64,000 bases of DNA. It comes from Oxalicibacterium solurbis. Its GTDB lineage: Bacteria; Pseudomonadota; Gammaproteobacteria; Burkholderiales; Burkholderiaceae_D. Positions 1 through 64,000 of the stretch are shown piece after piece. Made by a program: the position numbers and the translations under genes. Below the pieces are notes generated by a model. That model did no database searches, was not told the DNA's origin, and saw only the letters and a program-made list of their open reading frames with translations. Each line of letters begins with the position of its first letter. Positions within the stretch are counted from its first letter, which is position 1. Where the stretch lies: NCBI RefSeq assembly GCF_014635845.1, contig NZ_BMDP01000001.1, positions 62,001-126,000 on the forward strand. Reading direction: 5' to 3'.

Positions 1-1381
1 AACCGCCGAACGCCAGCAGCCATTGCCACATGCGGCGCGACGGCCTTATATGCGCGCAGGCCAGCGCAACGCCCCATGCGATGAAGAAGCAGCGCGCTTC
101 GATATCGATGCGATTTTCGAGTCCAACCGGCAGCAGCCGGTTCGCCCAGAAATAGGCGGCGAAAGCGATCGGCAGGCCGGCGATCACGCCGATGTTCATG
201 CCTTCCACCAGCCGCAGGCCGAAGGTAGGACGTGCGCCGGCCGCGATCGCCTTCGCCTGTCCCTGCCGTTTCTTCACGGCCCACAGCAAGGCACCGGTCG
301 CCACCATCGCGCATCCTGCGAGCCCGCACAGGAAGAACAGGAAGCGCAGCAACGGATCGGAGAAATGCGCCATGTGCAGGCCATACAGCACGCCGCGCGT
401 TTCCGCCGCACCGCTGACCGAATCGCCATGCGATGCAATCAGCTCACCGCTGGTGCCGTTGAACTGCATGGACGGACGCAAATAGGACAGATGTCTGTAG
501 TACTGGCGCGTGACGGAAACCGTCGCATTGGCATCGCCCGGATGATTGATGGTGATGGAAGCGGCCGCGCCCTGCCATTGCTGCTCTGCCCGCTCCACGA
601 TCGGCGCGATTGGCGTGAGTGCCGCCGGCCTGCCGGCAGCCGGCCCGTTCTGCGCAGACGGGAAGACGTCGGCGAAGAATGCCTGCTGATCGCCTTTGTA
701 GACCGTTTCCACACCGCTCGGCATGTACATGAACATCAGCGTGATCAATCCCGTATAGGTGATCATCAGGTGATACGGCAAGGCCAGCACGCCGAGCGCA
801 TTGTGCGCATCGAGCCACGATCGCTGTCCCTTCTTCGGACGAAACGTGAAGAAATCCTTGAAGATGCGCTTGTGCGTGATGACGCCGGTGACGATCGCAA
901 CCAGCATGAACATCGCGCAGAAACCGACGATCCAGCGAGCCCAGCGCACAGGAATGTAATGCAGGTCGAAATGCAAGCGATAGAGGAATTCGCCGCCGCG
1001 CGTTTCGCGTACCGACGGCATCGCGGCACCGGTGGCAGGATCGAGCAGCATGCTCTGGAAGCGGGCCGGCTTTTCTCCCGGCACGGCGCGCGGAATCCAG
1101 CCGATGCGCATCGTCGGCGTGCGGTCGTCCGGCAGTGAAATGAACCAGCGCGTCGCATCCGGCGCCTGCTGCTCCAGTGCACGTACGGCATTTTGCGCAG
1201 CCTGCACGTTGCCGACCGGCGCCGCGGTGGCAGCCTGCAATTCCGGTTTCATCCATGATGAAATCTCGTCGCGGTAATAGGACGACGTGCCGGCCGCGAA
1301 TATCAAAAACAATATCCAGCACACCAGCAGGCCGGACCAGGTATGCAGCCACGCCATCGACTGGCGGAATCCTTCCTTCAT
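1..1381 (-). CDS. PepSY-associated membrane protein (PiuB-like), partial
   Basis: The reading frame starts at the ATG at 1381 and stays open to the left edge, so the C-terminus is missing (at least 460 codons). The start MKEGFRQSMAWLHTWSG leads into a first membrane helix (about 11-31). A periplasmic stretch ends at HFDLHY near residue 137 and is followed by a second helix (about 150-170), a third at about 204-225, a second extracytoplasmic part, and a helix after GLHMAHFSDP. This is the usual PepSY_TM layout, a family linked to iron-siderophore uptake or reduction. It overlaps the upstream gene by ATGA, so the two are translationally coupled, and the pair lies behind a Fur box. Family assignment is firm; the exact substrate is unknown. 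Confidence 0.88.
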   Translation of the reverse strand, partial: MKEGFRQSMAWLHTWSGLLVCWILFLIFAAGTSSYYRDEISSWMKPELQAATAAPVGNVQAAQNAVRALEQQAPDATRWFISLPDDRTPTMRIGWIPRAVPGEKPARFQSMLLDPATGAAMPSVRETRGGEFLYRLHFDLHYIPVRWARWIVGFCAMFMLVAIVTGVITHKRIFKDFFTFRPKKGQRSWLDAHNALGVLALPYHLMITYTGLITLMFMYMPSGVETVYKGDQQAFFADVFPSAQNGPAAGRPAALTPIAPIVERAEQQWQGAAASITINHPGDANATVSVTRQYYRHLSYLRPSMQFNGTSGELIASHGDSVSGAAETRGVLYGLHMAHFSDPLLRFLFFLCGLAGCAMVATGALLWAVKKRQGQAKAIAAGARPTFGLRLVEGMNIGVIAGLPIAFAAYFWANRLLPVGLENRIDIEARCFFIAWGVALACAHIRPSRRMWQWLLAFGG

Positions 1382-1662
1382 GCCCCGCTCCGCAATGCCA
1401 TCAGCAACAGGCCCAACACGGCTGCAGGCGCAACGAGGCCAACCCAGGCACGCCATGCGGTTTTCGCAGCGAAGACCCAGATCGTCGCGCAGGTGTAGAC
1501 CGTGAACGACAGCATCGTCGCCGTCAGCACGGCATCCGCTTTTGCCAACGGCAGCCCCAATGCCAGCACGGCAGTGGACAGCGCAGCGACCACATAGCCG
1601 CCGCCGATGGCCGCCATTGCACGTGCCGCCACCCCAAATTTGTATTGCAATTCTTCTTTCAT
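1378..1662 (-). CDS. DUF3649 small membrane protein
   Basis: A 94-residue protein, start MKEELQYKFGVAARAM, with three predicted membrane helices at about 18-39, 44-65 and 72-90 and a short tail. Proteins of this type (DUF3649) are commonly found before PepSY membrane genes in iron-uptake clusters of beta- and gammaproteobacteria. The stop overlaps the start of the PepSY gene by ATGA. The frame is open further upstream, but the added residues would lie in the promoter and Fur box, so the ATG at 1662 is preferred. Biochemical role unknown; probably an inner-membrane partner of the PepSY protein. Confidence 0.8.
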   Translation of the reverse strand: MKEELQYKFGVAARAMAAIGGGYVVAALSTAVLALGLPLAKADAVLTATMLSFTVYTCATIWVFAAKTAWRAWVGLVAPAAVLGLLLMALRSGA

Positions 1663-1733
1663 CGTTCGGTACCGACGGATTAACTGTGTTGCCTGCCGCT
1701 GCTGCCGTTCCGGGGTAAATCGGATAACAGCGC

Positions 1734-1752
1734 AATAATGAGAATAATTATC
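1734..1752. promoter_or_regulatory. Fur box
   Basis: AATAATGAGAATAATTATC matches the 19-bp Fur consensus GATAATGATAATCATTATC at 16 of 19 positions. It lies 72-90 bp upstream of the DUF3649 start, where it could repress the two-gene operon when iron is sufficient. Confidence 0.8.
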
Positions 1753-1872
1753 GTTTGCATTGTATTGAAAAAGCCGCGGCAAGGCAATCGACACGCTGCA
1801 GCAGCTTGGAATTCCCATGCAACGCACAAAAGAAAAGCGGCGCATTTGCGCCGCTCGATCAGTTGCCCGCAA

Positions 1873-3054
<1,182 letters not shown>

Positions 3055-3384
3055 GCGGAAATTTTCTCGATACGAAATGATGAAACGGAACGTGCCGCAT
3101 TGAGCTTGCTGAATCGCGCCCATATGCAACTTGGTTGCAATTATACATAAATGCAACTTTGTTGCATATTTTGTCGGCACCTGACGATGCACGGTGATTT
3201 GCATGTATCAGGAAAACCGTACAAGCCGATTTCTGATGACGACGAACGGCTTGCCGAAGGGTTGCAAGAAAAATGTCAGCGCCATCCACGTTCTGGCCAT
3301 GGTGCATCACGTGTCGCTCAAAGCACCTGCCATCTGCAAGTTCATCACATCATTGAAAATGCAGCCTTTTCTTCCCGCGTCCGC
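3055..3384. other. intergenic control region upstream of the COG0523 gene
   Basis: 330 bp without a gene. The part near the GTPase gene carries a TATAAT box and two palindromes (3124-3140 and 3151-3167). From 3168 to 3384 I see no convincing gene, terminator or repeat; the end of the metal-efflux operon lies at 3385. Confidence 0.6.
3124..3167 (-). promoter_or_regulatory. twin-palindrome operator flanking a TATAAT box
   Basis: Two copies of a perfect 15-bp palindrome type, TGCAACTTGGTTGCA (3125-3139) and TGCAACTTTGTTGCA (3152-3166), are centred 27 bp apart. They differ only in the central base. On the minus strand a perfect TATAAT (3145-3140) lies between them. A repressor bound to both would cover the spacer upstream of the -10 and the transcription start. 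Given the downstream COG0523 gene, Zur is the leading candidate regulator; that is inference. Confidence 0.7.
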
Positions 3385-6300
3385 TCAATGCCCCACGGCT
3401 TGCCGATGCATCAGCCGGTACAGCAACGGCAACACCAGCAACGTCAGCGCAGTGGACGACAGGATGCCGCCGATGACGACCGTCGCCAGCGGACGCTGCA
3501 CTTCAGCGCCGGTGCCGGTCGCCAGCGCCATCGGCAGGAACCCGAGCGAAGCGACCAGCGCCGTCATCAGCACCGGCCGCAGACGCGTCGCCGCGCCCTC
3601 GCGTATCGCCTCGCCGAGTTCAACGCCCTGCTCGCGCAGGCTGCGGATGAAGGACAGCATCACCAGCCCGTTCAGCACCGCCACGCCGGACAGCGCAATG
3701 AAACCGACCGCCGCCGAAATCGACAGCGGAATGCCGCGCAGCCACAGCGCCAGCACGCCGCCGGTCAGCGCGAACGGAATGCCGCTAAACACGACCAGGC
3801 CGTCACGCACGTTGCCGAACATCGCGAACAGCAGCATGAAAACCAGCGCCAGTGCTGCCGGCACGACGATCTGCAGGCGCTCGGCAGCCGATTGCAGTTG
3901 CTCGAACTGGCCGCCCCAGGCGAGCCAGTAGCCGGGCGGAACCGTCACGCGCGCTGCGATGGCCTGCCGCGCCTGCGCGACGAAGGAACCGATGTCGCGT
4001 CCGGCCACGTTTGCGCTGACGACGATGCGGCGCTTGCCGTCTTCGCGGCTGACCTGGTTCGGGCCAGGTGCCAGTTCCAGCGTCGCCACTTCGGACAACG
4101 GAATGTAGTCGCCCTGCCCGGCCTTTCCGTTCGACTCGCGCGGCAACGCCAACGGTAAACGCCGTATCGCTTCCAGATCGCCGCGCAACCGTTCGGGCAA
4201 GCGCACCACAATCGGAAAACGGCGATCGCCATCGAACAGCGTGCCGGCCTCGCGCCCGCCGATGGCGATCGATACCGCCGCCTGCACATCGGCGATGTTC
4301 AGGCCGTAGCGTGCGGCCTTTTCGCGGTCGATGGCGACGGTCAGCATCGGCAGGCCGGTGGTCTGCTCGACCTTTACTTCGGATGCGCCGGCCACGCCGC
4401 GCAAGACGTCGGCGATGCGCTCGGCGGTATCGTTCAGCACGTCCATGTCGTCGCCGAACAGCTTGACGGCGACGTCGCTGCGCACGCCGGAGATCAGTTC
4501 GTTGAAGCGCAGCTGGATCGGCTGCGAGAATTCGTAATTGCTGCCCGGCACCGATTCTGCCGTCTCGCGTATCGCCGCGATCAGTTCGTCGCGCGATTTG
4601 CGCGGCCTGGGCCACTGATCCTGCGGCTTCAGCATGATGTAGCCGTCCGAAATGTTCGGCGGCATCAGGTCGGAAGCGATCTCCGCCGTCCCGGTGCGCG
4701 CGAAGACGCGTTCGATTTCCGGATGCTTCGCCATCAGTGCCGTTTCCAGTTGCCGTTGCATCGCCAGCGATTGCGTCAGGCTGGTGCCGGGAACGCGCAA
4801 CGCCTGGATCGACAGGTCGCCTTCGTTGAGGCTGGGCACGAATTCGCTGCCCATGCGCGTGGCCAGCAATCCGGCCAGCACCACCAGCACGCCGGCAAAG
4901 GTCAATACGACCGCTGCATTGCGCATCACGCGCTCCAGCATACGCGCGTAGGCAGCGCGCAGGCGCTCCATCCACGCGTATTCGCGCTCGGTGCCGCCGC
5001 GCACGCACAGCGCAACCGCCGCCGGCACGAAGGTGATCGACAGGATCATCGCGCCCAGCAATGCCAGCACCACCGTCGCCGCCATCGGATGAAACATCCG
5101 CCCTTCGACGCCGGTCAGCGCGAAGATCGGCAGGTAGACCGCCATGATGATCAGCTGGCCATAGATCAGCGGCCGGCGCGCCTCCTGTGCTGCCGCGAAC
5201 ACTTCGCGGAAACGCTCGTCGCGCGTCAGTGGCCGGCCGGCGTGCTGCTGCGCATGCGCCAGCCGCCGCACGCAATTCTCGACGATGACGACCGCACCGT
5301 CGACGATGATGCCGAAGTCCAGCGCCCCCAGGCTCATCAGATTGGCGCTGATGCGGTAATGCGCCATGCCGGTCAGCGTGAACAGCATCGACAGCGGAAT
5401 CACCATCGCCGTAATCAGCGCCGCACGGAAGTTGCCGAGAAAGACGAATAGCACAGCGATCACCAGCGCCGCGCCTTCCAGCAGGTTTTTCTTGACGGTG
5501 GTGATCGCCTTGTCGACCAGCACGGTGCGGTCGTAGACCGTCACCACCTTCACGCCGGGCGGCAGGCTGCGATTGATCTCCTGCATCCGCGCATCGACGG
5601 CACGCGACACGGACCGGCTGTTCTCGCCGATCAGCATGAAGACGGTGCCGAGCACGACTTCGCGGCCGTTTTCGGTGGCGGCGCCGGTGCGCAGTTCACG
5701 GCCGTAGCCGACTTCGCCGATATCGCGTATGCGGATCGGCACGCCACCGACATTGCCCAGAATGACGGCGCCGATTTCGGCCAGCGAGCGTACCTGCCCC
5801 GGCACGCGCACCAGCAACTGTTCGCCGCGCCGTTCGATATAGCCGGCGCCGACGTTGGCATTGTTGCGTTCCAGCGCATCGATCACGTTCTGCAGCGTCA
5901 GGCCGTAGGACGACAGTTTTTCCGGCGATGGCGCGACCTGGTATTCCTTCGCCTGCCCGCCTATCGTGTTGATTTCGGTGACGCCGGGCACCGTGCGCAA
6001 CTGCGGCTTGATGATCCAGTCCTGTATCTCGCGCAGGTCGGCCGCCGAATACGGCGTACCGTCCGGCTTCTTCGCGCCATCTTCCGTTTCCACCGTCCAC
6101 AGGTAGATTTCGCCGAGACCAGTCGAGATCGGCCCCATCGCCGGCGTCACGTCGGGCGGCAGATTGCCGCGTACCTGCTGCATGCGCTCGCCGACCAGTT
6201 GGCGTGCGAAATAGATGTCGGTGCCTTCCTTGAAGATCGCCGTCACTTGCGAGATGCCATAGCGCGACGTCGAGCGCGTCTGTTCCAGATGCGGCAGACC

Positions 6301-6522
6301 GGCCATCGCCGTCTCGATCGGGAACGTGACGCGCTGTTCGGTTTCCAGCGGCGAATAACCGGGTGCGGCGGTATTGATCTGCACCTGCACATTGGTGATG
6401 TCCGGCACCGCATCGATCGGCAGCTTCTGGTACTGGTAGACGCCAACGGCGGACATCAGCGCCACCAGGCACAACACCAGCCAGCGATGATCGATCGCAA
6501 AACGTATCAGTCGTTCGAACAT
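3385..6522 (-). CDS. czcA: heavy-metal RND efflux pump, CzcA family
   Basis: A 1045-residue inner-membrane proton/metal antiporter. It has the RND plan of two six-helix halves with large periplasmic loops. The fourth helix carries DFGIIVDGAVVIVEN at about residues 398-412, the D-D-E pattern that distinguishes metal-exporting CzcA/CusA-type pumps from drug pumps. With CzcB and CzcC it forms a tripartite exporter for divalent cations (Zn/Co/Cd). The ATG at 6522 has GGGAGG upstream; a TTG at 6537 is also open but overlaps the czcB stop. Last gene of the metal operon, 11 bp after czcB. The ion range cannot be read from the sequence. Confidence 0.93.
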   Translation of the reverse strand: MFERLIRFAIDHRWLVLCLVALMSAVGVYQYQKLPIDAVPDITNVQVQINTAAPGYSPLETEQRVTFPIETAMAGLPHLEQTRSTSRYGISQVTAIFKEGTDIYFARQLVGERMQQVRGNLPPDVTPAMGPISTGLGEIYLWTVETEDGAKKPDGTPYSAADLREIQDWIIKPQLRTVPGVTEINTIGGQAKEYQVAPSPEKLSSYGLTLQNVIDALERNNANVGAGYIERRGEQLLVRVPGQVRSLAEIGAVILGNVGGVPIRIRDIGEVGYGRELRTGAATENGREVVLGTVFMLIGENSRSVSRAVDARMQEINRSLPPGVKVVTVYDRTVLVDKAITTVKKNLLEGAALVIAVLFVFLGNFRAALITAMVIPLSMLFTLTGMAHYRISANLMSLGALDFGIIVDGAVVIVENCVRRLAHAQQHAGRPLTRDERFREVFAAAQEARRPLIYGQLIIMAVYLPIFALTGVEGRMFHPMAATVVLALLGAMILSITFVPAAVALCVRGGTEREYAWMERLRAAYARMLERVMRNAAVVLTFAGVLVVLAGLLATRMGSEFVPSLNEGDLSIQALRVPGTSLTQSLAMQRQLETALMAKHPEIERVFARTGTAEIASDLMPPNISDGYIMLKPQDQWPRPRKSRDELIAAIRETAESVPGSNYEFSQPIQLRFNELISGVRSDVAVKLFGDDMDVLNDTAERIADVLRGVAGASEVKVEQTTGLPMLTVAIDREKAARYGLNIADVQAAVSIAIGGREAGTLFDGDRRFPIVVRLPERLRGDLEAIRRLPLALPRESNGKAGQGDYIPLSEVATLELAPGPNQVSREDGKRRIVVSANVAGRDIGSFVAQARQAIAARVTVPPGYWLAWGGQFEQLQSAAERLQIVVPAALALVFMLLFAMFGNVRDGLVVFSGIPFALTGGVLALWLRGIPLSISAAVGFIALSGVAVLNGLVMLSFIRSLREQGVELGEAIREGAATRLRPVLMTALVASLGFLPMALATGTGAEVQRPLATVVIGGILSSTALTLLVLPLLYRLMHRQAVGH

Positions 6523-6533
6523 GTGGCCTCCCG

Positions 6534-7733
6534 TCAATGACTGTGCTCGGCTTGCGCCTTGCCCAGTTCCGACTTGACGATGAAACTGCCCTCGGCCGCA
6601 TACCGTGCACCGGTCTGCAGTCCCTCGACGATTTCCACGTGGTTTCCGTCGTCACGCCCGGTCTTCACCACCTGCGGTATGAAACCATCGGCAGTGCGTA
6701 CGAAGACGACGCGCCTGCCATCCACTTCCTGTATCGCATCCGCCGCGACAGCAACCGGAACCTGCGTTTCCTGCGTGGCGATTTCGACGTTGACATACAA
6801 GCCGGGGCGCCAGTTGCCGTCCGGGTTCTGCAACGTCACGCGGGCCTGCGCGGTACGCGTCTGCTGGCCCAGCAACGCGCCGACATAGGCGACCTTGCCC
6901 TGCGCCGACGAATCGAAGGCGGTAGCTCGTACCGTGACGGTTTCGCCGACGCGCACGATATGCAATTCGCTGGCCGGTACCGCGACTTCCGCCCATACCG
7001 TCGCCAGATCGGAAACGGTAAAGACATTCGCATCTGCGGCGACCGCTTCGCCCGGCGCCAGATGTTTTTCGACGACGGTGCCGTCGAACGGCGCACGCAA
7101 TTCATAACGGTTGTAGGCGCCGGCAGTGCTGCCGTCAGCGCCGAGCGCCGCCAGCTTTTGCTGCGCATTCTGCACGGCGATCTCCGCTTCCTGCAGATTC
7201 GCCCGCGCCTGCAGATAATCCTGTTCGGCCGAAATCTTCTCTTCCCATAACTGCTTCTCGCGCTGGTAGATATTGCGCGCCAGCGACAGGCGTTGCCGTA
7301 CCGCCAGCAGTTCGCTGCGCTGTTCGGAAAGCTGCGTGCTGGCCAGCACGGCCAGCACTTCGCCCTTCTTCACGCTCTGGCCGAGATTGGCCGGAACGCT
7401 CTGCACGACACCGGCTAGGCGCGGCACGACATGTGCTGTGCGATCCTGGTTGAAACCGATCTCGCCCGGCAGCGTCACGGTGGTACGGATCGTGGCCGGT
7501 CCTGCTTCGGCCAGCGCGATGCCGGCGGCCTTGATACGGGTGTCGTCGAATGCGGCTGTCGCCGCCTTGCTTTCTTGGCCTTCCGCATGCGTTTGGTTTT
7601 CGGCATGGCCGTGTTCGTCTGCATCGCCGGAAGCATGGTTGCCGCCCAGCAGGATCAGCAAGCCCAAGAGAATTCCTGCGCACAGAATGGCGAGGATGGC
7701 GTAAGTCTGTTTCTTGTTCGGTTTGGTCATCAT
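6534..7733 (-). CDS. czcB: RND periplasmic adaptor, CzcB family
   Basis: A 399-residue membrane-fusion protein that links the CzcA pump to the CzcC channel. An N-terminal membrane anchor (about 10-29) is followed by a His/Asp/Glu-rich stretch (HASGDADEHGHAENQ, about 33-48) likely to bind metal. Then come the barrel-sandwich and coiled-coil hairpin region (about 100-210) and beta-barrel domains. ATG codons at 7733 and 7730 are both possible. It starts 12 bp after czcC and ends at TGA 6534, beside the czcA start. Confidence 0.92.
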   Translation of the reverse strand: MMTKPNKKQTYAILAILCAGILLGLLILLGGNHASGDADEHGHAENQTHAEGQESKAATAAFDDTRIKAAGIALAEAGPATIRTTVTLPGEIGFNQDRTAHVVPRLAGVVQSVPANLGQSVKKGEVLAVLASTQLSEQRSELLAVRQRLSLARNIYQREKQLWEEKISAEQDYLQARANLQEAEIAVQNAQQKLAALGADGSTAGAYNRYELRAPFDGTVVEKHLAPGEAVAADANVFTVSDLATVWAEVAVPASELHIVRVGETVTVRATAFDSSAQGKVAYVGALLGQQTRTAQARVTLQNPDGNWRPGLYVNVEIATQETQVPVAVAADAIQEVDGRRVVFVRTADGFIPQVVKTGRDDGNHVEIVEGLQTGARYAAEGSFIVKSELGKAQAEHSH

Positions 7734-7745
7734 GGCGTTATCCGG

Positions 7746-9011
7746 TCATTGTGCGGAGAGAGGCATCATCGTTTCGGCGACGAATTGCCCGCCGGTCAGG
7801 CGTGTGATGTCGGCGCTGGCGAGATGCGCGTCGAACAGTGTGCGTAGATAGCGTGCGCGAGCTTCCAGCAGCGTGCGTTGCGCATCCAGCACATCGAGAA
7901 AGGCGAACTTGCCGAAGGCAAAGCCCTTGGCTGCGGCATCGTAGGCGCGTTGTGCGCCGGGCAGGATGTCGTCGCGCAGGGATTGCGCTTCGCTGCGCGC
8001 ATTCGCCAGCCGCTGCCATGCCTGCATCAGTTCACTGTCGAGGCGGATTGCAGCGGCTGCCAGCTCATCACGCGCCTGATCGGCGCGGCGCAAGGCCTGC
8101 AGCACATTGCCCTGGTTGCGGTCAAAGAACGGCAGCGGGATCGAGACGCCGATCACGGCCTGATTCCGCCCCATTTCCTCGTCGCGCTTGACGCCGACGC
8201 TAAGCGTCACATCCGGCGTGCGGCGGCTGGTTTCGACACGCGCCAATGCATCGCGGCGCGCCACTTCCTGCCGCGCCTGCTGCAATGCCGGCGATTGCTG
8301 CAATTGCTGCGCCAATGCTTCCTGCGATGGCAATGGCGGCAGGCGCATCAGCTCGCCTTCTGCCTGCGTGAAACGTGGCGCGGCGCTGCCCCAGGTCGCG
8401 GCAAGCTGCCGGCGTGCAATCGCCAGCGCGCTGTCGGCGCGTTCCCGTTCCAGCCGCACATTCGCTTCGGCCACGCGCGCCCGCGTTTCTTCCACAGGCG
8501 AAACGCGTCCGGCCTGCACACGCCTGGCGACCGTATCGGCAGCGCGTTTTGCCAGCATGGCCGACTCTGCCGCCAGCTTCTGCTGCTCCTGCGCCGCCAG
8601 CAATGCATAGAACGCTGCCGTCACCGATGCGCGCGTAGCGGCTTCGCTTGCCTCTACGCCGGCATCGGCAACCGCGCGTGCGCGATCCGCCGCTGCCACG
8701 CGCGCCGCACGCTTGCCGCCGAGTTCGATCGGCTGGTTGAAAAGCAGCGTGGTGGTGCGCGTATCGCGGCGCGTGTCTTCCATCAACAGCGACACATCGG
8801 GATTGGGCAGGACGTCGGCCTGCATGTAGGCGCCTTCCGCCGCGCCGCGTTCGTTTCGCGCGGCCGAAAAGACGGCGTTACGCTGTAGCGCCAAAGCCTG
8901 CGCCTGCGGCAAGGTCACGACGCCGGATGGTTCGATCTGTCGATCAAGGGATTGCGCTGCCACGTTCAGCGGAAGCCAAACGACAGCCAGCAGCAGGACG
9001 AGCCTGGTCAT
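7746..9011 (-). CDS. czcC: outer-membrane efflux channel, CzcC family (TolC-like)
   Basis: 421 residues with a signal peptide (MTRLVLLLAVVWLPLNVAAQ, cleavage after AAQ or near it). Two OEP repeats rich in Ala, Gln and Arg heptads follow, the coiled-coil barrel layout of TolC-type channels. It carries exported metal across the outer membrane. A GTG one codon earlier is in frame, but AGGAG sits 7 nt before the ATG at 9011, which I take as the start. Follows the CzcI-like gene by 89 bp and precedes czcB by 12 bp. Confidence 0.9.
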   Translation of the reverse strand: MTRLVLLLAVVWLPLNVAAQSLDRQIEPSGVVTLPQAQALALQRNAVFSAARNERGAAEGAYMQADVLPNPDVSLLMEDTRRDTRTTTLLFNQPIELGGKRAARVAAADRARAVADAGVEASEAATRASVTAAFYALLAAQEQQKLAAESAMLAKRAADTVARRVQAGRVSPVEETRARVAEANVRLERERADSALAIARRQLAATWGSAAPRFTQAEGELMRLPPLPSQEALAQQLQQSPALQQARQEVARRDALARVETSRRTPDVTLSVGVKRDEEMGRNQAVIGVSIPLPFFDRNQGNVLQALRRADQARDELAAAAIRLDSELMQAWQRLANARSEAQSLRDDILPGAQRAYDAAAKGFAFGKFAFLDVLDAQRTLLEARARYLRTLFDAHLASADITRLTGGQFVAETMMPLSAQ

Positions 9012-9100
9012 CACATTCTCCTAACAGCATGGAAACTGCCTGTGCAGGCAGACCGGAATGCAACGGAACGGCTGGGGAAAAGAAGAAGCGTTCCGCCGTA

Positions 9101-9457
9101 TCAGGCGGCGGAACGATCAGGCTCTCTGGGGCCTTCGGGGATATGGGAGGAGAAGGAAACGACAGGCGGTTCGGCATGGATCGAACCAAGAGGGAGCGTC
9201 ATCGCCGATGCCTTCGCCGGCATCGAGACCGGGCTCAGCGCATGACAGTAACCGCAGTCCGTATGCAATTGCGACAGCTTGCCGGCATGGCTGGATTTTT
9301 CGTCGGTATTCTGATGCTGATGGATATGATGGCCGAAATGCTGCACCGTCGTGCCCTGCTCATGCTGGCAATAGACGGCCGCCGCGCCCCAGGCGAACTG
9401 GAACGGTACGACCACAAGCAGCAGAATGGCGAGCAGTTTTTTCACGGAATGGATCAT
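9101..9457 (-). CDS. czcI: CzcI-like periplasmic metal-resistance protein
   Basis: 118 residues with a signal peptide (about 1-26). The mature part is rich in potential metal ligands: C30, a histidine cluster HFGHHIHQHQ at about 40-49, and DCGYCH around residue 70. Small His-rich exported proteins of this type precede czcC in several czc operons and are thought to tune metal efflux. It sits 18 bp after the P-type ATPase gene, in the same operon. Assignment rests on size, export signal, composition and position. Confidence 0.72.
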   Translation of the reverse strand: MIHSVKKLLAILLLVVVPFQFAWGAAAVYCQHEQGTTVQHFGHHIHQHQNTDEKSSHAGKLSQLHTDCGYCHALSPVSMPAKASAMTLPLGSIHAEPPVVSFSSHIPEGPREPDRSAA

Positions 9458-9475
9458 AACACCGGAATTGCAGAG

Positions 9476-11716
9476 TCAGTCCGCACGCACCGGCCGCATC
9501 GGCTGCAACAACCGCAGTCCGTTGAAGACGACGATCAGGCTGGCACCCATGTCGGCGAATACCGCCATCCACAGCGTGGCGTCGCCGGCCAGCGCCAGCG
9601 CGAGGAACACCAGCTTGATGCTGAGCGCGATCGTGATGTTCTGCACGAGGATCGCATGCGCGCGACGGCTCAGGCGGATGAAGGCCGGCAGCTTGCCGAG
9701 TTCGTCGTCCATCAACGCGACGTCGGCGGTTTCCAGCGCCGTATCGGTGCCGGCCGCACCCATCGCAAAGCCGATGTCGGCCTTTGCCAGCGCCGGCGCA
9801 TCGTTGATGCCGTCGCCGACCATGCCGACATAACCGTGGCGTGCCGACAGTTCGTCGATGGCGCGCAGCTTGTCGTCGGGCAGCAGGTTGCCGCGCGCAT
9901 CGGCAATGCCGACCTGCGCCGCGATTGCCTGCGCGGTGTGCGGATTGTCGCCGGTCAGCATCGTGACGGCCACGCCGAGTTTTTTCAGTTCAGTGATCGC
10001 CGCTGCGCCGTGTTCGCGCACCGTATCGGCCACGGCGACGACCAGCAGTGGCTTGTCATCGGCCAGCACGATGGCGGTCTTGCCTTCGCGTTCCAGCGCA
10101 TCGAGCCGCGCTTCCAGATCGGCATTGCAGAAACCGAGTTCATGCATCAGCCGGTGATTGCCGAGATGATAGATGCGGCCGTTCACACTGCCCTTCACGC
10201 CGCGGCCGGCCAGCGCTTCGAAACCGCTCACATCAAACAGCGCGCCCTCCTTCCAGTGCACGGCGACCGCATGCGATACCGGATGGTCGGAACGATGCGC
10301 AAGGCTCGCGGCCAGCTGCAGCAAGGCTTGCGCATCGCCTGCATTGCCATCCACCGGCAGCACATCGGTCACCGCCGGTTTGCCGGACGTGATCGTGCCG
10401 GTCTTGTCCAGCGCCAGCGCCTTCAGCTTGCGGCCCTGTTCCAGATAAACGCCGCCCTTGATCAGGATGCCGCGCCGCGCCGCCGCCGCGAGACCGCTGA
10501 CAACGGTCACCGGCGTCGAGATCACCAGCGCGCACGGACAGGCGATCACCAGCAGCACCAGCGCGCGATACAGCCACGGCTGGAACGGCTGCGACATCAG
10601 CAGCGGCGGCAGGATCGCCACCAGCACGGCCAGTACGACCACGACCGGAATGTAATAGCGCGCGAACTGGTCGACGAAGCGCTGCGTCGGCGCGCGTTCG
10701 CCCTGCACCTGCTGCACGCTGCGCACGATGCGCGACAGCGTCGATTCGGCCTGCACGGCCGTCACGCGATAGTCGAAGGAACCGTGTTCGTTGATGGTGC
10801 CGGCGAAGATGGCATCGCCGGTGCGCTTTTCGACCGGCATGCTCTCGCCGGTGATCGGCGCCTGGTTCACCGTGCTGCTGCCGTCGATCACGACGCCGTC
10901 CAGCGGCACGCGCTCGCCCGGTTTCACGCGCACGACCGCATCGATGACGACATCCGCCGCCGCAAGCTGCTGCCATGCGCCGTTTACCTGCACGGTGGCG
11001 GTATCCGGCGTCATTGCCATCAGGCCCTTGATCGCATTGCGTGCGCGATCCAGCGACAGCGCCTCGATCATTTCGGCGGCGGCAAACAGGAAGATCACCA
11101 CCGCCGCTTCCGGCCACTGGCCGATCGCCACCGCGCCGATGACGGCCAGCGACATCAGGAAATTCATGTTCAGCGACAGATGGCGCAGCGCGATCCAGCC
11201 CTTTTTCAGCGTATCGAGGCCACCGGTCAGGATGGCGACCAGCGCCAGTGCGATTACCGGCCAGGAGTTTTCATTGCCGGTGGTCCATGCGACGACTTCG
11301 GAAGCGATGGCCGTCACACCGGAAATGCCCATCAATATCCAGGTGCGTAGCGGAATCCGATAATCGGCCGACAGATCGTGGTGATCGTGTTCGTCCGCGC
11401 GCGTCATGTCCAGCGAATCGGATTTGACGACGGGATCGAGGCCCAGTTTTTCCAGCGCCTGCACGATGCCGTCCACCGACATCAGGTTGTGGTGCACCGT
11501 CAGTTCGCGCTGCATCAGGTTGAATTGCATGCCGAGAATGCCGTCCATGTTCTGGAAGCGGTCGCGGATCAACTTTTCCTCGGTCGGGCAATCCATCTTG
11601 CGGATCACCAGCACCAGCCGTGCTGCGTCGGCTGGCACCGCAGGCGTTTTCGCCGGCGTCTCCGCCGGCATTGCCACGCTGCTTCCGCAAGGCTTATCCG
11701 AATTGCAACAGCCCAT
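9476..11716 (-). CDS. heavy-metal P1B-type ATPase (Zn/Cd/Pb exporter)
   Basis: A 746-residue cation-exporting ATPase of the CadA/ZntA/PbrA group. The N-terminus is Cys-rich (C3, C4, C10). A single HMA domain follows, with the variant motif MDCPTEE at 41-47 (one Cys plus acidic residues instead of CxxC). The membrane ion site CPC is near residue 394, the phosphorylation motif DKTGT near 438, the HP motif (SDHP) in the nucleotide domain, and GDGIND near 634. The ATG at 11716 has AAGGAG upstream; earlier Met codons would lie inside the promoter. First gene of the metal operon, read from a MerR-type promoter. Confidence 0.93.
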   Translation of the reverse strand: MGCCNSDKPCGSSVAMPAETPAKTPAVPADAARLVLVIRKMDCPTEEKLIRDRFQNMDGILGMQFNLMQRELTVHHNLMSVDGIVQALEKLGLDPVVKSDSLDMTRADEHDHHDLSADYRIPLRTWILMGISGVTAIASEVVAWTTGNENSWPVIALALVAILTGGLDTLKKGWIALRHLSLNMNFLMSLAVIGAVAIGQWPEAAVVIFLFAAAEMIEALSLDRARNAIKGLMAMTPDTATVQVNGAWQQLAAADVVIDAVVRVKPGERVPLDGVVIDGSSTVNQAPITGESMPVEKRTGDAIFAGTINEHGSFDYRVTAVQAESTLSRIVRSVQQVQGERAPTQRFVDQFARYYIPVVVVLAVLVAILPPLLMSQPFQPWLYRALVLLVIACPCALVISTPVTVVSGLAAAARRGILIKGGVYLEQGRKLKALALDKTGTITSGKPAVTDVLPVDGNAGDAQALLQLAASLAHRSDHPVSHAVAVHWKEGALFDVSGFEALAGRGVKGSVNGRIYHLGNHRLMHELGFCNADLEARLDALEREGKTAIVLADDKPLLVVAVADTVREHGAAAITELKKLGVAVTMLTGDNPHTAQAIAAQVGIADARGNLLPDDKLRAIDELSARHGYVGMVGDGINDAPALAKADIGFAMGAAGTDTALETADVALMDDELGKLPAFIRLSRRAHAILVQNITIALSIKLVFLALALAGDATLWMAVFADMGASLIVVFNGLRLLQPMRPVRAD

Positions 11717-11751
11717 CTGCTTCTCCTTGATTGACGGAATTGACATCGACC

Positions 11752-11787
11752 TTGCAATTAGAGACTCTGTAGCCACTATAGAGTCAA
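11752..11787. promoter_or_regulatory. divergent MerR-type promoters sharing one operator
   Basis: The dyad ACTCTGTAGCCACTATAGAGT (11764-11784) sits between promoter elements on both strands. On the minus strand, TTGACT (11787-11782) and TCTAAT (11762-11757) are 19 bp apart and drive the ATPase operon. On the plus strand, TTGCAA (11752-11757) and TATAGA (11777-11782) are also 19 bp apart and could drive the regulator gene. Over-long 19-bp spacers containing the dyad are the hallmark of MerR-family control. Confidence 0.85.
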
Positions 11788-11821
11788 GCGCTGCCTCACA
11801 GATTTATTCTCGGGAAACAAG

Positions 11822-12277
11822 ATGACTGCGTCCCTGCTGAAAATCGGCGAACTCGCCAGCCGTACCGGTTCTTCCGTCGAAACCATCCGCTACTACGAGC
11901 AGCAGAACCTGCTGCCACAGCCGCCGCGTTCGGCCGGCAATTACCGGCTGTACGGCGATGCCCACGTCAAACGCCTGCAATTCATCCGCCATTGCCGCTC
12001 GCTCGACATGACGCTGGACGAAATCCGCGCGCTGCTCGATTTTCGCGATCATCCGCAGCAGGATTGCACGGGCGTCAACGCACTGCTCGACCATCACATC
12101 GGTCATGTCGCGCACCGTATCGAGGAATTGAGGGCACTCCAAATACAACTGGAAGAATTGCGCAGCCGCTGTCGCGGCACGCAAACAGCAGAGGCCTGCG
12201 GCATTCTGCAAGGGCTGGAAGATGTAGAAACCGGTGAACCGAAAAATCTGGGTTCGCATGCCGGTGGCTGCCATTAG
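11822..12277 (+). CDS. MerR-family metal sensor, CadR/PbrR-like
   Basis: 151 residues. A winged-helix DNA-binding part (about 6-75) contains TIRYYEQQNLLP and YRLYG, followed by a dimerisation helix and a metal loop with GILQGL. Cysteines at 82, 117 and 126 match the spacing of the metal-binding Cys triad in the Pb/Cd/Zn MerR group. The tail GSHAGGCH adds His and Cys ligands but lacks the CxC pair of PbrR, so I lean to a Cd/Zn sensor of CadR type. Divergent from the ATPase-czc operon and sharing its operator. Confidence 0.88.
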   Translation: MTASLLKIGELASRTGSSVETIRYYEQQNLLPQPPRSAGNYRLYGDAHVKRLQFIRHCRSLDMTLDEIRALLDFRDHPQQDCTGVNALLDHHIGHVAHRIEELRALQIQLEELRSRCRGTQTAEACGILQGLEDVETGEPKNLGSHAGGCH

Positions 12278-12429
12278 GCTGCCATTGGCATCGGCCTGCG
12301 GCAGCATGTATCCGCATATAAGCAAATGCCCGGCCATCCATCTTGCTCCCGCTTTTCATCCCCGGTCGGGACTGGCATGATGCACGCGCAATCGACACCC
12401 CCATTCAACATGACCACAGGAATCATTCG

Positions 12430-12948
12430 ATGACCCGGCTTGCCGTTCTGCGCTATCCGGATGAACGCCTGCATACGGTGGCCGCACCGGTGCAGGAAGT
12501 GAACGACGCCATCCGCACGCTGGCCGCCGACATGGCGCAGACCATGTATGCCGGTGGCGGCATCGGGCTGGCGGCAACGCAGGTCGATGTACACCTGCGC
12601 GTGATCGTGGTGGATGTATCGGAAAGAAAAAACCAGCTGCTGACGCTGATCAATCCGGAAATCGTCAAGGCCGGCGGCAGCCTGGCTTATGAAGAAGGCT
12701 GCCTATCCGTACCCGGCGTCTACGAAAAAGTGAAACGCGCGGCATGGCTGCGCGTGCGCGCATTGGGGCTGGATGGAAAGCCGTTCGAACTGCCTGCAGA
12801 CGGCTGGCTGGCGGTCTGCATCCAGCATGAAATCGATCATCTGGACGGCATGGTCTTCGTCGAACATCTGCCGCGTCCGCAGCAGGCGCGCATCCTGAAG
12901 AACATGGCGGCGCCCCGTTCACCGCGCAGGAAAAAACAGGGGCGCTGA
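12430..12948 (+). CDS. def: peptide deformylase
   Basis: 172 residues. All three deformylase motifs are present: GIGLAATQ at 44-51, EGCLS at 89-93 with metal ligand C91, and HEIDH at 133-137 with the two His ligands and catalytic Glu. It removes the formyl group from nascent peptides in the cytoplasm. The start [14 protein letters not shown] is the standard family N-terminus; the frame extends upstream without other support. The basic tail (SPRRKKQGR) is longer than usual. It stands alone here rather than beside fmt, so it may be a second copy. Confidence 0.92.
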
Positions 12949-12983
12949 TCCCGCGCCTCCAAACCATTCAGACCTGATTCGAT

Positions 12984-13316
12984 TCAAGTTGCGGCAAGTT
13001 GCGCCGTTACCGGGTGCATGACGCCGGTGGCAGGATGACGCAGCTTGCCGATGCGCGCGACCAGCACGTCGTCGAGCTGCGCTTTCGTCAGCCCGTGTTT
13101 TTGCAGGAAACCATCGTCGATCTCGATTTCCGCGATCACCAGTCCGCGCGGTTCCGCGATTTCCACATGACTGACCTTGCCGAACAGATCGATCTGCAGT
13201 CCGGTCGCGGGACTGCGGATGTCAATCAGGCGCGGTTCGATGGCATTGGCGAACTGACGCGCATCGAGCGCACGCAGCGCAGGGAAACAGCCGGAAATTT
13301 CGATCAGGGTCTTCAT
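12984..13316 (-). CDS. conserved-looking hypothetical protein
   Basis: 110 residues, not recognised. Soluble, with no signal peptide or membrane helix, and balanced in charge. The middle alternates hydrophobic and charged residues as in a beta-rich fold (IDLFGKVSHVEIAEPRGLVIAEIEIDD region, described here by its span 42-68). The N-terminus MKTLIEISGCFPALRAL begins directly after a weak ribosome site. Codon use looks like its neighbours. It stands between def and a GGDEF gene, convergent with the former. Confidence 0.55.
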   Translation of the reverse strand: MKTLIEISGCFPALRALDARQFANAIEPRLIDIRSPATGLQIDLFGKVSHVEIAEPRGLVIAEIEIDDGFLQKHGLTKAQLDDVLVARIGKLRHPATGVMHPVTAQLAAT

Positions 13317-13570
13317 GGTTTTCTACAGAACGGATGGGCCGCCGGTAATCGTCGCTGGCAATCGTATGCTGCAATCGCATACCGGTGCAGCCGGGTATTA
13401 TCGCCATCCACGGCCGCTTGGCAAGCCGCAGAAAGATGAAAGTGCAACAAGGCATTTCCGCAATTTTTAACAATCCATAACATTCCCCTCGGGCAAATGA
13501 CGGTAACTTGTCGCTATTCATTACGATAGAATCGCCGGTTGTCCTGAACAGGCCAAATTCCCATTACTCC

Positions 13571-15130
13571 ATGTCCAAGCGTGTGCCGTCCATCCGCTCC
13601 AAGCTCGTGCTGCTCGTCACAGCATGCGTGCTGCCGGCCTCGCTGATGGCAGTGGTGCTGATCGCGCACGATTACCAGCGCACGCGTGAACTGCTGCTGT
13701 CGAACCTGCTGGGCACGGCGCGCGCGATGATTTCGACCGTCGACCGGGACATGACGAGCATCGAATCGTCGCTGATTGCGCTGGGCACCTCGCCCTACCT
13801 CGTATCGAAAAACTACCGCGCCTTCTACCGACAGGCCCGCAACGTGCTGAAGATCCAGGCCGAACAGGGTGACATCAACATTGCACTGCTCGACCGCAGC
13901 GGCAGGCAGTACATCAATACGCGCCGTCCGTTCGACGCACCACTGCCGTCACGCAGCCGCTTCAAGGGTATCGAGGCGGTATTCGATACGGCCCAGCCCG
14001 TCATTTCCGATCTGTTCGTCGGCGAAGTCACGCAAAAGCCGTTGCTGGTGATCGGCGTGCCGATTTCATTGCAAGGCAATGGCAAGGTCGATTACAGCCT
14101 GAACGCCGGCATTTTCCCCGAACGTTTCGAAAAACTGCTGCATCAGCAGAAGCTGCCGGAAGGCTGGATCGCCGCCATTTTCGACGGCAACGGCAATATC
14201 ATCGCGCGCACGCGCGACATGCAGCAATACGTCGGCAAGCCCGGCACGCCGGAAATGATCCAGCGCATGGCGACAGCCAGCGAAGACACCTTCATCAGCA
14301 CCACGCACGACGGCGTACAGGTACACACGGTATTCAGCCGTTCGTCGCTGTCCAACTGGTCGCTGGCGATCGGCATTCCCACGCAAAGCATCACCGACGA
14401 ACTGCGCAATACGCTGTTCTGGCTAAGCTTCGCCACGCTTGCCCTGCTCGCCAGCAGCCTGACGGCCGCGTGGCTGATCGGCGGCCGCATCGCCGAATCG
14501 ATACGCGGCCTGACCGGTCCGGCGCTGGCGCTCGGCTCGGGCGACGTCGTCAGCGTGCCGCCGCTGCACCTGCGCGAAGCCGATGAAGTCGGCCGTTCGC
14601 TGGTCAAGGTATCGGAACTGCTGCATCGCGCGCAACATCAGGCAAACCACGATGCGCTGACTGGACTGGCAAACCGCGCCCTCTTCAACGAGATCGTCAG
14701 CCAGCAACTGCTGCTGTGCGAGCGCAACAACACGCCACTGGCGATTCTTTACATCGACCTCGACGGCTTCAAGGCAGTCAACGACCGCCACGGCCACGAA
14801 ACCGGCGACAAGCTGCTGTGCAATGTCGCCGCGCGCCTCAAGGGCGGCAGCCGCAGTTCTGACGTGGTGGCGCGCCTGGGCGGCGACGAGTTCGCCATCG
14901 TGATGGTCGGCGCGACGATGGAAGACGGCCTGCTGGTCGGCGAAAAACTGGTCGACAGCATTTCCGCGCCCTATCTGATCAACGGCCTGGAACTGCACGT
15001 TTCTGCCAGCATCGGCGTGGCGGCCTACCCGGATTCCGGCGTCACCAGCGATGCGCTGCTGCATCGTGCCGACGGCGCGATGTACAAGGCCAAGGGAATG
15101 GGCCGGCGGCAGGTGGCGGCGGCGAGCTGA
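13571..15130 (+). CDS. membrane diguanylate cyclase (sensor-GGDEF)
   Basis: 519 residues. A first membrane helix (about 12-32) and a second (about 285-307) bracket a periplasmic sensor region of Cache type. A short HAMP-like linker leads to a GGDEF domain with an intact GGDEF motif at about 437-441. RSSD five residues upstream fits the RxxD inhibitory site, so it should make c-di-GMP and be feedback-inhibited. The ATG at 13571 starts MSKRVPSIRSKLVLLV; the upstream in-frame extension has no support. Single-gene unit ending at a bidirectional terminator. Ligand unknown. Confidence 0.88.
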   Translation: MSKRVPSIRSKLVLLVTACVLPASLMAVVLIAHDYQRTRELLLSNLLGTARAMISTVDRDMTSIESSLIALGTSPYLVSKNYRAFYRQARNVLKIQAEQGDINIALLDRSGRQYINTRRPFDAPLPSRSRFKGIEAVFDTAQPVISDLFVGEVTQKPLLVIGVPISLQGNGKVDYSLNAGIFPERFEKLLHQQKLPEGWIAAIFDGNGNIIARTRDMQQYVGKPGTPEMIQRMATASEDTFISTTHDGVQVHTVFSRSSLSNWSLAIGIPTQSITDELRNTLFWLSFATLALLASSLTAAWLIGGRIAESIRGLTGPALALGSGDVVSVPPLHLREADEVGRSLVKVSELLHRAQHQANHDALTGLANRALFNEIVSQQLLLCERNNTPLAILYIDLDGFKAVNDRHGHETGDKLLCNVAARLKGGSRSSDVVARLGGDEFAIVMVGATMEDGLLVGEKLVDSISAPYLINGLELHVSASIGVAAYPDSGVTSDALLHRADGAMYKAKGMGRRQVAAAS

Positions 15131-15219
15131 TCCGCTTTTTCTCTCTTTCTATTGCCGCGTTTTACCGCTGTTTTATCAGCGCATGAATGGAAGCACGGGC
15201 AGAAAATTCCGGCACCCAT

Positions 15220-15248
15220 AAAAAAGGCGGAATCCATCCGCCTTTTTT
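15220..15248. terminator. bidirectional intrinsic terminator
   Basis: A perfect stem AAAAAAGGCGGA / TCCGCCTTTTTT around a 5-nt loop separates the convergent GGDEF and PBP1A genes, with a T-run on both strands. Confidence 0.85.
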
Positions 15249-15271
15249 CTTTGCTTCCGCTAACCCTGCCC

Positions 15272-17698
15272 TTAACCCTTGTACAAATCCTCGGGCGGAT
15301 CGTTCGGTCCAGGCACTGGCGCGGTATTCGGCGGTGCATTGTCCGGTGTCGGCGGTGATGGCGAGAACAGGCGTTCCCAGAAACTCTTCTGCTCCTCGAC
15401 ATCCAGCGCATGCACTGCATCGTTGCTGCCGACGTATTCGGTATAGGTCCAGTCGCCGTCGGCCTGCGTGACGCCCGGCGGCACGATGGGTGCGAATTCC
15501 TGCATGCCGCGCAAGGCCACGCGCATGTAGTCGCTCCAGATCGGCAGCGCCAGCGTGGCGCCGAATTCCCGGCTGCCCAGCGTGCGCGGCTTGTCGAATC
15601 CCATCCAGGCGACAGCGACGATATTGCGGCCGTAACCGGCAAACCAGCCGTCCAGCGAATCATTGGTGGTACCGGTCTTGCCTGCAAGATCGCTGCGGCC
15701 CACGCGCTGGCTCGCCGCATAGCCGGTACCCGATCGCACCACGTCGCGCAGCATCGAATCCATGATGAAGGCATTGCGCGGCGACAGTGCGCGCGCCGTC
15801 TCGTCGCCCGCCTGCGGATGGTTGGCCTCCTGCAGCACGTTGCCGCGCGCATCCACAACCTTCTGGATCAGGTAAGGCGACAGCCTGAAACCGCCGTTGG
15901 CGAATACCGCATAGGCGCTTGCCATCTGCAGCGGCGTCACCGAGCCGGTGCCGAGCGTCAGTGTCAGGTTGGTCGGCTGGCGCTCCGGATCGAAGCCGAA
16001 ACGCGCCAGATGTTCCTTCGCATAAGGCGGCGTGATCTTGCGCAGCACACGGATCGCAACCATGTTTTTCGATTTCTTCAGGCCGATGCGCATCGCAATC
16101 GGGCCGTCGTACTGATCGTCGTCGTTACCCGGGTTCCACACCTTGCCGTTCTCTTCCGGCATTTCGCCAGGAGCGAACTGCGCATCATAGACCAGCGTGC
16201 TCGGCGAGAAGCCGCGCTCCAGTGCCGCCGAATAGATGAAAGGCTTGATCGTCGAACCCGGCTGACGCCATGCCTGCGTGACGTGATCGAACTGGTTCAT
16301 TGCAAAGTCGAAGCCACCGACCATCGCGCGAATCGAGCCGTCCTGTCCGTTGACCGCTACCAGCGCCGCCTCCACTTCAGGCAATTGCGAAATCGCCCAT
16401 GTCTGCTTGCCGCGCACCGTGCTCTGCACGATGCGGATCACGGAGCCAGGCTTGATCTTCTTCTGCTCGGAAGCCTTGGGCGACAAGCCGGATGCAGCGA
16501 AACGCAAACCGTTGCCGGTGATTTCCACCGTCTCGCCGGACAGCAGCATCGCACGCACCAGCTTCGGCGTCGCATCCAGCACGACGGCTGCCTGCAGATC
16601 GTCGCTGTCCGGATGCTTGACCAGCGTATCCGCGATTTCTTCCTGGCGATCTTCGGCATCCTTGGACAGCGCGATGAGCGCTTCCGGGCCGCGATAGCCG
16701 TGGCGACGATCATAATCCAGCACGCCGCGCCGCACTGCCGCATAAGCCGCATCCTGATCGGCCTTGGTCAGCGTCGTATAGACGGAAAAACCGTTGGTGT
16801 AGGTTTCATCCTTGTATTGCGCATACATGTACTGGCGCACCGATTCGGCCGCGTACTCGGCATGCGTTTTCAGGCGGTTGCCGTCTTCCAGCACGTGCAG
16901 CTTCTCGGCGGCGGCTTCCTTGTATTGCTTGTCGTCGATGAAGCCCAGTTCATGCATCCGCTTCAGGATGTATTGCTGGCGTTCGGTGGCGCGCTTCGGA
17001 TTGACGACCGGATTCGCCGTCGCCGGCGCCTTCGGCAAGCCTGCCAGCATCGCCGATTCGGCGATCGTCAGATCCCTGATCTCCTTGCCGAAATAGATAC
17101 GCGCGGCGCTACCGAAACCGTAGGCGCGCTGCCCCAGATAGATCTGGTTCATGTACAGCTCGAGAATCTGGTCCTTCGTCAAGTTGTGCTCGATCTGGTA
17201 AGACAGCAACACTTCCTGCAGCTTGCGCGTGTAGGTTTTCTTGCGTGTCAGCAGGAAGGTACGGGCCACCTGCATCGTGATCGTCGATGCGCCCTGCGAA
17301 CGGCTGCGAACCAGGTTCGCCAGCCCTGCCCGCACGATGCCGAGAAAATCGACGCCGCCGTGCTCGTAGAAATTATTGTCCTCGATCGCAATGATCGCGT
17401 TCTTCAGGCTGTCCGGCACATCGGTGATCGGCACGAAATCGCGACGCTCTTCGCCGTATTCGCCGATCAAGACGTTGTCGGCCGTATAGACGCGCAGCGG
17501 AATCTTGGGACGGTAATCGGTCAGCGCGTCGATCGGCGGCAGATTCGGAACGATGAACAGCGCAGTAAAGAGAATGCCGAGAATGATCGTGGCGATCAGC
17601 CCAAGTCCGCCAACGATGGCTGCCTGGCGCAACTTGATATCGGTCGGACGTTCCGACCATGCGACGATGGCGGAGGAAAGTTTGGAAAAAAACCGCAA
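15272..17698 (-). CDS. mrcA: penicillin-binding protein 1A (bifunctional)
   Basis: 808 residues. A short cytoplasmic tail and one membrane anchor (about 28-50) precede a GT51 glycosyltransferase domain (EDNNFYEHGG from 106; QGASTITMQVARTF around 135-148). The transpeptidase domain has STIK near 482, SKN (KSKNMVAIR) and KTGT near 672. It polymerises and cross-links peptidoglycan in the periplasm. The start is a TTG at 17698, with AGGGG 6-7 nt upstream; I see no in-frame ATG that fits better. The last 30 residues are Pro-rich. In many betaproteobacteria this gene is divergent from pilMNOPQ; that is not the case here. Confidence 0.92.
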   Translation of the reverse strand: MRFFSKLSSAIVAWSERPTDIKLRQAAIVGGLGLIATIILGILFTALFIVPNLPPIDALTDYRPKIPLRVYTADNVLIGEYGEERRDFVPITDVPDSLKNAIIAIEDNNFYEHGGVDFLGIVRAGLANLVRSRSQGASTITMQVARTFLLTRKKTYTRKLQEVLLSYQIEHNLTKDQILELYMNQIYLGQRAYGFGSAARIYFGKEIRDLTIAESAMLAGLPKAPATANPVVNPKRATERQQYILKRMHELGFIDDKQYKEAAAEKLHVLEDGNRLKTHAEYAAESVRQYMYAQYKDETYTNGFSVYTTLTKADQDAAYAAVRRGVLDYDRRHGYRGPEALIALSKDAEDRQEEIADTLVKHPDSDDLQAAVVLDATPKLVRAMLLSGETVEITGNGLRFAASGLSPKASEQKKIKPGSVIRIVQSTVRGKQTWAISQLPEVEAALVAVNGQDGSIRAMVGGFDFAMNQFDHVTQAWRQPGSTIKPFIYSAALERGFSPSTLVYDAQFAPGEMPEENGKVWNPGNDDDQYDGPIAMRIGLKKSKNMVAIRVLRKITPPYAKEHLARFGFDPERQPTNLTLTLGTGSVTPLQMASAYAVFANGGFRLSPYLIQKVVDARGNVLQEANHPQAGDETARALSPRNAFIMDSMLRDVVRSGTGYAASQRVGRSDLAGKTGTTNDSLDGWFAGYGRNIVAVAWMGFDKPRTLGSREFGATLALPIWSDYMRVALRGMQEFAPIVPPGVTQADGDWTYTEYVGSNDAVHALDVEEQKSFWERLFSPSPPTPDNAPPNTAPVPGPNDPPEDLYKG

Positions 17699-18257
17699 TG
17701 CGAACCCCTGTCAGATCTGGTATGCGCCGCAACTTTAACAGGCATTGCACGATCGGGTTGCAACCAATTGTTATCTTGCAAAAATTACATGGAGAAAATT
17801 ACAAGGTATGCAGGGAACGATTTGGCGATGCGCACGTCATTGCTGCAGATCGTCCGACAAGTCAGATAAAGCGGCAGACAACGCGGCAAGCAAAGCGCTA
17901 TCCAATGTGTGCCGCGTATTCCATGACGGAAGAATGTATGCGCAAACACAGCCATTCTTCACAACTTCTTCACACGGTCTTGCGACATTGATGAAGCAGC
18001 CGAACCGCATCGTTGTTATCGTTTCCCTTCCTTATGCATCGCCGATACGTCGCGCGAGAGAGAACAACGCGCCCGCATCGATATGGTTGACACGCAGTGA
18101 ACACAATCGCGATTGCTGTGGCATTTCGCGCACGATCTCAAATTTTTCATCCGGATATTACTGACATCTTCATCGACGCAGGCTTATCGTTAGCCCTCGA
18201 TTTTCAATACGGCGACATTCTCGCCGCTCGCATCCTGCGAGTCTGACAGGAGATGAA
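17699..18257. other. 559-bp gene-free stretch between mrcA and the dctA-like gene
   Basis: No open frame here has normal codon use. It must hold the mrcA promoter. Nearer the carrier gene there is TTGACA at 18087-18092 and a perfect 12-bp palindrome CAATCGCGATTG at 18104-18115 that would overlap the matching -10 position. Another palindrome, GGTTGCAACC, lies at 17756-17765. No tRNA or small-RNA signature was recognised. Confidence 0.5.
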
Positions 18258-19529
18258 ATGAAAAAACCTTTCTACCGGATTCTGTATGTGCAGGTCCTGA
18301 TCGCAGTCGCCATCGGCATCGTGCTCGGCCACTATTACCCGTCGCTGGGTGTGGACATGAAGCCGCTGGGCGACGGCTTCATCAAGCTGATCCGCATGCT
18401 GATCGGGCCGATCATCTTCTGCACCGTCGTCATCGGCATCGCCGGCATGGCGGACCTGCGCAAGGTCGGCCGCGTCGGCGGCAAGGCGTTGATCTACTTC
18501 GAGGTGATGTCGACGCTGGCACTGATCATCGGCCTGTTCGCCGCGCATCTGCTGCAACCGGGCCACGGCTTCAACATCGATCCGGCCACGCTCGATACGA
18601 AAAGCATCGTCAACTATGCGGCGCAGGCGAAGGAGCAAAGCGTCTCCGAATTCCTGCTGCACATCATTCCGCACACGATCAGCGATGCGTTTGCCAAGGG
18701 CGACATCCTGCAAATCCTGTTCTCTGCACTGCTGTTCGGCGGCGCGCTGTCGATGCTGCACGGCAAGGGCGAAATGGTTACCGATCTGATCGGCCAGATT
18801 TCCAAGGTGTTCTTCCGCATGGTGCACATCGTGACCAAAGTCGCGCCGATCGGCGCATTCGGCGCGATGGCTTTCACGATCGGCAAATACGGCCTGGCAT
18901 CGCTACTGCCGCTGCTGAAGCTGATCGGCTGCTTCTACCTGACGGCAATCATCTTCGTCTCGGTCGGCCTGGGCATTGTTGCCAAACTGACCGGCTTCAA
19001 CATCTTCCGCTTCATCGCCTACATCAAGGAAGAACTGGTGATCGTGCTGGGCACAAGCTCTTCCGAAGCCGCATTGCCACAACTGATGGAGAAAATGGAA
19101 CGCCTCGGCTGCTCGCGCTCAGTCGTCGGCCTGGTGATCCCGACCGGCTATTCGTTCAACCTGGACGGCACCAACATCTACATGACAATGGCGGTGATCT
19201 TCATCGCCCAGGCGCTGAACATCGACCTGACCTGGCAGCAGCAGGCGATCATCCTCGGCGTGGCGATGCTGACGTCGAAAGGCGCCAGCGGCGTCACCGG
19301 CGCCGGCTTCATCACGCTGGCGGCGACGCTGGCCGTGGTGCCTTCGCTGCCGGTGGCCGGCATGGTGATCATCCTCGGCATCGACCGCTTCATGAGCGAA
19401 TGCCGTGCTTTGACCAACATCGTCGGCAACGGCGTGGCCTGCGTGGTCGTCTCGGCATGGGAAGGCGAACTGGATCGCGACAAGCTGAACCGTGTCATGT
19501 CCGGCGAGGAAGCCGAAGCGCTTGCCTGA
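18258..19529 (+). CDS. dctA: C4-dicarboxylate:cation symporter, DctA-like
   Basis: 423 residues, the usual DctA length, with eight membrane helices and two re-entrant loops expected for the DAACS family. The serine-rich [10 protein letters not shown] hairpin is near residue 264 and the NLDGTNIYM substrate/ion segment near 301. It imports succinate, fumarate or malate with protons or sodium. GGAGA lies just before the ATG. DctA fits better than GltP because of the sequence style of the C-terminal half; an aspartate/glutamate carrier cannot be excluded. Monocistronic, with a terminator after the stop. Confidence 0.9.
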
Positions 19530-19557
19530 AGCAGCAAAAAACAAAGGGAAATCCACG

Positions 19558-19579
19558 AAGGGACGCATCGGCGTCCCTT
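19558..19579 (+). terminator. intrinsic terminator after the dctA-like gene
   Basis: Stem AAGGGACGC / GCGTCCCTT with an ATCG loop followed by TTTTC, 29 bp after the stop codon. Confidence 0.8.
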
Positions 19580-19715
19580 TTCATTGGTGTTCTATTGCCG
19601 TTCTTCCCGCTGCCGCCTGCGATACCGTGTCGCTTTCGACCACCCTTCCGGCAAGGAAAGGCGACTCGCAATACAATCTTGCATTTCCTTCAGACATCAC
19701 ATCAAGGAGAACGGC

Positions 19716-20639
19716 TTGCAGCCGATCATTTCCGTCAGGAATCTCACCAAGCAATACGAATCCGGCTTCCAGGCGCTGAAAGGCGTGGACCTGGAAATCA
19801 ACCGCGGCGAAATCTTCGCGCTGCTCGGCCCGAACGGCGCTGGCAAGACCACGCTGATCAGCATCATCTGCGGCATCGTCAATCCGAGCAGCGGCAATGT
19901 ACTGGCCGACGGTCATGATGTCGTCACCGAATACCGTGCGGCGCGTTCACGCATCGGCCTGGTGCCGCAGGAACTGTCGACCGATGCATTCGAAACGGTG
20001 TGGGCTACCGTCAACTTCAGCCGCGGCGTGTTCGGCAAGCCGACCGATCATGCGCACGTCGAGAAGGTCTTGCGCGCGCTGTCGCTGTGGGACAAGAAGG
20101 ATTCCAAGATTTTCGCGCTGTCCGGCGGCATGAAGCGCCGCGTGATGATCGCCAAAGCCTTGGCGCACGAACCGAAGATCCTGTTCCTCGACGAGCCAAC
20201 CGCCGGTGTCGACGTCGAACTGCGGCGCGAGATGTGGGACATGGTGCGCAACCTGCGCGAAAGCGGTGTGACCATCATCCTCACCACGCACTACATCGAA
20301 GAAGCGGAAGAGATGGCCGATCGCATCGGCGTGATCCGCAAGGGCGAAATCATCCTCGTCGAAGACAAGCACGCGCTGATGAGCAAGCTCGGCAAGAAGC
20401 AGCTGCGCCTGCACCTGCAGCGCCCATTGCAGGCAATTCCCGACGATCTGGCCGTATGGCGGCTGGAGCTGTCGGCGGACGGCCAGGAGCTGATCTACAC
20501 CTTCGACGCCCAGGCCGAACAGCAGACAGGCATCGCCGAACTGCTGCGCAAGCTCGACGAGCACGGCATCGACTTCAAGGACCTGCAATCGAGCCAGAGC
20601 TCGCTGGAGGAAATCTTCGTCAATCTGGTGAAGGCCTGA
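19716..20639 (+). CDS. ABC exporter ATP-binding protein (YadG-like)
   Basis: 307 residues starting at TTG 19716, preceded by AAGGAG at an ideal distance. The longer upstream frame has no support. Walker [10 protein letters not shown] is at 38-46, the signature LSGGMKRR at 135-142, Walker B LFLDEP at 156-161 and the H-loop in the TTHY segment after it. The C-terminal 70 residues form the extra domain seen in drug/polysaccharide ABC-2 ATPases. It pairs with the permease that starts 2 bp after its stop. YadG/YadH-type exporters are widespread; the substrate is unknown. Confidence 0.9.
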
Positions 20640-20641
20640 AC

Positions 20642-21403
20642 ATGAATTTCTACGCAATCCGCGCCATCTACCTGTTCGAAATGGCGCGCACCTGGCGCAC
20701 GCTGATGCAGAGCATTGCGTCGCCCGTCATTTCCACGTCGCTCTACTTCGTCGTGTTCGGCTCGGCCATCGGTTCGCACATGGTCGAGATCGGCGGCGTC
20801 AGCTATGGCGCCTTCATCGTGCCCGGCCTGATCATGATGGCGCTGATGACGCAGAGCATCTCGAATGCGTCGTTCGGCATCTTCATGCCGAAATGGTCGC
20901 GCACCATCTATGAAATCCTGTCGGCGCCGATTTCCTACGTCGAGATCGTGCTGGGCTACGTCGGTGCGGCTGCCACCAAGTCGGTGATCCTCGGCCTGCT
21001 GACGCTGATCACGGCGCGGCTGTTCGTCAGTTTCGAGATTGCGCATCCGCTCTGGATGATCTTCTTCCTGCTGCTGATCTCGATCACGTTCAGCCTGTTC
21101 GGCTTCATCATCGGCGTGTGGGCGCCCAGCTTCGAAAAGCTGCAGATCATCCCGCTGATGATCGTCACGCCGCTGGCCTTCCTTGGCGGCAGCTTCTATT
21201 CGATTTCCATGCTGCCGCCGTTCTGGCAGAAGGTCGCGCTAGCCAATCCGGTGGTCTACCTGATCAGTGGCTTCCGATGGAGCTTCTTCGGCGTGGCCGA
21301 CGTGCATGTGGGCATCAGCATTGGCATGACGCTGGTGTTCCTGACGATCTGCCTGACCATCGTCTGGCTGATCTTCAAGACCGGCTACCGACTCAAGAGC
21401 TGA
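20642..21403 (+). CDS. ABC-2 type permease (YadH-like)
   Basis: 253 residues with six predicted membrane helices and the ABC-2 pattern: an amphipathic start ([18 protein letters not shown]), a loop with [15 protein letters not shown], and the C-terminal signature [18 protein letters not shown]. It forms the membrane channel for the ATPase encoded just upstream, two copies of each being expected. Translationally close to its partner (2-bp gap). A strong inverted repeat follows the stop codon. Confidence 0.9.
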
Positions 21404-21409
21404 TGCCGT

Positions 21410-21461
21410 GCGCAACGTCAACTCGCATCAACACACGTTGGCCTGCGTGTTGACGTTGCGC
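21410..21461. repeat. 13-bp perfect inverted repeat after the ABC operon
   Basis: GCGCAACGTCAAC (21410-21422) and its exact reverse complement GTTGACGTTGCGC (21449-21461) enclose 26 nt that can themselves fold (AACAC/GTGTT). It starts 6 bp after the permease stop. There is no T-run, so it is not a standard terminator, though it could stop or protect the transcript. Confidence 0.75.
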
Positions 21462-21517
21462 GCAATTTGCCGCACTCTATCCGCGCCGCAACCTCTCTTT
21501 TCTTCCGAAGGCACACA

Positions 21518-21931
21518 ATGAAAAAAATCCCTCTGATCCTTCTCGCCCTGCTTCCCTTCGCCGCCCACGCGCAACAGCAGCAGATCGATCCCTGCATCAC
21601 GAAAGCAAGCACGCAGGAAATGAGCAGCTGCGCGAAGACAGAATACGAAAAGGCCGACGAGAAGCTGCAGCAGGTCTACAAGGCTTTGCTGAAGCAGATT
21701 CCGCAACAGGACGAAGACGGCATCCCCTACACCGCCACCAAGAAGCAGCTGCGCGTAGCGCAGAAATCCTGGCAGGAATTCGTCAAGCAGGATTGCAAGA
21801 CGATCTCCATCTACAACAAGGGTTCCGCGCTGCGCGACGTCGAGCGCTACAGCTGCCTGCGCCTGCACACGCAACAGCGCACGTCGGATCTCGAACGTTT
21901 CCTGTCGCGCCGCAACAAGCCGCAGTCGTAA
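21518..21931 (+). CDS. exported LprI/DUF1311-family protein
   Basis: 137 residues with a signal peptide (MKKIPLILLALLPFAAHA, cleavage before the Gln run). The mature protein has four conserved cysteines (in DPCITKAS, MSSCAKTEYEKAD, KQDCKTIS, YSCLRLH) arranged as in DUF1311/LprI domains, small periplasmic helical proteins that include lysozyme-inhibitor-type members. The in-frame upstream Met codons are ignored because the signal peptide begins at 21518. Actual target unknown. Confidence 0.78.
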   Translation: MKKIPLILLALLPFAAHAQQQQIDPCITKASTQEMSSCAKTEYEKADEKLQQVYKALLKQIPQQDEDGIPYTATKKQLRVAQKSWQEFVKQDCKTISIYNKGSALRDVERYSCLRLHTQQRTSDLERFLSRRNKPQS

Positions 21932-21955
21932 TGCGCAGTCGTATGCAGTAATGCC

Positions 21956-22396
21956 TCAGGCGGGCTGGCGCTGCGTCATGCCCGCGCGCATGCTGCCGTA
22001 CGGATCGTCGATGACGTAGCGCCACGATCCGTCCGGCTGCCGGCGCAGCACTTCCAGCGTATCGACGCTACCCTGCTTCATCTTCCCTTCCTTGTCGGTC
22101 CACGACAGATCCGCCTTCATCCGGTTGGTCGCCAGCGTGCCGTCGGCGCTGATGGTGGCCTGAATGAAATCGATCGTGAACTTCGGCTTCATGCCGATCA
22201 GGCCGGCATTGCTGGTGCGGATGGCATCGAGGCCGGTCATCGGCTCGCCCGATTTTTTGAACAGAATCGCATTTTCCTCGTAGACGGAAACGGAAGCCTC
22301 CAGATCGCCGGATTCCAGCGCGGCGATCAGGATGCGGCTGCAGTCTTCGGGCTGCATCGCGCGTGGCAAGGAAGAGGCGTTATGATCGTTGGACAT
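21956..22396 (-). CDS. SnoaL-like/DUF4440 protein
   Basis: 146 residues, cytoplasmic, from MSNDHNASSLPRAM with GGAGAAAT upstream of the ATG. The pattern (LIAALESGDLEASVSVYEE, then FTIDFIQATISADGTLA, then a C-terminal WRYVIDDPYGS) is that of the NTF2-like DUF4440/SnoaL fold. These cone-shaped domains are used as small enzymes or ligand binders; none of the known catalytic sets is obvious here. Convergent with the LprI-like gene. Confidence 0.72.
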   Translation of the reverse strand: MSNDHNASSLPRAMQPEDCSRILIAALESGDLEASVSVYEENAILFKKSGEPMTGLDAIRTSNAGLIGMKPKFTIDFIQATISADGTLATNRMKADLSWTDKEGKMKQGSVDTLEVLRRQPDGSWRYVIDDPYGSMRAGMTQRQPA

Positions 22397-22461
22397 GCAA
22401 TTTCTCCAATGAATGATGCGCGCAAGGTGCACAACAAGGCGCGGCGAATATTTCAGACAGT

Positions 22462-22797
22462 ATGAACCAGATGCAGATGGAAAGCGAAACGCAGCGCTTC
22501 GAATGGCGGCCGGACGGTGAATCCGGCGTCCCCTGCGAACCATGCGGCTTCGTGGACTACCATCGCTTCGGCAATATCGCCATCGTCACGCATACGGAAA
22601 CCTCGCCGTCGCTGACAGGCAAGGGACACGGCAGCCGGCTCGCCGCCGCCGCGCTGGACTGGATGGCGCAGCAAGGGCTGCATGTGGTGCCGGTCTGCGG
22701 CTTCATGGCGCACTTCCTGCGCACGCATCCCGAACATCAAGGCGTGCTCACGCCGACCGTACGCGCCATTTTCGCGATCCCGGAAAATCGGGCGTAA
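22462..22797 (+). CDS. YjdJ-type GNAT acetyltransferase
   Basis: 111 residues, the size of the minimal GNAT proteins (COG2388). The acetyl-CoA loop reads LTGKGHGSRLAAAALDWM, and the following VVPVCGFMAHFLRTHPEHQ is the typical C-terminal strand-helix with the conserved Cys. A small-molecule or protein N-acetyltransferase of unknown substrate. Divergent from the DUF4440 gene with 65 bp between the starts. Confidence 0.8.
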   Translation: MNQMQMESETQRFEWRPDGESGVPCEPCGFVDYHRFGNIAIVTHTETSPSLTGKGHGSRLAAAALDWMAQQGLHVVPVCGFMAHFLRTHPEHQGVLTPTVRAIFAIPENRA

Positions 22798-23006
22798 TCA
22801 ATTGTCATCTTTGTCAACGAATGTCAAAACCGTCGCCTTTTGAAGACGCCGTGCGGGCATTGCGCATGGACGCTGCGGACGTTCGCCTGTAGCATCTGCC
22901 CTTTTCCGATACGACGGCCCTCCGTCGCGCATTGCCTCCACCCAACCGGCAGGACGGCGAATTCCTGCGACACGGCGTCCGAGAGCGCCCCGGCCACAGA
23001 CATACG

Positions 23007-25088
23007 ATGCTTGCCGCGCAATACGACACCCTGCTGGTCCTGATTTCCATCCTGGTTGCCATCCTCGCCTCCTACACGGCGCTGGACATGGCAGGCAGGA
23101 TCAATTCCGTCCACCATAAAGGCACCTTCGGCTGGCTGGCCGGCGGTGCGATCGCGATGGGCGTCGGCATCTGGTCGATGCACTTCATCGGCATGCTGGC
23201 GTTTCGCCTGCCGATCCCGCTCGGCTACGACATCGGACTGACCTGCCTGTCGCTGGCGCTGGTGATCTGCGCCTCCGGTTTTGCGCTGTGGCGCGTCAGC
23301 CAGCCCAGCCTGCCGTTGAAACAACTGTTGGTCAGCGCCGTGCTGATGGGCTCGGCGATCGCCGGCATGCACTACGTCGGCATGGCCGCCATGCGCATGC
23401 GTCCCGGCATCGACTACGATCCGCTGCTGTTTTCCGTCTCCATCCTGATCGCGATCGCCGCATCGGGCGCGGCATTGTGGATTGCCTTCATCCTGCGCAA
23501 GGACACCCCGCACGTGCGGCTAGCGCGTGCCGGCGCCGCCGTCGTCATGGGCGCAGCGATCGCCGGCATGCATTACACCGGCATGGCCGCCGCGCACTTC
23601 GCCGAGGGCAGCATCTGCCTGGCCGTGGCGGAAGACGACGGCCTCGGCGCCGGCTGGCTGGCGATCCTGATCATCGTCGTCACGCTGGCGGTGCTGGCGA
23701 TCGCGCTGCTGACGTCGGTCTTCGATTCGCGGCTGGAATCGCAGACCGCCAAGCTGGCACGCTCGCTGGCCGATGCCAACGAGGAGCTGGTGCATCAGGC
23801 GCTGCACGACAACCTGACGCAGCTGGCCAATCGCAGCCTGCTGGAAGACCGGCTGGAACAGATGCTGCGCAAGGCCGAACGCGAACATGGCCGCTTTGCG
23901 CTGATGTTCATCGATCTGGACGGCTTCAAGACGATTAACGATTCGCTCGGCCATCACATCGGCGACCGGCTGCTGGTCGAAGTGGCGCGGCGCTTCCGTT
24001 CCATCATCCGCGGCCAGGAAACCGTGGCGCGCCTCGGCGGCGACGAATTCGTCGTGCTGGTCGAAATCCGCGATCCGGAAGATGCGGCGCCGGTCGCGCA
24101 CAAGCTGCTGCACGCCGCCAGCGAACGCCTGCTGGTCGAATCGCACGATCTCGGCATCTCGGCCAGCATCGGCGTGGCGCTCTATCCGGAAGACGGCACC
24201 ACCAGCCACGATCTGCTGATCAATGCGGATGCCGCGATGTATCACGCCAAGGCAGCCGGCCGCAACGCCTACCGCTTCTTCGAGACGTCGATGAACACCA
24301 ACGTCCACAACCAGCTGCAGATCATGCAGGATCTGCGCCTGGCGCTGGAACGCAAGGAATTCCGCCTGCACTACCAGGCCAAGTACGATGCGGCGAACCG
24401 CCGCGTGATCGGTGCCGAGGCGCTGCTGCGCTGGCAGCATCCGGAGCGCGGCCTGATCGCGCCCGACCACTTCATCGCACTGGCCGAGAAGAGCGGCATG
24501 ATCGTGCCGATCGGCGAATGGGTGCTGAACGAAGCCTGCCGCCAGATGCGCACGTGGTACGACGCCGGCCGCACGGAATGGAAGGTATCGGTCAACCTGT
24601 CGGCCGTGCAGTTCGCGCACGACAACCTGGTCGAACTGGTCAAGGCAACGCTGGAACGCCATCGTCTGCCGGCGCGCTGCCTGATCCTCGAAGTAACGGA
24701 ATCGACGGCGATGCAGGATGTGGAAACCAGCCTGTCGATACTGAACCGGCTGGCTGGACTGGGTATCGATATTTCCATTGACGACTTCGGCACCGGCTAT
24801 TCCAGCCTGCTCTATCTGAAACGCATGCCGGCGCGCGAGCTGAAGATCGACCGCGGCTTCATCCGCGATCTGGCCGACGGCACCGACGATGCCGCCATCG
24901 TTTCCGCCATCATCGCACTCGGCCATTCGCTCGATCTGCACATCGTGGCCGAAGGCGTGGAAACCGAAAAGCAGCAGGATTTCCTGACCGAACTCGGCTG
25001 CAACAGCCTGCAGGGCTTTCTGCTGGGCCGGCCGATGGCGCCGGAACAGTTTCAGGCGCTGACCACGATGCAGGTCGATCCTGCATAA
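23007..25088 (+). CDS. MHYT-GGDEF-EAL c-di-GMP protein
   Basis: 693 residues. The N-terminal MHYT sensor has the three motif copies MHFIGM (58), MHYVGM (121) and MHYTGM (188) among seven membrane helices; it is thought to bind copper and sense a gas or redox signal. A GGDEF domain with intact GGDEF near 344 follows, and an EAL phosphodiesterase domain with EALL near 471, DDFGTGYSSL and EGVET. The inhibitory site position reads RGQE instead of RxxD. Both catalytic domains look intact, so net activity cannot be told. ATG at 23007 chosen at the first MHYT helix. Confidence 0.9.
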   Translation: MLAAQYDTLLVLISILVAILASYTALDMAGRINSVHHKGTFGWLAGGAIAMGVGIWSMHFIGMLAFRLPIPLGYDIGLTCLSLALVICASGFALWRVSQPSLPLKQLLVSAVLMGSAIAGMHYVGMAAMRMRPGIDYDPLLFSVSILIAIAASGAALWIAFILRKDTPHVRLARAGAAVVMGAAIAGMHYTGMAAAHFAEGSICLAVAEDDGLGAGWLAILIIVVTLAVLAIALLTSVFDSRLESQTAKLARSLADANEELVHQALHDNLTQLANRSLLEDRLEQMLRKAEREHGRFALMFIDLDGFKTINDSLGHHIGDRLLVEVARRFRSIIRGQETVARLGGDEFVVLVEIRDPEDAAPVAHKLLHAASERLLVESHDLGISASIGVALYPEDGTTSHDLLINADAAMYHAKAAGRNAYRFFETSMNTNVHNQLQIMQDLRLALERKEFRLHYQAKYDAANRRVIGAEALLRWQHPERGLIAPDHFIALAEKSGMIVPIGEWVLNEACRQMRTWYDAGRTEWKVSVNLSAVQFAHDNLVELVKATLERHRLPARCLILEVTESTAMQDVETSLSILNRLAGLGIDISIDDFGTGYSSLLYLKRMPARELKIDRGFIRDLADGTDDAAIVSAIIALGHSLDLHIVAEGVETEKQQDFLTELGCNSLQGFLLGRPMAPEQFQALTTMQVDPA

Positions 25089-25111
25089 GGTTCGCTATCT
25101 TTCATGCAGAA

Positions 25112-25139
25112 AAAAGGCCGGCATATATGCCGGCCTTTT
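25112..25139. terminator. bidirectional intrinsic terminator
   Basis: AAAAGGCCGGCAT / ATGCCGGCCTTTT, a perfect 13-bp stem with a 2-nt loop, between the convergent MHYT and Old Yellow Enzyme genes. Confidence 0.85.
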
Positions 25140-25161
25140 CATTTCGTGATGCAATCGATCA

Positions 25162-26220
25162 TCAGGCCAGCGCCGGGTAATCGATATACCCTTCCGGCGT
25201 CGGTGCATAGAAAGATTCCGGTTTCGGCTCGTTCAGCGGCGCATCCAGTTGCAGACGTTTCGGCAGATCCGGATTGGCGATGAACAATTTGCCGAATGCG
25301 ATGGCATCGGCTTCGCCGCCGGCGACCACCTGCACGGCTGTCGCCTTCGTCATCTGTTCGTTGGCGATATAGACGCCGCCGAACAGTTTCTTCAGTTGCG
25401 GGCCGATGCGGTTGTCGCCCAGCGATTCCCGTGCGCAGATGAAGGCGATGCCGCGCTTGCCGAGTTCTTTTGCGACATAGCCGAAGGTCGCCAGCGGATC
25501 GGAGTCGTGCATGTCATGCGAATCGCCACGCGGTGCCAGATGCACGCCGACGCGATCGGCACCCCAGACGGCGATGCAGGCGTCCGTCACTTCCAGCATC
25601 AGGCGCGCACGGTTTTCGATCGATCCACCGTAGGCGTCGGTGCGCTTGTTGCTGCCGTCCTGCAGGAACTGGTCCAGCAGGTAGCCGTTCGCGCCGTGCA
25701 CTTCGACGCCGTCGAAGCCGGCCTTCTTCGCATTCTCCGCACCCTTGCGATAGGCAGCGACGATGCCGGGAATTTCGTCCAGTTCCAGCGCGCGCGGCGT
25801 GACGTATTCGCGTTGCGGACGAACCAGGCTGACGTGGCCTTTCGGCTGAATCGCGCTCGGCGCGACCGGCAGCTCGCCATCGAGGAAGATCGGGTCCGAA
25901 ATGCGACCGACGTGCCACAGTTGCAGGAAAATCCTGCCGCCCTTCGCATGCACGGCATCCGTCACCAGCTTCCAGCCTTCGACCTGCTCGTCGGACCAGA
26001 TGCCCGGCGTATCGGCATAGCCGACACCCTGCGGCGTGACGGCCGTCGCTTCGCTCAGGATCAGGCCGGCGGAAGCGCGCTGTTCGTAGTACTGCGCCAT
26101 CAGTGCGTTCGGCACACGGCCGCCGCCGACGGCGCGCGAACGCGTCAGCGGTGCCATGATGATGCGGTTAGGCAGTTCGAGATCGCCGATCCTGATCGGC
26201 GTGAAAAGTGTATTGCTCAT
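25162..26220 (-). CDS. Old Yellow Enzyme family ene-reductase (NemA-like)
   Basis: 352-residue FMN barrel. The active-site pair is HGAN (H175, N178), and the SIENRARLMLEV stretch and the C-terminal GGEADAIAFGKLFIANPDLP phosphate-binding region are typical of NemA/xenobiotic reductases. It reduces activated C=C bonds, quinones or nitro compounds with NAD(P)H. The start MSNTLFTPIRIGDLELPNR has GGAGAACGA upstream. Third gene of an ArsR-MFS-OYE operon, which suggests response to electrophiles or quinones. Confidence 0.9.
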   Translation of the reverse strand: MSNTLFTPIRIGDLELPNRIIMAPLTRSRAVGGGRVPNALMAQYYEQRASAGLILSEATAVTPQGVGYADTPGIWSDEQVEGWKLVTDAVHAKGGRIFLQLWHVGRISDPIFLDGELPVAPSAIQPKGHVSLVRPQREYVTPRALELDEIPGIVAAYRKGAENAKKAGFDGVEVHGANGYLLDQFLQDGSNKRTDAYGGSIENRARLMLEVTDACIAVWGADRVGVHLAPRGDSHDMHDSDPLATFGYVAKELGKRGIAFICARESLGDNRIGPQLKKLFGGVYIANEQMTKATAVQVVAGGEADAIAFGKLFIANPDLPKRLQLDAPLNEPKPESFYAPTPEGYIDYPALA

Positions 26221-26292
26221 GGTCGTTCTCCAGAAAAAGTCGGACAGGAAATGCGTTGAAAGAAATACGTTGAAACGTAAACTGCAGGGAAT

Positions 26293-27474
26293 TCAGCAGG
26301 CATCGGCGACAACAGCCAGCGGACGCGCGTTTTCTTCGTTCGCCAGCCGCATCGAAATGCGCATCGCGACTACCGAAGCCAGCGCCAGCGCGCCAGCCGC
26401 CAGCGGCACCGCACGCAGACCCAGCCCTTCGCTGATGACCAGACCGCCAACCCACGCGCCAAGCGCGTTGCCGACGTTGAAGGCGCCGATGTTCAGCGTT
26501 GCCACCAGATTCGGTGCGGCCTTGCCGAAGATCATCACGTTGACCTGCAGTCCGGACACGGCGGCGAACGACACCATCGCCCACACGAAAAGGTTGATCT
26601 CGACCGGGATGAAAGCGGGACTGGTCCAGCGCACCAGCGCGGCAACGACCGCCAGCGTGGCGAAGATACCGGTCAGCGCGGTGCCGAGTCGCCAGTCGGC
26701 AAGGCGGCCACCGATCACGTTACCGATCGTCAGGCCGAGGCCGATCAGAAACAGCGTCCACGTCACGCCGTGCGGCGACAAATGCGTGACGTCTTCCAGC
26801 AGCGGCGCGACATAGGTGAACAATGCGAAGGTGGCGGCGGAGAACAGCATCGTCGTCGACAGCGCAGCCCACAGGCCGGCATTGCGCAACTGGCCGATCT
26901 CGGCACGCAGGTCCGCCTTCTCTTCGTCATGCCGCATCGGCATCACGCGCCACAGGCCGAGCAGCGACAGCACGCCCAGCACGGCGACTGCCCAGAACGT
27001 CATCGGCCAACCGGCCACCTGACCCAGTGCGGTGCCGAGCGGCACGCCCAGCACGTTGGCCAGCGTCAGGCCGGTGAACATCAGCGCAACAGCCGAAGCC
27101 TTGCGGTTTTCCGGCACAAGGCTGGCCGCGACGACCGAACCGATACCGAAGAAGGCACCGTGGCACAGCGATGTGATGATGCGCGCCGCCATCAGGAAAC
27201 CGTAGCTGGCAGCGACCGCGCACAGCACGTTGCCGACGATGAAGATGCTCATCAGGATCAGCAGCGCGCGCTTGCGCGGCAACGATGCGGTCAGGACGGC
27301 CATTACCGGCGCGCCAAGCGCAACGCCCAGCGCATAGCCGCTGATCAGCCAGCCGGCGGTCGGGATGGAAACGGACAGGCTGCGCGCGACGTCGGGCAGC
27401 AAACCCATGATGACGAATTCGGTGGTGCCGATCGCAAAAGCGGACAACGCCAGGACGAGAAGAGCTAAAGGCAT
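26293..27474 (-). CDS. MFS transporter (drug:H+ antiporter type)
   Basis: 393 residues with 12 predicted helices. The family motif around the loop between helices 2 and 3 reads GAPVMAVLTASLPRKRAL, and helix 5 carries GVPLGTALGQVAGWPMTFW, the drug-efflux (DHA1, AraJ/YdhP-like) signature. Probably exports a small organic compound. It lies between the ArsR regulator and the ene-reductase on the same strand, 72 bp from the latter. Substrate unknown. Confidence 0.88.
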   Translation of the reverse strand: MPLALLVLALSAFAIGTTEFVIMGLLPDVARSLSVSIPTAGWLISGYALGVALGAPVMAVLTASLPRKRALLILMSIFIVGNVLCAVAASYGFLMAARIITSLCHGAFFGIGSVVAASLVPENRKASAVALMFTGLTLANVLGVPLGTALGQVAGWPMTFWAVAVLGVLSLLGLWRVMPMRHDEEKADLRAEIGQLRNAGLWAALSTTMLFSAATFALFTYVAPLLEDVTHLSPHGVTWTLFLIGLGLTIGNVIGGRLADWRLGTALTGIFATLAVVAALVRWTSPAFIPVEINLFVWAMVSFAAVSGLQVNVMIFGKAAPNLVATLNIGAFNVGNALGAWVGGLVISEGLGLRAVPLAAGALALASVVAMRISMRLANEENARPLAVVADAC

Positions 27475-27574
27475 GGAAAACTTTCTGAATACATGTTCAA
27501 AAACTGCATATTTAAGGAGTGCGTGCGAGGACTGCTTGCAAGGGCTACATGCGTTCCGGGAGTTTCGGGTACGT

Positions 27575-27895
27575 TCAAAGATCGTCGTGCATCGCGTGCA
27601 GGAAGGCCTGAATGGTTTCTTCGTTGCGCTTGAAGAAAATCCACTGGCCGACGCGGCGCGGCGTGATCAGGCCGGCCGCCTGCAGTGTCGCCAGATGCGC
27701 GGACACCGTCGATTGCGACAGCCCGCTGCGCTTGTCGATCTGGCCGCAACAGACGCCGAAATCGAGCGGATGCTCCTGCTCGGGAAAATTGACCTCGGGA
27801 TCCTTCAGCCAGCCGAGAATCTCGCGCCGGACCGGATTGGCCAGCGCCTTGTGGATGGCATCGATATCGATGGATGCAATGGTTGGCTTTTTCAT
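27575..27895 (-). CDS. ArsR-family regulator with an adjacent Cys pair
   Basis: 106-residue winged-helix protein; recognition region GLSQSTVSAHLATLQAAGL at about 58-76 and a C-terminal wing with VGQWIFFKRNEE. C49 and C50 (FGVCCGQI) precede the recognition helix. The metal set ELCVCDL of ArsR/SmtB sensors is absent, so the two Cys could act as a thiol switch. First gene of the operon with the MFS pump and ene-reductase; probably represses it. Confidence 0.86.
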   Translation of the reverse strand: MKKPTIASIDIDAIHKALANPVRREILGWLKDPEVNFPEQEHPLDFGVCCGQIDKRSGLSQSTVSAHLATLQAAGLITPRRVGQWIFFKRNEETIQAFLHAMHDDL

Positions 27896-28110
27896 ATTTC
27901 GCTCAAAATCGAATCTAATTTCGGAAAAGTCAGAAATTTATATCGGAATTTTACGATACAAATAAAAAACGTGCTGGCACCGCCAAAATCCTGCCGGATC
28001 TGGCCGAACCAGTACAGGCGAAAAACTCCGCGCCAATCAATGGAAAAGGCTGCAGCCGGCCAGTTACAGGCCTTCAATCGCACAGAAAGCAAAAATGAGC
28101 GCGGAAATGA

Positions 28111-28130
28111 AAAAACCGCCGAACGGCGGT
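28111..28130 (-). terminator. intrinsic terminator of the lactate dehydrogenase gene
   Basis: On the minus strand ACCGCC-GTTC-GGCGGT is followed by a T-run, 24 bp after the stop of the lldD-like gene. Confidence 0.75.
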
Positions 28131-28153
28131 CTGGACAAAAAAATAGAAGGTGA

Positions 28154-29299
28154 TCAGTACGTACCGGGAACCAGGATGCCTCGATCGACCTTCTTTACAT
28201 CGGTCAACCCGCAGAAGGCCATCGTGATGTCCATCTCGCGTTCGATGATTTCCAGCGTCTTCGTCACGCCCTCTTCGCCCATTGCACCGAGGCCGTACAG
28301 GAAGGCGCGGCCGATATGCACGGCTTTCGCACCGAGCGCGATCGCCTTCAGCGCATCCTGGCCGGAGCGGATGCCACCGTCCATGTGCACCTCGATCTTG
28401 TCCCCGACCGCATCGACGATGGGCGGCAGCGCCGCGATGGAAGACAACGCGCCATCGAGCTGGCGACCGCCGTGGTTGGAAACGATCAGCGCATCGGCAC
28501 CACTGTTGACGGCCAGCTTCGCATCTTCCGGGTCCATGATGCCCTTGACGATGATCTTGCCGCCCCAGCGCTGCTTGATCCATTCGACGTCGCTCCACGA
28601 CAGCGAGGGATCAAACTGCTGCGCGCACCATGACGACAGCGACGACATGTCTTCGACGTCGCTCGCATGGCCGACGATGTTGCCAAAGCCGCGGCGCGGC
28701 GTGCCCAGCATGCCCATGCACCAGCGCGGCTTGGTCATCATGTTGAGGATGTTCGGCAGCGTCAGCTTCGGCGGCGCGGACAGGCCGTTCTTCAGGTCCT
28801 TGTGGCGCTGACCCAGCACCTGCAGATCCAGCGTGACGACCAGCGCCGAGCAGTTGGCCGCCTGCGCACGCTCGATCAGGCGTTCGATGAAGCCGCGGTC
28901 CTTCATCATGTAGAGCTGGAACCAGAACGGCTTGCTGGTACGCGCGGCCACATCCTCGATCGAGCAGATGCTCATCGTCGACAGCGTGAACGGCACACCG
29001 AATTTTTCCGCTGCGCGCGCGGCAAGGATTTCGCCGTCCGCATGCTGCATGCCGGTGAAGCCGGTCGGCGCCAATGCGACCGGCATGCGCACCTCCTGCC
29101 CGATCATCGTCGTCTTCAGCGTACGGTTGTTCATGTCGACCGCCACGCGCTGGCGGAATTTCATCGGCGCGAAATCGGCGCTGTTGGCGCGATATGTCGA
29201 CTCGGTCCAGGAACCGGCATCCGCATAATCGTAGAACATGCGCGGCACGCGTTGTTGCGCCAGCACGCGCAGGTCTTCGATATTCGTGATGATGGTCAT
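28154..29299 (-). CDS. lldD: FMN-dependent L-lactate/alpha-hydroxyacid dehydrogenase
   Basis: 381 residues, the normal LldD length. FMN-barrel landmarks: ALAPTGFTGMQHADGE early, FWFQLYMMKDRGF in the middle, the proton-abstracting His in SNHGGRQLDG near 276, then HMDGGIRSGQDALKAIALGA for the FMN phosphate. It oxidises L-lactate (or a related 2-hydroxyacid) to the keto acid and feeds electrons to quinone. The ATG at 29299 fits the family start (ITNIEDLRVLAQQRVPRM). It is monocistronic with no lldP or lldR beside it, so glycolate-like or other substrates are possible. Confidence 0.88.
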   Translation of the reverse strand: MTIITNIEDLRVLAQQRVPRMFYDYADAGSWTESTYRANSADFAPMKFRQRVAVDMNNRTLKTTMIGQEVRMPVALAPTGFTGMQHADGEILAARAAEKFGVPFTLSTMSICSIEDVAARTSKPFWFQLYMMKDRGFIERLIERAQAANCSALVVTLDLQVLGQRHKDLKNGLSAPPKLTLPNILNMMTKPRWCMGMLGTPRRGFGNIVGHASDVEDMSSLSSWCAQQFDPSLSWSDVEWIKQRWGGKIIVKGIMDPEDAKLAVNSGADALIVSNHGGRQLDGALSSIAALPPIVDAVGDKIEVHMDGGIRSGQDALKAIALGAKAVHIGRAFLYGLGAMGEEGVTKTLEIIEREMDITMAFCGLTDVKKVDRGILVPGTY

Positions 29300-29442
29300 G
29301 CTAGGCTCCGAATTATTATGTTCATGTTCGACGGTCTGTCTGATTTCTGCCGCCATTCTATTTCCACATGCGAAGCGAACAGATGAATGTTTTTAACGCG
29401 TCTCATCTGCCCATGGGAGGCGATGCGCATTTTTCAAAAATA

Positions 29443-29500
29443 TTGCATTTGATATGCAACATATTTAAACTCGTCACCTGCGGGCCTGCAAATGCAGGCC
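29443..29500 (+). promoter_or_regulatory. leader with a palindrome and a tight GC hairpin
   Basis: Upstream of the HPP gene: the perfect palindrome TTGCAT-TTGAT-ATGCAA (29443-29459), then GGCCTGCA-AA-TGCAGGCC (29483-29500), an 8-bp perfect hairpin followed by ATGTTTTATTT and then the ribosome site AGGAG before the ATG at 29526. The first may be an operator; the second resembles an attenuator. Confidence 0.5.
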
Positions 29501-29525
29501 ATGTTTTATTTATATCAGGAGCAAC

Positions 29526-30707
29526 ATGAATCAATCGGTGCTGCAATGGCTGGCGCGTTTCCGGCCCACGCAAAGTTACGTCGACCGCTACGAGCGCATG
29601 CGCGCCAGCGCGGGTGCCCTGTTCGGTATCGTACTGACCGGTGCCTGCACCTATCTGGTTTTGGGCAGCAATATCCACGCCGCATGGCTGATCGCGCCGA
29701 TGGGCGCATCGTCGGTGCTGCTGTTCGCTGTGCCATCCAGTCCACTGGCCCAGCCGTGGTCGCTTATCGGCGGCAATATGATCGCCGCCGTCGTCGGCAT
29801 CACCTGCGCCAAGCTGATCGATGCGCCAATGCTGGCTGCCGGCGTCGCCATCGGCATCTCCATCGGCGGCATGATCGCCTTTCGCTGCGTGCACCCGCCC
29901 AGCGGCGCAGTCGCGCTGACGGCAGTCCTGGCCGGCACCGGCCCGCATGCGCATGGCTACGATTTCGTGCTCTCGCCCGTCTTGCTGAACTCGGTCATTC
30001 TGCTGCTGACCGCGCTGTTCTACAACAATGCGACCGGCCGCCGCTACCCGCATCTGGCCATGCCTCCGCCAGCCGAACGCCATCAAACGTCCGACCTGCC
30101 GCCGACCGAACGCGCCGGTATCACACCCGAAGATCTGGATAACGTCCTCAGACGCTACAATCAGATCATCGATATCAGCCGCGACGACCTGGAAGAATTG
30201 ATCCTGCAGACCGAGATGCAGGCTTACCGCCGCCAGATCGGCGGCGTCAAATGCGTCGACATCATGTCGAGGGACGTCGTCTCCGTTTCGTTCGGCACCG
30301 AGCTTGCCGACGCCTGGCAGCGCCTGCAGGAGCACGATCTCACCGCGCTGCCGGTCGTCGACCGCGGCAACCACGTGGTCGGCATCGTGACCAAGGCCGA
30401 TTACCTGCGGCATGCGGAAGAGGAAATGCACGAAGGCCTGGGCAAGCGTCTCGCCCAGTTGATCCTGCCGTCGCAGCTCGCACATACGGACAAGCATGAG
30501 GTCGTCGGCCAGATCATGACGAAGGACGTCATCACCGCCCGCGAAAATCAGTCGATCACCGATCTGGTGCCGCTGATGTCCGACGACGAATTGCACCAGT
30601 TGCCGATTGTCGATGAAAACAACCGTCTGGTCGGCCTGATTTCGCAAACCGATCTGATTGCGGCATTGTATGAACATGCAATGGCCGGCCACACCAACGA
30701 ATCATGA
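29526..30707 (+). CDS. HPP-family membrane protein with two CBS domains
   Basis: 393 residues. The N-terminal half has four to five membrane helices and the family motif CVHPPSGAVAL (HPP at 123-125). The C-terminal half holds two CBS domains (about 240-300 and 330-388; CVDIMSRDVVSV and GQIMTKDVITA), which usually bind adenine nucleotides and gate a transporter. HPP proteins are implicated in nitrite transport in cyanobacteria and plants; here the substrate is unproven. AGGAG precedes the ATG. In an operon with the PAS gene 18 bp downstream. Confidence 0.87.
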   Translation: MNQSVLQWLARFRPTQSYVDRYERMRASAGALFGIVLTGACTYLVLGSNIHAAWLIAPMGASSVLLFAVPSSPLAQPWSLIGGNMIAAVVGITCAKLIDAPMLAAGVAIGISIGGMIAFRCVHPPSGAVALTAVLAGTGPHAHGYDFVLSPVLLNSVILLLTALFYNNATGRRYPHLAMPPPAERHQTSDLPPTERAGITPEDLDNVLRRYNQIIDISRDDLEELILQTEMQAYRRQIGGVKCVDIMSRDVVSVSFGTELADAWQRLQEHDLTALPVVDRGNHVVGIVTKADYLRHAEEEMHEGLGKRLAQLILPSQLAHTDKHEVVGQIMTKDVITARENQSITDLVPLMSDDELHQLPIVDENNRLVGLISQTDLIAALYEHAMAGHTNES

Positions 30708-30725
30708 CCCCAAAAGGAGAATGCA

Positions 30726-31199
30726 ATGAGCACGACCAACGATAAGGGCCTCGACATGGCCATGCTGTACAAGGGACTGGTCGAGCAGTCGCACGATGCC
30801 ATCATCTTCGCCGACCGCGACGGTCTCGTGCGGGTCTGGAACAGCGGCGCCGAACGCATCTTCGGCCACAAGGCAGCCGATGTGATCGGCGGCACGCTGG
30901 ACCTGATCATTCCGGAACGGATGCTGCAGGCGCACAACAACGGCTTCAACCATGCGGTTTCCACCGGCGACATGAAATACGAGAACAAGGTACTGACGAC
31001 GCGCTCGATGCACAAGGATGGCACCCGCATCTACGTCGACATGAGCTTCGGCCTGATACGCGACGAAGCGGGCAACGTGCTGGGCGCGCAAGCCATCGCG
31101 CGCGACGTCACCGAACGCTATGCGAACGAGACGGCACAACGCGTGAAGATCGCCGAACTGGAAAAGGCGCTGGCGGAAAAATCCTCCGAGCAATCCTAA
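30726..31199 (+). CDS. stand-alone PAS-domain protein
   Basis: 157 residues with one PAS/PAC unit (AIIFADRDGLVRVWNSGAE, GHKAADVIGGTLDLIIPERM, then IYVDMSFGLIRDEAGNVLGA) and a short C-terminal coiled coil (about 130-157). No enzyme or DNA-binding domain is attached, so it must act by binding a partner, perhaps the CBS protein encoded just upstream. AAAGGAGA precedes the ATG. PAS sequence of this type can bind haem or FAD, but no decisive ligand residue can be named. Confidence 0.85.
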   Translation: MSTTNDKGLDMAMLYKGLVEQSHDAIIFADRDGLVRVWNSGAERIFGHKAADVIGGTLDLIIPERMLQAHNNGFNHAVSTGDMKYENKVLTTRSMHKDGTRIYVDMSFGLIRDEAGNVLGAQAIARDVTERYANETAQRVKIAELEKALAEKSSEQS

Positions 31200-31284
31200 G
31201 CGCGTGGCCGCAGGTTATCGTATCCAGCCTCATCGGATCGGTCGAATTGTGCTGGCCCTCTTTCACGTTACTTTCGATCATGCA

Positions 31285-31311
31285 AAACAGCCCGCGTTAT
31301 GCGGGCTGTTT
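31285..31311. terminator. intrinsic terminator after the PAS gene
   Basis: AAACAGCCCGC / GCGGGCTGTTT, an 11-bp perfect stem with a GTTAT loop and a T-rich tail on the plus strand; it can also serve the convergent acetyltransferase gene. Confidence 0.85.
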
Positions 31312-31397
31312 CTCTTTGTCCATCATCGGAAATCATTTCGGGATACCAAAAATCCTGCGTCAAGCCTGATCGCGTCCAACAGGTTGATCGCTTCGCA

Positions 31398-31865
31398 TCA
31401 GTCGATGTGCTTCGACATGCTGTAATTATGGATCGCCACGCCATTGATCGTGAAATTATTGAGGGTATCGACGCGAAAGCCACGACACTCGAAAAAGCAC
31501 CGAGCAGCCTCGCTTGCCTCGACAAATAGAGAAACAATTCCGACACTTCTAGCGGCATTCTCTAACGCAGCATAAATCGCCGATCCCACACCAGTTCCGA
31601 CCACATCCGGACAGCAATAGAGATGGTCAATATGTCCATTCGGTTCCAGATCGCCGTACCCGATGATCCGGCCGTCATCATCCACCGCGACCAGTAATGT
31701 CCGGCCTTGCGCCTGTTGTAGATATCTTTTGGGGTCAGGCTTCGATGGACTCCATGCCTCAACCTGCTCAAGTGAATAATCGCGGATACCGATTTCACGA
31801 ACCGAAGCATGGAAAATATCTGCAAGCACGTCGGCATCAGATACTTCAAATGGACGAATGAGCAT
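31398..31865 (-). CDS. GNAT-family N-acetyltransferase
   Basis: 155 residues with the GNAT fold: MLIRPFEVSDADVLADIFHAS at the start, then GYGDLEPNGHIDHLYCCPDVVG and the acetyl-CoA pyrophosphate loop GTGVGSAIYAAL, and a C-terminal strand ending FFECRGFRV. Local GC is lower than in the surrounding genes, so recent acquisition is possible. Substrate unknown. Same strand as the ClC gene but separated by a hairpin-bearing gap. Confidence 0.86.
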   Translation of the reverse strand: MLIRPFEVSDADVLADIFHASVREIGIRDYSLEQVEAWSPSKPDPKRYLQQAQGRTLLVAVDDDGRIIGYGDLEPNGHIDHLYCCPDVVGTGVGSAIYAALENAARSVGIVSLFVEASEAARCFFECRGFRVDTLNNFTINGVAIHNYSMSKHID

Positions 31866-31920
31866 TATTTAACTTCTTCGAAAAGCGGCTTGCGCGAGAT
31901 GTACTGTGGGGACTATCTGA

Positions 31921-31942
31921 CGCCTTCCCATGACTGAAGGCG
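31921..31942 (-). terminator. weak hairpin after the ClC gene
   Basis: CGCCTTC-N8-GAAGGCG 12 bp after the ClC stop. It lacks a clear T-run, so it is only a possible terminator. Confidence 0.35.
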
Positions 31943-31953
31943 CTATAGTGCAA

Positions 31954-33693
31954 TCATTTCCCCATCAGCTTCTCGCGCACGTGTTCCTCTTCATAGACCG
32001 TATAGGACGGCTTGACCAGATCGCTGCGGCTGACAATGCCCACCAGAACGCGCGAGCGATGATCTTCCACCACCGGCAGACGTTCCAGATGGCGCCGCGC
32101 CATTCTGCGGCCGACGGTCTGGCAGGTTTCCGTGCGCAGTGCCATTTCGGGCGTCACGTGATCGAACAGCACAGCCACCGTGCTGTCCGCGCCACGCGTG
32201 CGCATGCCCTCTTCCAGCACGCTGCGATCCATGGTACCGAGCAGGACGTGCTTGCGATTGATCACCGGGAAAGCGCGATGTGCTTGCGACGCGCCGAAAT
32301 AAAGCTGCGCCGCCTCGCCCAGCGTCAGCGACGCATCGATCGTCATCGCTTCGGCCGTCATCACGTCGCCGACGAAGGAGCGCTCCTGCGGGTCGATGCT
32401 GTATTCCCGATACACGTGCAAGCCGCGGCGAGCGATCTTTTCCGTCATGATCGAACGGCGCATCACCATGATCGTGAAGCCGTATGAAACGCCGGTCGCC
32501 AGCAGCAACGGCAGCAAGGCATTGAAGTCGCCCGTCAGACCGAGCGCGAACACGGCCGCAGTCAACGGCGCGCCCAGCACACCCGCCAGTACCGCCGCCA
32601 TGCAGACCAGTGGCCACAGCGCCGCATCGGTACCCGGCACCAGACTGGAAATCACCGTCCCCAATCCTGCGCCCAGCATCAGCAACGGCGCCAGCACGCC
32701 GCCCGAGGTCCCGGAAGCCAGCGCAATCACCCAGATGACCGCCTTGACCACCAGCAGCGACAACGCGACCGACAGGGTCAGATTGTTGTGCAACAGATCG
32801 GAGATCACGTCATAGCCGACGCCCAGCGCGCGCGGCTGCAGCCAGCCGCCGATGCCGACCACCAGCGCGCCGATCGCCGGCCACCACATCCAGTGCACCG
32901 GCAGCTTGTGGAACCAGTCTTCCACACGATACAGGGCGGCAGACATGCCTGCTGCCAGCATGCCGCTCAGCAGGCCGGCGACGATGCAGATGACGAACGA
33001 CGCCAGGCCGACCGGCTGCGTTGCCATCGGAAACAGCGGGCCGGGTTCCAGCAGCAGCGGCCGGCAGAAGGCAGCCACTGCGCAGGCAACGATCACCGGC
33101 AGCAGGCTGCGCGGCCGCCATTCGAACAGCAGCAGTTCGACCGCCAGCAGCACGGCTGCCACCGGCGTGCTGAAAACCGCCGTCATGCCGGCGGTTGCAC
33201 CGGCGACCAGCAAGGTCTTGCGCTCGGCCGCGCTGACCGGGAAATGCTGTGCGATCAGCGAGCCGATCGCGCCGCCCGTCATGATGATCGGGCCTTCGGC
33301 GCCGAACGGGCCGCCGCTGCCGATCACGATGCCGGAACTCAATGGCTTCAGGACCGCGACCTTGGGCGACATGCGGCTCTTGCCGAACAGGATGGATTCG
33401 ATCGCTTCCGGAATGCCGTGACCGCGAATCTTGTCCGAACCGAAACGTGCAATCAGGCCGACAATCAAACCGCCGATCACCGGCACGATGATCACCAGCA
33501 GGCCCAGCGTATTGTCGGCCGGCGAGCGGTTTTCGAACGAAAAGGTCTGGAAGAAGAACAGGTTGGTGAAGAAATGGATCAGGTTCAGCAGCACGTAGGC
33601 TGCGACGGTACTGACTGCGCCGATCGCCACGGCGATCGCACACATAAAGACAACCCGCAGATCGGGCGAAAAATCACGTTGATGCGCATGCAT
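31954..33693 (-). CDS. ClC-family chloride channel/antiporter with CBS pair
   Basis: 579 residues. The membrane part has ClC signatures GHGIPE (91-96), GSGGPFGAEGP (125-135, with gating Glu 133) and GTSGGVLAP near 330. The C-terminal 130 residues form two CBS domains with GDVMTAEAMTID and a later GIVSRSDLV. The Tyr of the inner chloride site is not evident to me, so channel versus H+/Cl- exchange is open. Expressed with the MarR gene 63 bp upstream on the same strand. Confidence 0.9.
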   Translation of the reverse strand: MHAHQRDFSPDLRVVFMCAIAVAIGAVSTVAAYVLLNLIHFFTNLFFFQTFSFENRSPADNTLGLLVIIVPVIGGLIVGLIARFGSDKIRGHGIPEAIESILFGKSRMSPKVAVLKPLSSGIVIGSGGPFGAEGPIIMTGGAIGSLIAQHFPVSAAERKTLLVAGATAGMTAVFSTPVAAVLLAVELLLFEWRPRSLLPVIVACAVAAFCRPLLLEPGPLFPMATQPVGLASFVICIVAGLLSGMLAAGMSAALYRVEDWFHKLPVHWMWWPAIGALVVGIGGWLQPRALGVGYDVISDLLHNNLTLSVALSLLVVKAVIWVIALASGTSGGVLAPLLMLGAGLGTVISSLVPGTDAALWPLVCMAAVLAGVLGAPLTAAVFALGLTGDFNALLPLLLATGVSYGFTIMVMRRSIMTEKIARRGLHVYREYSIDPQERSFVGDVMTAEAMTIDASLTLGEAAQLYFGASQAHRAFPVINRKHVLLGTMDRSVLEEGMRTRGADSTVAVLFDHVTPEMALRTETCQTVGRRMARRHLERLPVVEDHRSRVLVGIVSRSDLVKPSYTVYEEEHVREKLMGK

Positions 33694-33756
33694 GAATGAA
33701 AAGTCCGGAAAGGAGAAAAATCGGCAAGAGAATCAGAAAAGGCCTCAGAAAAAGCA

Positions 33757-34191
33757 TCAGGAAAGGCTTTCGCCGTCGTTGAAGGCGGAAATCCGCGCCA
33801 CCTTGAACACCTTCGACAGCGATTTCAATTCGTTACGGTGCAGCTCCGCCACATGCCGCAATTGCGATTCGCCCAGCGCGGTCAGCCCTACCAGCACCTG
33901 CCGGCGATCTTCACGGCCCTGCGTGCGTGACACCAGCCCGGCCTGTTCGCAGCGCGACACCAGCGCCACCGCGCCGTGGTGCTTCATCTGCAAACGTTCA
34001 GCCAGCTGACCGACCGTCACGCTGTCCTGCCCCGGATAGCCCTTGATGTGCAACAGCGCCAGATACTGCAGCGGCGTCAGGCCGACACTGTGCGCGGCAT
34101 CTTCGCTGAACTTCAGGAAGCGGCGCATCTGGTAGCGAAACTCCGAAAGCGCTTCGAAATCGCCCTGTTCAAGCGGTGCGGATGACTGCAT
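33757..34191 (-). CDS. MarR-family regulator
   Basis: 144 residues from MQSSAPLEQGDFEALSEFRYQMRRFL. The winged helix reads LTPLQYLALLHI, VTVGQLAERLQMKHHGAVALVSRCEQAGLVSR and EDRRQVLVGLTALGE, the standard MarR order. It is upstream of the ClC channel gene on the same strand, and a perfect 17-bp palindrome lies 45-61 bp before its start, so it probably regulates itself and the channel. Ligand unknown. Confidence 0.88.
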   Translation of the reverse strand: MQSSAPLEQGDFEALSEFRYQMRRFLKFSEDAAHSVGLTPLQYLALLHIKGYPGQDSVTVGQLAERLQMKHHGAVALVSRCEQAGLVSRTQGREDRRQVLVGLTALGESQLRHVAELHRNELKSLSKVFKVARISAFNDGESLS

Positions 34192-34235
34192 GGGAAAAAT
34201 GCGGCCGGCAAGCGGCGAAAACAAAAGCCGGCATC

Positions 34236-34252
34236 ATATCACGTTGTGATAT
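34236..34252. promoter_or_regulatory. putative MarR operator
   Basis: ATATCACGTTGTGATAT is a perfect 7+3+7 palindrome just upstream of the MarR gene, in the size range of MarR-family sites. Confidence 0.65.
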
Positions 34253-34370
34253 ATATTTCCATGCGCCTGAACGCGCAGATCAATCCCCTTCCTTGCAACC
34301 CACGGAACGCAGCCCGCATTCATCACCGCTGCATATTCCCGCCAATCCCCGACCAACAAGCCGGCCAATA

Positions 34371-34394
34371 AAAAAACCCGGCCTGAGCCGGGTT
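34371..34394 (-). terminator. intrinsic terminator of the Mrr-like gene
   Basis: On the minus strand AACCCGGC-TCAG-GCCGGGTT runs into TTTTTT, 41 bp after the stop of the Mrr-like gene. Confidence 0.8.
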
Positions 34395-34435
34395 GTATTT
34401 CATGCATCGTTGCGTCTGGCGTTGCCAGGCATTCA

Positions 34436-35032
34436 TCAGGCCTTCCCGGCCTGTTCGCCCTGCCTCATCCCGCGCATCAGCTTGACCAAAGCTGCGCCGT
34501 GCAACAAGCGCATCTTCTTTTCCACCGCAAAATCCATCGCCTTTGGCGTGAATTCGCCGGCCGTCACATAGAAGGCATCGTACAAACCGTCCCGTTCGAC
34601 AACCTTGCACAGTTCGCGCAGCGGTTCGATGCCGGTGCTGGCGACCTTCCAGCGGCGGCAGCTGACGAGCGCCGTGCGGCCATCGCTGGTGATGGCGAAA
34701 TCCGCCTCCGGCATGTCGACACGCTTGACCTCGAAGCCGTCGCGCTGCAAAGCACGCTCGATTTCATCCGAAAAATCGCGCCAGGACAGCGCACGGATCT
34801 GCTCCAGTATCGCCGTGGTACGTGCACGGCTCGGCGTGCCCCACTGCTTTTTCAGCGCCATCGCACACACGATGGCAAACGGCACACCGGTCGCCACGCC
34901 GTAGATGCCATAGCCCGGCGGCATCAGGAACCAGCCGACCAGCGCCAATGCCAGCGAAACCAGTCCGCTGACCCACCACGGCGAACGCAGCAGTATTGCG
35001 AAAATAGAATTCTTTGCCATCCTCAATGCCAC
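34436..35032 (-). CDS. membrane-anchored Mrr-like restriction-endonuclease-fold protein
   Basis: 198 residues if the GTG at 35032 is used (AAGGAG lies 8 nt upstream); an ATG 12 bases later would give 194. Two N-terminal membrane helices (about 19-37 and 42-60) are followed by a cytoplasmic Mrr_cat-like domain: WRDFSDEIERALQRDGFEVKRV, then ADFAITSDGRTALVSCRRWKVA, then FYVTAGEFTPKAMDFA. The usual D-(Q/E)xK core appears as D plus S-C-R-R-W-K, so nuclease activity is doubtful. Monocistronic. Role unknown: DNA processing at the membrane, or a non-catalytic DNA/nucleoid binder. Confidence 0.75.
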   Translation of the reverse strand: MALRMAKNSIFAILLRSPWWVSGLVSLALALVGWFLMPPGYGIYGVATGVPFAIVCAMALKKQWGTPSRARTTAILEQIRALSWRDFSDEIERALQRDGFEVKRVDMPEADFAITSDGRTALVSCRRWKVASTGIEPLRELCKVVERDGLYDAFYVTAGEFTPKAMDFAVEKKMRLLHGAALVKLMRGMRQGEQAGKA

Positions 35033-35153
35033 AATCGCTTCTCCTTTTTTATGTGCGCCGCATGATAGCAGTTCGCGCCGCACTTTCCGCCATCGTTTGC
35101 GAAGCGCCGCGACACGGCGTAAGCTGCACCGATCTCATTTCTGCCGAAAACAC

Positions 35154-35711
35154 ATGCAGAGCAAGGAACTGGAATACCGGCAGCGCATCGCGCACGAACT
35201 CGACATCCTCGGCATTACACCCGAAATACTGGCATGCAAGAACCTGCCGTTCTACTGCGAAGCCGAGGAATTGACCGTAGGGGAAACCGATGCCGGTGGC
35301 CGGCAGCACATGATGACGCCGGCCGCTGCCAACGCATGGAGCGCCATGAAGACTGCAGCTTTGCAGGATGGCGTGATCCTGGAAGTCGTCTCGGCTTTTC
35401 GCTCCGTCGAACGGCAGGTTGCCATCATCCGCGACAAGCTGGAACGCCGCATGCCCATGGACCGCATCCTGACGCTGAGCGCGCCGCCCGGCTACAGCGA
35501 GCATCACACCGGCTGCGCAATCGACATCAATACGCCGGGCTGCATGCCGACCGAGGAAGAGTTCGAGCACACGGCCGCGTTCCGCTGGCTGGAGCAGCAT
35601 GCGGGCCGTTTCGGCTTTGCCCTGTCGTATCCACGCGGCAACGATCTTGGCTTCATCTATGAGCCTTGGCACTGGTGCTATCAGCCGGAATCGACATCGA
35701 AAAATCAATAA
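35154..35711 (+). CDS. M15-family D-alanyl-D-alanine carboxypeptidase (VanY-like)
   Basis: 185 residues. Zn-site motifs are intact: SEHHTGCAID at 115-124 (SxHxxGxAxD, ligands H117 and D124) and EPWHW with catalytic E170 and H173. These enzymes trim the terminal D-Ala of peptidoglycan peptides. There is no signal peptide from the ATG at 35154 or from upstream codons, unusual for a wall enzyme; a cytoplasmic role on precursors or recycled peptides, as for VanX-type members, is possible. Divergent from the Mrr-like gene. Confidence 0.87.
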   Translation: MQSKELEYRQRIAHELDILGITPEILACKNLPFYCEAEELTVGETDAGGRQHMMTPAAANAWSAMKTAALQDGVILEVVSAFRSVERQVAIIRDKLERRMPMDRILTLSAPPGYSEHHTGCAIDINTPGCMPTEEEFEHTAAFRWLEQHAGRFGFALSYPRGNDLGFIYEPWHWCYQPESTSKNQ

Positions 35712-36036
35712 TTTACTTCAATAAAAGTACTTAACTAATTGTTTTAATTATTTAAATAAAAACAATCCGAATCTGAGCGAGCGATTTCCCCAATATCGCA
35801 AGCGCCAACACTACGCATTTTTTCGGAGCGTCCTGCTTCGATACCGTCACTTGAACTCTCTGCCGAGATCGTTTCCTCTCTCAGCACCATTCATTGCCAG
35901 GCACTGAAATCGGCAAGGCCTCATCCCTCCACTTCTCGGCAATAAAACACCTCGCCACATCGCCTTTCCATGAAGAAAACAGCATCCGACTTAACTTTAA
36001 AAAATCATCGCAATTTATTGTTTTAAAAATAAAAAC
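35712..36036. other. AT-rich gene-free stretch
   Basis: 325 bp with two strongly AT-rich ends (35712-35768 and 35990-36036). Near the first, ATTGTTTT (35739-35746) and AAAACAAT (35760-35767) form an inverted repeat. A 70-codon frame at 35894-36106 has atypical composition and overlaps the end of the LysR gene, so I do not call it. No mobile element ends were recognised. Confidence 0.5.
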
Positions 36037-36921
36037 TTACATTAACTTCTGTTGCAAAAATTCCAGGAAACAACTGATGCGCCGCGACAGCTGCGTATTA
36101 CGGTAGTAGACCGCATGGATAGGCTGCAGATAGCCCGTATTGTGTTCTTCCAGGATTTTCACGAGGCGACCGGCGGCAATATCGTCCTTCGTCATGAATT
36201 CCGCCAGGCAGACAATGCCCTGTCCTTCCAGCGCCAGCGCGCGCAGGGTTTCGCCGCTGGAGGCGAACAGCGCCGGTGTCACCGTCAGCGTGTCGCCGCC
36301 CTGATGGCGCAGCGGCCATAGATTGCCGTTGTCGAACCGAAGAAAACCCAGCAGCTGGTGCCCGGCCAGTTCTTCCGGCGTTTGCGGCGTCCCATACTTT
36401 TGCAGGTAATCGGGGCTGGCCAGCACGAACAGGCGGCTGGCGCGCAACGGCCGCGCATGCAGCGTCGAATCCTGCAGCGCACCAATGCGGATTGCGATAT
36501 CCGTGCGGTGTTCCAGCAGGTCCGCCACCTGGTCGTTGCTGGTCAGTTCCAGCGTGATCTGCGGATACAGGCTGCGGAATTCGGCCACGTGCGGCACGAT
36601 CGCATGCAGGATGAACGGCGACGCGGCATCCACGCGCAGCCGCCCGCTCGGCTGCTGCCGGCGGATGCGGATCGCTTCCTCGGCCTCGTCCATGGCGGCG
36701 AGAATGGTCCGGGCTCGCGCCAGCAGCAGATGCCCTTCTTCGGTCAGCTCCATGCGGCGCGTCGTGCGCGTCATCAGTGAGGTCGCCAGCTTTTCCTCCA
36801 GCCGCGCCAGCGCCCGGCTGACGGCCGACGTGGTCTGTCCCAGATGCGCAGCCGCCGCGCCCAGCGTTCCGCTGTCGACGATGGCGGCGAACATGCGCAG
36901 GTCGTCCGAATTGATATCCAT
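36037..36921 (-). CDS. LysR-family regulator
   Basis: 294 residues: an N-terminal HTH (MDINSDDLRMFAAIVDSGTL to about 60) and an inducer-binding domain beginning SGRLRVDAASPFI near 92. It belongs to the large CrgA/AaeR-like group. Divergent from an NAD-dependent sugar-epimerase-like gene with 134 bp between starts, the classical arrangement for a LysR protein controlling its neighbour. GAGGAAAGA precedes the ATG. Inducer unknown. Confidence 0.9.
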   Translation of the reverse strand: MDINSDDLRMFAAIVDSGTLGAAAAHLGQTTSAVSRALARLEEKLATSLMTRTTRRMELTEEGHLLLARARTILAAMDEAEEAIRIRRQQPSGRLRVDAASPFILHAIVPHVAEFRSLYPQITLELTSNDQVADLLEHRTDIAIRIGALQDSTLHARPLRASRLFVLASPDYLQKYGTPQTPEELAGHQLLGFLRFDNGNLWPLRHQGGDTLTVTPALFASSGETLRALALEGQGIVCLAEFMTKDDIAAGRLVKILEEHNTGYLQPIHAVYYRNTQLSRRISCFLEFLQQKLM

Positions 36922-37055
36922 TCTTTCCTCCGGCGAAAATATCTTTTGAGAATATAGCCGTTTATTTCAACAATAAATATCCGCATAGTGATGCCATGCC
37001 GGAGCTGCATTTCGGCTTTACATACCGGACGACAGACCAACGAAAGGAAATGAAC

Positions 37056-37958
37056 ATGAACGTATTCATCACAGGCGCGGCAGGCTATATCGGCGGATCG
37101 GTTGCAACCCGACTGCTGCAGGAAGGCTGGAAGGTGCGCGGCCTGGTCCGCACGCAGGAACAGGCGGAACGCGTGCGCAAGCTCGGCATCGATCCGGTGA
37201 TCGGCACGCTGGAAGACACAGACCTGCTGGCGCACGAAGCGAAACAGGCCGACGCCGTCGTCAATGCCGCCAGCTCGGACAACCGTCCGCCGGTGGAAGC
37301 GATGCTGGATGCGCTGGCAGGCTCCGGCAAGCCCTTTATCCATACCAGCGGCTCCAGCGTGGTCGGCGACGATGCGCGCGGCGAATGGAAATCGGACAAG
37401 GTCTTTGCCGAAGATACGCCGGTCGACGTCGTGCCGGAAAAGGCGGCGCGCGCCTCGCTCGACAAGTTGATCCTCGATGCGGCGCAGCGCGGCGTGCGCT
37501 CGGTCATCCTGTGCAACACGATGATCTACGGCACCGGCCTCGGTGCCAGCCCGGACAGCGTGCAGATTCCGCCGCTGGTGGCGCAGGCGCAGAAAAGCGG
37601 CATTGCGCGTTACGTCGGCCAAGGCGTCAACGTCTGGTCCAACGTCCATATCGCGGACGTCGTCGAACTGTATCTACTGGCATTGAAAAAGGCACCGGCC
37701 GGCTCGTTCTACTTCGTCGAGAACGGCGAAGCCTCGTATGCCGACATCGTCGCCGCCATCGCCAAGCGCCTGAAGCTGGGCGCGCCGCAATCGTGGCCGG
37801 TGGAGGAAGCGATCAAGGAATGGGGCTTCGGCCACGCCGTCTACTCCTTCGGCTCCAACAGCCGCGTAACCGCCGCCAAGGCGCGCCGCGAATTGGGCTG
37901 GCAACCGAAGCACGCCTCGGTTTTCGACTGGATCGAAAACGATATGCAGGTGAAGTAG
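37056..37958 (+). CDS. NAD(P)-dependent epimerase/dehydratase-family protein (atypical SDR)
   Basis: 300 residues. The Rossmann start [14 protein letters not shown] has the GxxGxxG glycines (7, 10, 13). A NAAS segment follows, then HTSGSSVVG, and later MIYGTGLG and [11 protein letters not shown], all typical of the NAD-binding epimerase family. I see no clear YxxxK: the corresponding stretch reads ARASLDK, so it may be an atypical SDR without the standard catalytic Tyr. The second of two close ATGs (37056) is preferred because AAAGGA is well spaced from it. Divergent LysR neighbour is its likely regulator. Confidence 0.83.
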
Positions 37959-38093
37959 TTCTTTGGTCGGCGGCTTGGCGGCTTCCGGTTTGGCGAATCG
38001 GTCGGGTGGATCAGTTTGGTGAATCGATACGCCGCCTTTGCCACCATTCCCCATTACCACCCGCCGTTACACCAACAGGCAGACTGCAAAATC

Positions 38094-38132
38094 TCGGCAG
38101 AAATTTGTTAAATGGCAATAAATTTCTGCCGA
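38094..38132. repeat. 13-bp perfect inverted repeat overlapping the promoter
   Basis: TCGGCAGAAATTT (38094-38106) and AAATTTCTGCCGA (38120-38132) are exact reverse complements around a 13-nt loop. The right arm ends inside the GCCGA of the sigma-28 -10 element, so it may be an operator or simply shape the start of the DNA there. Confidence 0.75.
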
Positions 38133-38135
38133 AGA
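38109..38135 (+). promoter_or_regulatory. sigma-28 (FliA) promoter of the chemoreceptor gene
   Basis: TAAA (38109-38112), 15 nt, then GCCGAAGA (38128-38135). The flagellar consensus is TAAA-N15-GCCGATAA; the -35 core is perfect and the -10 matches at 6 of 8. Confidence 0.72.
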
Positions 38136-38266
38136 ATTCTTTCCCAGGCTTAATATGTTCTGGCAGTGACTTGCTGAACAAGGACGGCGCGTCGATTCCG
38201 ACGATACGTCCCGCAGTAGATGGCTTGATCTTCGAACAGAACAATTCAACCATTGGGAAAACAGTC

Positions 38267-39904
38267 ATGTCCACGCCACATCCCCGCCGCGCGATGAGCA
38301 TCGCGAAAAAACTCGGGCTGCTCATCGGCAGCGCTCTTCTCGGCATCATCGTCATCACGGCCCTGTTCCTCGTCTCCGAACGCAAGCTCATCCTGGAAGA
38401 ACGGCAAGGCAATGTCCGCCAGACCGTCGAAACCGCCTACGGCATTCTCACCTACTACCACGATCTGGCAGGCAAAGGCACGCTGACGGAACAGCAGGCG
38501 CAGCAGCAGGCCATGCAGACCATCAAGGGACTGCGCTACAGCGGCACCGAATATTTCTGGATCAACGACATGCATCCGACGATGGTGATGCATCCGATCA
38601 GTCCCGCACTGGAAGGCAAGGACCTGACGGAGAACAAGGACCCGACCGGCAAGCATCTCTTCGTCGAATTCGTCAAGGTGGTCAAGGCCGACGGCGCGGG
38701 ATTCGTGCCCTACCTGTGGGCCAAGCCCGGCAGCACCAAGCCGGTTCCCAAGATCTCGTATGTGAAAGGCTTCGCGCCCTGGGGCTGGATCATCGGTTCC
38801 GGCATCTATCTCGACACAGTGCAGGCCACCATTCTGGAACGCCTGCTCTACTTTTCCATCAGCGCCCTGATGCTCGCCGCCATCCTCTTCGCGATCGGCA
38901 TGGTGATTGCGCGCGGCATGCTCCGGCAACTCGGCGGCGAACCGGATTACGCAGCCAGCGTCGCCAGCAGCATTGCCGCCGGCGACCTGACGGTCGACGT
39001 CCAGCTCCGCAAGGGCGACAGCGGCAGCCTGCTGTTCGCCATGCGCGGCATGCGCGACAGCCTTGCCAGGATCGTCAGCGAAGTGCGCAGCGGCACCGAC
39101 ACGATCGCCACCGCATCCGGCCAGATCGCCTCGGGCAACCTCGATCTGTCTTCGCGTACAGAGGAACAGGCCAGCTCGCTGGAAGAAACCGCCTCCTCGA
39201 TGGAGGAACTGACGTCGACGGTGAAGCAGAACGTCGACAATGCGAAACAGGCCAACCAACTCGCCGCCACCGCATCCGAAGTGGCGGCCAAAGGCGGCAC
39301 GGTCATGACGGAAGTGGTCGAGACCATGCGCTCGATCAACGATTCGTCGAAGAAGATCGTCGACATCATCGGCGTCATCGACGGCATCGCCTTTCAGACC
39401 AATATCCTCGCGCTGAATGCGGCGGTGGAAGCGGCACGCGCCGGCGAACAGGGGCGTGGCTTCGCCGTGGTGGCATCCGAAGTGCGCAGCCTGGCGCAAC
39501 GCTCGGCGGCGGCAGCCAAGGAAATCAAGGCGCTGATCGGCGATTCGGTCGGCAAGGTCGATGCCGGCACCGCGCTGGTCGATCAGGCCGGGGAAACGAT
39601 GCGCGACGTGGTCGACAGCATAGGACGCGTCACGCTGATGATGGGCGACATCACCACGGCCAGCCAGGAACAGAGCGCCGGCATCGAGGAAGTCAACCAG
39701 GCCATCGGCCAGATGGATCAGGTCACCCAGCAGAATGCGGCGCTGGTGGAAGAAGCCGCAGCGGCGGCGGCATCACTGCAGGATCAGGCCGACAAGCTGG
39801 CGCAGATCGTCAGCATCTTCAGGCTCAATGCCTCCGCCAGGCTGACGAGCGAATCGCCAAGGTTGACGGCAGCGACGCCAACGCACCCTGAGGGCGTCAA
39901 CTAA
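38267..39904 (+). CDS. methyl-accepting chemotaxis protein (sCache type)
   Basis: 545 residues. Membrane helix about 15-35, a periplasmic single-Cache domain ([14 protein letters not shown], then [19 protein letters not shown]), a second helix about 187-212, HAMP, and a signalling domain with the hairpin tip [21 protein letters not shown]. Gln/Glu sites for methylation flank it ([20 protein letters not shown]). sCache receptors commonly sense small carboxylates. No C-terminal CheR-binding pentapeptide (NWETF type) is seen. ATG at 38267 chosen; M10 is an alternative. A flagellar-type promoter upstream places it in the motility regulon. Confidence 0.9.
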
Positions 39905-39906
39905 GT

Positions 39907-39931
39907 GTCAACGGATAACGTCAACGGATAA
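39907..39931 (+). repeat. short tandem repeat after the chemoreceptor gene
   Basis: GTCAACGGATAAC followed directly by GTCAACGGATAAT, two copies of a 13-bp unit starting 3 bp after the stop; the end of the gene itself carries another GTCAAC. Confidence 0.7.
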
Positions 39932-40037
39932 TGCGGAAGACGGCGAGAGAATGACGTTTTAAACGAACCTCGCCTCTCCCGCTCAATCCACGACGAGGCG
40001 AAAGCCGATCGATATGGCGCGGCCTCTTCCATGCCTC

Positions 40038-40943
40038 TCAGTTCGCCGGCTCTTTCAGACTCTCCTGCAGAAAGGTCCGCAAGGCCGTCACCGACGGCGA
40101 CAGCATCAGCCGGTGCGCGCACACAAGATTGAGCGGCGCCGGTTCCCCATCCAGTTCCGGCAGCAGCGCCACCAGTTTCCCTGACTTCAGGTCGGCCCTG
40201 ATATCCAGCGCGGACTTGTAGGCCAGCCCTTTCCCCGCCACTGCCCAGCGCCGCACCAGATCGGCATCGTCGCAGATGCGGTCGCCCTGCACCGTCATCG
40301 TCTCGATGCTGCCGTTGCGATGGAATATCCAGCGGTCATGCACGGTATCGCCCAGCACGTAGCGCAGGCAGTTGTGATGCTGCAGATCGACGAGCGCCTG
40401 CGGCCGCCCGTGGCGCTTCAGGTATGCCGGCGAAGCGCACAGCACGCGCCGGTTGTCCGGCATCAGCGGCAGCGCCACCATCGTCGAATCCTCCGGCTCG
40501 CCGTAGCGGATCGCGATATCGACCGGCTGCCGATACAGGTCTGCCAGCCGGTCGCTGATGCGGATGCGGAAACGGACCATCGGATGCTGCGCCTGAAAGG
40601 CATCCAGCCACGGCAGCAGCACATTGCGCCCCAGATCGGACGGCATCGACAGGTTCAGTTCGCCGCCGACCTCCTGCGCATCGCGCGCCACGCTGGCGGC
40701 ACCTTCTTCCACCGCCTGCAGAATCTGCCGCGCATAAGCCAGATAACGCTCGCCCTCGGCAGTCAGCCTCAGACTGCGCGTCGAACGCACGAACAGCCGC
40801 GCCTGCAGTACTCCTTCCAGGCGCTTCAGCGCGGCGCTGGCTGCTGCCGGTGCCATGTCCAGCTCTCGCGCCGCCGCCGACAAACCGCCACGATCGGCGG
40901 CATGGATGAACAGCTGCAGGTCTTCGATACGCGGGATTTTCAT
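40038..40943 (-). CDS. LysR-family regulator
   Basis: 301 residues: HTH in MKIPRIEDLQLFIHAADRGG to about 60, with AAASAALKRLEGVLQARLF as recognition part, then an inducer domain starting GGELNLSMPSDLGRNVLLP near 93. Divergent from an alcohol-dehydrogenase-like gene, with a TATTCG-N22-CGAATA dyad (40961-40994) between them that could be its site. Likely regulator of that gene; inducer unknown. Confidence 0.89.
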   Translation of the reverse strand: MKIPRIEDLQLFIHAADRGGLSAAARELDMAPAAASAALKRLEGVLQARLFVRSTRSLRLTAEGERYLAYARQILQAVEEGAASVARDAQEVGGELNLSMPSDLGRNVLLPWLDAFQAQHPMVRFRIRISDRLADLYRQPVDIAIRYGEPEDSTMVALPLMPDNRRVLCASPAYLKRHGRPQALVDLQHHNCLRYVLGDTVHDRWIFHRNGSIETMTVQGDRICDDADLVRRWAVAGKGLAYKSALDIRADLKSGKLVALLPELDGEPAPLNLVCAHRLMLSPSVTALRTFLQESLKEPAN

Positions 40944-41102
40944 TTTATTTTTGAAAGTGTTATTCGATTAACGTTATTTTTCATCAAACGAATATAGCGG
41001 AAACTGCGCATCAACGGCGGACATGAACGTTCGCCGGCAAATTGCAGCCCAACACTGGCTGCCATGCAAAACGCCAACCGGACAAGAACAAGGAGCCTCA
41101 CC

Positions 41103-42119
41103 ATGAAAGCCGTCGCCTATCAACAATCCCTGCCGATCACCGATCCGCAAGCCTTGCAGGACGTCACCCTGCCCGATCCGGAACCATCCGGCCGCGACCT
41201 GCTGATCGAAGTCAGGGCGATCTCCGTCAATCCGGTCGACTGCAAGGTACGCAACGGCGTCAACCCGCCGGACGGCGAATGGAAGGTGCTGGGCTGGGAT
41301 GCCGCCGGCATCGTGCGCGCCGCCGGCAGCGACGTCACGCTGTTCAAGCCGGGCGACCGCATCTACTACGCCGGGTCGATCGCGCGTGCCGGCACCAACA
41401 GCGAATTGCATCTGGTCGACGAGCGCATCGTCGGCCGCATGCCGGCCTCGCTGGAATTCGCCAAGGCCGCCGCCTTGCCGCTGACCGCGATCACGGCATG
41501 GGAATTGCTGTTCGAACGGCTGGGCGTCGCGCGCAATACCGGCGCCGGCACCAGCGATGCGATCCTGATCATCGGTGCAGCCGGCGGCGTCGGCTCCATC
41601 CTCGTGCAACTGGCGCGCCAGCTGACCGGTCTGACCGTGATCGGCACCGCATCCCGCGAGGAAACGCGCGAATGGGTGATGAACCTGGGCGCGCATCACG
41701 TGATCGACCACACGAAGCCGCTGTCGCAGGAACTGAAACGCATCGGCATTCCGCAGGTGCAATACGTCGCCAGCCTGAACCAGACCGATGCGCATTTCGA
41801 CGAGATCGTCGAATCGCTGGCGCCACAGGGCAAGCTCGGCCTGATCGACGATCCGAAATCGCTGGATGCCAACAAGCTCAAGCGCAAGAGCCTCTCGCTG
41901 CACTGGGAATTCATGTTCACGCGTTCGCTGTTCGGCACCGACGACATGCAGAAACAGCATGAACTGCTGGACGAGGTCGCGCGGCTGATCGACAACGGCA
42001 CGCTGAAGACGACTTTCGGCGAACATTTCGGCAGGATCGACGCTGCCAATCTGCGCCGTGCACATGCGCTGATCGAAAGCAACAAGGCGAAAGGCAAGAT
42101 CGTGCTGGAAGGGTTCTGA
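41103..42119 (+). CDS. MDR-family zinc-type alcohol dehydrogenase/quinone reductase
   Basis: 338 residues. GroES-like part with ISVNPVDCKVRNG and LGWDAAGIVRAAG, then a Rossmann domain with IIGAAGGVGSILVQLARQL near 158-176. Catalytic zinc Cys/His ligands are largely missing, as in the ZADH/quinone-oxidoreductase branch that uses NADPH to reduce quinones or enones. AAGGAG precedes the ATG at 41103. Divergent LysR gene suggests inducible expression. Confidence 0.87.
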   Translation: MKAVAYQQSLPITDPQALQDVTLPDPEPSGRDLLIEVRAISVNPVDCKVRNGVNPPDGEWKVLGWDAAGIVRAAGSDVTLFKPGDRIYYAGSIARAGTNSELHLVDERIVGRMPASLEFAKAAALPLTAITAWELLFERLGVARNTGAGTSDAILIIGAAGGVGSILVQLARQLTGLTVIGTASREETREWVMNLGAHHVIDHTKPLSQELKRIGIPQVQYVASLNQTDAHFDEIVESLAPQGKLGLIDDPKSLDANKLKRKSLSLHWEFMFTRSLFGTDDMQKQHELLDEVARLIDNGTLKTTFGEHFGRIDAANLRRAHALIESNKAKGKIVLEGF

Positions 42120-42198
42120 TTGCGCCGGGTCAACGACGCAAATCACCGGACAAATCAGCAGTGCAACTTACGGCACGATTCGTACACGCTAAAAACAA

Positions 42199-42222
42199 AA
42201 CGGCGGCCTCAAAGCCGCCGTT
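42199..42222 (-). terminator. intrinsic terminator of the DUF4197 gene
   Basis: Stem AACGGCGGC / GCCGCCGTT around a 6-nt loop; on the minus strand it runs into TTTTGTTTTT, 48 bp after the stop. Confidence 0.8.
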
Positions 42223-42269
42223 CCTGCATGAGATGGGTGTCCGCTTGCGCGTCAGCCCGAATTTCAACA

Positions 42270-42962
42270 CTACTTCACCGCGCCGAAAACCTTGCCCAGG
42301 ATCGCACTGCCGGTGCCGACCGGATCGGCACGGATCGCTTTTTCCTCTTCGCCGATGATCGTGTACAGGCCGTCCAGCGCACGCTGCGTCACGTAGCCTT
42401 CGACCGTCGAATCCTCTTTCGTCAGGCCCGATGCGCTGGCCTTGCTCATCAGGCCGTTGTATTGCGCGGACAAGCCGTTCTTGTCGGTGATCTTCTTCAC
42501 GATAGGCAGGAATTTCGTCGTCAGCTGCGACGAGGTCTTCTGACGAAAAAAATCGGTGACCGAGGTATCGCCGCCGGTCAGAATGTTCTTCGCATCGGAG
42601 ACAGACATGTTCTTTACCGCGTCCAGCAGCAGCGGCTTGGCTTCGGCGACGGCCGATTCGGCGGCGTGGTTCATCGACGTTTCCAGTTCGTCGACCTTCT
42701 TGCCCTGGCCGAGCATCTTCAGGATGGGCTTGGCTTTTTCCAGTTGCCCCGGCAGGCTGATGCGTACCTTGTCGTTGTTCAGAAAACCGTTCTGCGTACC
42801 CAGCTTGGAGACGGCAACCGAGGCACCCTTTTCCAGCGCGGTCTTGACGCCGCTGGTCGCATCCTTGTTGCTGAGATCGGCCAGCGACACGGCAACAGCC
42901 AGCGAACTTGCGCAAACCAGCGCAGCGACGGCCAGGGTTTTCGAGAAGATGGAAATCGACAT
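42270..42962 (-). CDS. exported DUF4197 protein
   Basis: 230 residues with a signal peptide (MSISIFSKTLAVAALVCASSLAVA). The mature protein is helical and matches the DUF4197 pattern: SGVKTALEKGASVAVSKLG near the start, LLDAVKNMSVSDAKNILTGGDTS in the middle and YVTQRALDGLYTIIGEEE near the end. Periplasmic or outer-membrane associated; function unknown in the family. GGAGAGAGC precedes the ATG. Monocistronic. Confidence 0.85.
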   Translation of the reverse strand: MSISIFSKTLAVAALVCASSLAVAVSLADLSNKDATSGVKTALEKGASVAVSKLGTQNGFLNNDKVRISLPGQLEKAKPILKMLGQGKKVDELETSMNHAAESAVAEAKPLLLDAVKNMSVSDAKNILTGGDTSVTDFFRQKTSSQLTTKFLPIVKKITDKNGLSAQYNGLMSKASASGLTKEDSTVEGYVTQRALDGLYTIIGEEEKAIRADPVGTGSAILGKVFGAVK

Positions 42963-43023
42963 GCTCTCTCCTTAAACGGGGAAATGAGTGGGAAATCAAT
43001 GAACGGACGAAAGATGCGTCATC

Positions 43024-43947
43024 CTAGCGCAACGCAGAATGGATGTCCTCTGCATCGCTATTTGATATGTCGATATCCATCGGATACACATCTTTGCGCA
43101 CACGCAGGAAAGTCGCAAAACGCGGAATTCCACTGTCGTTGAATCCGCGATAGCGATACGTGACCCAGCTGCCGATTGGCGGAGGCGCTTCACGCTGCGC
43201 ATCGGTAAAGCCGCTGCCGAGACGAAAACGGATGCCATCCGGCGTTTGCACCAGCAACGCACCCAGCCGCCCTGCATGCTTGCCCTTGCCCGGCAGATGC
43301 GCCAGCACTTTGGCTTCCGCATCGTCGTGCAGCTTGAGCTTCAGCAAATCGTCGTTACGCTCGGCACGGTACAGCGAAGCGCCGCGATGCAGCATCAAAC
43401 CTTCGCCGCCGGCTTGCACAATGACATGCAGGCGCTGCTGCAGTTCCGCATGACTTTTTACTTTCTCCTGCGGCACGGCCTGCACCCACTGCTTGTTCAA
43501 TGCGGCGATCGTCTGCCGCAACACCGGCAGGCGATCGTCGAAGGTGCCGCCATGCGCCGGCAGATCGAACACCATGAAGCGCATGTTGCTCCAGGCCGCA
43601 TCGTCCGGCTGCTGCGTACGTGCCGTCGAAACCGCCTCGGCAAAACGTCCGCGCCCTGCCCACAGCTCGCCGTCCAGCGGCACGGCCGGCCAGCCTGCGA
43701 CGAACCACGCAGGCGCATGAATGCTTTCGCCGCCGCGCGTCCACAACCGTTCGCCATCCCAATAGGCGCGCAAGCCGTCGTATTTTTCGCTGACCCAGTA
43801 GGCGGCCAGATCGACGCCAGGATGGTAGCTGTTTGCCAGCATCACCGGCGCGCGTACAGCTTCTGTCTGCCGATTTTGCGTCTGCGCTTGCGCCGCCGTC
43901 AGCATGCCGCCGAGCAACAACACTGTGGCGATTCTGCGAAATTCCAT
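43024..43947 (-). CDS. exported ATP-dependent DNA ligase, LigE type
   Basis: 307 residues. Signal peptide MEFRRIATVLLLGGMLTAAQA, then a minimal ATP-dependent ligase core: motif I SEKYDGLRAYWDG with adenylated Lys 55, LDGELWAGR (motif III region), GEGLMLHRG (motif IV), LKLKLHDDAEAKVL (motif V) and an OB domain at the end. It seals nicks in double-stranded DNA. Lig E enzymes are periplasmic in Gram-negatives and have been linked to DNA uptake or extracellular DNA. A very strong ribosome site (GGGGGAGG) precedes the ATG at 43947. Divergent from the Ku-LigD genes. Confidence 0.88.
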   Translation of the reverse strand: MEFRRIATVLLLGGMLTAAQAQTQNRQTEAVRAPVMLANSYHPGVDLAAYWVSEKYDGLRAYWDGERLWTRGGESIHAPAWFVAGWPAVPLDGELWAGRGRFAEAVSTARTQQPDDAAWSNMRFMVFDLPAHGGTFDDRLPVLRQTIAALNKQWVQAVPQEKVKSHAELQQRLHVIVQAGGEGLMLHRGASLYRAERNDDLLKLKLHDDAEAKVLAHLPGKGKHAGRLGALLVQTPDGIRFRLGSGFTDAQREAPPPIGSWVTYRYRGFNDSGIPRFATFLRVRKDVYPMDIDISNSDAEDIHSALR

Positions 43948-44137
43948 CCTGCCTCCCCCTGTTCGTTTTCTAGTTCTGCTCTTTTCTTGTCGTACCCTCA
44001 TGCAACAAGCGACTTTCGCTAACCGCTACAGGCACCGCAAGGCGTCGACAGTTCCGACAGCGTTTTACGCGCTTTTCCTACAGACACTGTGCCATGCGCG
44101 CCGCATCATGAACATCCCGCATTTCATGGACACGATC

Positions 44138-45136
44138 ATGGCGAAATCCATGCCGACAGCCAGCCGACGCGTGCTGTGGAAAGGCGCAATTTCTTTCGGC
44201 CTGGTGCATATTCCGATCGCGCTGTACACCGCGACAGCCGAACACGGCCTCGACTTCGACTGGCTCGACAAGCGCACGCTCGATCCGGTCGGCTACAAGC
44301 GCATCAATAAAAAAACCGGCAAGGAAATCGCGAAGGAAAACATCGTCAAGGGCATCGAGGTCGAAGACGGCAGCTACGTCGTGCTGACGCCGGAGGAAAT
44401 CGAGGCCGCCTACCCGAGGACCACACAGACGATCGAGATCGAATCCTTCGTCGCGACAGACAGCATTCCCTTCCTGTATCTGGAACGACCCTACTACATC
44501 GCGCCGATCAACAAGGGCGAGAAAGTCTATGCGCTGCTGCGCGAAATCCTCAAGCGCAGCGGCAAGGTCGGCATTGCCAAGGTCGTGATCCAGACGCGTC
44601 AACATCTGGCCGTGCTGATCCCGGTCGGCCCGGCGCTGGTGCTGAATCTGCTGCGCTGGGGCGACGAAATCCGAACCTGGGAACAGCTGGATCTGCCGAA
44701 GGAAGGTGCCAAGGCGGCCGGTCTGACCGACAGGGAAATCAAGATGGGCGAACAGCTGGTCGACGACATGAGTGGCGAATGGGACCCGGACGCCTTCACC
44801 GATTCGTTCAAGGAGCAGATCCTGCAACTGGTCGAGCGCAAGATCGCAGCCGGTGAAACGGAAACGGTCGCGCACATCGAACCGCAGGAAGCCGGCACCG
44901 GCGCGACGATCTACGATCTCACCGAGATGCTGCAGCGCAGCCTGAAGAACAAGGGCAAGGCCGCATCGGCGGACGACGAAACTGAAGAAGAAAAACCGGC
45001 ACGCAAGACGCCGGCCAAGCGTGCCGCTGCACGTAAATCCTCCGGCAAGACGTCTTCACGTGCGGCCGTCAAATCTGCATCCAAATCCAAATCGGCTAAC
45101 GCAAAACCAAGCGCGCCCCGGCGCAGATCGGCTTGA
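44138..45136 (+). CDS. ku: Ku protein of bacterial NHEJ
   Basis: 332 residues from MAKSMPTASRRVLWKGAISFGLV (read as the standard Ku start). The Ku core covers about 15-265: HIPIALYTATAE, GYKRINKKTGKEI, YYIAPINKGEKVYALL, AKVVIQTRQHLAVL. A long Lys/Ala/Ser-rich tail follows (about 275-332), the extended basic type that helps DNA threading. Ku dimers bind broken DNA ends and recruit LigD. An earlier ATG at 44108 is possible; neither has a clear ribosome site. LigD starts 2 bp after the stop. Confidence 0.92.
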   Translation: MAKSMPTASRRVLWKGAISFGLVHIPIALYTATAEHGLDFDWLDKRTLDPVGYKRINKKTGKEIAKENIVKGIEVEDGSYVVLTPEEIEAAYPRTTQTIEIESFVATDSIPFLYLERPYYIAPINKGEKVYALLREILKRSGKVGIAKVVIQTRQHLAVLIPVGPALVLNLLRWGDEIRTWEQLDLPKEGAKAAGLTDREIKMGEQLVDDMSGEWDPDAFTDSFKEQILQLVERKIAAGETETVAHIEPQEAGTGATIYDLTEMLQRSLKNKGKAASADDETEEEKPARKTPAKRAAARKSSGKTSSRAAVKSASKSKSANAKPSAPRRRSA

Positions 45137-45138
45137 CC

Positions 45139-47820
45139 ATGCCACGCTCCGACACGCTGAAAACCTACAAGACTAAACGCAACTTCCGCATCACCTCCGA
45201 ACCGTCCGAAGGCGGCGTGCCGAATGCCGAAGCGCTGTCCTTCGTCGTGCAGAAACACTGGGCGTCGCGCCTGCATTACGACTTCCGCCTCGAGCTCGAC
45301 GGCACGATGAAAAGCTGGGCCGTGCCCAAGGGGCCGAGCTACGACACGCACGACAAGCGCATGGCGGTGCACGTCGAGGACCATCCGATTGCCTATAACA
45401 AGTTCGAGGGACAGATTCCGGAGAAACAGTACGGTGCCGGCAAGGTCATCATCTGGGACAAGGGCATCTGGACACCGCTGACCGATCCGCACGATGGCTT
45501 TCGCAAAGGCAGCCTGAAATTCGAATTGCACGGCCACAAGCTGCACGGCCGCTGGGCGCTGGTGCGGATGAAAGGCGGCCGCTACGGCAGCGGGAAGCAG
45601 GAGCCATGGCTGCTGATCAAGGAAAGAGACGAGTACGCGCGTCCTGCTACCGAATTCAGTGTCATCGACGAACTGCCGGACAGTGTCGCCAGGCTCAGCG
45701 ATCCGTCCGATGCCAACACAGCAAAGTCAGCGAAGACAGCCAAGGCATCCAGACCCGCGGCAAAGTCCGTCGCACTGGCCAAAACCACTGCACGCAAGAC
45801 CGCATCGCGCGGCAGCAACAGGAACATCGCCATCGCAGGCGCCATGGCCGCCGACCTGCCGAAGACATTGACGCCGCAACTGGCGACGCTGGTGGACAAG
45901 CCACCGCAGGCTGACGACAGCGGCGACTGGCTATACGAAATCAAGTTTGACGGCTATCGCATCGTCGCCCGCATTGACGGCAGCGGCGTGCGCTTGGTGA
46001 CGCGCAACGGCAACGACTGGACCGACAAGCTGCCGGCACTGGCGGCCGAACTGCGCAAGCTGAAACTGAAACCATGCTGGCTGGACGGCGAGATCGTCGT
46101 TGCCGACGAAAACGGTGTGCCGAATTTCCAGATGCTGCAGAACGCCTTCGATACGGCGAAGACGAGGCAGATCGCCTATTACGTCTTCGACCTGCCCTTT
46201 CACGACGGCCTCGACCTGCGCAAGGCCGCGCTGCAAGATAGACGTGCGCTGCTGCAGCAGATACTGGCGAAGAAATCGTCGGATTTCGTCCGCTACAGCG
46301 ACACCTTCGACGTGCCGGCGAACGAGATCGTCGCCTCAGCCTGCCGTCTCGGACTGGAAGGCGTGATCGGCAAGCGCCGCGATTCGCACTACGTTTCGCG
46401 CCGCTCGCCGGACTGGATCAAATTGAAATGCGGACGGCGCCAGGAATTCGTCATCGGCGGCTATACCGATCCGCAAGGTACCCGCAAGGGTTTCGGCTCG
46501 CTGCTGCTCGGCGTGCACGACGACAAGGGTCATCTGCGCTACGCCGGCAATGTCGGCAGCGGCTTCAACGACAAAACATTGCAGGACCTGAAAGACAAGC
46601 TCGACGCGCTCGCCACCGACAAAAGCCCGTTCACCGGCGGTACCGGCCCGCGCACCAAGGCGCACTGGATCAAGCCTAAGCTGGTCGCCGAGATTGCGTT
46701 CAGCGAATGGACCGACGGCGGCCATGTGCGGCAAGCCGTTTTCCATGGACTGCGCACCGACAAGAAAGCTAATACCATCGTGCACGAAGAGCCGGTCGCC
46801 GTCGGCAGGATCGCCAAGAGCGCTTCGTCCGGAAAAGGCGGAAGCACGAAAGGTAAATCGAAAGATTCGTCGAAAGACATATCGAAAGGCAAACGTGCAT
46901 CGCAGACCGATGCCGCCATGCATAGCACGCTGCCAACCGGCTTCAAGGTCACGCATCCCGATCGCGTCATCGATCCTTCGACCGGCATCACGAAAATCGA
47001 CCTGATCCGCTACTACGCGCTGGTCGCGCCGCTGATGATGCCGCACCTGAAAGGCCGCCCTACTTCGCTGGTACGCGCGCCCGACGGCATCAAGAGCCAG
47101 CTGTTCTTCCAGAAGCACATGGACGAGCCGATGGACGGCACGCGCCTGCTCGATCCGGCGCTCGACCCCGATCATGCATCGCTGATCGAGATCGCCAGCC
47201 CGCTCGGCCTGATGACGGCTGCGCAATGGAACGTCATCGAATTCCATACGTGGAACGGCGTAAAAACCGCAATCGACAAACCGGATCGCATGACCTTCGA
47301 TCTCGATCCGGGAGAAGGCGTCGCATGGCCGGTCGTGCTGGAAGCGACGCTGCTGATGCGTTCCTTCCTCGAACAGCTGGGCCTCGCCTCCTTCGTCAAG
47401 ACCAGCGGCGGCAAGGGCATGCACGTCATCGTGCCGCTGAAGAAGCGCTACGACTGGGATACCGTCAAGGATTTCTCTAAGGCCATCGTCGAACACATGG
47501 CGCAGACGCTGCCGCAGCGCTTCGTCGCCAAGAGCGGGCCCAAGAACCGGGTCGGCAAGATCTTCATCGACTACCTGCGCAACGGCTTCGGCGCAACCAC
47601 CGTTGCCGCGTGGTCGGTACGCGCGCGGCCAGGCCTCGGCGTATCGGTGCCGGTCGGCTGGGACGAAGTGGAAAAACTGCACGGCAGCGCGCAGTGGCAT
47701 GTCGCGAACATTCATACGCGGCTCGACCAGGGCAATACGCCATGGGACGGCTACGACGCCGCCGCACAGAACATCACGGCAGCGATGAAGATGCTTGGTT
47801 TTACACGTGGGAAGAAATAG
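45139..47820 (+). CDS. ligD: multifunctional DNA ligase D
   Basis: 893 residues in the order phosphoesterase - ligase - polymerase. The N-terminal 3'-phosphoesterase has H40, H46 and D48 in HWASRLHYDFRLELDG. The ATP ligase domain begins near 240 with motif EIKFDGYR (Lys about 270). Primase-like polymerase domain from about 620 (SLVRAPDGIKSQLFFQKH, FDLDPGEGVAW, TSGGKGMHVIVPL). Together these trim, fill and seal double-strand breaks with Ku. Two Lys/Ser/Ala linkers separate the domains (about 190-235 and 565-600). Two-gene operon with ku. Confidence 0.94.
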   Translation: MPRSDTLKTYKTKRNFRITSEPSEGGVPNAEALSFVVQKHWASRLHYDFRLELDGTMKSWAVPKGPSYDTHDKRMAVHVEDHPIAYNKFEGQIPEKQYGAGKVIIWDKGIWTPLTDPHDGFRKGSLKFELHGHKLHGRWALVRMKGGRYGSGKQEPWLLIKERDEYARPATEFSVIDELPDSVARLSDPSDANTAKSAKTAKASRPAAKSVALAKTTARKTASRGSNRNIAIAGAMAADLPKTLTPQLATLVDKPPQADDSGDWLYEIKFDGYRIVARIDGSGVRLVTRNGNDWTDKLPALAAELRKLKLKPCWLDGEIVVADENGVPNFQMLQNAFDTAKTRQIAYYVFDLPFHDGLDLRKAALQDRRALLQQILAKKSSDFVRYSDTFDVPANEIVASACRLGLEGVIGKRRDSHYVSRRSPDWIKLKCGRRQEFVIGGYTDPQGTRKGFGSLLLGVHDDKGHLRYAGNVGSGFNDKTLQDLKDKLDALATDKSPFTGGTGPRTKAHWIKPKLVAEIAFSEWTDGGHVRQAVFHGLRTDKKANTIVHEEPVAVGRIAKSASSGKGGSTKGKSKDSSKDISKGKRASQTDAAMHSTLPTGFKVTHPDRVIDPSTGITKIDLIRYYALVAPLMMPHLKGRPTSLVRAPDGIKSQLFFQKHMDEPMDGTRLLDPALDPDHASLIEIASPLGLMTAAQWNVIEFHTWNGVKTAIDKPDRMTFDLDPGEGVAWPVVLEATLLMRSFLEQLGLASFVKTSGGKGMHVIVPLKKRYDWDTVKDFSKAIVEHMAQTLPQRFVAKSGPKNRVGKIFIDYLRNGFGATTVAAWSVRARPGLGVSVPVGWDEVEKLHGSAQWHVANIHTRLDQGNTPWDGYDAAAQNITAAMKMLGFTRGKK

Positions 47821-47839
47821 ATCTGAACGCAGCCTCGGC

Positions 47840-47845
47840 TATAAT
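47840..47845 (+). promoter_or_regulatory. -10 box of the glycosyltransferase operon
   Basis: A perfect TATAAT 75 bp before the glycosyltransferase start; the -35 region is weak. A CTACCG/CGGTAG hairpin (47855-47873) follows in the leader. Confidence 0.45.
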
Positions 47846-47919
47846 CCGAGACCACTACCGCATCCAACGGTAGATGCATCTGCCGTCATTGCAATCCAAG
47901 CCTATCCATTCATCGCCCC

Positions 47920-48996
47920 ATGAAAGTCATCTTCGTCCTGCACAGCCACAAGGCCGGTGGCGCCGAACGTCATTTGCTGCAACTGATGCAGGGATTGGCA
48001 GGCAAAGGCGTCGAATGTATCTACGCCGGACCGCTGCAAGGATGGCTGGGCGAACAACTGCAAAAGAACAGTTTCCGCTGCGAGCAGATTTCCTTCACCG
48101 GCTTCTACGATCTGGCATCGCTGATCAAGCTGGTGCGCCTGATCCGCCGCGAGAAGGCCGATCTGGTCCACGGTCATCTGACGCGCGGCGCCTACTACGC
48201 CGGCTGGGCAGCCAGATTCGCAGGCGTGCCCAATGTCGCCACCGCGCATTCGACCAATGCCGGCAAATGGTTCGGCCGCGCCACGCGCATCATCGCGGTC
48301 TCGGATGCGGTCGCGCGCTTCCTAGTTTCCTGCGGCTATCCGCAGCAGAAGATCCGCACCGTCCATCACGGTGTACCCGACTACGCTGCCCTGCCGCGCA
48401 CGCCGCGCGACGCGATGCGCGCAGAACTCGACCTCGACGATGCACCGGTACTGGCGATGGTCGCCCGCTTCATGCATGCGAAAGGGCAAGACATCGCGCT
48501 GCGCGCACTGGCGCAATTGACAGACCGCCGCTGGACGCTGGTACTGGTCGGTTCGCTGGATACGACATTCGCGAAAGAGGTACAGGAACTTGCCGTCGCA
48601 CTCGGCATCGTCGATCGCATCCGTTTCGTCGGCCATCGCGACGACGTCAATAACATCTACGGCTGCGCCGACATGCTGCTGGCGCCGTCGCGCCGCGAAG
48701 CGCTGTCGCTGACACTACTGGAAGCCGCCGCCTTCGGCCTGCCGATCGTCGCTTCCGATGTCGGCGGTATCGGCGAAGCGGTAGCCGACGGCGAAACCGG
48801 CCTGCTGGCGCCGCCCGAGAATCCGGCCGCACTGGCACAGGCGATCGCGACTTTGCTGGATAATGCAGACTTGCGTACGCAAATGGGTCAGGCCGGCCGC
48901 CGGCGCTATGAAGCGCTATTCGCACTGGACAGCATGACGCGCGGCACGCTGGCGGTCTATGAAGAAGCCGTCGAAGCCGGCAGGAGAGCAAGTTGA
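47920..48996 (+). CDS. GT4-family glycosyltransferase
   Basis: 358 residues, GT-B fold. The N-terminal acceptor domain starts MKVIFVLHSHKAGGAERHLLQL with DLVHGHLTRGAYYAGW. The C-terminal donor domain carries VARFMHAKGQDIALRAL, IRFVGHRDDVNNIY and the nucleotide-sugar motif EALSLTLLEAAAFGLPIVASD. It transfers a sugar in envelope or exopolysaccharide synthesis on the cytoplasmic face. It overlaps the deacetylase gene by 4 bp, so the two act together. Sugar and acceptor unknown. Confidence 0.9.
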   Translation: MKVIFVLHSHKAGGAERHLLQLMQGLAGKGVECIYAGPLQGWLGEQLQKNSFRCEQISFTGFYDLASLIKLVRLIRREKADLVHGHLTRGAYYAGWAARFAGVPNVATAHSTNAGKWFGRATRIIAVSDAVARFLVSCGYPQQKIRTVHHGVPDYAALPRTPRDAMRAELDLDDAPVLAMVARFMHAKGQDIALRALAQLTDRRWTLVLVGSLDTTFAKEVQELAVALGIVDRIRFVGHRDDVNNIYGCADMLLAPSRREALSLTLLEAAAFGLPIVASDVGGIGEAVADGETGLLAPPENPAALAQAIATLLDNADLRTQMGQAGRRRYEALFALDSMTRGTLAVYEEAVEAGRRAS

Positions 48997-49730
48997 ACCG
49001 TATCCAGATCCTGATGTATCACCAGGTCGGCGACTTCCCCGCGATGGATACGCATCGCGCGACCTATTGCGACCATCGCCGCTTCGCCGTGCAGATGGGC
49101 TATCTGAAGACTTTCGGTTACAACGTGCTGAGCATGAACGACGTGCTGCAATGCGTGCGCGGTGACAAGCCGATTCCACCGCGTGCCGTCGCCATCACCT
49201 TCGACGACGCCTACGAGAATTTCTACGAATATGCGCTGCCCATCCTGCAGCGCCACGGCTTCCCTGCCACCGTCTATGCGATTGCCGGCATGCTCGGCGG
49301 CTCGGCCGACTGGCTGATCGCCGATGGCCACGACGCACCACCGCTGATGACGGCGGCACGCCTGCGTGAATTGTTGTCGTGCGGCATCGAAATCGGTTCG
49401 CACTCGTTCAATCACATCCGGTTGGGCGAGCAACCTGCCGAACTCGTCTTCAACGAAGCACTGAAATCCAAATCGACGCTGGAAGATGCACTCGGCCAGC
49501 CTGTCGATCACTTCTGCTATCCGTACGGCAGCCACAACATCCAGACGGTCGAAGCCGTCGCCGAAGCCGGCTACAAGACGGCTGTCACCTGCGAGCGCGC
49601 GCCTGCCACCATCGGTGACGATCCGCTCACGTTGCCGCGCAAGGCAGTCGCCTGGGGCGATTCGCTGGTCGGCGTCTTGTGGAAGATGCATATGAAGAAC
49701 ACGCCGAAGCGCCCGCTGATCCGGCGTTGA
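48993..49730 (+). CDS. polysaccharide deacetylase (NodB-type, CE4)
   Basis: 245 residues starting at TTG 48993, which overlaps the previous stop (TTGA) and has AGGAGA upstream. CE4 motifs: TFDD at 69-72, HSFNH at 137-141 (metal His pair), FCYPYGSHN for motif 3. It would remove N-acetyl groups from an amino sugar. No signal peptide, so it probably acts on a cytoplasmic, lipid-linked intermediate made with the neighbouring glycosyltransferase. Confidence 0.88.
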   Translation: MNRIQILMYHQVGDFPAMDTHRATYCDHRRFAVQMGYLKTFGYNVLSMNDVLQCVRGDKPIPPRAVAITFDDAYENFYEYALPILQRHGFPATVYAIAGMLGGSADWLIADGHDAPPLMTAARLRELLSCGIEIGSHSFNHIRLGEQPAELVFNEALKSKSTLEDALGQPVDHFCYPYGSHNIQTVEAVAEAGYKTAVTCERAPATIGDDPLTLPRKAVAWGDSLVGVLWKMHMKNTPKRPLIRR

Positions 49731-49811
49731 TTTGCCTTCCAGCAACCGTTCCCGTTCGACCGTTTCCGTTTAACCGTTTCTTTACGCTCTTTCGTTTGCT
49801 TCGTTATACGA

Positions 49812-49840
49812 TTGGCAACGCGTGGCATTCGTGATGTAAT
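49812..49840 (+). promoter_or_regulatory. sigma-70 promoter of psiF
   Basis: TTGGCA (49812-49817), 17 bp, TGTAAT (49835-49840), 57 bp before the psiF start. No PHO box of CTGTCAT type is visible upstream. Confidence 0.5.
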
Positions 49841-49897
49841 GCCTCGCATGTTTCCCAGCGCTGTCCCGTCGCCCAACCATCGATAAGGAGCCTCGCC

Positions 49898-50191
49898 ATG
49901 AAGAAACTGTTAGGTGCCGTACTGTTGCTGATGCCAATCGCTTTCCATCCGGCTCTGGCCGAAACGGCACAGCAGAACAAGATGAAGTCCTGCAACGTCA
50001 AGGCCGGCAGCAAGAAAGGCGACGAACGCAAGACATTCATGAAGGAATGCCTGAGCAAAGACAGCACCGACCAAGGCAGCGCAGCACAACAAGCTCAGCG
50101 CGAGAAGATGAAGACCTGCAATGCGTCGGCCAGCGACAAGAAAGGCGACGAACGCAAGGCGTTCATGAAGGAATGCCTGTCGAAACACTGA
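49898..50191 (+). CDS. psiF: PsiF-family exported protein
   Basis: 97 residues: signal peptide MKKLLGAVLLLMPIAFHPALA, then two PsiF repeats, each with KMKxCN, KKGDERKxFMKECLSK (about 31-54 and 72-97). The repeats share most residues, including two Cys each. In E. coli PsiF is induced by phosphate starvation; its function is not known. AAGGAG precedes the ATG. Confidence 0.88.
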   Translation: MKKLLGAVLLLMPIAFHPALAETAQQNKMKSCNVKAGSKKGDERKTFMKECLSKDSTDQGSAAQQAQREKMKTCNASASDKKGDERKAFMKECLSKH

Positions 50192-50202
50192 CAAACACCT
50201 GC

Positions 50203-50231
50203 AAAAAAGCCCGCACGAAGCGGGCTTTTTT
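50203..50231. terminator. bidirectional intrinsic terminator
   Basis: AAAAAAGCCCGC / GCGGGCTTTTTT, a perfect 12-bp stem with a 5-nt loop, shared by the convergent psiF and RND operon ends. Confidence 0.88.
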
Positions 50232-50266
50232 ATTACGTATGCCAAGAGAGGCATTCAAGGCGAAAA

Positions 50267-51715
50267 TTATTGCTTCGCCATCGGTGGCACATCCCCGCCC
50301 TGCTTTTGCGGCGCATCCCAGCCACCGCCCAGTGCACGAATCAAGCCGACCGATGCAACAGCACGCTGTCCCTGACTACGCACCAGAGCGCGCTCCGAAG
50401 CAAGCCGTGAACGCTGCGCATCGATGACTTCGAAATAGCTGGCCGAGCCATAGTGATAGCGCGAATCCGCCAGATTGTTCGCAAGCTTCGCCGAATCGAT
50501 CGCCTGTTCCTGGAACACCATCTGGCGATCCAGCGTGCGTAAGGCACTCAGATTGTCCTCGACGTCGCGGAAACCGACCAGCACCTGCTGGCGATAATTC
50601 GCAACCGACGCTTCATAGCCGGCATCGGCACGCGCCAGATTGGAACGATTACGGCCACCGTCGAAGATCGGCAGGTTCAGGATCGTGCCGGTCAACGGTC
50701 CAAGTATCCAGCTGCGGCTGGACCACTTGAACAGATCGCGCAATTCGTCCGACGCATAGCCGCCCGCACCAGTCAGCACCAGCGACGGAAAGAACGCAGC
50801 CTTCGCTGCACCGATGCGCGAACTGGCGGCCGCCATCCGGCGTTGCGCCTGTGCAATATCAGGACGACGTTCCAGCAGATCGGATGGCAAGCCTGCCGGC
50901 ACCGTCACCAGCGGTGCTTTCAGCAATGCCACAGGCAACGTGAACTGTGCTGGAGCCTGCCCCAGCAACACGGCCAGCGCATGATCACGCTGCGCACGTT
51001 CGCGACGCACACCTTCCAGTTCGGCGCTGGTCGTCGCCCATTCAGTGCGCGCCTGTGCGACATCCAGTTCGCTGGTATCGCCGGCATCAAATCGGTGCTT
51101 GGCGAGGTCCAGTGCTTCCTGGCGCAGTTCAACGGTTTTCTGCAGCACATCGGTTTCCGAATCCAGTGCGCGGATCGTGAAGTATTGCTGTGCGACGTCG
51201 GCTTGCAATGCCAGCAGCACGGAACGGTACGCCGCTTCCTGTGCCTGCGCATCGAGTGCTGCAGCGCGGCTGGCGTCCGACAGGCGGCCGAACAGATCGA
51301 CTTCATACGAGAAGCCCAGCTGCGCACGGTATTCGGTCGACGCACTCTGCTCATTACCGATTCGCGTCGGACCGAAGCCGGCACCGAGCTGGAAACCACG
51401 ATCGGCATCGACGACGCCGGCAATCGCACGCGCTTCCTTCACGTTCGCCAATGCGATTGCCAGATTCGGATTCGATTGCGTGGCTGCGACGACCAGTTTG
51501 CTCAGATCGTCGTCGCCGTACACCTTCCACCATTGGCCGCGATCCTGATCGTCGGCCGGCTTCGCGACCTGCCATGCGCCATCCAGCGACTCGGCCTTTT
51601 CGCGATAGGCGGCTGGCGTATCGACCTTGACCTGCTCCGGCGGACGCGCCGTCGAGCAGCCGGCGAGCACCATGGCAGCCGTCAACGCGGTGAGGGTCAG
51701 TTTGAATGTTTTCAT
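50267..51715 (-). CDS. RND outer-membrane lipoprotein channel (NodT/OprC-like)
   Basis: 482 residues. Lipoprotein signal with lipobox LAGC (C20), then two OEP repeats in the TolC fold (LALQADVAQQYFTIRALDSE and the equivalent FRDVEDNLSALRTLDRQ in the second half). It is the exit duct of the drug pump encoded upstream. The gene starts 2 bp after the pump stop, the last of the operon. By order and type it corresponds to OpcM/OprC of Burkholderia ceo/bpeEF loci. Confidence 0.9.
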   Translation of the reverse strand: MKTFKLTLTALTAAMVLAGCSTARPPEQVKVDTPAAYREKAESLDGAWQVAKPADDQDRGQWWKVYGDDDLSKLVVAATQSNPNLAIALANVKEARAIAGVVDADRGFQLGAGFGPTRIGNEQSASTEYRAQLGFSYEVDLFGRLSDASRAAALDAQAQEAAYRSVLLALQADVAQQYFTIRALDSETDVLQKTVELRQEALDLAKHRFDAGDTSELDVAQARTEWATTSAELEGVRRERAQRDHALAVLLGQAPAQFTLPVALLKAPLVTVPAGLPSDLLERRPDIAQAQRRMAAASSRIGAAKAAFFPSLVLTGAGGYASDELRDLFKWSSRSWILGPLTGTILNLPIFDGGRNRSNLARADAGYEASVANYRQQVLVGFRDVEDNLSALRTLDRQMVFQEQAIDSAKLANNLADSRYHYGSASYFEVIDAQRSRLASERALVRSQGQRAVASVGLIRALGGGWDAPQKQGGDVPPMAKQ

Positions 51716-51717
51716 TG

Positions 51718-54700
51718 TTATACCTCGTAGTTGTGCGGAACGTCGGTCGGAATCGCCGGATGATGCGGATAGGCTTCTTCCTCCGGATCGCGTTTCGGCG
51801 TCAGCTTGTTTTCCAGCGTACGCAACAGCACGTAGAAGATCGGCGTCAGGAACAGGCCGAAGGCAGTCACGCCGATCATGCCGGAGAACACCGCCACGCC
51901 CATTGCATGACGCATTTCCGCGCCGGCACCGGACGACAGGATCAGCGGCACGACACCGGCGATGAAGGCGATCGACGTCATCAGGATCGGCCGCAGACGC
52001 AAGCGTGCTGCCTCGATCGCCGCTTCATAGATGCCGCGGCCATGATCTTCCAGTTCGCGTGCGAACTCAACGATCAGAATCGCGTTCTTGCACGCCAGCC
52101 CCACCAGCACGATCAGACTGATCTGCGTGAAGATGTTGTTGTCGCCGCCGGTCAGGAACACACCGAAGATGGCAGACAGCAAGCCCATCGGCACGATCAG
52201 CAACACGGCCAGCGGCAAGGTCAGGCTTTCGTACTGCGCAGCCAGCACCAGGAACACCAGCAGCATCGACAGCGGCAGGATGATGAACAGCGTGTCACCG
52301 GCGATCTTGTCCTGATAGGTGATCTCGGTCCATTCGAAACCGATACCGCGCGGCAGCGTTTCGGCAGCAATGCGTTCGATCGCATCCTGCGCCTGGCCCG
52401 TGCTGTAGCCCGGTGCCGGACCGCCGTTCACGTCAGCCGACGGGAAGGCGTTGTAGCGGATCGCCTGATCGGGGCCATGGCTTTGCGTCAGCTTCAACAC
52501 GGACGACAACGGCACCATTTCGCCGGCAGCATTGCGCGTCTTCAGCAAGCCGATATCCTCGGCATGCGCACGGAACGGTGCATCGGCCTGCACGCGCACC
52601 TGGAAGGTACGGCCGAACTTGGTGAAGTCGTTCACGTACAGCGAACCCAGATAGATCTGCAAGGTATCGAACACCGACGGCACCGACACGCCCAGTTGTT
52701 GTGCGCGCGTACGATCCAGATCGGCAAACAATTGCGGCACGTTGATCTGGAAACTTGAGAACATGCCTTGCAGTTCCGGTGCGGCATTCGCCTTTGCCAT
52801 GAATGCCTTCAACGCATCGTTCAACGCTTCGTTGCCGAGCGCGGCGCGATCCTGGATCTGCAGCTTGAAGCCGCCGATCGTGCCCAGGCCCTGTACCGGC
52901 GGCGGCGGAAACATCGCGATGAACGCATCTTTGATGCCGGCGTATTTCTGGTTCAACTGCATCGCGATCGCATTGCCGCTCAATTCCTTGCTCTTGCGTT
53001 CGTCGAACGGTTTCAGCGTGACGAACACAATGCCGGAGTTCGGGCTGTTGACGAAGCCATTGATCGACAGGCCAGGGAAAGCCACTGCCGATTCCACGCC
53101 CGGCGTCTTCATCGCGATATCGGACATCTGGCGAATCACGTCTTCGGTGCGATCCAGCGACGAGGCGTCAGGCAACTGCGCAAAGCCGACCAGATACTGC
53201 TTGTCCTGCCCCGGCACAAAGCCTGCCGGCACGTGGTGGAACAGAAAACCGGTCACACCGATCAGCACTGCATACACGACCAGCGACGCCGACTTGCGCT
53301 TCAAAATGCTGGAGACACCACCGCCGTAATTGTCGGAACCGCGGTGGAACACCTTGTTGAAGCGTACGAAGAACCAGCCGAATGCCTTGTCGATCGCGAG
53401 CTGGAATTTATCCTTCGGCGCACCGTGGTTTTTCAGCAGCAAGGCAGACAATGCCGGCGACAGCGTCAGCGAGTTGAATGCCGAGATCACCGTCGAAATC
53501 GCGATCGTCAATGCGAACTGCTTGAAGAACTGGCCGGTCAGACCGGACACAAATGCCAGCGGCACGAACACCGCGCACAGCGTCAGCGCGATCGCAATGA
53601 TCGGGCCGGACACTTCGCGCATCGCCTTGTAGGTCGCTTCACGCGCCGTCAGGCCCGCTTCGATATTCCGTTCGACGTTTTCCACCACGACGATCGCATC
53701 GTCGACCACGATACCGATCGCCAGCACCAGCCCGAACAGACTCAAGGCATTGATCGAGAAGCCCAGCCCCAGCATCACGGCGAACGTGCCGATCACCGAC
53801 ACCGGCACCGCCAGCAACGGAATGATCGATGCGCGCCACGTTTGCAGGAACACGATCACGACGATGACGACCAGCAGGATGGCTTCCAGCAGCGTATGCA
53901 CGACCGCTTCGATCGATGCACGCACGAATTGCGTCGGGTCATAGACGATGCTGTAGTCCACGCCTTCCGGCATGTCTTTTTTCAACTCTTCCATCGTCTT
54001 GCGGACGTTGTTCGAGATTTCCAGCGCGTTGGAACCCGGCGACTGGAAAATCGGAATCGCCACCGCCTGCTTGTTGTTCAGCAGCGAACGCAATGCATAT
54101 TCGCTGGCGCCCAGCTCGATACGCGCGACATCCTTCAGCTTGGTGACGACGCCGTCCGGCGATGCCTTGATGACGATGTCGCCGAACTCTTCCTCGGTCT
54201 GCAGACGGCCGCGCGCATTGACGGAAATCTGGTAATCGACGCCCGGCACCGTCGGCGACGCGCCGATCACACCGGCTGCGACGTTGACGTTCTGCTCGCG
54301 AATCGCCTGCACGACGTCGTCCGCCGACAGGCCGCGCTCCGCTACCTTGCGCGGATCGAGCCAGATGCGCATCGAATAGTCGCCGGAACCGAACAGTTGC
54401 ACGGCGCCGATGCCCGGCAGACGTGCCAGCCTGTCCTTGACGTTCAGCACTGCGTAGTTACGCAGGTAGGCCATGTCGTAGCGGTCGTTCGGCGACAGCA
54501 AGTGCACCACCATCGTCAGGTCAGGCGAGCTCTTGGTCGTCGTCACGCCGAGGCGTTGCACGACATCCGGCAAGCGAGGCAGTGCCTGATTGACGCGGTT
54601 CTGCACCAGTTGCTGCGCCAGATCCGGCGGCGTACCGAGCTGGAAAGTGACGGTCAGCGTCATCAGGCCGTCGGACGTGGCCTGCGATTGCATGTACAGC

Positions 54701-54930
54701 ATGCCTTCGACGCCGTTGATCTGTTCCTCGATCGGCGTTGCGACCGTTTCCGCGATCGTCTGCGGATTAGCGCCGGGGAAATTGGCCTTGACCACGACCG
54801 ACGGCGGCACGACTTCCGGATATTCGGAAATCGGCAGGTTGAACATGGCGATCAACCCTCCCAGCAGAACGATCGTCGACAACACGCCCGCAAAGATCGG
54901 GCGGTCGATAAAGAATCTGGATATGTTCAT
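51718..54930 (-). CDS. HAE1-family multidrug RND pump (CeoB/BpeF-like)
   Basis: 1070 residues, proton-driven drug exporter of the inner membrane. N-terminus MNISRFFIDRPIFAGVLSTIV is the standard HAE1 start; helix 4 has the proton-relay pair in GIVVDDAIVVVEN near 409-410, unlike the DFG-containing metal pump at 3385-6522. Periplasmic porter domains include the PVPGVDYQISV-type loops. The C-terminus extends into a Glu/Pro-rich tail. Operates with the adaptor and channel beside it; substrates in relatives include chloramphenicol, trimethoprim and fluoroquinolones. Confidence 0.93.
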   Translation of the reverse strand: MNISRFFIDRPIFAGVLSTIVLLGGLIAMFNLPISEYPEVVPPSVVVKANFPGANPQTIAETVATPIEEQINGVEGMLYMQSQATSDGLMTLTVTFQLGTPPDLAQQLVQNRVNQALPRLPDVVQRLGVTTTKSSPDLTMVVHLLSPNDRYDMAYLRNYAVLNVKDRLARLPGIGAVQLFGSGDYSMRIWLDPRKVAERGLSADDVVQAIREQNVNVAAGVIGASPTVPGVDYQISVNARGRLQTEEEFGDIVIKASPDGVVTKLKDVARIELGASEYALRSLLNNKQAVAIPIFQSPGSNALEISNNVRKTMEELKKDMPEGVDYSIVYDPTQFVRASIEAVVHTLLEAILLVVIVVIVFLQTWRASIIPLLAVPVSVIGTFAVMLGLGFSINALSLFGLVLAIGIVVDDAIVVVENVERNIEAGLTAREATYKAMREVSGPIIAIALTLCAVFVPLAFVSGLTGQFFKQFALTIAISTVISAFNSLTLSPALSALLLKNHGAPKDKFQLAIDKAFGWFFVRFNKVFHRGSDNYGGGVSSILKRKSASLVVYAVLIGVTGFLFHHVPAGFVPGQDKQYLVGFAQLPDASSLDRTEDVIRQMSDIAMKTPGVESAVAFPGLSINGFVNSPNSGIVFVTLKPFDERKSKELSGNAIAMQLNQKYAGIKDAFIAMFPPPPVQGLGTIGGFKLQIQDRAALGNEALNDALKAFMAKANAAPELQGMFSSFQINVPQLFADLDRTRAQQLGVSVPSVFDTLQIYLGSLYVNDFTKFGRTFQVRVQADAPFRAHAEDIGLLKTRNAAGEMVPLSSVLKLTQSHGPDQAIRYNAFPSADVNGGPAPGYSTGQAQDAIERIAAETLPRGIGFEWTEITYQDKIAGDTLFIILPLSMLLVFLVLAAQYESLTLPLAVLLIVPMGLLSAIFGVFLTGGDNNIFTQISLIVLVGLACKNAILIVEFARELEDHGRGIYEAAIEAARLRLRPILMTSIAFIAGVVPLILSSGAGAEMRHAMGVAVFSGMIGVTAFGLFLTPIFYVLLRTLENKLTPKRDPEEEAYPHHPAIPTDVPHNYEV

Positions 54931-54975
54931 GTGATTTTCTTTTTCTTCAGTATGGAGAGCGCAGCGCTATCGGGA

Positions 54976-56202
54976 TCAGTTGGCCGCGATGACGTCGGCG
55001 CCCTTGCCTTCCGTCTTGAACAGCTGTGCCACGCGGGCGTCCATCGCCACCGTTTCCGGCGTCACCGTTTCGTTCGGACGAATGCGCTGCAGGCCGTTGA
55101 CGACGATGCGCTCATCCTTCTTCAGGCCGGTACGCACGACACGCAGGCCTTCGACGATCGGTCCCAGCGTGACCGGACGATAGGTCGCCTTGTTGTCGGC
55201 GCCGACCACCATCACGTATTTCTTGTCCTGATCGGTGCCGACCGCACGGTCGTCGATCAACAGCGCATTCTTGGCATTCGCGTCGCCGGTACGCACGCGA
55301 GCGAACATGCCCGGCGTCAGCGCGCCGTTGGCGTTATCGAACACGGCGCGCACGCGGATCGTGCCGGAACCGTTGTCGATGCGGTTGTCGAATGCCTGCA
55401 CATGTCCCTGGCGCGGATAGCCTTCCTCGCTGGTCAGGCCCATCGCCACCGGAATACGGTTGACGCCGCTGTTGCCGACCGCACCGGTTGATGCATAACG
55501 GATGTAAGTCGGCTCATCGACTTCAAAGCTGACGTACATCGGCGATACGGAAACAACCGTCGTCAATACCGGTGCGGTCGGGCCGGTCGTCACGAGATTG
55601 CCGACCGTGATTTCGGCGCGCGATACGCGGCCGGCTACCGGTGCGGTGATTTCGGTGTATTGCAAGTTCAGGCGTGCGGTCTGTACAGCAGCATCGGTCG
55701 CTTTCAGGTCGGCTTCGGCTTCGCGATAGGCGTTGTTGCGCGTATCCAGTTCACGTTGTGCGACGGCACGCTCTTCCAGCAGCTTGCGCGTACGCTCCAG
55801 CTCGGTCTTCGCCAGCGTCAGGCGCGCCTGTGCGCCGGCACGCGCGGCGTCGGCGCGTGCCAGTTCGGCCCTATACGGACGCGGATCGATGGTGAACAAA
55901 CGATCTCCTTTTTTCACCAGCTGGCCATCCTGAAAATGCACGGCGTCGATGGTGCCGGAGATGCGCGGACGGATTTCAACGCGCTCGATCGCTTCGACGC
56001 GCCCGGAGAAATCGTCCCATTCGGTGACCGAACGTTCGAGTACGGCTGCCACCGTGACCGGCGTGGCAGCCGGCGCTGCCTGCTGCGATTTTTCCGCGTG
56101 GCCGGAAAGCGAGACGGTCGCGGCGCCCGCGATGACCAGCACGCCGATGGCAATGGCGATGGCACTGCGAGAAAAACGCGATTTGTTTGTAGTGATCTTC
56201 AT
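54976..56202 (-). CDS. RND periplasmic adaptor (CeoA/BpeE-like)
   Basis: 408 residues with an N-terminal membrane anchor (about 12-33). Adaptor domains in order: ATPVTVAAVLERSVTEWDDFSGRVEAIERVEIRPRISG region (about 45-82), a coiled-coil hairpin (about 105-170), a lipoyl return strand ITAPVAGRVSRAEIT and the beta-barrel. It joins pump and channel. 45 bp before the pump gene, 126 bp after the lipase-like gene, all on one strand. Confidence 0.91.
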   Translation of the reverse strand: MKITTNKSRFSRSAIAIAIGVLVIAGAATVSLSGHAEKSQQAAPAATPVTVAAVLERSVTEWDDFSGRVEAIERVEIRPRISGTIDAVHFQDGQLVKKGDRLFTIDPRPYRAELARADAARAGAQARLTLAKTELERTRKLLEERAVAQRELDTRNNAYREAEADLKATDAAVQTARLNLQYTEITAPVAGRVSRAEITVGNLVTTGPTAPVLTTVVSVSPMYVSFEVDEPTYIRYASTGAVGNSGVNRIPVAMGLTSEEGYPRQGHVQAFDNRIDNGSGTIRVRAVFDNANGALTPGMFARVRTGDANAKNALLIDDRAVGTDQDKKYVMVVGADNKATYRPVTLGPIVEGLRVVRTGLKKDERIVVNGLQRIRPNETVTPETVAMDARVAQLFKTEGKGADVIAAN

Positions 56203-56328
56203 GTTCTTTCCCTGTCGATTGGATATGGATGAAATTGATGTGTGAGTAATCGGTAAAAAATGCGTAAAGGTTGCGTGGTTATATCTGCCGTTACCGGAGG
56301 CGTCTGGCCGTTTTCGGCCGGCAGTCGC

Positions 56329-57132
56329 TCATCCAGGGTCGTTGATGAATTGCGAAACCGTCGCAACGATGATTGGAAAATCCGGGTGATCCGGCTGCAG
56401 CAGCCGGCGCGACGATCCTTCCAGCCTGCGCATGTGTACCGGCACGCCGGCGACGATCAGCCGTGTCGCATACTGTTCGGCTTCGTCGCGCATGGCATCG
56501 CTTTCGGTGCTGACGATCAGCGCCGGTGCCAGATCCGCAAGGCGGCGCGATTGCGAAGGAGCGGCATACGGATGCAGTGCATCGCCGACGGCGGGCAAGT
56601 AGGCGGCCCAGCCTTCGCGGCAGATGCATTCGCCGGATGCATGCATCGACGACGAGGTCTGGTGCGGATCCAGCATCGGCGTGATCAAGACCTGCCCTTT
56701 CAACCGAATGCTGCGACCGTTCGGCATGACGCGGTCACGCGCCATCATTGCCGCGGCCGCTGCCAGATTGCCGCCAGCCTGATCGCCGGCGACGAACATG
56801 CGCTTGCCATCGGCACCGTACGCATCTGCATGCTCACGTGCCCACAGCAGCGCCGCGAACGCCAGCTCGGCGGTATCGGGAAATTGCATGGTCGGTGCCA
56901 GCGGATAATCGACGGTGACGACGATCGCGCTATCGGCCAGGGCCGCGGCGATACCGTCCGCATCGTCGGCACGGCCGCAATCGAAATAACCGCCATGGAA
57001 ATAGACGATCAGCGGCAGGCCGGTCTTCTCGGCATGGCGGCCAGAACGATGGCCAAACACGCGCAGCGAAATTTCCCGTCCCGCATGGCGGAACGATGCC
57101 AACGCCGAAGCCTGTCGCACTGCCAGTTCCAT
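56329..57132 (-). CDS. lipase-like alpha/beta-hydrolase fold protein, nucleophile replaced (LlpE-like)
   Basis: 267 residues of the hormone-sensitive-lipase type fold. The oxyanion motif HGG is present in YFHGGYF, but the nucleophile elbow, normally GDSAGG, reads GDQAGG: the codon is CAG, so Gln replaces the catalytic Ser. LIVSTESDAMRDEAEQY keeps the acid region, and a clear catalytic His is not evident near the end. It is probably not a hydrolase. Its place ahead of adaptor, pump and channel matches llpE of the Burkholderia ceo operon (from memory). Starts 2 bp after the small gene upstream. Confidence 0.82.
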   Translation of the reverse strand: MELAVRQASALASFRHAGREISLRVFGHRSGRHAEKTGLPLIVYFHGGYFDCGRADDADGIAAALADSAIVVTVDYPLAPTMQFPDTAELAFAALLWAREHADAYGADGKRMFVAGDQAGGNLAAAAAMMARDRVMPNGRSIRLKGQVLITPMLDPHQTSSSMHASGECICREGWAAYLPAVGDALHPYAAPSQSRRLADLAPALIVSTESDAMRDEAEQYATRLIVAGVPVHMRRLEGSSRRLLQPDHPDFPIIVATVSQFINDPG

Positions 57133-57134
57133 GA

Positions 57135-57317
57135 TTACTGACGCTCCGCCGCGGTCTGAGCAAGGTTGCCGACAGCCATCGTGGCATTGGCCCAGACGGC
57201 GCCGCCCGTCAATGCGCTGTCATAGACAAGATCCGACACCGCCGGATTGTGCAACGCGGCAGAGATTGCCAATGTGCCAGCGGCGACGGCCGTAAATTGA
57301 TAGAGACGTGTTTTCAT
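57135..57317 (-). CDS. 60-residue exported or membrane small protein
   Basis: 60 residues: MKTRLYQFTAVAAGTLAISAAL has a basic start and a hydrophobic stretch (about 7-22) fitting a signal peptide or membrane helix, followed by an Ala-rich part (GGAVWANATMAVGNLAQTAAERQ). Not recognised. It ends 2 bp before the lipase-like gene and is the first gene of the RND operon. Its close coupling and normal base composition argue that it is real. Confidence 0.62.
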   Translation of the reverse strand: MKTRLYQFTAVAAGTLAISAALHNPAVSDLVYDSALTGGAVWANATMAVGNLAQTAAERQ

Positions 57318-57352
57318 GATGATGCTCTCTTGCAAATGTTTCGATGAATGGA

Positions 57353-57381
57353 AGTATAGAAATCCAACGTTCGAAGATAAA
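57353..57381 (-). promoter_or_regulatory. candidate promoter of the RND operon
   Basis: Minus strand: TATACT (57358-57353) with a weak TTTATC (57381-57376) 17 bp upstream. The poor -35 suggests that an activator is needed. Confidence 0.4.
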
Positions 57382-57398
57382 TATCGGCTTTTATGAAG

Positions 57399-57423
57399 AA
57401 CTGTCTTTTTTAATTGGACAGTT
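57399..57423. promoter_or_regulatory. dyad upstream of the RND operon promoter
   Basis: AACTGTC (57399-57405) and GACAGTT (57417-57423), a 7-bp perfect dyad with 11-nt spacing, centred about 65 bp before the predicted start of the RND transcript, an activator-like position. Confidence 0.45.
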
Positions 57424-57437
57424 CACCTCTTCCAACC

Positions 57438-57466
57438 TTGACAAAGACAGTGACTCGCCTTTTAAT
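57438..57466 (+). promoter_or_regulatory. sigma-70 promoter toward the TetR gene
   Basis: TTGACA (57438-57443), 17 bp, TTTAAT (57461-57466). Confidence 0.6.
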
Positions 57467-57516
57467 ACAGACATCCGTGAGCGAAACGGATATCAAGTTC
57501 ATAATTACTAGTGATC

Positions 57517-57543
57517 GCTACAGAATACAGTTGCTACTGTAGC
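57517..57543. promoter_or_regulatory. putative TetR operator
   Basis: TACAGT-TGCT-ACTGTA (57526-57541) is a perfect 6+4+6 palindrome nested in a wider GCTACAG...CTGTAGC dyad (57517-57543). It lies 44-59 bp before the TetR start, downstream of its promoter. Confidence 0.55.
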
Positions 57544-57584
57544 CAGCGCCGTTTGCGCTGTCAAGAGATTTAATATCGATCGCT

Positions 57585-58217
57585 ATGGAAATAGAGACAA
57601 AAACCGAAGACAAGCCGCGCAAAAAGGCCGGACGCCCTCTTTCCTTCGACCGCGATGCGGCGCTGGAACGGGCGATGCTTGTCTTCTGGCGTTACGGTTA
57701 CGAGGCAGCCTCGCTGCAGGAATTGACGTCGGCAATGGGTATTACACCTCCCAGCCTGTATGCGGCATTTGGTGATAAGGAAAAGCTGTTCCTCGAAGCC
57801 GTCGAACGTTATTCATCCAAGAATTGCGATGCATTGCAGTGCCTGTTTGCGGCAGCGCCCACGGCGCGCGATGCGATCGAACGCCTGCTGCAAAGCAATG
57901 CGATCGAACTCACCTGCCCCAGCCATCCGCCCGGTTGCCTGGTTGTCACTGCTGCCACCAATTGTTCCGCGTCTTCCGCGCACGTGCAGAGCGCGATGGT
58001 CGAGCGGCGCGACAATGTGGAAAGCATGATTCGCACACGCATCGAAGAAGGCATACGCGACGGCGAACTGGCGCGGGATACCGATGCCGGCGCTCTCGCC
58101 AATTTTTACAATACGGTGATTCAGGGCATGTCCACGCAAGCCCGCGACACAGGTGGTAATCGCGACAAGCTGCTCGCCATTGCATACACTGCGATGCGCG
58201 CCTGGCCTGCAAGATAG
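57585..58217 (+). CDS. TetR-family regulator (AcrR-like)
   Basis: 210 residues. A Lys/Arg-rich N-terminus (KPRKKAGRPLSFDRDAALERAMLVFW) leads into the HTH YGYEAASLQELTSAMGITPPSLYAAFGDKEKLFLEAV at about 43-80. The ligand domain contains HPPGCLVVTAATNCSAS, typical of the TetR group near GST/oxidoreductase and efflux genes. Divergent from the RND operon, with two dyads between; likely its repressor. In Burkholderia the equivalent locus uses a LysR protein instead. Confidence 0.88.
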   Translation: MEIETKTEDKPRKKAGRPLSFDRDAALERAMLVFWRYGYEAASLQELTSAMGITPPSLYAAFGDKEKLFLEAVERYSSKNCDALQCLFAAAPTARDAIERLLQSNAIELTCPSHPPGCLVVTAATNCSASSAHVQSAMVERRDNVESMIRTRIEEGIRDGELARDTDAGALANFYNTVIQGMSTQARDTGGNRDKLLAIAYTAMRAWPAR

Positions 58218-58246
58218 GCAGCTTTCAACCCAGTTTCCGTCAATGA

Positions 58247-58269
58247 AAAAGCGCCCGATGGGCGCTTTT
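58247..58269. terminator. bidirectional intrinsic terminator
   Basis: AAAAGCGCCC / GGGCGCTTTT with a GAT loop, followed on the plus strand by GTTTTTTT; between the convergent TetR and GST genes. Confidence 0.85.
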
Positions 58270-58318
58270 GTTTTTTTGCCGACGACAATGTCCGTTAGTT
58301 ATCCGTTTTCGACTGCCT

Positions 58319-58954
58319 TCATGTCTGCAAAGTCCGCATTCCACGTTGCACAGCCGGCCGCTCGCTTATCGTATCCAGCCAGCGCTGCACCGACGGTTTG
58401 TCCCGCATGCTGTCTGTCAGCACCTCCTTCAGATAGGTTGTTGCACTCAGCGTCCACGCATAACAGGCAATGTCGGCGATGGTGTAGTGTTCGCCGGCGA
58501 GATAGGTATTGCCTGCAAGATGACGATCCATCACACCGAGCAGGCGATCCGCTTCGTCGGTGAAATGCTTGATCGCCATCGGCAGTTTTTCTTCGGCGCG
58601 CAAGGCGAAGAAACCCAGTTGTCCGAACATCGGTCCCGTGCCGCCGATCTGCCAGTGCAGCCACGCCAGCGCACGATAGCGCTCCGGCCCTGCGGCATCG
58701 AGGAAGCGACCGTGTTTCTCCGCCAGATAGGTCAGAACGGCACCACTTTCGAACAGCGTCAACGGCCCGCCTTCCGCTTCGTCGTCGACCAGCGCCGGAA
58801 TCTTGTTGTTTGGCGAGATCGCCAGAAAGTCCGCTGCGAACTGCTCGCCCTTGCCGATATCGACCGGCTGCACGTTGTACGCCACTTCCAGTTCTTCCAG
58901 CAGGATCAGCGGTTTGCGGCCATTCGGCGTACTCCATGTGTACAGGGTCAACAT
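58319..58954 (-). CDS. glutathione S-transferase family protein
   Basis: 211 residues. Thioredoxin-like N-terminal half with MLTLYTWSTPNGRKPLILLEEL (the S-x-x-N-G site seen in YfcG/YghU-like enzymes), NNKIPALVDDE and LFESGAVLTYLAEKHG (glutathione gamma-Glu site). Alpha-helical C-terminal half with YTIADIACYAW as the N-capping box. It may reduce disulfides or conjugate glutathione. GGAGG precedes the ATG at 58954. Divergent from a LysR gene. Confidence 0.9.
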   Translation of the reverse strand: MLTLYTWSTPNGRKPLILLEELEVAYNVQPVDIGKGEQFAADFLAISPNNKIPALVDDEAEGGPLTLFESGAVLTYLAEKHGRFLDAAGPERYRALAWLHWQIGGTGPMFGQLGFFALRAEEKLPMAIKHFTDEADRLLGVMDRHLAGNTYLAGEHYTIADIACYAWTLSATTYLKEVLTDSMRDKPSVQRWLDTISERPAVQRGMRTLQT

Positions 58955-59103
58955 GCATCCTCCATCGAAAATTGCCGCCGGACATCGCACACACATCCGG
59001 CCTGAATTCCAGACGGAGTCGGCGAATCGGCCAAGGTTCCTCGTCCGGTTTCAGGAATGTTCTAGAATCGTGCGCAGTGTCTTTCACCACTGGACAATTT
59101 TGC

Positions 59104-60018
59104 ATGGACCGTTTCGATACAATGTTGGCCTTCACCCGCGTGGTGGAATTGAAAAGCTTCACCAAGGCGGCGATGTCGCTGAACCTGCCGAAGGCGACGG
59201 TCTCCGCGCAGGTGATCGCGCTGGAAAAACGTTTGCGCGTCAAGTTGCTCAACCGCACGACGCGCCACGTCAGCGTGACGCCGGATGGCGCCGGCTATTA
59301 CGAACGCGCAGTGCGCCTGCTGGCAGAACTGGATGAAACCGAAGCAGCCGTCAGCCACGCAGCGACGTCGCCGAAAGGCCGTTTGCGCGTGGATGTTCCC
59401 GGTTCGGTCGGACGCTGCATCATTGCACCGGCACTGGCGGACTTTTTCGAACGCTATCCGGAGATCGATCTGGAACTGGGTTGCACCGACCGCCCCGTCG
59501 ATCTGGTACACGAAGGCATCGACTGCGTGATCCGCGGCGGTGAAATCAACGACGAATCGCTGGTTGCGCGCCGGCTCGGCGATTTCCGCATGCGCACTTT
59601 CGCGGCGCCTGCGTATCTGAAAAAGCATGGCGAGCCGCGCAATCTGGAAGAGCTTGAACGCCACCAGTTGATCCTGTTCGCCTCGTCAAAAACCGGCAAG
59701 ATATTTCCGATGATCTACGAACAGGATGCAGTGCAAACTGCCGCCCAGGGAATACGCCGCGTCTCGGTCAACGATGCCGATGCATTGGCCGCCGCCGCTT
59801 GCTCCGGTATCGGCCTCGCACAGCTGCCAGATTACATCGCGTGTGAATATGTGGCGTCAGGCCAGCTGGTGCCGGTGCTGGACGGTCTTCTGTCGGAGCA
59901 TGTGCCGTTCTGGATTCTCTATCCACCCAATCGCCACCTGTCGACCAAGGTGCGCGCGTTCGCCGAATGGGCGGCAGAATTGTTTGCAAAGACGGAAATG
60001 GGCGCGCGACCGCTCTGA
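59104..60018 (+). CDS. LysR-family regulator
   Basis: 304 residues: HTH MDRFDTMLAFTRVVELKSF to about 60 with LNLPKATVSAQVIALEKRL as recognition part, then an inducer domain starting GRLRVDVPGSVGRCIIAP near 93. CrgA-like subgroup. The frame is open far upstream but that part is antisense to the GST gene; the ATG at 59104 gives the standard length. Divergent from the GST, which it may regulate. Confidence 0.9.
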   Translation: MDRFDTMLAFTRVVELKSFTKAAMSLNLPKATVSAQVIALEKRLRVKLLNRTTRHVSVTPDGAGYYERAVRLLAELDETEAAVSHAATSPKGRLRVDVPGSVGRCIIAPALADFFERYPEIDLELGCTDRPVDLVHEGIDCVIRGGEINDESLVARRLGDFRMRTFAAPAYLKKHGEPRNLEELERHQLILFASSKTGKIFPMIYEQDAVQTAAQGIRRVSVNDADALAAAACSGIGLAQLPDYIACEYVASGQLVPVLDGLLSEHVPFWILYPPNRHLSTKVRAFAEWAAELFAKTEMGARPL

Positions 60019-60055
60019 CCGGCGGAGAACCCGAACGGTATCTCCGCCCTTTCGT

Positions 60056-60661
60056 TCAGAATCCCGAACCCGGCGTCTTCAAAAATGCGCTCTCCTCGTC
60101 GGTCGATGCCCGGCCGAGGATGGCATTGCGATGCGGGAAGCGCCCGAAACGGGCGATGATGTCGCGATGACGAATCGCGAAATTGGTATAACCGGCGAAG
60201 GCCTCGCGCTGCTCTGCCGGCACGTCATCCTGCAGTCCTTTGAACAGATCGACCACACGCTCCTGCAGCGGCAGTGATTCTGCATGTTCGAGCGGCAGAT
60301 AGAAGAACACGCGTTCGATGGGACGCAGCAAGGTGTCGGCACCGCGTGCCAATCCGTCCAACGCCCAGTGCAAGGCAATCGGATCGAAGGAAAACGATTC
60401 CGGCCGATTGCGATACATATTGCGCGGAAATTGGTCGGTCAGCAGGATCAATGCAAGCAGACCGTGCGGTGTCCGGGACCATTGATCGAAACGACCGCCG
60501 CTGGCAGCAATCGTGCAAGCTTCGAAACGCGTACGAATTTCACGGTCGGTATCATCGTCTTTCGACCACCAGAGTTTTCCCTGGCGACTGCCAATGGCGG
60601 CATCGTCGCCCTCATCGCTGCCGAACCAGAACGTCCGTACCGTGTCTGCTGTTTCGATCAA
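60056..60661 (-). CDS. DUF924 family protein
   Basis: 201 residues. The pattern VRTFWFGSDE at the start, LLTDQFPRNMYR in the middle, and FFYLPLEHAESLPLQERVVDLF with HRDIIARFGRFPHRNAILGR at the end is that of DUF924 (COG3803), a helical cytoplasmic family of unknown function. The start is TTG 60661 with AAGGAG 5-6 nt upstream. Convergent with the LysR gene, 44 bp after the YjfB-like gene on the same strand. Confidence 0.86.
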   Translation of the reverse strand: MIETADTVRTFWFGSDEGDDAAIGSRQGKLWWSKDDDTDREIRTRFEACTIAASGGRFDQWSRTPHGLLALILLTDQFPRNMYRNRPESFSFDPIALHWALDGLARGADTLLRPIERVFFYLPLEHAESLPLQERVVDLFKGLQDDVPAEQREAFAGYTNFAIRHRDIIARFGRFPHRNAILGRASTDEESAFLKTPGSGF

Positions 60662-60688
60662 TGTCTCTCCTTGCCAAACTACCTGAAT

Positions 60689-60712
60689 GGCCTGAACGGT
60701 CTTGTTCAGGCC
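60689..60712 (-). repeat. hairpin over the stop codon of the YjfB-like gene
   Basis: GGCCTGAAC-N6-GTTCAGGCC, a perfect 9-bp stem that includes the stop codon. No T-run, so a terminator role is uncertain. Confidence 0.5.
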
Positions 60713-60897
60713 TTGGTATTGATGCTGTTGCCCAGATGCGGCGGCAGGCTCTGTACCTGAGGAATCGCTTCCAGCAATGCCAGCGCCGCGGAGCTTTGCG
60801 CATCCAGTGCCTTCTTGAAAACCGCAATCGATACCGCACTGGTAGTGCGTTCCTGCGCCATGCTCGTTGCCAGAGCCGGAATATTGCCTACATCCAT
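60706..60897 (-). CDS. YjfB-family putative motility protein
   Basis: 63 residues: MDVGNIPALATSMAQERTTSAVSIAVFKKALDAQ... matches the short YjfB pattern (MDI...ASMSMAxxxxxxxVGxAVLKKxLDxxxxxxxxLLxxI). In Bacillus and proteobacteria this family is co-regulated with flagella; its function is unknown. GGAGGTAGT is directly before the ATG, and a sigma-28-type promoter lies about 40 bp upstream. Confidence 0.78.
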   Translation of the reverse strand: MDVGNIPALATSMAQERTTSAVSIAVFKKALDAQSSAALALLEAIPQVQSLPPHLGNSINTKA

Positions 60898-60937
60898 ACT
60901 ACCTCCATTCAGTCGGAATGACTGTCTTCATCTTTTC

Positions 60938-60964
60938 TTAACGACGAAGATCAAGATTTCTTTA
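60938..60964 (-). promoter_or_regulatory. sigma-28 (FliA) promoter of the YjfB-like gene
   Basis: Minus strand TAAA (60964-60961), 15 nt, GTCGTTAA (60945-60938): perfect -35 core and spacing, -10 matching GCCGATAA at 6 of 8. Confidence 0.7.
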
Positions 60965-61106
60965 ATCTGCCACATCCGATCATGAAAAATATGTGCGGCA
61001 TCGCGCTTATCCATGCGCCAACTTTTTTATTGTCGTGTTGTCTGATTGCATAGCAGCCGGCATCGGCGCTTCATCAATTCCTACAAAAACGCTTCAGGGG
61101 ACCAGG

Positions 61107-62528
61107 ATGACCGGCTTTTTACATCATCTCAATTGCCGCCTCACCGTACATCGCGCGGCCTTGCTGCCGCTCGTTGCGCTATGCCTGACCCTGACAGCCT
61201 GCGCTTCCCTGCCCGATGTGCGTTACCTGAAAACCTCGCTGACGCCGCAGGATACGCCCACCGTACGTACCGCACAGGGCGAACTGTCGCCACAACGTTC
61301 CGAATCGCTGCTGGCACAGCGGCTGCGCAATGCGAAAGTGGATCTGCCGGAAATGGCCGCGCTGGAAGAAGCCGCGACCAACAGCCCGCTCATCGCCGGC
61401 AACAAGCTGACGCTGCTCAACGATGGACCGCAGACGATGAAGGCGATGATCGAGGCCATCAAGGGTGCACGCGATCACATCAATCTGGAAACCTATATCT
61501 TCGGCCAGGACACGATGGGCGATGAATTTGCAGACCTGCTGATCGAGAAACAGCAGGCCGGCGTACAGGTGAACATCATCTACGACAGCGTCGGCTCGCT
61601 CGGCACGCGGCCCGAATTCTTCCAGCGCCTGCGCGACGCCGGCATCGCCGTGCTCGAATTCCATCCGGTCAACCCGCTCAAGCGTTTCGGCTCCGGCTGG
61701 CGGCTGAACAATCGCGATCATCGCAAAATCCTCGTCGTCGATGGCAAGATCGCATTTACCGGCGGCATCAACATCACCGACGACTATTCTTCCGGTTCGC
61801 TGTTCCGTTCGAAATCGAAGAGCCAGAAGCATCTCGGCTGGCGCGATACGCATATCCGCGTGGAAGGCCCCGCAGTTGCATCCTTCCAGTGGCTGTTTCT
61901 GCAAACCTGGGTTAGCCAGCACAAGGAAAGCGATGTCGACCTGGCCGCGCGCAAATACTTCCCGCCGCTCAAACCGGCCGGCAACAAGATCGTCCGCGTC
62001 ATTGCCAGCGAACCCAACGGCGACTATGAAACGTACAAGGCTTACGTACTGGCGATGCAGCAAGCCAAGACATCGATCCACATTACCAATTCCTACTTCG
62101 TGCCGGACCAGCAACTGATCGAAGCGCTGACCGATGCCGCCAGGCGCGGCGTGGAAGTCAAAGTCATCTTCCCTGCCGTATCCGACGCCAGCCTCGTCAT
62201 GCATGCGGGACGTTCCTACTATACGGAATTGCTGTCGTCCGGCGTACGCATTTTCGAACTGCAGGCATCGGTACTGCACGCCAAGACCGCCGTTATCGAC
62301 GGCTACTGGTCTACGGTCGGCTCCACCAATCTCGATATGCGCAGCTTTCTGCACAACAGCGAAGTCAACCTGATCGCGATCGACCAGGAATTCGGTTCGA
62401 TAATGGAAAGCGCCTTCAACGAAGACCTGAAAAACTCAATCGAAGTCACGCCGGAGAAATGGGCAGAACGTCCGTTGTCCGACCGGTTACAGGAATGGTT
62501 TGCGCGGCAATTCGAATACTGGCTGTGA
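61107..62528 (+). CDS. phospholipase-D family lipoprotein, cardiolipin-synthase-like
   Basis: 473 residues. The N-terminus has a lipoprotein-type signal ending LTLTAC (C32), then two PLD domains: HKD motif 1 [19 protein letters not shown] near 204 and motif 2 [21 protein letters not shown] near 391, both intact. Cardiolipin synthases of the ClsA/ClsC type use these to join phosphatidyl groups. A lipid-anchored periplasmic form is less usual. AGG lies just upstream of the ATG at 61107; the longer frame starting at 60993 would bury the signal. Confidence 0.86.
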
Positions 62529-62664
62529 CGACATTTCCGCCGGCACATGCTGCACACCATTGTCCACGCCGGATTGCGCGCTCACGTGCGCAGCGCTTTT
62601 CCTTCTCTGTCAAAATAGCAGCTTTCATGGCGACAAAAATCGCCACGCTCCTGAAAGATTCTGC

Positions 62665-64000
62665 ATGAATGCACCCGCACCGCGCCCGAGCCAACATCTC
62701 GGCGATCTGCAGCTTGCCAATTCGTTCGCCTCGCTGCCGCCTGCGCATTACACGGCATTGATGCCGACGCCGCTGCCCGATCCCTATCTAGTCGCGGCAA
62801 GCGTCTCGTCCGCCGCATTGATCGGCCTGGATTTTTCCGAGACACGCACGCAAGCCTTCGCCGATGTCTTTACCGGCAATCGCCTTCTCGAAGGATCGAA
62901 GCCACTGTCGGCCGTCTATTCCGGCCATCAGTTCGGCGTCTGGGCCGGCCAGCTCGGCGATGGTCGCGCGATCCTGCTCGGCGATGTGCCGGCTTTCGAC
63001 ACGGCACCGACAAACCGCCTCGAATTGCAGCTCAAGGGCTCCGGCCTGACGCCGTATTCACGCATGGGCGATGGTCGGGCCGTCTTGCGTTCGTCGATTC
63101 GCGAATTCCTTTGTTCGGAAGCCATGGCAGCGCTCGGCATCCCGACCACGCGCTCGCTATGCGTGACCGGCTCCGATCAGCCTGTCATGCGCGAACAAAT
63201 GGAAACCGCCGCGGTAGCGACGCGCATGGCACCAAGCTTCGTGCGTTTCGGTTCCTTCGAACACTGGTTCTACAACGAGAAGCACGATGAACTGCGCACG
63301 CTGGCCGACTACGTCATCGACAACTTCTATCCGCAATTGCGTGCCGCCGAAAATCCCTACAAAGCGTTGCTGACGGAAGTGACGCTGCGCACGGCGCAAC
63401 TGATGGCGCAATGGCAGTCGGTCGGCTTCATGCACGGCGTGATGAATACCGACAATATGTCCATCCTCGGCCTGACGCTGGATTACGGCCCGTTCGGTTT
63501 CATGGAAGCCTTCAACGCACATCACATCTGCAACCATACCGACCAGCAGGGACGCTATTCTTACGCGCGCCAGCCACAGATCGGCGAATGGAACTGCTTT
63601 GCGCTCGGCCAGGCGTTGCTGCCGCTGATCGGCAGCGTCGAGGAAACGCAGGCTGCATTGCGCATCTACAAGCCGGCTTTTTCGGAAAAATTCCTGGCGC
63701 TGATGCATGCCAAGCTCGGCCTGCAGACATCGCAACCGGAAGATGCTGTGCTGTTCGACGACATGTTCGGTATCCTGCATGCGAGCCATGCCGATTTCAC
63801 GTCCTTCTTCCGCCGGCTCGGCAATTTCCGGCCAGGGAATGCCGGCAGCGCCGAACCGCTACGCGACCTCTTCATCGACCGTGCCGCCTTCGACGCGTGG
63901 GCGCTACAATACGCGACACGCCTGCAGCAGGAAAACAGTGATGACGGCGCGCGCAAACTTGCAATGGACGCCGTCAACCCCAAGTACGTGCTGCGCAACT
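62665..64000 (+). CDS. selO: SelO/YdiU-family protein AMPylase, partial
   Basis: 445 codons, open to the right edge. Pseudokinase features: [23 protein letters not shown] in the N-lobe, [27 protein letters not shown], and the metal-binding [23 protein letters not shown]. In SelO these bind ATP in a flipped orientation and transfer AMP to Ser/Thr/Tyr of redox proteins. The C-terminal CxxC (or CxxU) that makes it a redox switch would lie beyond the window. ATG at 62665 gives the normal [21 protein letters not shown] start. Confidence 0.93.

What the first reader, a model, noticed from the sequence alone, without database searches (positions are those of the whole stretch)
56329..57132. Pseudo-lipase in a drug-efflux operon: Ser nucleophile changed to Gln
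The elbow reads GDQAGG (codon CAG) instead of GDSAGG in an otherwise normal fold with HGG intact. Being kept between a small protein and an RND pump implies a non-hydrolytic job, such as binding an inducer or a substrate. LlpE of the Burkholderia ceo locus is the likely relative, so the same change there would mean a conserved pseudoenzyme.
Basis: partly seen in the sequence, partly recalled or inferred. Interest (0 to 1): 0.7.

Follow-up and report, generated by a model that had tools for sequence, protein, structure and literature searches.

The report
Serine-less lipase look-alike beside efflux pump
A gene beside a multidrug efflux pump encodes a protein folded like a lipase but lacking the serine that such lipases use, and every pump-linked relative sampled, the LlpE 'lipase-like' protein of Burkholderia included, lacks it too, so this protein family is probably not made of ordinary lipases.

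Summary
Confirmed and extended. [quoted passage not shown] The catalytic His is also missing at its aligned position and the N-terminal cap is short; the triad Asp and HGG motif remain. Gene order: small protein, this protein, adaptor, RND permease, outer-membrane channel. It is no one-off: 148 of 148 pump-adjacent loci (some fetched twice) carry Asp, Glu or Gln and none Ser; the Ser-type relatives read (33 and 40 loci) showed no pump genes in the flanks held and keep His. Burkholderia cenocepacia LlpE, next to ceoA, has GHDAGG. On a 98-row tree Ser proteins form one side of one branch, so Ser was probably lost once. Asp types keep the His; Glu and Gln types lost it, two Glu rows excepted. dN/dS is 0.05-0.16. 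Best reading: an accessory, non-hydrolytic ligand binder derived from an esterase, comparable to plant GID1. Binding, ligand and partner are inferred, not shown. It is dispensable: 7 of 12 pump operons in the genus lack it.

The parts
56329..57132 (-). LlpE-type pseudo-lipase (HSL fold, 267 aa)
56779..56781 (-). codon CAG, Gln118 at the nucleophile position (GDQAGG)
56989..56997 (-). HGG oxyanion motif (H46-G48), intact
56497..56499 (-). Asp212, triad acid, intact
56386..56388 (-). His249, in the loop before the last helix; His in 14 of 16 pump-adjacent Q-type rows, Cys in the other two (L047, L136); not at the aligned catalytic-His column
57135..57317 (-). 60-aa small protein, ending 2 bases before the LlpE start; found at 12 of 12 adaptor loci of the genus
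54976..56202 (-). RND periplasmic adaptor (MexE-like; below the MexE cut-off)
51718..54930 (-). RND permease (NCBIfam NF000282, above its cut-off)
50267..51715 (-). outer-membrane channel (TIGR01845, NodT type)
57585..58217 (+). divergent TetR-type regulator
59104..60018 (+). LysR-type regulator two genes away; LysR is the regulator found divergent beside LlpE in many relatives

Best explanation
The protein is a member of the LlpE family: HSL-fold proteins descended from an esterase that probably lost its nucleophilic Ser once, and that have since been kept beside MexEF/OqxAB-type RND pumps without it. Shown by sequence: no Ser, no His at the aligned position, short cap, fold and oxyanion loop kept, purifying selection, near-constant linkage to the pump. 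Inferred: it does not hydrolyse esters, is cytoplasmic, is made together with the pump, and binds a small hydrophobic or aromatic molecule (a pump substrate or inducer) in the old active-site pocket. It would then buffer or hand over that molecule, or report its presence, in the way that plant GID1, also derived from the HSL family, became a receptor. It is an accessory, not a pump part.
For: Elbow and His changes. Pump-adjacent loci: 148 of 148 non-Ser; Ser-type loci: 33 of 33 not pump-adjacent and 40 of 40 with no adaptor, permease or channel match in the flanks fetched, up to about 1.6 kb and in some cut by contig ends. Ser on one side of one branch, support 96/94. Synonymous codons vary at the site within E (GAA 52, GAG 50) and D (GAT 13, GAC 11) while the residue stays. 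dN/dS 0.050-0.157 in 12 of 12 pairs. Model pLDDT 93.0; the 50 listed PDB matches are entries of esterases or lipases, chloramphenicol-binding EstDL136 among them. S156A and H282A inactivate EstDL136 (PMC6333409 passages). GID1 is described as a non-catalytic receptor related to HSLs (PMC3531792 passages) and is hit by sequence. Weak N-terminal hydropathy (0.42 against 2.68 for the adaptor; rough measure, no signal-peptide predictor). LlpE deletion leaves drug efflux unchanged (passages).
Against: No ligand, partner or assay is known. The HGG motif and the triad Asp, not needed for mere binding, are kept in nearly all rows. The D clade keeps a full Asp-His-Asp set, which a pure binder would not need. 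No effect of deletion on efflux is reported, and 7 of 12 pump operons of the genus lack the gene, so any role is conditional. Most Q-type rows keep a nearby His249 whose distance from Q118 could not be measured. All 12 Q sequences use CAG, so codon variation says nothing for Gln itself, and the one dN/dS pair with the window gene has saturated dS (2.2). The literature calls LlpE periplasmic, and B. cenocepacia LlpE scores 1.30 in the same hydropathy measure.
Confidence: 0.5

Rival explanations
1. The ancestral pump-linked form is an enzyme with an Asp nucleophile: D-clade LlpE (Burkholderia and others) works with Asp-His-Asp, as haloalkane dehalogenases and epoxide hydrolases do (the motif resemblance, GHDWGG, is recalled, from no call), and the Glu and Gln forms, the window's included, are later degenerate or repurposed copies.
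For: All 24 D-type loci keep the His and the acid, while of the E and Q types only two rows (L148, L149) have a His in that column; D is one clade, support 100/99; elbow GHDAGG or GDDAGG.
Against: D, E and Q clades share the pump context and the invariant residues H187, Y189 and R197, suggesting one shared job that does not need the His. The D-His pairing is one phylogenetic contrast. Whether any characterised HSL-family enzyme has an Asp nucleophile was not checked.
Confidence: 0.2
2. A protein-protein scaffold or chaperone for the pump or the regulator, with the pocket irrelevant.
For: Invariant residues H187, Y189 and R197 (100% of 74 LlpE-type rows against 17%, 17% and 0% of 24 Ser rows) could be an interface; in one genome a LysR-like gene and LlpE persist without the pump (L228).
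Against: Oxyanion motif, acid and elbow glycines are kept; 7 of 12 pump operons in the genus do without it.
Confidence: 0.15
3. A passenger gene on its way out.
For: Absent from 7 of 12 pump operons of the genus; one orphan Q-type copy (L147/L231) has Asn for the triad Asp and a short ATG-started frame.
Against: dN/dS 0.05-0.16; no internal stops in the matches listed.
Confidence: 0.07
4. Residual catalysis through another residue (D117, H249 or a general-base route).
For: H249 is kept in 14 of 16 pump-adjacent Q rows; the acid and HGG are kept.
Against: H249 is Cys in two rows; it lies 12 residues after the last strand of the model, against 5 for the His of the D-type model.
Confidence: 0.05

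Closest known systems
LlpE of Burkholderia ceoAB-opcM / bpeEF-oprC
   Same: HSL-type protein directly upstream of a MexE-like adaptor and RND permease; non-Ser elbow; on the same side of the tree
   Different: LlpE has Asp (GHDAGG) and keeps His; the Burkholderia operon has a divergent LysR (literature), the window a divergent TetR plus a small protein; 42% identity
EstDL136, chloramphenicol-hydrolysing HSL esterase (6AAE, 6IEY)
   Same: among the nearest solved folds (Foldseek ranks 3, 4, 5 and 7, 32-34% identity); triad acid and HSL fold
   Different: EstDL136 has Ser156, His282 and a 40-residue N-terminal cap; the window protein lacks Ser and the aligned His and has a short N-terminus
GID1 gibberellin receptor
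   Same: non-catalytic receptor derived from the HSL family; detectable by sequence (E 1.6e-14)
   Different: GID1 lost the His but uses its Ser and Asp to hold the ligand; the window protein lost Ser too; GID1 closes a lid over the ligand, here the N-terminal cap is short; no ligand is known

Membership tests
HSL / Abhydrolase_3 esterases | alpha/beta-hydrolase fold of the HSL type | tested here: met
   Pfam 165 bits; AF2 pLDDT 93.0 and top Foldseek matches
HSL / Abhydrolase_3 esterases | Ser nucleophile in GxSxG | tested here: not met
   GDQAGG
HSL / Abhydrolase_3 esterases | catalytic His after the last strand | tested here: not met
   the aligned column holds Gln; H249 lies elsewhere. Geometry not measurable here
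HSL / Abhydrolase_3 esterases | triad Asp and HGG oxyanion motif | tested here: met
   D212, H46-G48
HSL / Abhydrolase_3 esterases | N-terminal cap of about 40 residues | tested here: not met
   45 residues before HGG in the window protein; medians 57 (D, n 21), 51 (E, n 82), 51.5 (Q, n 10) against 88 (Ser, n 25), first-ATG starts
LlpE | early gene of an adaptor-permease-channel RND operon | tested here: met
LlpE | groups with Burkholderia LlpE apart from Ser-type HSLs | tested here: met
   tree: the Ser group is one side of one branch, 96/94, drawn with a midpoint root; order search: LlpE types 219 bits or more, the rest 213 or less. In the phylum search the scores overlap (Ser-type L175 225, Glu-type L178 214)
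LlpE | divergent LysR regulator adjacent | tested here: not met
   TetR is adjacent; a LysR lies two genes away
GID1-like receptor | binds a ligand without hydrolysis and signals | not testable with these tools
   needs a binding assay
Asp-nucleophile hydrolase | Asp at the nucleophile position with His | tested here: not met
   the window protein has Gln and no aligned His; D-clade relatives meet it by sequence

The most novel reading that the evidence does not exclude
LlpE proteins are bacterial small-molecule receptors, born from an esterase by one loss of Ser, that bind pump substrates in the cytoplasm and feed back on the neighbouring regulator or load the pump; this would be a bacterial counterpart of GID1 and a candidate for the unidentified factor that PMC5587915 invokes for substrate-mediated induction of BpeEF-OprC persisting without BpeT and BpeS (passage).
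Probability: 0.18. Interest if true: 0.8.

Novelty: new variant of a known kind. Interest (0 to 1): 0.56.

Why it matters
LlpE is described in print as a putative lipase or carboxyl esterase of Burkholderia efflux operons, conserved but without known function (passages). None of the pump-linked members sampled here has the residue that such an enzyme uses, so the question shifts from 'what does it hydrolyse' to 'what does it bind' (or, for the Asp clade, 'does it use an Asp nucleophile'). It also gives a natural series, Ser to Asp, Glu or Gln, with and without His, for studying how an enzyme becomes a non-enzyme. In the passages read on LlpE the missing Ser is not mentioned, and searches for it listed no paper on it; those lists were capped (20 of 84, 8 of 33 and 15 of 1,206 shown), one listed paper (PMC3352902) was not opened, and the 2004 paper describing LlpE was not found in the library.

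Tried and rejected
Sequencing error or a single decayed copy: rejected, relatives share the change. Ser-type HSL beside a pump: looked for, none among 33 plus 40 Ser loci; flanks were about 1.5 kb for most and some end at contig ends, so a more distant pump is not excluded. Two 'D' entries in the counter (L209, L210) are false first regex matches; their elbow is GDSAGG. The His in the 40 loci was seen by regex in 37 and by eye in the printed tails of the other three. The first alignment had minus-strand loci in the wrong orientation and was redone. Non-Ser loci without an adaptor within 900 bases: 6; wider reading found the pump about 1.6 kb away for one (L144/L229), and none in the DNA held for L013/L228, L146/L230, L147/L231 and L008/L050, which last two are one place. 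Plasmid search: 267 records matched, 40 listed, 10 opened: 9 pump-linked and non-Ser, 1 (Variovorax, L040) Ser and without a pump. In the order and phylum samples only high-scoring hits were read. Bit score alone does not separate the types in the phylum sample: L175, a Ser type, scores 225, above the pump-linked L149 (219) and L178 (214). The tree used 98 of 187 sequences after an 80% identity filter. The structure alignments used the window plus 44 (A2), and L098, the window plus 29 (A3), of the 80 named loci. Active-site distances could not be measured, as no coordinates are given out.

Full report
What is there. The minus-strand ORF 57132-56329 (267 aa) is a hormone-sensitive-lipase-type alpha/beta hydrolase (Pfam Abhydrolase_3, 165.4 bits; NCBIfam LipP1 178 and chloramphenicol hydrolase 135 bits, both below their cut-offs). 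Its nucleophile elbow is GDQAGG, with Gln118 coded by CAG at 56781-56779. H46-G47-G48 of the oxyanion loop and Asp212 of the triad are present. The catalytic His is not at the aligned column; a His249 lies in the loop before the last helix. The protein has 45 residues before HGG; LlpE types have medians of 51-57 and Ser-type relatives 88 (first-ATG starts; n 21, 82, 10 and 25 for D, E, Q and S), so most of an N-terminal cap such as EstDL136 has (40 residues; PMC6333409 passages) seems to be missing. N-terminal hydropathy is low (rough measure), whereas the literature calls LlpE periplasmic (PMC1557404 passage).

Surroundings. On the minus strand follow a MexE-like adaptor (56202-54976), an RND permease (54930-51718; 1477 bits to NCBIfam NF000282, cut-off 1250) and an outer-membrane channel (51715-50267). 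Upstream, two bases before the LlpE start, ends a 60-aa protein (57317-57135); a TetR gene (57585-58217) is divergent. The own genome has one other relative at E <= 0.001, a Ser-type HSL (L002).

Relatives. In 245 genomes of the family, 152 had a match at E <= 1e-20, generic HSLs included. In the genus, the 4 other genomes with an orthologue (60-62% identity) all read GDQAGG. Of 267 plasmid records matched, 40 were listed and 10 opened: 9 are pump-linked and non-Ser, 1 (Variovorax, L040) is Ser-type without a pump. LlpE of B. cenocepacia, upstream of a gene annotated ceoA, reads GHDAGG; two Comamonadaceae plasmid copies read GEEAGG and Azospirillum B510 GHDAGG.

Linkage against Ser. Over the 187 loci held at that point (some are one place fetched twice): pump-adjacent E 108, D 24, Q 16, S 0; not adjacent S 33, E 3, Q 3. 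Deduplicated, 166: pump-adjacent E 96, D 24, Q 10; not adjacent S 31, E 3, Q 2. A further 40 lower-scoring order hits all had Ser, a His in the C-terminal tail, and no adaptor, permease or channel match in the flanks fetched. In the order search (399 genomes) the 31 hits of 219 bits or more, in 28 genomes, were all non-Ser; the hits of 213 bits or less that were read had Ser. In the phylum search (398 genomes) 4 newly read pump-linked members have Glu (L172-L174, L178), 12 others have Ser and no pump, and the scores overlap: Ser-type L175 has 225 bits, Glu-type L178 214.

Evolution. A 98-row tree puts Ser on one side of one branch (96/94), D as one clade (100/99) and Q as one clade (100/95); E needs 3 changes. 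The four labels together need 3 changes, the least possible, against a shuffled mean of 42.1. The drawing is midpoint-rooted; if the root lies among Ser proteins, Ser was lost once. All 24 D-type loci keep His; of the E types only L148 and L149 have a His in that column; no Q type does. The D-His association is a single phylogenetic contrast. Codons vary synonymously at the site within D and E, while all 12 Q sequences use CAG. dN/dS is 0.050-0.157 in all 12 pairs computed; the one pair with the window gene has saturated dS. H187, Y189 and R197 are in all 74 LlpE-type tree rows against 17%, 17% and 0% of 24 Ser rows.

Structure. AlphaFold2 with 45 rows gives pLDDT 93.0, pTM 0.92. The 50 listed Foldseek matches are entries of esterases or lipases (EST2, EstDL136, rPPE first). 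Sequence search of solved structures also reaches GID1. The D-type model (L098) has pLDDT 87.7; its His comes 5 residues after the last strand, whereas the window model has a 14-residue loop with His249 12 residues after the strand. Distances could not be computed.

Regulators. Of 10 upstream regions read, 7 show a divergent LysR-like gene, 4 of them checked with Pfam; Glaciimonas has an AraC type instead. LysR is annotated beside three plasmid copies. In the window genus TetR is divergent at 12 of 12 adaptor loci, and the window keeps a LysR two genes away.

Dispensability. Of 13 genomes of the genus 12 have the adaptor. All 12 have the small protein and the divergent TetR, but only 5 have LlpE. 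Published passages state that llpE is cotranscribed with bpeEF-oprC and that its deletion affects neither efflux function nor specificity for known antibiotics (PMC5587915, citing unpublished data; PMC4396416).

Mechanism. Shown: no Ser, no aligned His, conserved fold, selection, linkage. Inferred from EstDL136 mutants (S156A and H282A inactive) and chemistry: the window protein does not hydrolyse esters (about 0.9). Inferred more weakly: it binds a small molecule in the old pocket and acts as an accessory buffer, carrier or sensor for the co-expressed pump (about 0.5). GID1 is the precedent for an HSL turned receptor (PMC3531792 passages). The main rival is that the D clade is an Asp-nucleophile enzyme.

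Verdict. It is an unreported property, as far as the capped searches of the held library go, of a known but unexplained family; the 2004 paper describing LlpE was not found in the library.

Noticed in passing
57135-57317 (-): A 60-aa protein with a hydrophobic N-terminus and a DSALTGG-like motif, no Pfam match, sits before the adaptor at 12 of 12 adaptor loci of the genus, more constant than LlpE; possibly a small pump-associated peptide.
   Followed up: partly
59104-60018 (+): A LysR regulator lies two genes away, with a TetR and a GST gene in between; LysR is divergent beside LlpE in many relatives, as if the adjacent regulator had been exchanged.
   Followed up: partly
L228:4607-6746: A LysR-like gene and a Glu-type LlpE are kept where no pump is found in the 16 kb held; a Yip1-domain gene follows.
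   Followed up: partly
L231:10030-10695: Orphan Gln-type copy without a pump nearby, with Asn for the triad Asp and a short ATG-started frame; looks like decay.
   Followed up: partly
L034:7250-9239: In Mycetohabitans the Asp-type LlpE frame is intact while the adaptor and permease behind it look shortened or broken.
   Followed up: no
L049:4351-5328: In Glaciimonas the upstream divergent regulator is AraC type, a third regulator class beside LlpE.
   Followed up: no
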